A DNA stretch of 22,882 nt from a virus. Within the stretch, counting starts at the first letter, position 1. The number at the start of each line of letters is the position of its first letter. Shown in pieces: positions 1 through 22,882 of the stretch. Where the stretch lies: positions 1-22,882 of IMG/VR virus record IMGVR_UViG_3300042352_000626. One strand, 5' to 3'. The notes beneath the pieces are model-generated. The model had not been told where the DNA came from and searched no databases. It saw nothing but the letters and a program-made list of their open reading frames with translations. The translations under genes were made by a program, and so were the position numbers.

Positions 1-837
1 CTCAAATCCAGTTTGTGGTGGTGTAACACTTGAATAAACACCTACAAAAGTTCCATCTAATAATTGTAATTCAAAATCACAATATCCATCAATTCCTTCT
101 ATTTTAATATCAAAAATAGGCGTTTCGCCTTCTTCATAGTAAAAAACAAATCCTCCACTAGTATAATCTTGATAAACTCTATCCAATGTATCATAAGACT
201 CTATCATACCATTGCAAGTAAAAACCGCTGGAGGTACTAATATTTCTGAGTCTATTTCGCTATAAATTGGTGGTACTACTACTATATTTCCATTTGGAGC
301 GTCTTTATATGTTAAAGACCTTTGTAATTTTTGCCTTTCTACAGTTAATTTTTGACTTGCACCATTACAATCTGTATATAAAAGTTCTTTGTTTGTTAAT
401 TTATAAACCTCTATAGTAGCTTGCAATAACAATGGAGCTTCCTCTGACAAAACTGAATCGTAAATATAAGCGTTTCCAGTTGTATTTATAGTGTTAAAAT
501 CATATTCAGAGCCATCTACCCAATAGATTTTATCTTTTGACAAAGCAATGTAAGGTTCAATCCCAACTGGTGTGCTATCGTGGTCTATCCTAGTCGCATT
601 TATTACTTTTATTTTTTGTGTCGAATCTAAATTTAATATATCAAAATCAATTATAGACACATATTGCCCACCAAAATTTGTATATCCATTACTTACTTCA
701 AAAGTATCTACTAGTTTATAATAATTTTCTTCTGATTGTATAGCTAATTCAGAACACGATGGGCTCAATTCTCCAAATTCGTCAGTTACATTTGAAACAC
801 CACTTGTATATGTATTTCCGTTTATAATTACACTCAT
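1..837 (-). CDS. Tail or fibre structural protein (3' end outside window)
   Basis: ATG 837 overlaps the upstream stop (ATGA), and the frame stays open for 279 codons to the window edge. The product begins MSVIINGNTYTSGVSNVTDE and is beta-rich with abundant Asn, Thr, Tyr and Asp (YEEGETPIFDIKIEGIDGYC, YDTLDRVYQDYTSGGFVFYY). There is no signal peptide or membrane segment. It is translationally coupled to the tail-hub-like protein, so a tail-tip, fibre or receptor-binding component is likely. The family is not recognised and the C-terminus is missing. Confidence 0.72.
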   Translation of the reverse strand, partial: MSVIINGNTYTSGVSNVTDEFGELSPSCSELAIQSEENYYKLVDTFEVSNGYTNFGGQYVSIIDFDILNLDSTQKIKVINATRIDHDSTPVGIEPYIALSKDKIYWVDGSEYDFNTINTTGNAYIYDSVLSEEAPLLLQATIEVYKLTNKELLYTDCNGASQKLTVERQKLQRSLTYKDAPNGNIVVVPPIYSEIDSEILVPPAVFTCNGMIESYDTLDRVYQDYTSGGFVFYYEEGETPIFDIKIEGIDGYCDFELQLLDGTFVGVYSSVTPPQTGFE

Positions 838-3125
838 AATATTTTACCAATTAATTTATATTTACAAACGCCTTCGCTCCAGTCCGCACTGACTATATTA
901 CCATAATAAGTATCGGCATCGACGTTCACTTGTATTGTATTATACCAGTTTTTTCTTAAATTAGAAAATTCTGTTATATTCATAGGTACAGAAAAATCAA
1001 TATAGTGTGGCACAAAGTCATCCTGTACATCAATATCATTTACTGTTATATCATTTGAAGCTCTTGTGAAACTTGGCAAATTTATGTAACCTATTCCATC
1101 ATTATAGCTTATTTCTTTTATATTATTTACATTTTTTTCTGTATTTAGATTGGTTTTGCCTTTATAAATACCAAATCCCCATTTATATTCGTGTCTTTTT
1201 AAGTTATAAAGACTTGAATATTTTCTATTTAATCCTAAATCATTTGCTTGATTTTGCTCATAAACAAGGTCTTTGCCTATTGTAGCAGTATTTCTATTGT
1301 CAGAAATAGTTGCCTTATCGCTATCTAATGAAATAATAAATAAACTATTGTCATATTCGTTATTTTCAGAGTCGCTACCAAGACTCAACGCTCTTTTTAT
1401 AATAAATTTTGATGCTATCCACTCACATACTTTTTGATATGTAGCTTTACCTTTTTGCACACCCTCAATTTGATATACATTTTTGCCGTGTAATTCTTCA
1501 TTTGTATCTTTAAAGTCTGCATAACCTATCTCAATAGCTTTATAAAGCATATTTTCAGCTATTGTTAAAGTTACGTCATCATATTCAAGTGAGTAAGTCT
1601 TAAATATATTATCTGTATAAAAATCCTCAATCGTTGCAAGTCTATATGTAGTGTTCAATGAATTATCATAAAAAATTCCCAATCCAAGACCAGTCATTTT
1701 TTCTAAATTATCAAAGAATTTTGAGGCCGTTAGTTTAAACTTATCTCTATTTGCTTTATTTCTTAAAATATCACCTCTAGTTAAATATAAGTCATCGTAT
1801 TTTGGCTCATTAAGTTCGTTATAATCAATTCCAACAAATAATTCATTTGCTATTGTAGATGCTTTGTAAGCACTTATTTTAGTAGATGCTGACTCTACGT
1901 CCGACATATTATTAAAAACTGAATTTGTTACGTTTTTATTAGTTATGTACTCAATATCAATAGTTCTATTTATATCAATTCCAATATCATTATATTGAAA
2001 TACAGCTACAGGTGTCCCAACAATATCATTTACTGTTTTTAAATCAAAAGAATATTGAATCCATAAACTATCTCCTTTTTCTATTGGTAATTCAATAATA
2101 TTGTTAAGAAATGGAGTTAATGGATTTACTAATGGAATACTTGTTAATCCAGTTCCTAATGGGTTTTGTGTTTTTACTGTATTACCACTTAATATTGTTA
2201 TTTTTGTATATTTTGGACTTTCGTATCTTCTACCTACTGTTATAATTTCTTTAAAATTTAATATTTGGCCTCTAAAATTTATACCTCCAACTGAAGTTAT
2301 TCCTAAAGCTGTACTGCCATTAGTTTCTATCTTTAAAATTCCATCTTCTAATTCATTTTTGAATATTTCGGTTGGCTCTGTTACGCTTACATATAAATCA
2401 ATATGATATTGTATAGGAATAGTTCTATCTGGATTTAATTCAATTCTTTCACCACTTGATATTCTAAAATAATCATTAGGCCCTAAAATTTGAACAGTTT
2501 CCGCTGTTAAAGTATTTCCAGTTTCAAGTTCATTTATAGTTGTATCTGTTCTTGGGTTAATTGCAACCCCAAAAATAGGTTGGGGAATACTTTGAAAAAT
2601 AGTAACACTACCATTCCATCTATAGTCAAAATCTACAGCATATAGTTGCCCATCTTCTTTATATGGCCTTTCCCTTAATGTACTTTTATTTGCGTGATAT
2701 TGATATTTAATATTTAAATTTCTTACATAAACATCCTCAGCATCGACTTCTGGTATTTCTTTTTCTACTTCTAAAAGGTCTTTTAAGTTACCTACTGCAT
2801 TATCCTCTACCAATCCAATCTGTATTGTTTCAGTAGTTTGTTTGTATTTTGAAAAATCTAATTTAAAAGTAAAGGCTGTTTCTATGTTATTGCAAGTTTC
2901 TGAAATAACAAGATAGCCAACGCCATCTACAAAAGCTCTCTCATATTCCGATTTTAAAGCATCATATCCACTACCACAATAAAATGTAAGGGTAACTTTG
3001 GCCTCTACTTTAAAACCATTATAAGGAACGTCGCGGTCATAACCTATCTGTATTTTATCCAAGCCATCTGGTTGGTCTAAAAAATCTATATTATTTCCGT
3101 TTATGTTTAATTCGACTAATTGCAT
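834..3125 (-). CDS. Large tail protein, probable tail-tip/hub component, 763 aa
   Basis: This gene encodes 763 residues, almost entirely beta-rich with many Asn/Thr/Asp turns (MQLVELNINGNNIDFLDQPD, KVEAKVTLTFYCGSGYDALK). The middle is helical (ISAYKASTIANELFVGIDYN, KFFDNLEKMTGLGLGIFYDN), and a C-terminal strand region ends WSEGVCKYKLIGKIL. It is the first structural gene after the tape measure once the cassette is set aside, where long-tailed phages encode distal-tail and hub proteins. I cannot point to a specific domain, so the role is from position. The stop overlaps the next ATG (ATGA). Confidence 0.7.
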   Translation of the reverse strand: MQLVELNINGNNIDFLDQPDGLDKIQIGYDRDVPYNGFKVEAKVTLTFYCGSGYDALKSEYERAFVDGVGYLVISETCNNIETAFTFKLDFSKYKQTTETIQIGLVEDNAVGNLKDLLEVEKEIPEVDAEDVYVRNLNIKYQYHANKSTLRERPYKEDGQLYAVDFDYRWNGSVTIFQSIPQPIFGVAINPRTDTTINELETGNTLTAETVQILGPNDYFRISSGERIELNPDRTIPIQYHIDLYVSVTEPTEIFKNELEDGILKIETNGSTALGITSVGGINFRGQILNFKEIITVGRRYESPKYTKITILSGNTVKTQNPLGTGLTSIPLVNPLTPFLNNIIELPIEKGDSLWIQYSFDLKTVNDIVGTPVAVFQYNDIGIDINRTIDIEYITNKNVTNSVFNNMSDVESASTKISAYKASTIANELFVGIDYNELNEPKYDDLYLTRGDILRNKANRDKFKLTASKFFDNLEKMTGLGLGIFYDNSLNTTYRLATIEDFYTDNIFKTYSLEYDDVTLTIAENMLYKAIEIGYADFKDTNEELHGKNVYQIEGVQKGKATYQKVCEWIASKFIIKRALSLGSDSENNEYDNSLFIISLDSDKATISDNRNTATIGKDLVYEQNQANDLGLNRKYSSLYNLKRHEYKWGFGIYKGKTNLNTEKNVNNIKEISYNDGIGYINLPSFTRASNDITVNDIDVQDDFVPHYIDFSVPMNITEFSNLRKNWYNTIQVNVDADTYYGNIVSADWSEGVCKYKLIGKIL

Positions 3126-3129
3126 TGTG

Positions 3130-3137
3130 CAAATTTA
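3130..3137 (-). promoter_or_regulatory. -7 element TAAATTTG, possible leaderless tail promoter
   Basis: TAAATTTG (3137-3130) matches TAnnTTTG and ends 4 bases before ATG 3125 (TTTGCACAATG), as at 13310. This would restart transcription of the tail genes past the two terminators and the cassette. No TTG is seen at the expected -33 position. Confidence 0.5.
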
Positions 3138-3520
3138 ATCATTTTTTTACTATTTTTTTATTTTATTTCATTATTGAGCATAGAAATCCTATTACTTCCT
3201 AGAACTATAACTTTGTTTTAAATTAAAAATATAAATTAAAAACAAGAATAATTTTAAAAAGTTTTTGGTAAAGTTGCTAAAACCTACCTAGCAATTAAAG
3301 CATTTGTGCTTCCTACCTCATTCCAAGGTATGTACATAGAACTACAAGCTGTACATTTTTCACTCACTACATTTTCCTTTCGGGTTCTAGTCGCTAGTTG
3401 TTAAGGATAAAACAGAGCTAGACTTTTATATAGTGTCTTTAATTACTACTTTATTTTATATTCTAAATCTATTTAAACAATTTTTGAATGGTATTGAGTA
3501 GAACCTTAAATTTAAAGCAT
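3138..3520 (-). other. Non-coding island with consecutive hairpins (candidate structured RNA or recombination element)
   Basis: No convincing gene lies here. Four hairpins follow one another at 3274-3356: ATGTAC/GTACAT (arms 3330-3335 and 3351-3356), TACCT/AGGTA (3314-3330), AAGCA/TGCTT (3298-3311) and TTGCTA/TAGCAA (3274-3294). About 3270-3425 is visibly richer in G and C than the flanks. CTAG occurs several times, and TAGAACTA is repeated directly at 3200 and 3337. Both strands have ATG-less open stretches of about 35-45 codons here. Strand is given as minus to match the neighbours; it is not established. Confidence 0.5.
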
Positions 3521-3555
3521 AAAAAAAGCCTATCAAAGGTAGAGCTTCAATAGGC
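3521..3555 (-). terminator. Rho-independent terminator closing the cassette
   Basis: On the minus strand GCCTATTGAAG (3555-3545) pairs with CTTTGATAGGC (3538-3528), with two wobble pairs and a 6-base loop. Seven T follow (3527-3521). It ends transcription from the cassette and separates it from the tail genes downstream. Confidence 0.88.
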
Positions 3556-3621
3556 GTTATAAAAAAAGACTTAAACAAAGTCGAATTTTAAAATCATTAT
3601 CTCTACTCTACTAAAGATTTG

Positions 3622-3629
3622 CAAAGATA
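3622..3629 (-). promoter_or_regulatory. Orphan -7 element TATCTTTG after the ParB-like gene
   Basis: TATCTTTG (3629-3622) is a perfect match to TAnnTTTG, just past the ParB-like stop at 3640. The -33 position reads TTA rather than TTG. A transcript from here would end at the terminator at 3521-3555, giving an RNA of roughly 90 bases without a clear open frame. Confidence 0.4.
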
Positions 3630-3639
3630 ATACTTTTTT

Positions 3640-4389
3640 TTAATATCTTAAATTTATTTTTTCTCTTCTTCTAAAATTATAAATTTCCTCAATTAAAGCT
3701 ATGTATTGGCTAGAATTTACACAATCTACTAACTGGTTCTGCTGGTATTGTAATTTTTGTATAAACTCATCAAAATTAAAGTTTTTATTTTTAAATAAAC
3801 TAATCATTGCATATACAAAAGCTCTTCTTTTATATCCTTTGTAATATTTAGATATTAATTCTATTTTTTGTGCCATATTGCAACATTCGCTATAATTAAC
3901 TACTTTGAAATTTCCTTTAAAAAATTCTTTCATATTGTCTGTCTTTACATATATGTTACCTCCAGATAATATACTTACATTTTCTCTTGTACCAAATCCA
4001 TATCTTTGTTTAAAATTTCTATAAAGAATATAGTCAGAATAACCTAGTTTACAATATGCCTCCAAATAGTCATCAGCACTCCAAGTTTTTGAATTTGCAT
4101 TTAATATATGTACTTCGTTAAGGCCATAACCTTGGCAAATAACATAGTTTAAAGGTAAGTTTAATTCTTTAATAATTTCAAACCTGTGTTGTCCATCAAT
4201 TATCTCATACTTCTCATTAACTGTAATGATTGTAAATAAATAATTATCTGACATTGATTTTTTTAATCTATTAATATGTAATAGATTTTTATTCCTATTT
4301 CCATCTATTGATTTAAATAGTGAATAATCAGTTGTAGTGTGAACTTGGTTGTCTTTTTTTACGATTGGTTCATTTTTAAATTGGTTCAT
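3640..4389 (-). CDS. ParB/sulfiredoxin-fold (ParB-like nuclease domain) protein
   Basis: I chose ATG 4389 (249 residues), because the longer frame from 4536 runs through the lipoprotein gene, while 4389 has an A-rich leader matching the one before the lipoprotein. Residues about 15-90 form the ParB/Srx domain: a DYSLFKSIDGNRNKNLLHIN segment (VxxLxxxxxNR-like), then YEIIDGQHRFEIIKELNLP, with the conserved (I)DGQHR motif. The remaining 150 residues are helical and basic, with the motif NSKTWSADDYLEAYCKLG just after the domain. Such phage proteins may bind DNA, hydrolyse CTP or nick DNA; none is proven here. It is the last gene of the cassette. Confidence 0.85.
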   Translation of the reverse strand: MNQFKNEPIVKKDNQVHTTTDYSLFKSIDGNRNKNLLHINRLKKSMSDNYLFTIITVNEKYEIIDGQHRFEIIKELNLPLNYVICQGYGLNEVHILNANSKTWSADDYLEAYCKLGYSDYILYRNFKQRYGFGTRENVSILSGGNIYVKTDNMKEFFKGNFKVVNYSECCNMAQKIELISKYYKGYKRRAFVYAMISLFKNKNFNFDEFIQKLQYQQNQLVDCVNSSQYIALIEEIYNFRRREKINLRY

Positions 4390-4420
4390 TTTTTTTAAAT
4401 TTAATTGGTTAATAATTTTT

Positions 4421-4600
4421 TTAAAATTTGCAACTTGGATATTTGCTTTTATATTTTTGTTGTATAATTTTAATTTTTTCAATATTACTTCCAGCGTGTT
4501 TAACTTCACCTTCGTATTTTTTAAAAACTTCTGCACAATTTACTTCTTCTTTTGAGCAGCTTGCTAATAAAATAGCAGCAAATAATAATAATTTTTTCAT
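4421..4600 (-). CDS. Phage-encoded lipoprotein, 59 aa, probably surface-exported
   Basis: ATG 4600 to TAA 4421 encodes 59 residues. MKKLLLFAAILLASC is a textbook type II signal peptide with lipobox LAS-Cys15. After cleavage the mature protein starts Cys-Ser-Lys-Glu-Glu. Lys followed by two acidic residues just after the lipidated Cys matches the export signal that carries lipoproteins to the outer face of the outer membrane in Capnocytophaga and related flavobacteria. The mature part is 45 residues, with Cys22 and Cys57 free to form a disulphide. It lies between the zinc-finger and ParB-like genes, 10 bases after the former, with an A-rich leader before the ATG. Small phage lipoproteins often block receptors against superinfection; that role is inferred here. 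Confidence 0.85.
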   Translation of the reverse strand: MKKLLLFAAILLASCSKEEVNCAEVFKKYEGEVKHAGSNIEKIKIIQQKYKSKYPSCKF

Positions 4601-4610
4601 TTTTTTTAGT

Positions 4611-4802
4611 TTAATTTGTTAATAATTTATTTTTTAATCGGTATTGTTTTTGGTATTCTTTTTGATACTCTCTTATAATATCTTTGTTTTTTTCTTTATA
4701 TTCTTTTTGATGTTTTGCGTGGCATTGATTACAAATATTCCTAATTCTGCTAGCATAGTTATTTTTCTTAAATTCAATTTGACATTTAATACAAACTTTC
4801 AT
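4611..4802 (-). CDS. Small zinc-finger protein, 63 aa
   Basis: The 63 residues carry CIKC (Cys4, Cys7) and CNQC (Cys24, Cys27) with a following His (CHAKH). This four-cysteine zinc ribbon resembles the N-terminal knuckle of phage HNH and NinG-like proteins. The second half is a very basic, Tyr/Lys/Gln-repeating helix (YKEKNKDIIREYQKEYQKQY), suggesting nucleic-acid contact. No HNH catalytic residues are present, so this is a DNA- or RNA-binding module rather than a nuclease. Confidence 0.72.
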   Translation of the reverse strand: MKVCIKCQIEFKKNNYASRIRNICNQCHAKHQKEYKEKNKDIIREYQKEYQKQYRLKNKLLTN

Positions 4803-5022
4803 TATAAATTAATTTTTCAAGTTTATTGATAATATCCATTTGTTTTTTACTTACTAGTATAGCGTAGTCATTATCTTTAAATATATCTACATCTTTGCTA
4901 GTAATTTCAATTGTTTTTATATCTCCATTGCCATTCTTTGCAAGCTCAATTACTTTTGCAAAATCATCATCCCAAATTGCGTGGCACATTTCGCGTCCAG
5001 TTGCTATATGTATTTTATCCAT
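4786..5022 (-). CDS. Hypothetical cassette protein, 78 aa
   Basis: Function unknown. The 78 residues show an alternating helix/strand pattern: MDKIHIATGREMCHAIWDDD, FAKVIELAKNGNGDIKTIEI, DVDIFKDNDYAILVSKKQMD, and an amphipathic C-terminal helix. The acidic WDDDFAKVIELAKNG stretch recalls small alpha/beta regulatory folds, but I cannot name one. It overlaps the next gene by 17 bases and so is co-translated with it. Confidence 0.68.
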   Translation of the reverse strand: MDKIHIATGREMCHAIWDDDFAKVIELAKNGNGDIKTIEITSKDVDIFKDNDYAILVSKKQMDIINKLEKLIYNESLY

Positions 5023-5046
5023 TTTTTTGTTTATTTTAAAAAGTTT

Positions 5047-5283
5047 TTAATATCTTCCATATTTTGCTTTTTGCAATTTATCTTGTAGGTTCCTAACTTC
5101 ATTTAAAAGTTCTTTTGATATACCATAAGTATTTCCATAATCTTCAAACTCAATACGATTTATATGAGATAAATTATTAAGAACATTTATTGCGTTTTCA
5201 ATTGCAATATCTTGTTTAGCAATAACTAGTACTTGATTAATTGCTACATTATTTTCTTTTGTTACTAACTTTGAAATTTCCAT
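5047..5283 (-). CDS. Hypothetical cassette protein, 78 aa
   Basis: I chose ATG 5283, because the in-frame ATG at 5346 lies in the -33 promoter element. The 78 residues begin MEISKLVTKENNVAINQVLV, then a helical middle (AIENAINVLNNLSHINRIEF) and an end rich in Lys/Arg (LRDLQ-like helix LNEVRNLQDKLQKAKYGRY). It is soluble, with no motif recognised. It is the first gene of the five-gene cassette between the tape measure and tail genes, directly downstream of an early-type promoter. Confidence 0.7.
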   Translation of the reverse strand: MEISKLVTKENNVAINQVLVIAKQDIAIENAINVLNNLSHINRIEFEDYGNTYGISKELLNEVRNLQDKLQKAKYGRY

Positions 5284-5316
5284 TTTTTTATTATTTAGTT
5301 GTTTAAAATTGTACTG

Positions 5317-5346
5317 CAAAGATAATAGGTATTTTACAAATGTCAA
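5317..5346 (-). promoter_or_regulatory. Cassette promoter with early-type palindromic -33 region
   Basis: TTGACA (5346-5341) and TATCTTTG (5324-5317) lie 19 bases apart counted from the TTG, on the minus strand. The inverted repeat TTGACA-TT-TGTAAA (5333-5346) overlaps the -33 element and is nearly the same as those at 20020-20033 and 21500-21513. It sits 33 bases upstream of ATG 5283. Confidence 0.85.
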
Positions 5347-5406
5347 TAGTAAAATTAAAAAAAGTGTATTTTTTTTAAAAAATTAATCTATATTAAGAAT
5401 ATAAAT

Positions 5407-5443
5407 AAAAAAACCCAGCCAAAATATTGCTACCGTGACTGGG
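5407..5443 (-). terminator. Rho-independent terminator after the tape measure gene
   Basis: On the minus strand CCCAGTCA (5443-5436) pairs with TGGCTGGG (5421-5414), with one G-T wobble, around a 14-base loop. It is followed directly by seven T (5413-5407). It closes the tail transcript about 90 bases past the tape measure stop and insulates the cassette promoter at 5317-5346. Confidence 0.85.
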
Positions 5444-5535
5444 AAAATGAAAAAAGAAAAAGAGATTACAAAGTTAATTCTTTTTTTTGATACTTTTTAA
5501 AATAGTTTGCAAGCAATTTAGGACTAGTTCGTTCA

Positions 5536-8500
5536 TTATAAAGTAAATTTATCCTTTTTAATTGCAGTTACAATCTCATTTGTATTTATTTTATTGTCCT
5601 TTCGCATCGCCTCTAATGTTTTTGATATAGTTCTATTGATTATTTTGCTTTCTATATCATCAATTCTTTTTTGCGACCTTTGTATAACCTCTGCCTCTTT
5701 TTGCTCAATAGCGGGCAAAATATAGTGTGATTTGATATACTTATCTACATCACCATTTACTAATGAGCTAACTAGTCCAAGATTTTGGCCTGTAGCTTGT
5801 GCTGGTATTACCGATTCCCCTTTTGAAAGCCAAGCCAAGTTGCTATCACTTGTACCTGTACCAACGCCACCAACAACACCATTGAACCCTACAACCCCAT
5901 CTTTGAATTTTGGAGTAGGTTGTGATGCGATTAAGGCAATTTGTGCAGCACCAATAGCAGCTGCAATAGCTGAAAATGGTAAACCTCCAGTAGTAGGTGA
6001 CGCAACTACTGACCTAATAACAGCTTCAGCAGTAGCTATAACAACTCTTAAAATAGATGCACGTTTGTCAGCTTCAAATTGTTTTCGTTTTTCTGCTTTG
6101 ATTTTTTGGTCATACTTTTGTCTAATAATTTCTTTTTTTTGCTCATTATCTCCAGCAATTGCTAATTCAGCTTCTTTTTCTGCATTTAATTGAGCAATCC
6201 TTTCTTCACTTGCAGCTTTTTCGCTTGCACTTACCATATCAATTGCGGCCATTGCTGCTGTACTTGCTGCAGCTGAACCAGCTAATATTGCGTCTTTTGT
6301 AGCTTGTTCTTTTTCCTCTTTTGTTGCACCTTCTTTATTTATTTGTTTTATAGAAGCTGCAAAACCTTCAACTTGACTTTTAAATTTACTAACAGATTGA
6401 GGATTAAAACCTAATTGAATTAATAAGCCATTATTTGCAAATTCGAATAATTCATCAAATTGAGCTTTTAACCTTGCTGCCCTTTCTTGCTCTTGTTTTA
6501 TTTCTTGTGCATTTTTTTCATTACGATATTTTGTATCTTGAGCAGCTAATTGTTTATTTAAATCTTCATTTGAAGCTATTATATTTTTAATTAACTCACT
6601 ATCCGCACTAACTTCAGCATCAAGTAGTTTTTGTTTATAAATATCATTTGCAAGTATCTTTGCACTAATTATATCTCTTTCAGCTTGTATAATTGCTAAT
6701 TTTTTAGCATTTTCGGCTTCTTTTGTAGTAGTTACCTCGTCTTCTATTTGTTTTTTTCTGTCCTCAAATGCCTTTACCAATGTACTTTTTTCGCCTAATA
6801 TAGAATCAATTTTATTTTTAACAGAATCTCTATCAGCGTCTTTTTGCAATTGAATAATATCGTTAAAAGTTTTATTAGCAAAACTTAATTCTTTATCTAA
6901 AATATCTTTATTAACTAAAAATCCATTTTTATCTCTAACTTTAGCTTCTTCCGCTAATCTATTATTAGAGTCTGTTATTATTTGTAAAATGTCATCTTGA
7001 TATTTTATTTCAAGTTGCTTTAGTTTTTCTTTTTCTTTTGCTATTTTTTGTGGGTCTTCTTTTCTTGCCTCTAAATCAGCAATGTAATTTTTTTGATTTA
7101 CTATATCTAAATTAGATAAATCTTTGATAGCTTTTTCCCTAACTTTTATTATCTCATCCAATTCCTCTTTTTCTAATTGAGCAGCTGTTTTGCCTTTTTT
7201 GCTTTTTCCTGCTTTTTCTGATACCATTTGCGCTTCACCAGTTACAGACGTTGTAGCACCAGAAGTAGTTGTAGCTAAATTTTTTTGCTGTTCTTTTTGC
7301 GTTTGTTTTGCGGCCGTTGCAAATACCGTTTTAGCTTTATCTAAATTTTTATTTAGTTTATTAATATCTATATTAAACATTGATGCAAAAGGTTCTACTA
7401 TTTTAAGCATTCCTTTTACAAAATCAATCAAATTATTTTTAATTTTGCCAAATGTATTATTAAATATCGTAGACAATCCTTTAATATAATCTCCAACGAC
7501 ACCAATTGCACCTTTAAAATCACCTCTAAAAATAGCACCCCAAAAGTCTACAAATGTTTGAACTTGTAATTTAATTATTTGAAGCGCGCCAACTAAAACA
7601 TCTTTAAAAGTTTTTATTCCTAATAATACATATTCTAATGCTGCTCTAACTTGACTCATTGCAATATCAAACACTTTTGCAAATATAGAAGCACCATTTG
7701 AAACTCCACCAAAAGAACTACCTATTTCAGCAAATACATCTATAATAGCAACTCCTACTTCTTTTACTGTATTCCATAAAGCCATAAACAAATCACCTAT
7801 TCTAGCTACATATTGACTTTCGCTAAAAAATGTGGATATACCACTACCAAGTGCTGCAAAAAAGTTACCTATATATGGCAAAGCTTCAGCAATTACATCT
7901 ATAATTGGAGTAAATACATTTAATATTCCACTACCTCCGGCAAGAAATGCCCCAAAACTGTTTGACAATCTTGTTAAAGCGCCTTGAAATGTGTTGGTAT
8001 TTGTTTGGGCTTGTGTTAAAGCCACGCCTTGCTCACCAACCGCTGCTGTATATTGTTTAAATTTGTCTGTACTATCTAATAATATTTGACCAGCAGTAAC
8101 TGATTCCAATCCAAATAACTTGGTTAATTCTTGAGAACGTTTAATAGGGTCTTGTATATTAGCAAATTCATTTTTTGTTTGCTCTAATGCAGCATTAATA
8201 TCAAATTGACCATTTACATATCCCTTTCCAGCATTTGCTAGTTTTAATATAATATTTCTTAATTGTGTACCAGCTTCAGCCCCTTTTATTTGTTTGTCTC
8301 CTAAAGTTTCTTGTAATGCTACAGCTTGCTCTACACTTACATTGTTGGCTTTAGCTACAGCACCAAACTTCTCCAATCCTTGGGCCAAATCTGGAATAGC
8401 TACAGCTCCTGCTTTTGAACCAGCTGCAAGCACATCAATAACTCTTGCACTTTCTTCAGCTCCAAAATTAAATTGATTTAATGTACCAGTCAAAGAGTTT

Positions 8501-9102
8501 ACAGAACTCTCTAATGAATCACCACTCGCTTTACTTAATAAAATAGCTTGTTTTGTTACCTCTGCTAATGCTTCTTTATTTTGTAATAAATCTGGTTTTG
8601 CACTACCTACTAATTTAAAAGCATTTACTGTTTCGCTTAAGCTTGAACTTAATGTCTTATCTTGAGCTATCTCTTTAGCTTGATTTCGGTAAAATTCTAA
8701 ATCTTTTGTAGTTACACCTGTAATAGACTGCAATTCTGCTAATGATTGTTGAAATTCAGAATTTACACTAATCATTTTATAAAAAACACCAACAATAGCA
8801 GTTCCAGCAGCTGCCATTGCTGTCATAGGATTAAATAAACCACCAATTGAACTACCTAAATCTTTAAAACCACCTTTTAACTTGTCAGTCAATCCGCTTA
8901 AGCCACCTGTAGACTTATTTGTATTATCTATTGCTTTTGATACATTATTTAGGTCTTTTTCAACTTCTTTAGTGTCTAAATCTAATTTTATAGGTTTGCC
9001 AACGGCTTTTTCAACTTCTTTTGATTCCTTTTTAATTGTTTCATAATCGGTTTTAAGCTCTGATATGTCGGCTCTATACTTTATTATTATCTCGTCTGCC
9101 AT
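5536..9102 (-). CDS. Tail tape measure protein (TP901-type)
   Basis: This gene encodes 1188 residues. The N-terminal 60 are coiled coil (IIKYRADISELKTDYETIKK). A TP901-like core follows at about 110-400 (FQQSLAELQSITGVTTKDLE, SLTGTLNQFNFGAEESARVI, LAQGLEKFGAVAKANNVSVE). Several hydrophobic stretches follow, among them GILNVFTPIIDVIAEALPYI. Long charged coiled coils fill about 640-980. Near the C-terminus GTGTSDSNLAWLSKGESVIP matches the TSDS..A.LS.GE.VI motif typical of tape measures. The protein spans the tail lumen and sets tail length; by the usual 0.15 nm per residue rule, this predicts a tail of roughly 180 nm. The stop overlaps a downstream ATG as TAATG. Confidence 0.93.
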   Translation of the reverse strand: MADEIIIKYRADISELKTDYETIKKESKEVEKAVGKPIKLDLDTKEVEKDLNNVSKAIDNTNKSTGGLSGLTDKLKGGFKDLGSSIGGLFNPMTAMAAAGTAIVGVFYKMISVNSEFQQSLAELQSITGVTTKDLEFYRNQAKEIAQDKTLSSSLSETVNAFKLVGSAKPDLLQNKEALAEVTKQAILLSKASGDSLESSVNSLTGTLNQFNFGAEESARVIDVLAAGSKAGAVAIPDLAQGLEKFGAVAKANNVSVEQAVALQETLGDKQIKGAEAGTQLRNIILKLANAGKGYVNGQFDINAALEQTKNEFANIQDPIKRSQELTKLFGLESVTAGQILLDSTDKFKQYTAAVGEQGVALTQAQTNTNTFQGALTRLSNSFGAFLAGGSGILNVFTPIIDVIAEALPYIGNFFAALGSGISTFFSESQYVARIGDLFMALWNTVKEVGVAIIDVFAEIGSSFGGVSNGASIFAKVFDIAMSQVRAALEYVLLGIKTFKDVLVGALQIIKLQVQTFVDFWGAIFRGDFKGAIGVVGDYIKGLSTIFNNTFGKIKNNLIDFVKGMLKIVEPFASMFNIDINKLNKNLDKAKTVFATAAKQTQKEQQKNLATTTSGATTSVTGEAQMVSEKAGKSKKGKTAAQLEKEELDEIIKVREKAIKDLSNLDIVNQKNYIADLEARKEDPQKIAKEKEKLKQLEIKYQDDILQIITDSNNRLAEEAKVRDKNGFLVNKDILDKELSFANKTFNDIIQLQKDADRDSVKNKIDSILGEKSTLVKAFEDRKKQIEDEVTTTKEAENAKKLAIIQAERDIISAKILANDIYKQKLLDAEVSADSELIKNIIASNEDLNKQLAAQDTKYRNEKNAQEIKQEQERAARLKAQFDELFEFANNGLLIQLGFNPQSVSKFKSQVEGFAASIKQINKEGATKEEKEQATKDAILAGSAAASTAAMAAIDMVSASEKAASEERIAQLNAEKEAELAIAGDNEQKKEIIRQKYDQKIKAEKRKQFEADKRASILRVVIATAEAVIRSVVASPTTGGLPFSAIAAAIGAAQIALIASQPTPKFKDGVVGFNGVVGGVGTGTSDSNLAWLSKGESVIPAQATGQNLGLVSSLVNGDVDKYIKSHYILPAIEQKEAEVIQRSQKRIDDIESKIINRTISKTLEAMRKDNKINTNEIVTAIKKDKFTL

Positions 9103-9103
9103 A

Positions 9104-9409
9104 TTATTTCTTGTTTTGTTTTTCTAGGTTTTTTATTTTTATTTGAAATTTACGCAAAGCCGAAAAATACACACTCATTGGGCTTTGTTTAATCAAATTT
9201 TCTTCTTCTACGCTTTCACTTATATATGTTATTTGTTGTTCTATTTGCCTTTGATAGTCAAATATTAGCTTGGCTGGGTTTTTTGTTGTATCTGCTTCAT
9301 TACTTTCCGAAACACCTCCATTTGCGATTCCAAATTTTGTGCTAATATATTCAAGTTCAATGCTGATAAATTTTGCGATTTCAAAAAGTCCGCTAACATT
9401 GGCTCGCAA
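9104..9409 (-). CDS. Tail assembly chaperone, T extension (made as -1 frameshift fusion)
   Basis: The first codon shown, at 9409, is TTG and is not a likely start. The 101 codons are best read as the extension added by a -1 slip on the upstream gene, giving a fusion of about 250 residues (149 + 101) spanning 9855-9104. The extension is helical and acidic/basic mixed (LRANVSGLFEIAKFISIELE, KLIFDYQRQIEQQITYISES), ending in a Lys-rich tail (IKIKNLEKQNKK). In the lambda system the T domain links the tape measure protein to tail-tube subunits. It ends one base before the tape measure ATG. Confidence 0.8.
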   Translation of the reverse strand: MRANVSGLFEIAKFISIELEYISTKFGIANGGVSESNEADTTKNPAKLIFDYQRQIEQQITYISESVEEENLIKQSPMSVYFSALRKFQIKIKNLEKQNKK

Positions 9410-9855
9410 AAAAAAACCTCGCTATCCTCTGCAGTCATTAAAGTATCTCTTATATCTTTGGCTTTTTCAAGTAGAAACTCATTTGATATGGCTTCGTTCT
9501 TCTCATCCTCTCGTAAATATAATACAGCCATCAACTCATATAACATATTTGTGTCCATTGCAATTTGTCTTCTAATATCTAATGCCTCAACTGCAGACCT
9601 ATATTGGTTTATGTTATTAAAACTTCTTGTTGCCTCAATCCATTCATTTAGAGTAACATTTGTTATTCTATTCTGCATTTCCATTAATCTAGTAGTGTAT
9701 TGTGCGTGGTAACGTTCAAAATTAATTTGACTCATAGTATCGCTAAAACGATAATACTTATATCCACCTACTGAAGTAAATGCATAAATCATCTTTTGAT
9801 TTCCGTGTGGTGTTTTAACTTTTTTACCAAAAATGTTTTTAAATGGATTTTTCAT
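9265..9855 (-). CDS. Tail assembly chaperone, short (gpG-like) product
   Basis: This gene encodes 196 residues, largely helical (YHAQYTTRLMEMQNRITNVT, NMLYELMAVLYLREDEKNEA), with a Lys-rich start (MKNPFKNIFGKKVKTPHGNQ). It lies directly upstream of the tape measure gene, and its 3' part overlaps a second frame that lacks its own ATG. This is the layout of the lambda G/GT chaperones, which coat the tape measure protein while the tail tube assembles. A -1 slip at 9415-9409 after residue 149 makes the longer fusion. Identification is by this arrangement, not by sequence similarity. Confidence 0.82.
   Translation of the reverse strand: MKNPFKNIFGKKVKTPHGNQKMIYAFTSVGGYKYYRFSDTMSQINFERYHAQYTTRLMEMQNRITNVTLNEWIEATRSFNNINQYRSAVEALDIRRQIAMDTNMLYELMAVLYLREDEKNEAISNEFLLEKAKDIRDTLMTAEDSEVFFCEPMLADFLKSQNLSALNLNILAQNLESQMEVFRKVMKQIQQKTQPS
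9409..9415 (-). other. -1 programmed frameshift slippery site (U UUU UUU)
   Basis: Nine consecutive T on the minus strand (9416-9408) put GTT TTT TTT TGC in the zero frame, a perfect U_UUU_UUU heptamer at 9415-9409. The -1 frame has a TAG at 9424-9422, only two codons upstream of the run, and is then open for 101 codons to 9104. The open frame therefore begins exactly where the slip is expected. Confidence 0.85.
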
Positions 9856-9867
9856 TTTTTTTATTTT

Positions 9868-10215
9868 TTAAAATTCGCAAGTTTCATACAAAACATCACT
9901 TGTAAACTCACAATCATTAAATTTTAATTTTATAACGTTGGCCTCATCAAAACTACCAGCACAATTGATATATTCAATTGGTATAATAGTTCCAGTAATG
10001 TCGGTTAAAGTTAATGTAAAGATATTAGCGTTGTCAAAATTTGCCAAAATCTCATCATCTGTAAGGTATATTTCGCCTCCTTGCTCTGGCAAGTTTATTT
10101 TGCAGGTTTGCCCTTTCTTTTTAAATGAAAGTATGCAATCAACTGCTGAATGTGCCAACAAAAGATTTGTTTCGCAAATTGATGCTTCTAATAATGGATA
10201 ACAATATGAACTCAT
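9868..10215 (-). CDS. Hypothetical, possibly tail-associated, 115 aa
   Basis: Function not recognised. The first 35 residues are helical and contain Cys5, Cys13 and Cys27 (EASICETNLLLAHSAVDCIL). The rest is beta-rich and acidic (GGEIYLTDDEILANFDNANI, TLTLTDITGTIIPIEYINCA), ending in FNDCEFTSDVLYETCEF. Seven cysteines in 115 residues is unusual for a cytoplasmic phage protein. Its place directly upstream of the tail assembly chaperone suggests a tail or head-tail role, but no family signature supports this. Confidence 0.65.
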   Translation of the reverse strand: MSSYCYPLLEASICETNLLLAHSAVDCILSFKKKGQTCKINLPEQGGEIYLTDDEILANFDNANIFTLTLTDITGTIIPIEYINCAGSFDEANVIKLKFNDCEFTSDVLYETCEF

Positions 10216-10218
10216 AGG

Positions 10219-10515
10219 TTAATAGTTTGGAAATAGTTTATCATAAATCAAAGTCGCTATTACACTCACACTAATAACGACAAAAGGATAGTAAATAGGC
10301 TCAATAAATAATACTGGTAAACTCCATACACTACTCATACAAGTTGGGCATCCTATTGTAGGTTTTTTAATGTACTTATTTTTGATTATTAAATCCAAAA
10401 AGTCGTATAATTTACCGAATATCATATCTTCTCCAGAAGCTAACTTAAATGAATTAATAGCAAAAGCTACCATTAAGCTAATTGAGAATATTTCTATCAA
10501 ATTAAATAAAATCAT
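10219..10515 (-). CDS. Small membrane protein with CPTC motif, 98 aa
   Basis: I chose ATG 10515 because the in-frame ATG at 10542 is part of a TATATTTG promoter element. The 98 residues have two hydrophobic helices: residues 2-20 (ILFNLIEIFSISLMVAFAIN) and about 72-92 (PFVVISVSVIATLIYDK). Between them is IGCPTCMSSVWSLP, a Cys-x-x-Cys in a membrane-proximal loop, possibly redox or metal-binding. It lies between TerL and the tail chaperone genes, where head-tail genes are usually found. The function is not known; a holin would be one explanation. Confidence 0.72.
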   Translation of the reverse strand: MILFNLIEIFSISLMVAFAINSFKLASGEDMIFGKLYDFLDLIIKNKYIKKPTIGCPTCMSSVWSLPVLFIEPIYYPFVVISVSVIATLIYDKLFPNY

Positions 10516-10531
10516 ATAATAATTTTTTATG

Positions 10532-10539
10532 CAAATATA
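10532..10539 (-). promoter_or_regulatory. -7 element TATATTTG upstream of the membrane-protein gene
   Basis: TATATTTG (10539-10532) matches TAnnTTTG and lies 16 bases upstream of ATG 10515, overlapping the end of the terminase gene. It overlaps an in-frame ATG at 10542, so the shorter start is preferred. No good -33 element is seen. Confidence 0.5.
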
Positions 10540-10543
10540 CAAA

Positions 10544-11821
10544 TTAAATGTTAAAGTAAATATTTTCCTTTAAAATATTTCGCTTAATTAAAAAATATGT
10601 ATTAAAAGCATATCTCAAAGTATCTAAAAAGTCAGCTCTTTGTGCTAAATCATTTCTATCTTTTTTTACTAATCCTTTGTCATCAGCTTCGGTATATTTT
10701 AATTCGTATATTAAATTCTTACATTTAGGGTCAATTGATATGTTTTTGTGCCTATAAAATACAAAATTACACAATTCAATTGAAGAAATCACACTTGGAT
10801 TTGCTCTTGGAACTTCTAATCTAGTACCTAAATTAAACGCTTTTTGAATTTGTAGCCAGTTAGATAGGTTTGCGGTTGTTTCTGTACGTCCAGTTGCATC
10901 TCCTGTAAACTTTGCTCTGCTTAATTCAATTGGTGTATATCTTGCACTTATTTCATTGATTAAATCTTGAGTCTTTGCATTCTCAATCTTAATTTCATTG
11001 ATTATATTGATATAATGGTTTGTGCCTTCTTTATATTCCTGCATAACAATACAAGCTAATGGGCTTGTGTTAAAGTCAATTGAAAATATCAAAGGATATA
11101 GTGGATTATTTTCGCAAGGTTTTACGTGAATATCCTCGTTAAAATTGTGCATAGCCACATTTTGTACCTTGTCTGTAAATTGAGCTAAATATTCTTGCTC
11201 AAATGCAGTCATCGGCAAAGATAATCTGGCCTCTTCTACTTCGCTTTTATCAATAAAAGGATTAGAAACAGTAGGCATCTGAAATGATTTCCAATTATCT
11301 AACTTATTTTGATAGTTAAAAAGCTCAAAAAAATAGTGATTTTTGCCTTTTGGAGTTGATAAAAAGTAGGCGTCTCCTTTATAATCTGTCAATAAAGGCC
11401 TTATAGATTGTTCCCACGCTTCTTGTGCTTTCATTGTATTGAGCATCGCATACTCATCTAATATTACTCTATGATATTTGCGTCCCCTTACAGAATCAAT
11501 TGAGTCCAAACTCCAACAATCTAATATACCGCCTGTAATTGTTTCAATTCTTTTGTTTTGCTCATCTTTTTTAGCTATAATATCCTTACAAATTAAAACA
11601 ACCGACTTAAATACTTCTCCAAGCATTTTATATGTAGGGCAAAAATAAGCTATTCTACTACCGTGTAATAATCCAATTGCTAATTGATTGTCATCTATTA
11701 TTAATTGCTCGGCTAATGCAGTTTTTCCAAATCTACGTCCACAAGCTATAACATTAAATCTTTTTCTATCTTGTATTATTTCTTTTTGACCAGCGTGTAA
11801 ATTATTCAATAGAACTCGCAT
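10544..11821 (-). CDS. Terminase large subunit (packaging ATPase and nuclease)
   Basis: This gene encodes 425 residues. The ATPase has Walker A GRRFGKT (28-34), Walker B HRVILDEY (117-124) with catalytic Glu123, and the coupling motif FLSTPKGKNHYFF (153-165). The C-terminal RNase H-like nuclease has FSIDFN (247-252, Asp249), FTGDATGRTE (305-314, Asp308) and FLDTLRYAF (398-406, Asp400), a typical acidic triad. TerL pumps DNA into the procapsid and cuts genome ends. Its length is normal for the family. The start overlaps TerS. Unlike most long-tailed phages, the next genes are not portal and capsid. Confidence 0.95.
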   Translation of the reverse strand: MRVLLNNLHAGQKEIIQDRKRFNVIACGRRFGKTALAEQLIIDDNQLAIGLLHGSRIAYFCPTYKMLGEVFKSVVLICKDIIAKKDEQNKRIETITGGILDCWSLDSIDSVRGRKYHRVILDEYAMLNTMKAQEAWEQSIRPLLTDYKGDAYFLSTPKGKNHYFFELFNYQNKLDNWKSFQMPTVSNPFIDKSEVEEARLSLPMTAFEQEYLAQFTDKVQNVAMHNFNEDIHVKPCENNPLYPLIFSIDFNTSPLACIVMQEYKEGTNHYINIINEIKIENAKTQDLINEISARYTPIELSRAKFTGDATGRTETTANLSNWLQIQKAFNLGTRLEVPRANPSVISSIELCNFVFYRHKNISIDPKCKNLIYELKYTEADDKGLVKKDRNDLAQRADFLDTLRYAFNTYFLIKRNILKENIYFNI

Positions 11822-12302
11822 CTCTTCTTATTACTTCTATTACGGTATTTGTGTTTTCTACTTTTGTTATGGCATAATCACCCTCTATTTTTGATATTTC
11901 ACTTTGTAAATCTTTTATTGTTTTACGCAACAATGATTTTTCGCTAATGGTCAAAGGTCTTGTTATTAATTCGCCATTGCTTTTGGTTTCTTCGGTAAAT
12001 CCGTGAGTTAATTCTTTTATGCAATTTTCAATTTCTTTTTGGTAAATTTCAAGACGCTCAATTTTGCTCTTTATAATCGATTTAACGGCCTCTTTTTCTG
12101 CAATGATAGTTTCATTGAACTTTGCCTCATTAATTAAACTACGGCGCTCTGAATATGTTTCTTGAGCAATTAACCAATATTTATTAAATGATTGTTTTGT
12201 TAAGTCAAATTTAGTACAAAAAAGTATACATACATCATTATATTTGACGTTACCTTTTTCAAGCTCTTCTATAATAAAATCAATGTATATTTCTTTACTC
12301 AT
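11802..12302 (-). CDS. Terminase small subunit (putative)
   Basis: This gene encodes 166 residues. The N-terminal 60 contain a helix-turn-helix-like segment (KYNDVCILFCTKFDLTKQSF, then NKYWLIAQE). A long coiled-coil middle follows (SIIKSKIERLEIYQKEIENC). This DNA-binding plus oligomerisation layout is that of TerS, which recognises the packaging site and recruits TerL. Its identity rests largely on context: it ends 20 bases inside the large-subunit gene and is coupled to it. The sequence itself is divergent. Confidence 0.7.
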   Translation of the reverse strand: MSKEIYIDFIIEELEKGNVKYNDVCILFCTKFDLTKQSFNKYWLIAQETYSERRSLINEAKFNETIIAEKEAVKSIIKSKIERLEIYQKEIENCIKELTHGFTEETKSNGELITRPLTISEKSLLRKTIKDLQSEISKIEGDYAITKVENTNTVIEVIRRDASSIE

Positions 12303-12601
12303 TATACCAATTCTACTTTTACGTCTGTATTTTCTCTAATTTCTTTTGCTACATTTGGATTGTTATCTAAATGGATTTCAATTCCTAATGCTTTTAATGT
12401 TTTCCATTTTGGTTTGCCACAGGTAAAATACACTCTATATTGTGGTATTCCTAATTCTTTAGCCAAATCCAATGTTTTTTGATTTTGGCATTGACCAGTA
12501 ACTATATAAATTACATATATAGGATTACTTTGCTTTTTTTTCAAATATGCTTGACCTTTTTCGGTGGTCAAAGTACCATCTACATCAAAAGAAACTTTCA
12601 T
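12302..12601 (-). CDS. HAD-superfamily phosphatase-like protein
   Basis: The 99 residues open with MKVSFDVDGTLTTEKG, the HAD nucleophile motif (Asp6 attacks phosphate, Asp8 is the acid/base). Motif II is the IYIVTGQCQNQ strand (Thr35). A lysine of the GKPKWKTL stretch (79-86) fits the motif III position, and the IEIHLDNNPN acidic pair (Asp98 region) fits motif IV. The protein is at the small end for HAD enzymes and has no cap domain. A nucleotide or DNA 3'-phosphatase role is plausible but unproven. Its stop and the small terminase start overlap as TAATG. Confidence 0.78.
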   Translation of the reverse strand: MKVSFDVDGTLTTEKGQAYLKKKQSNPIYVIYIVTGQCQNQKTLDLAKELGIPQYRVYFTCGKPKWKTLKALGIEIHLDNNPNVAKEIRENTDVKVELV

Positions 12602-12604
12602 ATT

Positions 12605-12940
12605 TTAATAAATTAAATTATTATAATCGTTTAAAGCGTTGTCATCTTTTACAAATTGACCATTAACCATCTTACCAGTTCTTTTTGCAATTACATTATA
12701 AGCTGACTCCAAACAATCTTCAAGTTTTAATCCTTGCATTTCGGCTTGTATTATAATCGTAACCAAAATATCACCTAGTGCGTCAATTATTTCTGCTCTA
12801 TTATCCTCAAGTAAAGCATCATTCAACTCATTAACTTCTTCAGCTGTTTTATTCCATTGAGCCAACGAAGTTCCTTTTTCAAGTATTCCTTTTTGGTTTG
12901 CCCACTCTATTATTAATTTTTCTAATTCTTGATAATTCAT
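12605..12940 (-). CDS. MazG-like nucleotide pyrophosphohydrolase
   Basis: I chose ATG 12940 (111 residues) because the in-frame ATG at 12979 lies inside the tiny peptide gene and adds 13 residues unrelated to the family. Residues about 20-80 carry the MazG helix-bundle metal site: WNKTAEEVNELNDALLEDNR (EExxEL) and AEIIDALGDILVTIII (ExxxxxxxD). These acidic residues bind the magnesium ions used to convert NTPs or dNTPs to monophosphates. Phage MazG-like enzymes are thought to adjust nucleotide or (p)ppGpp pools; for this one the substrate is unknown. It is 3 bases upstream of the HAD-like gene. Confidence 0.8.
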   Translation of the reverse strand: MNYQELEKLIIEWANQKGILEKGTSLAQWNKTAEEVNELNDALLEDNRAEIIDALGDILVTIIIQAEMQGLKLEDCLESAYNVIAKRTGKMVNGQFVKDDNALNDYNNLIY

Positions 12941-12944
12941 AATA

Positions 12945-13013
12945 TTATTTTCTATCTCTTGCCCAAAATAATGATACAACTATTAGTATAAAACTTATTG
13001 ATAATATTTCCAT
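12945..13013 (-). CDS. Tiny membrane peptide, 22 aa
   Basis: ATG at 13013 opens a frame for MEILSISFILIVVSLFWARD followed by RK, ending TAA at 12945. It is one hydrophobic helix with a charged C-terminal RDRK, the layout of a small membrane peptide. It begins 3 bases after the upstream stop and ends 4 bases before the MazG-like ATG, filling the gap exactly, which is the main support. A small holin-like or regulatory peptide is possible. Confidence 0.55.
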   Translation of the reverse strand: MEILSISFILIVVSLFWARDRK

Positions 13014-13016
13014 ATT

Positions 13017-13310
13017 TTACTTTTTAATTACTATGCCTTCGCCACCCTCTGGGCAAGCATCGATTTCTTTTTCTTTTTTTTCTTGGCGTTCTTTTTCTGC
13101 TTGTACTGTCCTATATAAATTAAAGTAAATTCTGCTCATTAAAAGTCTATTTTTTGAGCTTAATTCTGACTCTTTATGGTGAATATTCATTATTTCCTTT
13201 GTAAATAGGTTAATTTCATCTAATCCTAATTCTTTTAAAAACTGAATGTTTCTGTCGTGTCTATTAATCTCAAAAATCTTATCCAATCTGGCCTGTAATA
13301 ACTCTTCCAT
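13017..13310 (-). CDS. Hypothetical helical protein, 97 aa
   Basis: Function unknown. The 97 residues are nearly all helical: MEELLQARLDKIFEINRHDR, FLKELGLDEINLFTKEIMNI, and a long charged helix (YRTVQAEKERQEKKEKEIDA). A short Gly-rich end (CPEGGEGIVIKK) follows. No membrane or catalytic motifs are visible. It sits just before the 22-residue membrane peptide and the MazG/HAD/terminase genes, and may be read from the promoter element at 13315-13322. Confidence 0.68.
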   Translation of the reverse strand: MEELLQARLDKIFEINRHDRNIQFLKELGLDEINLFTKEIMNIHHKESELSSKNRLLMSRIYFNLYRTVQAEKERQEKKEKEIDACPEGGEGIVIKK

Positions 13311-13314
13311 AGTG

Positions 13315-13322
13315 CAAATATA
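13315..13322 (-). promoter_or_regulatory. -7 element TATATTTG, possible leaderless start
   Basis: TATATTTG (13322-13315) matches TAnnTTTG and ends only 4 bases before the ATG at 13310 (TTTGCACTATG). Transcription would begin at or next to the start codon, suggesting a leaderless message. No TTG is seen 19 bases upstream, so confidence is moderate. Confidence 0.5.
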
Positions 13323-13330
13323 GGTATTTT

Positions 13331-13705
13331 TTATTTAATTATTAAATAAATTATTGATAATGACGCAGAAATAGATAATCCAAAAATAGCTCCTTTAATA
13401 AATGAACTTAAGCCAAAAATATTTATATTATTTTCTAATTTAGTTTCTGTATCTATTAGCTTTAATTTAGTTTCGTGAAGTTCATCACACATTTTATAAA
13501 ATTTTTCATTTTGTGATTTATAAATTTTATTTATATTGTTAATACCCTCCTCATATTTATCCAAGAAATTATCCTTTGAATAAGCAAATATTTTTTTATT
13601 ATGATTTCCAAAATCAAAAACTACAAATTCTTTTGTCATTGCTTTTTTAAACTCGAGCAATTCCATATACTCTTCTGTACTTACTATTGATGTTCCTTTT
13701 TTCAT
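13331..13705 (-). CDS. Tail-anchored coiled-coil membrane protein, 124 aa
   Basis: Residues 1-45 are soluble (MKKGTSIVSTEEYMELLEFK, EFVVFDFGNHNKKIFAYSKD). Residues 50-95 form a continuous Lys/Glu-rich helix likely to be coiled coil (MCDELHETKLKLIDTETKLE). Residues about 101-124 (FIKGAIFGLSISASLSIIYL and three more) are one hydrophobic helix at the extreme C-terminus. This gives a tail-anchored inner-membrane protein with most of the chain in the cytoplasm. Function unknown; anchoring a phage complex or a spanin-like role are possibilities, but there is no signal for periplasmic export. Confidence 0.7.
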   Translation of the reverse strand: MKKGTSIVSTEEYMELLEFKKAMTKEFVVFDFGNHNKKIFAYSKDNFLDKYEEGINNINKIYKSQNEKFYKMCDELHETKLKLIDTETKLENNINIFGLSSFIKGAIFGLSISASLSIIYLIIK

Positions 13706-13716
13706 TTTTTTATTGT

Positions 13717-14277
13717 TTATTTTTCTATATATTCTTTTAAATATAAGTCAATTACGACCTTTGTTTTTTCTAAATCTTCTTTAAATGCACCTTTTTTTCT
13801 ACAACGTGTAATCCTTTTTATAATATCAAACTCCCACGAGTTTAAATTATGGTCTTCGGCAAACTTATATAAACTACCTTTTGAATTATCGTAGTATTTT
13901 GGTGTTTCACTTGAGCTTAAATTGATAAGCAGTCTTTGTTTGTCTATAAGATTTTTTGTGTTTATAGGTTCTTTTCCAAGTTTTTTTTCAGATTCAATTT
14001 CAGTTTCTTTTTGAATTGGTTGTATAAATTTGTAGTCTTTTACAAAAGCAATAAATGTATGTGGCCCAAAGTTAAAAACCTCTTCATTTTCTAATAGTTT
14101 AAATTTAACATCGGTTACTATTATATCACCATTTCCATCAGCTATAGGATTATCTTGTGCCTCAAAATCTAAAATTTCACCTACAATACCATATAACTCA
14201 GAACCAAATTTCATTCCCACTTTTATAAAAGATAGGTCATAAATATTTTTTATTTCAAAAACATTTCTATTTTCCAT
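13717..14277 (-). CDS. Hypothetical protein with DUF3310-like C-terminus, 186 aa
   Basis: Residues 1-90 are beta-rich with a GDIIVTDVKFKLLENEE strand pair. A Lys/Glu-rich linker follows. The last 60 residues (NSKGSLYKFAEDHNLNSWEF, then DIIKRITRCRKKGAFKEDLE and KTKVVIDLYLKEY) resemble the short helical DUF3310 module common in phage genomes, with its IIKRI.R..KKG...EDLEKT pattern. That module has been labelled nucleotide-kinase-like in databases, but its activity is not established. The gene lies 16 bases after the SSB-tip gene. Confidence 0.68.
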   Translation of the reverse strand: MENRNVFEIKNIYDLSFIKVGMKFGSELYGIVGEILDFEAQDNPIADGNGDIIVTDVKFKLLENEEVFNFGPHTFIAFVKDYKFIQPIQKETEIESEKKLGKEPINTKNLIDKQRLLINLSSSETPKYYDNSKGSLYKFAEDHNLNSWEFDIIKRITRCRKKGAFKEDLEKTKVVIDLYLKEYIEK

Positions 14278-14293
14278 TTTTTTATTTTATTTT

Positions 14294-14557
14294 TTAGAAT
14301 GGCAAATCATCGCTTAATCCAGAATCATTTGTTTGAGATTTTGGTGTAAATTCCTTTTTTGGTGCTACTGGATATTCTTTTGCTTTTGAAAACACTACAG
14401 TACCATTTCCTACATAGTTCCTAGCAGTTTTTGCATCTCTTTGCTCTTTTGTTTGACTTTCCCAAGCTGAAACATTGTTTCCAAATTGGTCTACATTCTC
14501 ATTTACTGAAATAGTAATGCTCTTTTTTAACTCTTTTACGTACAAATTGATTAACAT
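14294..14557 (-). CDS. Small ssDNA-binding-like protein with SSB-type acidic tip
   Basis: The 87 residues begin with a strand-rich segment (MLINLYVKELKKSITISVNE), then WESQTKEQRDAKTARNYVGN, a VVFSKAKEYP strand, and a Pro/Lys/Ser/Asn-rich linker. The chain ends GLSDDLPF. A flexible linker followed by Asp-Asp-x-Pro-Phe at the very C-terminus is the hallmark of SSB proteins, which use it to recruit repair and replication partners. The body is shorter than a normal OB-fold SSB (about 110 residues before the linker), so this may be a minimal SSB or an SSB-mimic. Its position among replication and recombination genes fits. Confidence 0.6.
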   Translation of the reverse strand: MLINLYVKELKKSITISVNENVDQFGNNVSAWESQTKEQRDAKTARNYVGNGTVVFSKAKEYPVAPKKEFTPKSQTNDSGLSDDLPF

Positions 14558-14586
14558 TTTTTTATAATTTTAATTTTTAAATAATT

Positions 14587-14637
14587 TTACTTTATAAATC
14601 CTAATACATCTTCAATTACAATTTCAAAAACTTTCAT
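14587..14637 (-). CDS. Possible 16-residue peptide
   Basis: In the 97-base gap before the SSB-tip gene, an ATG at 14637 follows an A-rich leader and opens a frame for MKVFEIVIEDVLGFIK, ending with TAA at 14587. The peptide is amphipathic. It is too short to judge on its own and may be chance; the gap otherwise holds only AT-rich leader sequence. Confidence 0.28.
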   Translation of the reverse strand: MKVFEIVIEDVLGFIK

Positions 14638-14654
14638 TTTGTAATTTGATTTTT

Positions 14655-14912
14655 TTATATTATTTTAAGCTCTTTTGCTATCTTTTTAAGATGATAATAA
14701 CGTGCTTCAAATTGGTCGCTTCTTCTATAACCTGCTAAATCCATAGAATCTTTGATTTTTTCTATTTCAATTTCCAATTCTGTTATAGCTTCTATCCTTT
14801 GTGTATTGTTTATTGCAATTTTGTATTTAGTAATACAATCAGATAGATGTTTTTCCTCTGTTTTTTGACCTTGTTGTAGCAATATCCTTTGTGCTATTTC
14901 TTTGAGTGTCAT
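14655..14912 (-). CDS. Hypothetical helical protein, 85 aa
   Basis: I chose ATG 14912 over the in-frame ATG at 14942, because the ten extra codons are the promoter -10-like TATCTTTG itself, and the shorter form has a normal A/T-rich leader. The 85 residues are helical (MTLKEIAQRILLQQGQKTEE, ITELEIEIEKIKDSMDLAGY), ending in a Tyr/Lys-rich helix (YYHLKKIAKELKII). MTLKEIAQRIL could begin a helix-turn-helix, but a second helix is not convincing. Function unknown. Confidence 0.68.
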   Translation of the reverse strand: MTLKEIAQRILLQQGQKTEEKHLSDCITKYKIAINNTQRIEAITELEIEIEKIKDSMDLAGYRRSDQFEARYYHLKKIAKELKII

Positions 14913-14927
14913 ATTATTAAATTTTGG

Positions 14928-14957
14928 CAAAGATACAAACATTTATTTAAAATGCAA
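14928..14957 (-). promoter_or_regulatory. Promoter, TTG-N19-TATCTTTG
   Basis: On the minus strand TTG (14957-14955) lies exactly 19 bases from TATCTTTG (14935-14928), the same geometry as the promoters near 20020 and 5330, but without the palindrome. It falls between the NinG gene and the gene starting at 14912. It also overlaps an in-frame upstream ATG at 14942, which argues that 14912 is the true start. Confidence 0.78.
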
Positions 14958-14962
14958 CTTTT

Positions 14963-15487
14963 TTATGTATTTTTTAATATTTTTATTTTTTGTCTATACT
15001 CTTTTATCAAATCTTTTAAGTCCTCAATAGTGTATTTTTTTGAAATATTTCGCAAAGATACCAGCAATTCATAGTTTTCTTGACCTATTCTTTTTGGCAA
15101 TCTTATTGCATATTCTAATATATTGCCGTGCAAGTATAAATTGCATCTTATGCACGAAGTATGTACATTTAACTCATTAAATCTTAATTCTGGTGTAGAA
15201 CCTACTGAAAAAAAGTGGCTTGCATTTGGAGATTTGACCTCACATCCACAACTTATACAAGGTAAACCTTTATCTCTTAAATTTATGTATTGATTAAATA
15301 TACTTTGAGCTAGCTTTAAATATTCAGCCAACGTCATTACTTCTTTTTTACCTTTTACTTTTTCCTTTTTAGCTACCTTAATTTTTGCATCTTTTATAGC
15401 GCAATTATTACTGCATACTTTTTGAGTAGTTCGGTATGGAATAAATTCTTTTTCGCAAATTACACAAATTTTAGGTTTAATCTCCAT
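14963..15487 (-). CDS. ninG: NinG (Rap)-family recombination endonuclease
   Basis: This gene encodes 174 residues. The N-terminal zinc knuckle is CVICEKEF (Cys8, Cys11) with CSNNC (Cys25, Cys29). The core has CISCGCE (Cys77, Cys80), ASHFFSVGS (His91), LRFNELNVHTSCIRCNLYLHGN (Cys112, Cys115, His120) and ends in a helical tail. This is the NinG/Rap HNH-like pattern. In lambda, Rap cuts branched DNA such as D-loops and Holliday-type junctions during recombination. It works naturally with the Rad52-like and NinB-like proteins encoded upstream. The gene symbol is by family similarity only. Confidence 0.85.
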   Translation of the reverse strand: MEIKPKICVICEKEFIPYRTTQKVCSNNCAIKDAKIKVAKKEKVKGKKEVMTLAEYLKLAQSIFNQYINLRDKGLPCISCGCEVKSPNASHFFSVGSTPELRFNELNVHTSCIRCNLYLHGNILEYAIRLPKRIGQENYELLVSLRNISKKYTIEDLKDLIKEYRQKIKILKNT

Positions 15488-15710
15488 ACACTTCAGATTT
15501 CAATTTGTAAAAACGTTTATTGTTTAATTCTATCAAGTACATTATCTCATTATTTTGACTTATTGCGACTGCTAAAATAAAACATTTTTGCCTTTTTTTT
15601 ACAATTTTCTTTTTTTCTGTAGTTGTTATTTCAATATATGCATTTTTAGGTTCTATATCTATACTATATCTTTGCGAAAATATCAATTTTTCTGCCTCTT
15701 CTATACTCAT
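15477..15710 (-). CDS. Hypothetical protein, 77 aa
   Basis: Function unknown. The 77 residues are a short acidic helix (SIEEAEKLIFSQRYSI) followed by a beta-rich body (NAYIEITTTEKKKIVKKRQK, then CFILAVAISQNNEIMYLIEL). The middle is strongly basic, which may mean nucleic-acid contact. It overlaps the upstream gene by 4 bases and the downstream NinG gene by 11, so it is embedded in a translationally coupled run. Confidence 0.65.
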   Translation of the reverse strand: MSIEEAEKLIFSQRYSIDIEPKNAYIEITTTEKKKIVKKRQKCFILAVAISQNNEIMYLIELNNKRFYKLKSEVYGD

Positions 15711-15994
15711 TTTTTTAAATAGTGATAAATATTTGTATGCGATTTAAATCCAAATACTTCCTTTAAAGCTACAATAGAAAATTCATTTTGCCTCAAATCT
15801 TTTAAAAATTGAATCCGAAGTTTTTTATTACTCATATCAATCCCCTCAGATAAAATAGCATCCTGTATTTCTTTAATTTCTTTTTGCGTTTTATCGCGCA
15901 TTTTTTTAGTTTTTTTGAGTTTAATTATAATTTCATAATCATCTCCTAGTTTTTGTCTTAATTCTGCTTTTATTTGCTTAATTTGCTCGTTCAT
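15707..15994 (-). CDS. Small putative helix-turn-helix protein, 95 aa
   Basis: The 95 residues are mostly helical, with a basic middle (KLKKTKKMRDKTQKEIKEIQ). The C-terminal 35 residues (FLKDLRQNEFSIVALKEVFG, then FKSHTNIYHYLKK) have the length and spacing of a helix-turn-helix. SHTNIYHYLKK lines up loosely with the DHTTIPYACQK recognition helix of the gene just upstream. I infer a DNA-binding protein, perhaps a diverged duplicate of that gene. It overlaps the next gene by 4 bases (ATGA), indicating coupled translation. Confidence 0.65.
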   Translation of the reverse strand: MNEQIKQIKAELRQKLGDDYEIIIKLKKTKKMRDKTQKEIKEIQDAILSEGIDMSNKKLRIQFLKDLRQNEFSIVALKEVFGFKSHTNIYHYLKK

Positions 15995-15995
15995 T

Positions 15996-16415
15996 TTATA
16001 TGATTTGTGTAATTTGAAAAATAATATCGGTAAAAATTGGGTCTTCTGTATATATCCAGTCTTCCGCTTTTTGACAAGCGTATGGTATTGTGGTGTGGTC
16101 GCGATTAGTTAATACGTGAGCAATTGCTCTAGGTCTATATCCTAATCTATTTCGTAAGCAATAAATCAAAGCGTATTTTTCGGCTACATTTTCCGAATTT
16201 CTTTTTCTTAAATTTTTGCAAAAATCTAATTTATCTTGAACCAATTGTAATATAGACTCTATCTCAGATATTTCTTTGATAATTTCCTCACTATAATTTG
16301 ATTTTTTGCCTCTACAGATAAAAGTTATTGAATATTTATCTCCAAATAATTCCTCCGTATATTTTTTTATTAATTGCTTTTTTTGCTCTTCCTCATTAAT
16401 TTGTGCCTTTTTCAT
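15996..16415 (-). CDS. DnaA domain IV-like DNA-binding protein
   Basis: This gene encodes 139 residues. Residues about 78-118 (AEKYALIYCLRNRLGYRPRA, then IAHVLTNRDHTTIPYACQKA) match the helix-turn-helix of bacterial DnaA domain IV, in which RDHTT is the signature contacting the DnaA box. There is no ATPase domain, and the N-terminal 75 residues are lysine/glutamate-rich helices. Stand-alone domain IV proteins in phages are plausible origin-binding or DnaA-competing factors. It lies in the replication block, one base upstream of a gene that may be a shortened relative. The signature is clear; its exact job is inferred. Confidence 0.78.
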   Translation of the reverse strand: MKKAQINEEEQKKQLIKKYTEELFGDKYSITFICRGKKSNYSEEIIKEISEIESILQLVQDKLDFCKNLRKRNSENVAEKYALIYCLRNRLGYRPRAIAHVLTNRDHTTIPYACQKAEDWIYTEDPIFTDIIFQITQII

Positions 16416-16420
16416 ATTAA

Positions 16421-16873
16421 TTATTTAATTGTTAATATTATGCTAGTACCTGCTGTTCTAATTGGTGGCTTTACTGTTAAGATTTCACCAGTTTCAGAAT
16501 CAGTTATCTCCGTTGGCTTTGAAATTGCTTTTAAAAGTGCCTCCATTGTTTTCTGCTCACTTTCAATTTCCTTTTTTTGTGAAATTAAGCTATTGTATGG
16601 TGCATAATTACATTTTGAATAGTCGTATTTAACACCTGTTTCACGAACATTAATCTCATATCCATACATTATCTCACCTTTGATTTTTTCAGCTTCATTT
16701 AAAGCAGTTTCATTACTTAATTCCTGCAACATTTTAGATAACATTTCTAATTTCTTTGCAAAAATATACAAATCCATTTCGTAACCCTCTGAATTTTCAA
16801 ATAAAATCCCAGCCAAATTTTCTAGTTCTGACTTGCTTGATTGGGTTATTGAATTTATATGCAAACTATCCAT
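16421..16873 (-). CDS. Hypothetical helical protein, 150 aa
   Basis: I do not recognise this family. The N-terminal 60 residues are acidic and helical (SKSELENLAGILFENSEGY, FAKKLEMLSKMLQEL). The middle contains NEAEKIKGEIMYGYEINVRE, then a Tyr/Cys segment (YDYSKCNYAPYNS). A long helix follows (SQKKEIESEQKTMEALLKAI) and a strand-rich C-terminus (PTEITDSETGEILTVKPP). The regular helices suggest a coiled-coil accessory protein. The leader upstream of its ATG is almost identical to that of the methyltransferase gene. It precedes the DnaA-like gene by 5 bases. Confidence 0.7.
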   Translation of the reverse strand: MDSLHINSITQSSKSELENLAGILFENSEGYEMDLYIFAKKLEMLSKMLQELSNETALNEAEKIKGEIMYGYEINVRETGVKYDYSKCNYAPYNSLISQKKEIESEQKTMEALLKAISKPTEITDSETGEILTVKPPIRTAGTSIILTIK

Positions 16874-16907
16874 TTTTTATATTTTAATTTATTAATGATT
16901 TATTTTT
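16874..16907 (-). repeat. Dispersed AT-rich leader repeat, second copy
   Basis: This is a near-identical copy of the leader at 18524-18557: ATCATTAATAAATTAAAATA then a TAAAAA run to the ATG. It lies in the 86-base gap after the PLP-fold gene's upstream neighbour block. The copies may act as ribosome-access leaders of the Bacteroidetes A-rich type, or as a shared regulatory element. Confidence 0.55.
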
Positions 16908-16959
16908 TAAATATATAATTTATTTTATTTTTTTTATAACAACTTTAATAAAAAAATTA

Positions 16960-17652
16960 TTAAAGAACATTCCAAAATAAAACATCATCCGAATTTTTAT
17001 GCTTTACACATAACTCAAATGCTTTTAAATCATAGTTAGGCATCGATGGGAAACCAGCGTTAAACTTACTTAACTTATCAAAAGACTTTGGATATTTTAA
17101 AACTGTTAATCTTTCGTGTTTTCCAGTATATTCAGCTCCAACTTGAACACCATATATTTTAGCTGTTTTTGTAGACAATAAAATGCTATCGACAAGTGTT
17201 CCACTTCCTATAGCACACCAAATCTCACTAGGTTCTTTACCCAATTGATTTATAACTTGTACCATTCTATTTCCTATCAATTCCTTATTTTCAATTGTAT
17301 TTGCCCCAAATACCAGCTTTTTAGCTCCAGTAAGTAAACAATAATCTTTAGCGTGTTTTTCAACTACTGTTAAATATCCATAAGGTATTTCAACAACATT
17401 TGCACCATATTCGATACATTTTAGCGTGTTTGGATGCATCTCTTTTCTTTTTGCACAAAATATAGTAGCTTTTTTATTAACGCTTTGACAATATGCTGAT
17501 AAAGCTATTTGAAAACCACCATAAACGGGAGAAGCATAAACATACTCAAAATCATCTCCAATTATTGAAGGCATTAAAATGCTCTTTGTTCCTCCAGTCA
17601 ATAAATCATCTCTCAATACATTTATTCCTTTATGTTTTTCTATTGTAATCAT
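16960..17652 (-). CDS. Compact PLP-dependent fold-type II enzyme (tryptophan-synthase-beta/ACC-deaminase-like)
   Basis: This gene encodes 230 residues. NVLRDDLLTGGTKSI (11-25) corresponds to the KRDDL...GGNK segment of ACC deaminase/D-cysteine desulfhydrase-type enzymes, making Lys23 the expected PLP Schiff-base lysine. ASPVYGGFQIALSAYC (40-55) fits the substrate-carboxylate loop and following helix. IGSGTLVDSILL (148-159) fits the glycine-rich phosphate cup. It lacks roughly the first 25 residues and much of the C-terminal part of the usual 320-340-residue enzyme, yet keeps the cofactor signatures. It starts one base after the methyltransferase stop. A role in adding an amino-acid-derived group to DNA, or in supplying a metabolite, is inferred from that linkage only. 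The substrate is unknown. Confidence 0.78.
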   Translation of the reverse strand: MITIEKHKGINVLRDDLLTGGTKSILMPSIIGDDFEYVYASPVYGGFQIALSAYCQSVNKKATIFCAKRKEMHPNTLKCIEYGANVVEIPYGYLTVVEKHAKDYCLLTGAKKLVFGANTIENKELIGNRMVQVINQLGKEPSEIWCAIGSGTLVDSILLSTKTAKIYGVQVGAEYTGKHERLTVLKYPKSFDKLSKFNAGFPSMPNYDLKAFELCVKHKNSDDVLFWNVL

Positions 17653-17653
17653 T

Positions 17654-18523
17654 TTATGGTTTTTTAAATATTAATACGTTTTGATGCACTTTCACAAGTT
17701 TTTTACCAGCAGTAAATTGTTTATCTGCTCTCATAGCTGCTGTATTTAATCCATTCTCTAAAAGAATAGCTTCGTTGTAAAGTTTTAATCCAGATTTATA
17801 AAAAGCCATTTTAGTAATAGTTATAAAGTCTTTATAAAATCCAGTTTTTTTATCTCTTACATCACCAACAACAAAAATTGCAAATCCATCTTTTTTTAAT
17901 TTATCACAACTTTTTTTAATTATACTTTCATATTTTAAAATAAAATCATCATCACTTAATGTACTTAAATCATCATTTCTATCACTATAAACCTCCAAAT
18001 CCATATAAGGAGGACAACTAAAAATCATATCAAAATCAAAACTCCATTTATTATCTAATAATACATCACTATCTCCTTCGTACCATTTTGGCTGATTGTC
18101 TTTTGATAAAATATCTAACCCTTGTTGAATATTACTTTTAACTTGCTCTGGTCTCAACTCCAATCCAGTATAATTAAATCCTAAAAAATTTGCAACAATT
18201 CCACGGACAGAACCACCAGCAAAAGGGTCTAATATTGTACCACCTTCTGGACAGAACCATTTATACATTAATTCGCATAATACAGGGTCAAAAATTGATG
18301 TTCCTGTATAACTTTCTCTTGGGTCAAATGCATTTAAACCTTGTGCTAAACATAAAGCACCATCGCGACCTAATTCGCTTTTAATACCTTTTTGTTTCCA
18401 TAAGTTTTTACGTTTTTGCCAACTTCCACTAACTGCATCTAATCTTGTAAATGGTGGCTCAATATACTTATCTCTAAGCAAAGCATCTTTTATAATTTTG
18501 TTTCCAAATAAATCTACTTCCAT
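17654..18523 (-). CDS. DNA (N4/N6-type) methyltransferase with SCPPY motif IV
   Basis: This gene encodes 289 residues. SAM-binding motif I is LDPFAGGSVRG (98-108), followed by LELRPEQ (121-127) as the acidic motif II region. The catalytic motif IV is SCPPYMDLEVYSD (169-181), and a VVGDVRD strand (218-224) follows. The order motif I before IV is that of amino-methyltransferases acting on adenine N6 or cytosine N4. The conserved N-terminal arm (FTRLDAVSGSWQKRK, LGRDGALCLAQGLNAFDPR) marks a phage-type subgroup. No restriction endonuclease is adjacent, so it acts as an orphan modification enzyme, presumably protecting phage DNA. Only one base separates its stop from the next ATG, tying it to the PLP-fold protein. 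Which base is modified cannot be read from the sequence. Confidence 0.88.
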   Translation of the reverse strand: MEVDLFGNKIIKDALLRDKYIEPPFTRLDAVSGSWQKRKNLWKQKGIKSELGRDGALCLAQGLNAFDPRESYTGTSIFDPVLCELMYKWFCPEGGTILDPFAGGSVRGIVANFLGFNYTGLELRPEQVKSNIQQGLDILSKDNQPKWYEGDSDVLLDNKWSFDFDMIFSCPPYMDLEVYSDRNDDLSTLSDDDFILKYESIIKKSCDKLKKDGFAIFVVGDVRDKKTGFYKDFITITKMAFYKSGLKLYNEAILLENGLNTAAMRADKQFTAGKKLVKVHQNVLIFKKP

Positions 18524-18557
18524 TTTTTATATTTTAATTTATTAATAATTTATTTTA
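18524..18557 (-). repeat. Dispersed AT-rich leader repeat before the methyltransferase gene
   Basis: The minus-strand leader ATTATTAATAAATTAAAATA then a TAAAAA run to the ATG is nearly identical, over about 34 bases, to the leader before the gene at 16873 (16874-16907), with one difference in the shared core. Looser versions precede the starts at 20897, 19970, 4600 and 4389. No Shine-Dalgarno sequence is present. Confidence 0.6.
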
Positions 18558-18570
18558 TGAATTTAATTTT

Positions 18571-19101
18571 TTATTTATTTAAAATCCCAAATTGAAATCT
18601 TAATTTACCATTATTATCTTTGCATCCCAAATAGCTTAATTTACCATCTTTAAATTGCGAAAACCAAACCCATTCCTTTAGTTTAAAATTAAATGTAGGT
18701 TTTCCAGTTGATTTATCGAACTCGTTATCTTCAAGTTTAACTTGAATAATTGGATAATCATACAACTCTCGTCCAATCCCTAAATTAAAACAGGCGCGCT
18801 TAAAAGCATCACTTGCTTGACCTTTTTCTTTTTCAGTATTACTTTCAGTTCCTACATCTTGAAGCCAAACCCATTGTGATATATCTTTATTGTAAATTCC
18901 TACAGAGCAAAACAAATTTCCATTAATTAAATCATATTTTTTTTGCCAAAATCCAACGCCATAAACAGCATCCAATCGATTCATATCTACTCTAGCATCT
19001 TTGTAAGCTAATATCGTAGCATAACCACCTTTATTAATTGACTGAACTCTAAAATCAATATCTTCTATTGACAAAGGTGTATTTAATTGTAATCTTTCCA
19101 T
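18571..19101 (-). CDS. Rad52/Rad22-family single-strand annealing protein
   Basis: This gene encodes 176 residues matching the Rad52/Sak-type annealase core, which binds single-stranded DNA and anneals complementary strands for phage recombination. The diagnostic stretches are VQSINKGGYATILAYKDARV (19-38), LDAVYGVGFWQKKY (43-56), and especially the TESNTEKEKGQASDAFKRA segment (85-103) continuing into FNLGIGRELYDYP. GQASDAFKRA followed by LGIGRELY is the most characteristic Rad52-family signature. The C-terminal part is short, without the extension seen in eukaryotic Rad52. It is encoded near NinB-like and NinG-like proteins and shares the operon with the methyltransferase. No partner exonuclease is visible in the window. 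Confidence 0.88.
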   Translation of the reverse strand: MERLQLNTPLSIEDIDFRVQSINKGGYATILAYKDARVDMNRLDAVYGVGFWQKKYDLINGNLFCSVGIYNKDISQWVWLQDVGTESNTEKEKGQASDAFKRACFNLGIGRELYDYPIIQVKLEDNEFDKSTGKPTFNFKLKEWVWFSQFKDGKLSYLGCKDNNGKLRFQFGILNK

Positions 19102-19106
19102 TTTTC

Positions 19107-19313
19107 TTATTTTACTTGTTTAATTAAATTTTCTACTGTTTCTGTTAAATATTGATTATATGGCAACAAATGTCGTTCTCCATTGTTAAATTCTATTTCT
19201 ACTATGTTTTTTTCACATATTAAAATAGTTATTTTGTGGTCAATATCAATTGTAAATAATTGACGTGCTATAATTGTGTTTAATTTTTTGATTTCGTATT
19301 GCAAATTTTCCAT
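19107..19313 (-). CDS. Hypothetical protein, 68 aa
   Basis: Function unknown. The 68 residues look like a small alpha/beta protein: helix MENLQYEIKKLNTIIARQLF, two or three strands (HKITILICEKNIVEIEFNN), and a C-terminal helix (YLTETVENLIKQVK). No signal peptide, membrane segment or catalytic motif is evident. It lies immediately upstream (5 bases) of the Rad52-like gene, so a partner role in recombination is possible but unproven. Confidence 0.65.
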   Translation of the reverse strand: MENLQYEIKKLNTIIARQLFTIDIDHKITILICEKNIVEIEFNNGERHLLPYNQYLTETVENLIKQVK

Positions 19314-19325
19314 TTTTTTAAGTTT

Positions 19326-19511
19326 TTATTTTAATAAATCATTTAATTCCATTATCAATTTAATCTCTGCATCTTCTAACATAGAAATATACAGCTCATT
19401 TGCTTTGTGATAGGGTTTATGCTGATAAAACTCTACATTCCTATCTTCTTTTGCTTTTGCTATCCTATTGACTATTTCAAGTATTTGCTCTTGTAATTTT
19501 TTTTCGTTCAT
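19326..19511 (-). CDS. Hypothetical helical protein, 61 aa
   Basis: Function unknown. The 61 residues are predicted helical throughout: MNEKKLQEQILEIVNRIAKA, then YISMLEDAEIKLIMELNDLLK, a pattern compatible with a small coiled-coil hairpin. A His/Tyr-rich turn (VEFYQHKPYHKANE) joins the halves. The ATG is preceded by a run of A. It lies 11 bases after its upstream neighbour and 12 before the next gene, in a dense early operon. Confidence 0.65.
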   Translation of the reverse strand: MNEKKLQEQILEIVNRIAKAKEDRNVEFYQHKPYHKANELYISMLEDAEIKLIMELNDLLK

Positions 19512-19522
19512 TTTTTTATGTT

Positions 19523-19840
19523 TTAGTTGTTAAATCTTTGGTTTAAAAAGTATTCGAATAAATCGTAATTCTCATCTACAAATTCATAAATAGTAAGTTC
19601 CTCAATAGATATTTTTTCTGTATCAAGTCCTTTATCATACCAATGAATCAAATCTATTTCACCGTGAACTTCATCTTTGTATACATCTACTTCGTAATAT
19701 TTAATTATATCGTTTTCTTTAAAGAAATTCAATACTTCTTTAGCAAAGTATGTTTGAGTAAATCCACAATCGCATTCGATATGAAACTTAACTACGTTTT
19801 TTTCTGATAATATCTCAATATTTTCTATATTCTTTTTCAT
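19523..19840 (-). CDS. Acidic hypothetical early protein, 105 aa
   Basis: I place the start at ATG 19840 rather than the upstream in-frame ATG at 19873, because the longer form would overlap the 41-residue gene, and 19840 sits right after that gene's stop. The 105-residue product has about 24 Asp/Glu against 11 Lys/Arg, with acidity concentrated after residue 40 (VDVYKDEVHGEIDLIHWYDK and the following stretch). A Cys-Asp-Cys pair at residues 23-25 could bind metal, but no second pair is seen. Strong acidity in a small early protein is compatible with a DNA-mimic or regulator role; this is speculation from composition only. Confidence 0.7.
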   Translation of the reverse strand: MKKNIENIEILSEKNVVKFHIECDCGFTQTYFAKEVLNFFKENDIIKYYEVDVYKDEVHGEIDLIHWYDKGLDTEKISIEELTIYEFVDENYDLFEYFLNQRFNN

Positions 19841-19844
19841 ATTA

Positions 19845-19970
19845 TTATTTTTTAAAATAGTTTTTAATTTCATTAAATAATACGTTAGCAGATGCCCATA
19901 TAAATACTAATGAAACAAGTGATATAAATGTAATTGCTGCTCCTAATACTTCTTTTAATGCTTCTATCAT
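19845..19970 (-). CDS. Small single-span membrane protein, 41 aa
   Basis: This short gene starts with ATG at 19970 and ends with TAA at 19845. It encodes 41 residues, MIEALKEVLGAAIT then FISLVSLVFIWASANVLF, ending NEIKNYFKK. A central helix of about 20 hydrophobic residues has a basic C-terminal tail. It is the first gene downstream of the promoter at 20004-20033, with a leader ending in an A-run before the ATG. The next gene's ATG (19840) lies 4 bases after its stop, so the two are packed like an operon. Small phage membrane peptides can be holins, superinfection-exclusion factors or membrane modulators; nothing here picks one. Confidence 0.72.
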   Translation of the reverse strand: MIEALKEVLGAAITFISLVSLVFIWASANVLFNEIKNYFKK

Positions 19971-20003
19971 TTTTTTTTAGTTTAATTGTTATAAATTGTT
20001 TTG

Positions 20004-20033
20004 CAAAGATAAAGCACTTTTTACAATTGTCAA
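20004..20033 (-). promoter_or_regulatory. Strong Bacteroidetes-type promoter with operator-like palindrome
   Basis: On the minus strand TTGACA (20033-20028) is followed, 19 bases after the TTG, by TATCTTTG (20011-20004), an ideal TAnnTTTG -7 element. The inverted repeat TTGACA-AT-TGTAAA (20020-20033) overlaps the -33 element. It drives the small genes starting at 19970, and probably the long block down to the methyltransferase and beyond. Confidence 0.85.
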
Positions 20034-20070
20034 GAAAAAAATGTAAAAAATTGTATTTTTTTTAATATTC

Positions 20071-20574
20071 TTAATCTAGATTAAGTTTTTTTAGATAATT
20101 TTTATCTTCTGCATAGGTTTTTAGATTGTTTACATAGATTTCATACATTAATCTATCTAATACGCTCATCTGAATATTTGAATAAATAGCATAACCATTT
20201 TCGCATATTCCTATGTATGTGTGTCTTCTTTTGCTGGCTCGCATACCAAAAATATTGTTATTTTTTCTAACTACATTGGATTTTAAGTTTCCAGACTCCA
20301 ATCTGTATTGTCTTTTTATTAAATTTTTATCTTTAAATGGCAAAATGTCGATGAAGCTATCTACTTTTTTTAATGTATTTAGATTGTGGATTTCAAAATC
20401 TATCCTTTCGCCTGTTTTAATATTTAATTCTATATTCTGCTGGTTTAATAAATTAAAAGACAAACAAATACTTGCAGTCAAAAATAAGGATATTAAAAGC
20501 AAAATATAAAACGGCTTTTTATAGCTATTTTCTACATTTTCAAATTGTAATGTTTCTTTATTGTATCGTATCAT
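20071..20574 (-). CDS. Membrane-anchored glucosaminidase-family peptidoglycan hydrolase
   Basis: This gene encodes 167 residues. Residues 21-43 form one hydrophobic helix (PFYILLLISLFLTASI...), with a charged, lysine-containing stretch before it, so an N-in signal anchor placing the rest in the periplasm is likely. Residues about 85-150 match the glucosaminidase (N-acetylglucosaminidase lysozyme-like) pattern: YRLESGNLKS with Glu93 as the expected general acid, NNNIFGMR (105-112), and GYAIYSNIQMSVLD (127-140). These enzymes cut peptidoglycan glycan strands. It is compact compared with cellular relatives. Lying among early genes, it may be a signal-anchor endolysin or an early envelope-acting protein. 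I see no holin or spanin next to it. The fold call is confident; the lysis role is inferred. Confidence 0.82.
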   Translation of the reverse strand: MIRYNKETLQFENVENSYKKPFYILLLISLFLTASICLSFNLLNQQNIELNIKTGERIDFEIHNLNTLKKVDSFIDILPFKDKNLIKRQYRLESGNLKSNVVRKNNNIFGMRASKRRHTYIGICENGYAIYSNIQMSVLDRLMYEIYVNNLKTYAEDKNYLKKLNLD

Positions 20575-20576
20575 AT

Positions 20577-20897
20577 TTACTCGTTTACTATTTCAATTGA
20601 ATCTATTACCTCCTGCAGTTGTTTTTCATCTAAATATACCAATTTGTCGTGCAAATCCATATATAAAAAAATCCTTTCACTATTTAGCTCTGGGAATATG
20701 ATATCAAATTGATTTCCCAAACAATTTTTAAGCTCTTTTTTGTATTGTTTGTTTCTGTTATAAATTGCATTTAATTGATTTTTAATTTTTAAATTTTCAA
20801 ATTTTTGCAAACTCTCTACATATTCGTTTACAATTTCGGTAAAATGCGTTAATTTAAAAAGTCGAAAAGCATCTGGATTGATTTGTCCTTGATTCAT
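20577..20897 (-). CDS. Hypothetical helical early protein, 106 aa
   Basis: Function unknown. The sequence is almost entirely helix-forming: VNEYVESLQKFENLKIKNQL and YNRNKQYKKELKNCLGNQF look like a helical hairpin, and the end (LVYLDEKQLQEVIDSIEIVNE) is an acidic helix. No enzymatic motif is visible. The start is preceded by an ATTAATAACAATTAAAATA-type leader that is shared by several genes of the window. The stop lies 2 bases before the next ATG (20574), so coupling with the glucosaminidase is likely. Confidence 0.7.
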   Translation of the reverse strand: MNQGQINPDAFRLFKLTHFTEIVNEYVESLQKFENLKIKNQLNAIYNRNKQYKKELKNCLGNQFDIIFPELNSERIFLYMDLHDKLVYLDEKQLQEVIDSIEIVNE

Positions 20898-20918
20898 TTT
20901 TTTATATTTTAATTGTTA

Positions 20919-21203
20919 TTAATTATTTACTAATTGTTTTAATTCTTGAAGCGCTGCATATAATGGAGTTTCTTTGAATAATTCATATTCGTAATCCTTT
21001 ATAGCTTCAATTCGGTGCATCGGATTTATTAATACTAAAAACTTTTTGTCTTTGTAGTCAAATATTTCATAATTTACATAGTCTGGAATTTGTTTTTTAC
21101 TAGAACCTACAATAATATTCCCATCAATAACATCGCATTCCATTTTTGTAATTACAAATTTGTTTTCTTTTTCGTAATAAACGTCTACTTTAATTTTTTC
21201 CAT
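20919..21203 (-). CDS. Hypothetical early protein, 94 aa
   Basis: Function unknown. The N-terminal half is beta-strand-like (MEKIKVDVYYEKENKFVIT, then GNIIVGSSKKQIPDY). The C-terminal third is helical (KETPLYAALQELKQLVNN). There are no membrane segments, catalytic motifs or zinc ligands. The gene follows its neighbour by 18 bases with an A-rich leader before the ATG. The arrangement fits a soluble accessory early protein co-transcribed with its neighbours. Confidence 0.7.
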   Translation of the reverse strand: MEKIKVDVYYEKENKFVITKMECDVIDGNIIVGSSKKQIPDYVNYEIFDYKDKKFLVLINPMHRIEAIKDYEYELFKETPLYAALQELKQLVNN

Positions 21204-21221
21204 TTTTAATCATTTTAATTA

Positions 21222-21443
21222 TTATATAATTTTATTTCCACAAAGTGGATATAACATTGTATATACCTCGCTACCTTTTTTTAATTTCTTTTTTCCTATA
21301 AAAATATCATTTTCTAATATTTCAATTTTTCTTCCATAATATCCAATTATATCTCTATCTTTTTGTACATTATTAATACATCCTATAAATTTATTATCTT
21401 GGTAATATTCTTTAAAATAACCTATATTTTCAAAAGTTTCCAT
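21222..21443 (-). CDS. Hypothetical early protein, 73 aa
   Basis: I do not recognise this family. The 73 residues are mixed acidic and basic (METFENIGYFKEYYQDNKF at the start), with alternating hydrophobic strands and a Lys-rich turn (IGKKKLKKGSEVY), suggesting a small beta-rich fold. The single Cys at residue 23 and one near the end do not form a zinc motif. It is the first gene after the promoter at 21484-21513 and starts after an A-run in a long AT-rich leader. It is probably the first gene of an early transcription unit reaching at least to the glucosaminidase at 20071. Confidence 0.7.
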   Translation of the reverse strand: METFENIGYFKEYYQDNKFIGCINNVQKDRDIIGYYGRKIEILENDIFIGKKKLKKGSEVYTMLYPLCGNKII

Positions 21444-21483
21444 TTTTTTTAATTTTAAAATATTTTATTAATTATTTACAAAG

Positions 21484-21513
21484 CAAAAATAAAATGTTTT
21501 TTACAAATGTAAA
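21484..21513 (-). promoter_or_regulatory. Promoter, Bacteroidetes type, with palindromic -33 region
   Basis: On the minus strand the -7 element TATTTTTG (21491-21484) matches TAnnTTTG. The -33 region is TTTACA (21513-21508), 19 bases upstream counted from its third base. The -33 hexamer is one arm of a perfect inverted repeat TTTACA-TT-TGTAAA (21500-21513). It lies in the gap upstream of the gene starting at 21443. The TTG of the -33 consensus is TTT here, so strength is uncertain. Confidence 0.65.
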
Positions 21514-21545
21514 GAAAAAAAATGTTTTTATTTTAAAAAATTAAT

Positions 21546-21983
21546 CTACATTAATTCTATTATAATATTTTCATTTGGCATTGGAATAATTACATTAAAC
21601 CACTCCATTGAAAAAGTCCTAATTTTATCAATATATTCTTCCCACTCAATTGTATTAAAATTTGTAGTTGAAATAGGTATCTGTATTATTTCGCCTGTAG
21701 CTTCATTTATTTGCTCTTTAAAACAATATTTTGCCTTTAATGCTTCGTGTATTTCAGTAGCAGAGTAATATTCTCCCCAAGCGTCCTTAAATGCGTCCTT
21801 CATTATTGGAATAACTATACCGTGATAAAAAGCATTTTGATTATTACTTCGTTTTTTTTTGCTTTTTTCAATTGTTATAACTATATTTTTTCCATCAAAA
21901 GATTTTATAGCTTCAGCAATTTTATTTCTATTTGTAGCTAAAATACCATCTTTTACAGAACTATTTATTTGTATTTTTTTCAT
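21546..21983 (-). CDS. NinB/Orf-like recombination protein (putative)
   Basis: This gene encodes 145 residues. The segment KKKRSNNQNAFYHGIVIP (about 43-60) resembles the conserved RSxxQNxxYHG-type core of NinB/Orf proteins, which in lambda bind single-stranded DNA and help load recombination functions. Asn-Gln-Asn followed by Tyr-His are the residues I used. The rest (GEYYSATEIHEALKAKY, then a TGEIIQIPISTTNF segment) fits the same fold, with an aromatic C-terminal helix (FSMEWFN). It sits directly after the helicase with almost no gap, and Rad52-like and NinG genes lie further along, consistent with a lambda-type recombination set. Similarity is judged by eye and the family is divergent, so an orphan is possible. 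Confidence 0.6.
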   Translation of the reverse strand: MKKIQINSSVKDGILATNRNKIAEAIKSFDGKNIVITIEKSKKKRSNNQNAFYHGIVIPIMKDAFKDAWGEYYSATEIHEALKAKYCFKEQINEATGEIIQIPISTTNFNTIEWEEYIDKIRTFSMEWFNVIIPMPNENIIIELM

Positions 21984-21985
21984 AA

Positions 21986-22882
21986 TTAAAATGGTGTTTC
22001 TGTAAATGAATAACTAAATCCATCAGCATCTAAAAAATCATTATCTTTTATCTTAATATCTTTTGCCTTAAAAGTTATTTCTTTTTGAGCTGGCTTTGAA
22101 ATCCAAGAATTTTTATCAAAATTGTCCTCTATATTGTAGTATCTTTTTGAGTCAATATGATATTTAAATATAGAAGGTATAGTATTTACTTCCCCCCAAT
22201 GGTCAAATTTAACTTTATTTACATATATGTGAGTCTGATTTTCTTTAAAATCTCTATAAACAGTTATTCCGTTGTCTGCTTTATCATAAAAAGTAGAGCT
22301 ACCTTTTATATCATATAAATTTGGAACTCTTACCTTTCCTGTATTAATATCAACTCCCATTTTTGTAGGGTGTGCTACTAAAAAGCAATGTACCTTATTT
22401 TGCTCTAAAAAATTAGTTAATTTATCCAAAGTTTTACCAATTGAGTCTGTATCTATCTCAGCGTGATTTAATTTATTCCAAGCATCAATAACTATATAAT
22501 CTAGTCCATTTCTTTTTTGAATTTTTCGTGCGCTTTCTAAAATATTATCCAAAGTAAAATCGTGTTCTGGTTTTATAAAAAACATTTTGTCAGATAAGTA
22601 ACTTTGCACCTGCAAAACTTCTTCAATATTCATTCTTTTTTCCATTGGTGAGTCGTCCCAGGGCTTACCAATTATTTTTCTAGCCATTTTACTGAAGTGT
22701 AATTCCAAAGGTCTATTTTCTGGTGAATATAAAGCACCTTTCCATTTGTGTTTTATAGTAGCCATTAAAAGCATATAATCTAACCAATCAGACTTTCCGT
22801 GTGATGGTATTCCTGTTATAATTGTTAAATATCCTTTAACTATGTTTAAATTAAATCCTTTTATTCCTAAATCAATACCTTT
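21986..22882 (-). CDS. DnaB/Twinkle-like replicative helicase, RecA-type core (5' end outside window)
   Basis: The reading frame is open to the window edge, giving 298 visible residues of the ring-helicase ATPase domain that unwinds DNA at the phage fork. Visible motifs are Walker A GIPSHGKS (visible residues about 24-31), a Walker B-like segment YIVIDAWNKL, FLVAHPTKM, which fits the sensor/H3 strand, and DIKGSSTFYDKADN, a Gly/Ser-rich loop ending in Ala-Asp-Asn that is typical of DnaB/T7 gp4/Twinkle helicases. The first ATG inside the window (22774) falls after Walker A, so it is not the true start. Whether a TOPRIM or zinc primase domain precedes it cannot be seen. The stop lies two bases before the next ATG (21983), so the two genes are probably translated together. 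Family assignment is firm; the subgroup is inferred. Confidence 0.9.
   Translation of the reverse strand, partial: KGIDLGIKGFNLNIVKGYLTIITGIPSHGKSDWLDYMLLMATIKHKWKGALYSPENRPLELHFSKMARKIIGKPWDDSPMEKRMNIEEVLQVQSYLSDKMFFIKPEHDFTLDNILESARKIQKRNGLDYIVIDAWNKLNHAEIDTDSIGKTLDKLTNFLEQNKVHCFLVAHPTKMGVDINTGKVRVPNLYDIKGSSTFYDKADNGITVYRDFKENQTHIYVNKVKFDHWGEVNTIPSIFKYHIDSKRYYNIEDNFDKNSWISKPAQKEITFKAKDIKIKDNDFLDADGFSYSFTETPF

Follow-up and report, generated by a model that had tools for sequence, protein, structure and literature searches.

What is a non-coding stretch doing between a gene cassette and a presumed tail gene in the genome of a virus? The stretch in question lies on the minus strand of an IMG/VR virus record, whose entire length of 22,882 bases is called the window here. 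The cassette occupies 3640-5346, and the presumed tail gene (834-3125), which has no family match, encodes 763 amino acids. A preliminary description, made from the sequence, had placed the non-coding island at 3138-3520, between a "cassette terminator" and the tail genes, and had offered a structured RNA, a recombination site or a gene relic as possible explanations. Comparison across relatives delineates an RNA gene of about 430 nt on the minus strand, running roughly from 3617 to 3187 and composed of a Bacteroidetes promoter box, a leader, a terminator-like hairpin and a compact core. The interval proposed earlier was thus too short, the unit reaching as far as the promoter box at 3622-3629, and the hairpin that had been assigned to the cassette (3528-3555) is part of the RNA unit, because it is located between the RNA promoter and the core in all copies. 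The order of the elements, i.e. TAnnTTTG box, leader, hairpin with U run, AT-rich linker and core, is identical in six of six copies. The sequence comparisons strongly support the view that the island is a conserved structured RNA gene of phages with Flavobacterium-type hosts, which we infer to be transcribed.

Besides the window, four further copies were found: a same-locus relative (L003), two metagenomic phage loci (L019 and L026) and a copy in a bacterial genome (L073). L003, which together with L014 was reached through the presumed tail protein and represents one close relative, is identical to the window at 173 of 181 positions of the RNA core, as against 382 of 424 positions of the adjoining coding sequence. 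L019 and L026 were found with core patterns, at positions unrelated to that of the window, and scored 190-223 bits with the covariance model (nhmmer E-value 1e-77 for L026). In L019 the RNA precedes a GIY-YIG/NUMOD3 homing endonuclease gene (L019 1404-2129, minus strand), and in L026 it is located between a spanin-like gene, which follows a lysozyme-like gene, and a phosphoesterase-like gene; the names of the L026 neighbours are our own reading, the family search having matched none of them. A covariance model built from the four phage copies (window, L003, L019, L026) was run on 398 genomes of one genus, probably Flavobacterium, which had been chosen for its many Flavo-1 RNAs. It gave one strong match (42.9 bits, E-value 6.8e-8 for that genome) to a sequence that the model had not seen. 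This copy, L073, follows genes for a tyrosine recombinase and an HTH protein and is located at the end of a contig of a probable Flavobacterium genome.

The cultured Flavobacterium phage FL-1 was matched by the five-sequence model over helices P2-P3 only (25.7 bits, E-value 1.1e-4 for that record), in an unannotated 1.06-kb gap after the terminase gene. L073 and FL-1 share the promoter box, the leader-loop helix described below and the U run. These 5' features lie outside the covariance model, therefore their recurrence supports homology independently, and FL-1 probably holds a sixth copy, which could be aligned in part. In the FL-1 gap (KY421186.2, 3138-4200; L080 1200-2200) there are several TAnnTTTG-like boxes, and behind each of them stands a terminator-like hairpin (L080 1230-1266, 1320-1350, 1611-1638 and about 1770-1815). 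These signals give the gap the appearance of a tandem array of genes for phage non-coding RNAs, the last of which would be the homolog of the window RNA.

Four other cultured flavobacterial phages gave no match with the model, and strictly filtered searches of a sample of about 950 distinct Bacteroidia/Flavobacteriaceae genomes yielded one convincing copy only; with such filters these large searches may have missed chromosomal copies. Several candidates were discarded. When the core was compared with cultured phages and plasmids by blastn, only chance matches were returned, and a 22-mer shared with Cellulophaga phage phi19:1 belongs to an unrelated terminator tail. The pattern matches among L004-L058 other than L014, L019 and L026 were due to chance, including all of the genome-contig matches L043-L053. 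L066 (G275:C483:20931-21039), which carries CCTTGGAATAAGG and lies between chromosomal genes in the genome of another member of the Bacteroidia, scored 27.7 bits; we treat it as a probable chance match because it gained nothing with the improved model (23.2 bits). Searches centred on the taxa of L053 and G250 yielded nothing further.

The 3' core domain (3268-3448, minus strand; the part of the RNA modelled as R1/R2) can be folded into seven helices, P1-P7. P1 is formed by 3442-3448 and 3289-3295 and is in competition with a local hairpin; P2 pairs 3428-3435 with 3365-3372, with double changes at four of its eight pairs. The P3 hairpin (3393-3423), with its CUC/A internal loop, carries the near-unique signature CNNG-CUC-UGNN...NNCA-A-CNNG, which in 0.86 Mb of sequence was found in the six copies and in two poorer matches. 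It is followed by a small CCGAAAGG hairpin with a GAAA loop (3376-3383), identified in the alignment of the relatives. The four consecutive short hairpins noticed in the preliminary description correspond to P7, P6, P5 and P4 (3268-3355, minus strand), and all four recur in relatives, mostly with compensating changes: double changes affect four of six pairs in P4 (3331-3355) and four of seven in P7 (3268-3288), and P5 (3315-3329, ACCTTGGAATGAGGT) and P6 (3298-3311) are seen in the alignment of the relatives. The same description was right about the repeated motif TAGAACTA, which occurs exactly twice in the window (3200 and 3337), and about the enrichment of CTAG (five in the 383 bases vs. 35 in 22,882). 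A raised GC content is found for 3274-3430 (36%), but not for 3138-3520 as a whole (25%), which is below the window mean of 28%.

In an alignment of the four phage sequences that had not been fitted to the model, double changes with pairing kept were seen at six of 50 pairs. When L073 was added, 18 of 49 pairs were compensatory in the five sequences, a number reached in none of 500 shuffles and to be compared with 0-2 in controls with slid partners, and 94.7% of the cells in this five-sequence alignment were able to pair vs. 26-41% with the partners slid; with the FL-1 fragment the number of compensatory pairs rose to 22. It must be noted that the five-sequence alignment and the later one were fitted to the model, hence these figures lean towards structure. 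The folding energy of the core is ordinary (z = -0.85, minus strand) and was rejected as evidence for structure. What exceeds chance is conservation and covariation, not energy.

The segment that separates P3 from the GAAA hairpin (CTAGAAC, 3384-3390) forms a further helix, not included in the covariance model, with GTTCTAG at 3199-3205. The latter is followed by GGAAGTAATAGGA and belongs to a 3' motif (3187-3205, minus strand), which marks the approximate 3' end of the conserved RNA; no clear terminator was found at this end in the window. The helix is exchanged between relatives, CTAGAAC:GTTCTAG being replaced by CCAGAAC:GTTCTGG in L026 and by CGCATC:GATGCG in L073. By this comparison, the helix to the 3' motif is a long-range pseudoknot. 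Compensatory changes, the exchanged long-range helix and an architecture kept in unrelated contexts all argue for the first of the explanations offered earlier, the structured RNA. Covariation beyond chance is found together with an absence of coding constraint, as expected for a structured non-coding RNA.

The 5' part of the unit begins with a Bacteroidetes -7 promoter box (TATCTTTG, 3622-3629, minus strand), which predicts a transcription start at about 3617. TAnnTTTG is the sigma-A -7 consensus of Flavobacterium (PMC9723704). A box of this form occupies the same place before the RNA in all copies, its letters varying (TATCTTTG, TACTTTTG, TAGATTTG, TACATTTG), as would be expected for an independent transcription unit; several copies have a weak -33 element. 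The leader contains an element, alpha (GTAGAGT..., 3600-3611), and a small hairpin (GACTT..AAGTC, 3568-3582) followed by a U run, similar small hairpins being present in relatives. The terminator-like hairpin (3528-3555) is followed by a U7 run (3521-3527), and its loop carries alpha' (3539-3545), to which alpha is complementary. The stem of this hairpin covaries (GCCTA/TAGGC, GCCAG/TTGGC, CCCAA/TTGGG, ACCCT/AGGGT) and the U run is kept in six copies. The linker has a conserved motif, GGTTCTACTCAATACC (3490-3505), which is near-invariant in the phage copies and has a related sequence, TTTTCAACTGCGTACCA, in L073; inspection by eye revealed no conserved partner of the linker motif GGTTCTACTC.

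In each copy the leader can pair with the loop of its own hairpin: GTAGAG:CTCTAC, GGGACAAG:CTTGTCCC, GTGGAGCTC:GAGTTCCAC, GGGAGGA:TCCTCCC, CGGTGTGGTT:AACCACACCG and, in FL-1, GGGCTGAA:TTCAGCCC, for which 12 of 2000 shuffles gave an energy as low. The sequences of leader and loop are largely replaced between lineages and their complementarity is kept. We evaluated this pairing by duplex energies, which replaced an initial, G-U-tolerant complementarity test that was uninformative. The summed energy of the leader-loop duplexes was -93.6 kcal/mol vs. -39.9 kcal/mol (sd 5.6) with shuffled leaders, none of 1000 shuffles reaching the observed value, and by the same measure the own leader-loop pairs were better than nearly all cross pairs. 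The helix is 10 bp long in L073 and 8 bp in FL-1, and that of the window is the weakest of the copies (-10 kcal/mol, shuffles 3.9%). Folds were predicted for five copies: four of them prefer the leader-loop pairing to the terminator stem, and the window prefers the terminator. The complementarity points to a terminator switch that is built into the RNA, or to a pseudoknot.

Could the island be the remnant of a gene, or a small gene? An open stretch containing EKCTACSSMYIPWNEVGSTN had been pointed out on the minus strand and does exist: it is a frame of 27 codons (3367-3284) with a GTG start, a CxxC pair and an AAAGGA stretch upstream, and it is open in the window and in L003. It is shifted by a one-base deletion in L019, meets a stop after eight codons from the same GTG in L026 and has no counterpart in L073. 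Moreover, most of the differences between the window and L019 within the frame change amino acids, and two of them form one compensated base pair; the differences follow base pairs, not codons. The protein-coding reading was rejected on the loss of the frame across relatives, and we consider it, as well as the gene relic proposed earlier, extremely improbable.

A similarly negligible probability is assigned to an integron- or transposon-type recombination site that recruits the cassette, a role for which the many small hairpins and the adjoining variable edge of the cassette might speak. A segment of about 1.13 kb (3661-4796), coding for a ParB-like protein, a 59-aa lipoprotein-like ORF and a 63-aa HNH/EndoVII-like zinc-finger protein, is missing from L003, and its edge is about 30 bases from the RNA promoter box. 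The cassette-edge position emphasized in the preliminary description is therefore real in that the edge abuts the RNA promoter, but the RNA is independent of the cassette: L003 has the RNA without most of the cassette (about 1.1 kb), and elsewhere the contexts are unrelated. Nor is the island a dispersed multi-copy element. The record holds one copy, the only other match in it being AT-rich and of 36 bits, and further copies occur only in other genomes. Repeated copies at cassette borders, typical of integron attC sites or transposon ends, were found neither here nor in the further genomes, and no recombinase cutting at this site was seen. The signals are strand-specific (promoter, U run, alpha-loop pairing, G-U pairs in the helices), which also argues against a DNA site.

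The main rival of an independent RNA is a cis-acting attenuator or riboswitch-like leader, which would sense a signal and control read-through into downstream late genes, in the window into the presumed tail gene. The succession of a promoter and a terminator that has to compete with another pairing is the classic layout of an attenuator, and as in antiterminator-type attenuators an early RNA segment is complementary to a terminator hairpin that is followed by a U run. In phage contexts the RNA is directly upstream of a gene on the same strand, and no 3' terminator separates the core from the tail gene in the window. However, a conserved regulated gene, which an attenuator should have, is not seen: the genes that follow the RNA are unrelated to one another (a presumed tail gene, a GIY-YIG endonuclease gene, a phosphoesterase-like gene and, in FL-1, a gene for a hypothetical protein). 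The large core comes after the terminator hairpin, not before it. The terminator is internal to a non-coding RNA, whereas that of an attenuator precedes a single regulated gene. In L073 a possible hairpin with a U run, visible in the sequence but not called by the terminator scan, stands right after the 3' motif. In the window and in L026 the downstream gene has a promoter box of its own just before it, in the window a separate -7 box, TAAATTTG (3130-3137, minus strand), directly upstream of the tail gene. We infer transcription of the RNA as its own unit because the downstream genes differ and because of these separate boxes, and regard the attenuator as unlikely. The boxes in the window and in L026 (about 5240-5250) almost touch the downstream start codons, which suggests leaderless or near-leaderless phage transcripts.

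The presence of a GIY-YIG/NUMOD3 endonuclease gene directly after the RNA in L019, of related CxxC..CxxC HNH/EndoVII-like mini-proteins upstream of it in the window and L019, and of a cassette edge abutting the promoter raises the question whether the RNA is part of a mobile homing cassette, e.g. a degenerate self-splicing intron or the guide or target RNA of a homing nuclease. Group I introns are also pseudoknotted RNAs in phage DNA, but the window RNA is intergenic, as are all copies, with no interrupted gene, its helix order does not, in our reading, fit the P3-P8/P7 core, and neither a group I intron, nor HEARO, nor any other Rfam family matched significantly even at E 10. No obvious nuclease gene adjoins the RNA in L003, L026, L073 or FL-1. 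A homing origin thus appears quite improbable, though less so than the coding and recombination readings.

Rfam 15 at gathering score gave no family match in the window, L003, L019 or L026, and at E<=10 nothing significant was found in window 3100-3650 or in FL-1, GOLLD and ROOL being unlisted in both. It is instructive to compare the RNA with GOLLD and ROOL, which are phage- and prophage-borne non-coding RNAs with elaborate pseudoknotted folds; GOLLD resembles the window RNA also in that its 5' part is variable and its 3' part conserved (PMC12286853). The window RNA shares with them its phage location, non-coding nature and pseudoknotted fold. It differs in size (about 430 nt vs. over 800 for many GOLLD RNAs), in having no Rfam match, in its own leader-terminator-loop pairing and in its flavobacterial hosts, and whereas GOLLD and ROOL are often near tRNA genes, there is no tRNA gene in the window. 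By the covariance-model tests it is not a member of either family. Our searches of the open-access literature turned up no earlier account of such an RNA from flavophages.

Taken together, the sequence evidence makes an independent, trans-acting structured phage RNA, with predicted expression and function, the most likely explanation. In the reading that we favour, and consider probable, the island is a stand-alone non-coding RNA gene with its own promoter, a switchable terminator and a trans-acting core. The gene would be transcribed from a sigma-A-type Bacteroidetes promoter that belongs to it. The initial 100 nt or so would act as a switchable terminator, in which alpha pairs with the terminator loop; this pairing could prevent the hairpin from ending transcription, or could hold the hairpin as a pseudoknot. 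If the polymerase reads through, the 3' domain would fold into a compact multi-helix structure locked by the long-range pseudoknot, and would act in trans, on a putative target, during infection. More tentatively, as a possibility to which we give somewhat less than even weight, the RNA may represent an undescribed class of large Flavobacteriia phage RNA, whose 5' leader-terminator-loop pseudoknot would control its own completion and whose 3' domain would be a trans-acting machine in infection, such as a scaffold, an inhibitor of the host RNA polymerase or ribosome, or a ribozyme.

Only a few large structured RNAs have been described from phages, and most of these still lack an explanation. 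The present RNA is a candidate for a further class, in a group of hosts whose phages have yielded few described RNAs, and this class comes with a secondary structure and a pseudoknot backed by compensatory change. Because a probable copy is carried by the cultured phage FL-1, expression, structure and the effect of a knockout are open to immediate testing. The complementarity of leader and terminator loop points to an economical means by which an RNA may regulate its own completion.

Follow-up and report, generated by a model that had tools for sequence, protein, structure and literature searches.

The locus and its setting

The stretch of DNA analysed here (the window), a linear viral record of 22.9 kb, comes from a Bacteroidetes, Flavobacterium-like, siphophage-type phage, with nearly all of its genes on the minus strand: replication genes, terminase, tail genes, the tape measure gene, a slot, and a 763-aa tail gene. 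A second contig (G001, 25.4 kb; 99.99% identity with the window phage over 13 kb) adds genes for the head, lysis and replication; neither the window nor 12.4 kb more of the same phage (L090) contained a recognised integrase or repressor, though the genome is incomplete. An earlier note on this DNA had described the slot as a moron-like cassette of five genes, with its own promoter and terminator, interrupting tail genes that are normally continuous. All five genes do lie between the two tail genes on the minus strand, and their positions are collected in Table 1 together with those of two RNA elements, here called leader A and RNA B, that follow them.

Table 1. Slot, adjoining RNA elements and related features; positions refer to the window unless a locus prefix is given, and L001 is the closest relative.
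Feature	Position	Strand	Remarks
Tape measure gene	9102-5536	-	
Intrinsic terminator 3' of tape measure gene	5443-5407	-	8-bp stem, 14-nt loop, T7
Box TTAATATAGATTAA upstream of early promoter	5396-5383	-	
Early-type promoter TTG-N19-TATCTTTG	5346-5317	-	exact Bacteroidetes sigma-A type; present in L001 too
78-aa gene	5283-5047	-	missing from L001 slot
78-aa gene	5022-4786	-	sole slot gene also in L001, 82% aa identity
63-aa Zn-motif protein	4802-4611	-	phrog_1035, E=4.9e-5
59-aa lipoprotein	4600-4421	-	
249-aa ParB-like protein (predicted ParB/Srx fold, DGQHR motif)	4389-3640	-	true ATG at 4389
Leader A promoter, -7 element TATCTTTG	3629-3622	-	kept in L001
Leader RNA A	3617-3521	-	z = -3.49
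Leader A 5' hairpin	3618-3599	-	contains X = GUAGAG (3611-3606)
Leader A second hairpin	3582-3568	-	
Leader A terminator hairpin	3555-3528	-	X' = CUCUAC (3544-3539), then T7
Conserved RNA B	3448-3180	-	makes up most of the 390 bp past leader A
RNA B helix P1	3448-3437/3300-3289	-	
RNA B helix P2	3435-3428/3372-3365	-	
RNA B CCCGAAAGG	3384-3376	-	
RNA B P5; P6; 3' hairpin	3356-3330; 3329-3315; 3208-3180	-	
Tail-gene promoter TAAATTTG	3137-3130 (feature 3137-3123)	-	predicted start = A of ATG or one base before
763-aa tail gene, next after slot	3125-834	-	
RNA B homologues	L014:17400-17620; L085:1565-1800; L087:3762-3540	- (L087)	
Unrelated antisense slot gene (157-159 aa)	L013:7996-8469; L014:12685-13158; L091:271-747	-; -; +	
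DUF805b RNA	L044:7400-7432; L057:5194-5226; L047:1239-1271; L043:7935-7967; L048:4207-4239		

A terminator and an early-type promoter open the cassette

The terminator that had been proposed 3' of the tape measure gene is real, and in L001 another sequence (CCCTCATA/TATGGGGG) adopts the same fold at the same place. The loop limit of our terminator scan leaves it undetected; of the two matches that the scan returned within 2400-6600, the stronger is the hairpin at 3555-3521.

The proposed early-type promoter was likewise confirmed, both by its fit to the TTG-N19-TATCTTTG pattern (5 occurrences in the window vs. 1.0 expected; TATCTTTGC occurs 9 times vs. 0.44 expected) and by two near copies in the early region. 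It aligns over ~120 bp with those early-region promoters, near 20.0 kb and 21.5 kb, and the three have an upstream box (TTAATNTAGATTAA) and a leader in common; judged by these shared elements, the cassette promoter is a member of the phage's predicted early promoter class. The box stands ~40-50 nt 5' of early promoters (5396-5281, 20085-19968 and 21554-21483, minus strand; L090 about 6845-6865), and is possibly a site for a phage-encoded or host regulator.

At the other end, the hairpin at 3521-3555 exists, but apparently not as a plain cassette terminator: it would stop the cassette mRNA, yet it is the 3' hairpin of leader A. Because it thus ends a separate transcription unit with a promoter of its own (3629-3622), we put the right edge of the moron-like cassette at about 3640 and its extent at 5346-3640.

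Products of the cassette genes

The ParB-like assignment was borne out by a match to phrog_12305 (E=4e-31), a profile match to the PDB ParB entry 4umk (E=0.002) and a predicted structure (AlphaFold, pLDDT 85) with a Foldseek match to 6sdk (E=1.3e-4), and we assign the protein a predicted ParB/Srx N-terminal fold. Among the genes of the window, none was named as a ParA partner. The gene described earlier as a zinc finger does encode a Zn motif, but not a stand-alone zinc finger; its product is the N-terminal part of the endonuclease VII/HNH-like family without the nuclease part, and looks like a remnant (a full-length relative of 211 aa is encoded at L103:5001-5636).

The mature N-terminus of the lipoprotein, C-SKEEV, matches C-X-K-(D/E)2-X, an experimentally defined Bacteroidetes surface-export signal (PMC5080379), and a role at the surface is therefore plausible. 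This predicted signal agrees with the earlier note's remark that morons often change the host surface, and the lipoprotein, predicted to be surface-exposed, is the most plausible of the cassette's products for such a role. Its weak match to phrog_1119 (Cor superinfection exclusion; E=0.0011) begins in the signal peptide and proves nothing. The lipoprotein, the Zn protein and the product of the 5022-4786 gene had no match among 50,697 phage records, and PADLOC returned nothing for the cassette proteins.

The slot is variable but never empty

In the closest relative, a phage ~82% identical to the window phage (L001/L012), the early promoter is kept, the terminator differs in sequence, and the single gene in the slot is homologous to the 78-aa gene at 5022-4786; the 5283-5047 gene and the Zn, lipoprotein and ParB genes are missing. 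Distant relatives (L013, L014 and G005) carry instead one unrelated gene on the opposite strand, encoding 157 to 159 aa. Cassette genes are thus present in some relatives and absent from others at one locus, as is the rule for morons, and this variability, like the family resemblance of the promoters, can be read from the sequences themselves.

Every relative examined has something in the slot, and none has the tape measure and tail genes side by side. The variable content implied by the earlier note's reading was found, adjacency of the two genes in some relatives was not, and its premise of normally continuous tail genes fails for this group. For the same reason, and because the tail gene has its own promoter in relatives too, we regard the slot as a site of accessory-gene exchange, not as a break in an otherwise continuous operon. 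The constant frame, in the window phage and its closest relative, consists of the tape-measure terminator, the early promoter, exchangeable genes, leader RNA A, RNA B and the tail-gene promoter. The region is best described as a variable accessory-gene slot, predicted to be expressed early, at a transcription boundary within the tail module.

The phage has three near copies of its early promoter, the cassette's among them, so the moron-like reading is largely supported: the variable content, the early-class promoter, the upstream terminator and the lipoprotein signal all speak for it. The second terminator does not appear to be a plain one, and expression in lysogeny finds no support: no integrase or repressor was recognised in the part of the genome covered, and the lillamy phages, which carry a related ParB gene, are virulent (PMC7077304).

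A predicted leader RNA follows the cassette

Eleven bases past the ParB stop codon stands a sigma-A -7 element, TATCTTTGC (3629-3621), from which leader A would start and run through the hairpin at 3521-3555. A 5' segment, X, and a segment in the terminator loop, X', differ in sequence yet are complementary across the window, L001, L014/L087 and L085 (GTAGAG/CTCTAC, GGGACAAG/CTTGTCCC, GACGAGGTC/GACCTCGTC and GGTAGGTCC/GGACCTACC, respectively). The loop helix of the window's tail copy has only 6 bp and alone is not significant (shuffle 0.068), so the case for this copy rests on its relatives; the other tail-type pairs are significant (shuffle 0.004 to 0.0004).

The X-X' pairing is lengthened in the tail copies by an outer helix of 3 to 6 pairs that involves the 3' arm of the terminator stem, and an antiterminator would therefore be favoured there; the aligned replication copies described below show no such helix, and the covariance model built for them does not match the tail copies. 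Nor does the tail copy have the layout of an attenuator, with no promoter between leader and operon: a further promoter lies past RNA B, and the tail leader therefore need not control the tail gene.

Leader A heads replication operons

The window phage has a second leader A (L090:6918-7035) directly 5' of a DnaD-like helicase-loader gene, with no ParB gene beside it, and replication operons in dozens of viral contigs start with a leader of this kind. A strict scan returned 10 matches in 889 kb (vs. 0, 0, 1 and 1 in shuffled sequence), of which two are the same L020 element and one, in L073, is doubtful. With no replication-leader context seen around it, we did not count the L073 match as a member. 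Isolated virulent flavophage lineages with leader A 5' of replication genes are lillamy (lillamy9-1) with its relatives, and elemoA. In lillamy9-1 (NC_048835, about 14,110) a TATATTTG promoter, with its predicted start 5 nt past the last G, is followed ~100 nt later by a T-run and, ~50 nt further on past the leader, by a small gene; elemoA has the 5' hairpin AGTTATTA-[AGGTGAGAGC]-TAATAACT, and GCTCTCA stands within its terminator. A sample of loci was also drawn by their DUF6291-family replication protein, blind to the RNA; leader A was present in nearly all of their distinct upstream regions, mostly detected by script, while a few (L170, L175, L184 and L186, in which the -7 element departs from TAnnTTTG) were read by eye.

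Among 21 aligned leaders every cell (100%) of the 8-bp loop-loop helix was paired, and its covariation score was 0.594 (vs. 0.153 in shuffles). The helix has 36 doubly changed cells (vs. a shuffled mean of 9.7), a number that 0 of 500 shuffles reached and that is not itself a probability, as the shuffle control keeps relatedness. None of these 21 leaders had a one-sided change in the helix, and sliding the partner by one column lowered the pairing to 31-39%. At least 13 distinct 10-nt loop alleles sit on a near-constant leader scaffold. Hairpin 1 contains G-U intermediates, which indicates selection on the transcribed strand as RNA. A covariance model without the kissing pairs found held-out members and the window phage's replication copy (E 0.005); no Rfam 15 family was matched by leader A, and we found no kissing-loop phage leader in the open-access literature. 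Both the covariation of X with X' and the recurrence of the leader before replication genes are properties of the sequence comparison. Not every subgroup has X in an evident hairpin loop, so the contact may be a kissing loop or a plain pseudoknot.

At the replication copies the start codon lies 0-17 nt past the T-run, and the order is that of an attenuator: promoter, leader, terminator and operon, with no promoter between. In two phages, L023 and L025, and in none elsewhere, a second copy of X (AAAACCGC) stands between the T-run and the start codon of the replication gene, which would let X' base-pair with the translation start as well.

The ParB-like gene and the leader

Many other phages proved in a scan to have leader A directly 3' of their ParB-like gene. 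Across 64 viral loci, the recurrent neighbours of ParB-like genes are mostly replication-type; at ~11 distinct loci ParB is followed by leader A, in most of them with a replication gene next, and at other ParB loci SSB or another gene directly follows. The window phage has ParB directly 5' of its tail-type leader and none at its replication leader, and in L001 the tail leader has no ParB. From these positions we infer that the ParB-like gene moved from a replication leader to the tail leader. The promoter regions of both leader types have AAGTATTATNTTTGC in common (window, L001, L023, L025 and L055), and recombination at the leader promoter is therefore a plausible route.

A second conserved RNA and the tail-gene promoter

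The core of RNA B is 97-99% identical to L001, against ~82% for the flanking genes. Its homologues in L014, L085 and L087 occupy another place, between a 485-aa tail gene and a 191-aa gene, and again lie directly 3' of leader A. In an alignment by eye, the 12 pairs of P1 are kept between the clades through four double and one single consistent changes, while two double changes were counted in P2; P1 appears among the folds predicted for each clade. As the folding energies alone do not mark it (z about -0.3 to -1.1), the support for RNA B comes from its conservation and compensatory changes, by which it is a second predicted conserved noncoding RNA. It matched no Rfam family, its covariance model found only the five sequences from which it was built (two clades), and a scan of the genome collection with the core gave two chance matches in apparently coding regions. 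A 28-codon ORF within 3120-3520 was considered as a small protein and rejected, being lost in L014 whereas P1 and P2 are kept there by compensatory changes.

The tail-gene promoter has the same start spacing in L001. Under a published promoter-start spacing rule (PMC9723704), the predicted start of two TAnnTTTG promoters on the minus strand, 3137-3123 and 13322-13308, falls 5 nt past the last G, on the A of the ATG, and leaderless mRNAs are likely for the tail gene and for the gene at 13310-13017.

Interpretation

Our preferred explanation, to which we give a probability of roughly 0.6, joins a variable early accessory slot with a leader A that acts as a conditional terminator through X-X' contact. 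In it, the 5' segment X, commonly part of a hairpin loop, would pair with X' inside the terminator hairpin, and read-through of this attenuator would depend on that contact. At the replication copies the 0-17 nt past the T-run leave no room for a promoter; expression from the leader promoter therefore requires read-through, and an attenuator is accordingly the simplest reading. The contact is what selection preserves, and it may promote or prevent termination, in cis or beyond. The steady replacement of X and X' by new complementary pairs suggests specificity towards other RNAs, and such rapid, always compensated change would guard each leader from the action of other RNAs. More tentatively, leader A may represent a new class of Bacteroidetes phage leader, found at replication operons and in some late tail regions, whose 8-9 nt hypervariable, allele-like contact sequence would act as a self/non-self address, setting both how far replication operons are read through and how related phages exclude one another.

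That the loops number at least 13 alleles and change only in compensated fashion is also the pattern of antisense incompatibility RNAs, and it raises a reading in which leader A acts in trans: a stable short RNA from a resident phage would pair by its loop with the same leader of an incoming related phage and force early termination of its replication operon, the loop alleles setting specificity. Trans pairing that causes early termination is how P4 CI RNA works, and the second X copy in L023 and L025 fits this reading. We consider it unlikely, since that copy is missing elsewhere, no antisense transcript is known and the carriers include virulent phages (PMC7077304).

The locus could also be a plain moron, in which the five genes have their own promoter, the hairpin at 3521-3555 is an ordinary terminator and the loop complementarity is incidental. 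The promoter and both hairpins are indeed real and the gene content does vary, but this reading is improbable: the hairpin has its own promoter past the last gene, L001 has it although most of the cassette genes are missing there, and the same design with compensated loops recurs 5' of replication genes. More doubtful again is a role for leader A as part of a replication origin (a primer RNA or structured origin DNA) instead of a regulator; its place directly 5' of operons for helicase loader and primase, frequently next to a ParB-like gene, would suit an origin, but late tail regions have A-type RNA too, its hairpin ends in a T-run and the G-U intermediates of hairpin 1 point to RNA. That the five genes are core tail genes of the phage lineage, as their location between two tail genes might suggest, is already refuted by the absence of four of the five from the closest relative and of all from the distant ones.

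Under the preferred reading of slot and conditional terminator, the cassette itself is a set of accessory genes on the phage's own early promoter inside late genes, and such cassettes are already known; the surprising part is the adjoining leader A, an RNA that matches no Rfam family and in which the two contact loops vary together. Loops that in the aligned set never change on one side alone are a strong evolutionary sign of selected RNA-RNA specificity at the starts of replication operons, one that could be tested in culturable virulent flavophages (lillamy on Flavobacterium LMO9).

Comparison with known systems

Like phage morons of the lambda type, the cassette has its own promoter, variable genes at a constant place and insulation by an upstream terminator; unlike them, it has a promoter that is a copy of the phage's early one, its downstream hairpin belongs to another RNA unit, and its content is nested and variable. 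The replication copies of leader A share with attenuators a promoter, a structured leader, an intrinsic terminator and a start codon past the T-run, but the 5' end of leader A would pair inside the terminator through hypervariable, compensated sequences, and it has no known ligand or leader peptide.

P4 CI and plasmid loop RNAs (ColE1, IncFII) control replication operons. In these RNAs, and in the c4 RNA of P1/P7, which confers antisense immunity (PMC12197685), short loops vary among relatives while pairing is kept, as in leader A. Leader A differs from all of them in carrying its complement in the same RNA, with no separate antisense promoter seen, and in having virulent carriers. The second X copy of L023 and L025 resembles seqA/seqB/seqC of P4. 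Finally, another small structured element, the DUF805b RNA (RF02914), accompanies ParB-like genes in five related phages (Table 1); it is 33 nt long and lies directly 5' of ParB, whereas leader A, which matches no Rfam family, lies 3' of it.
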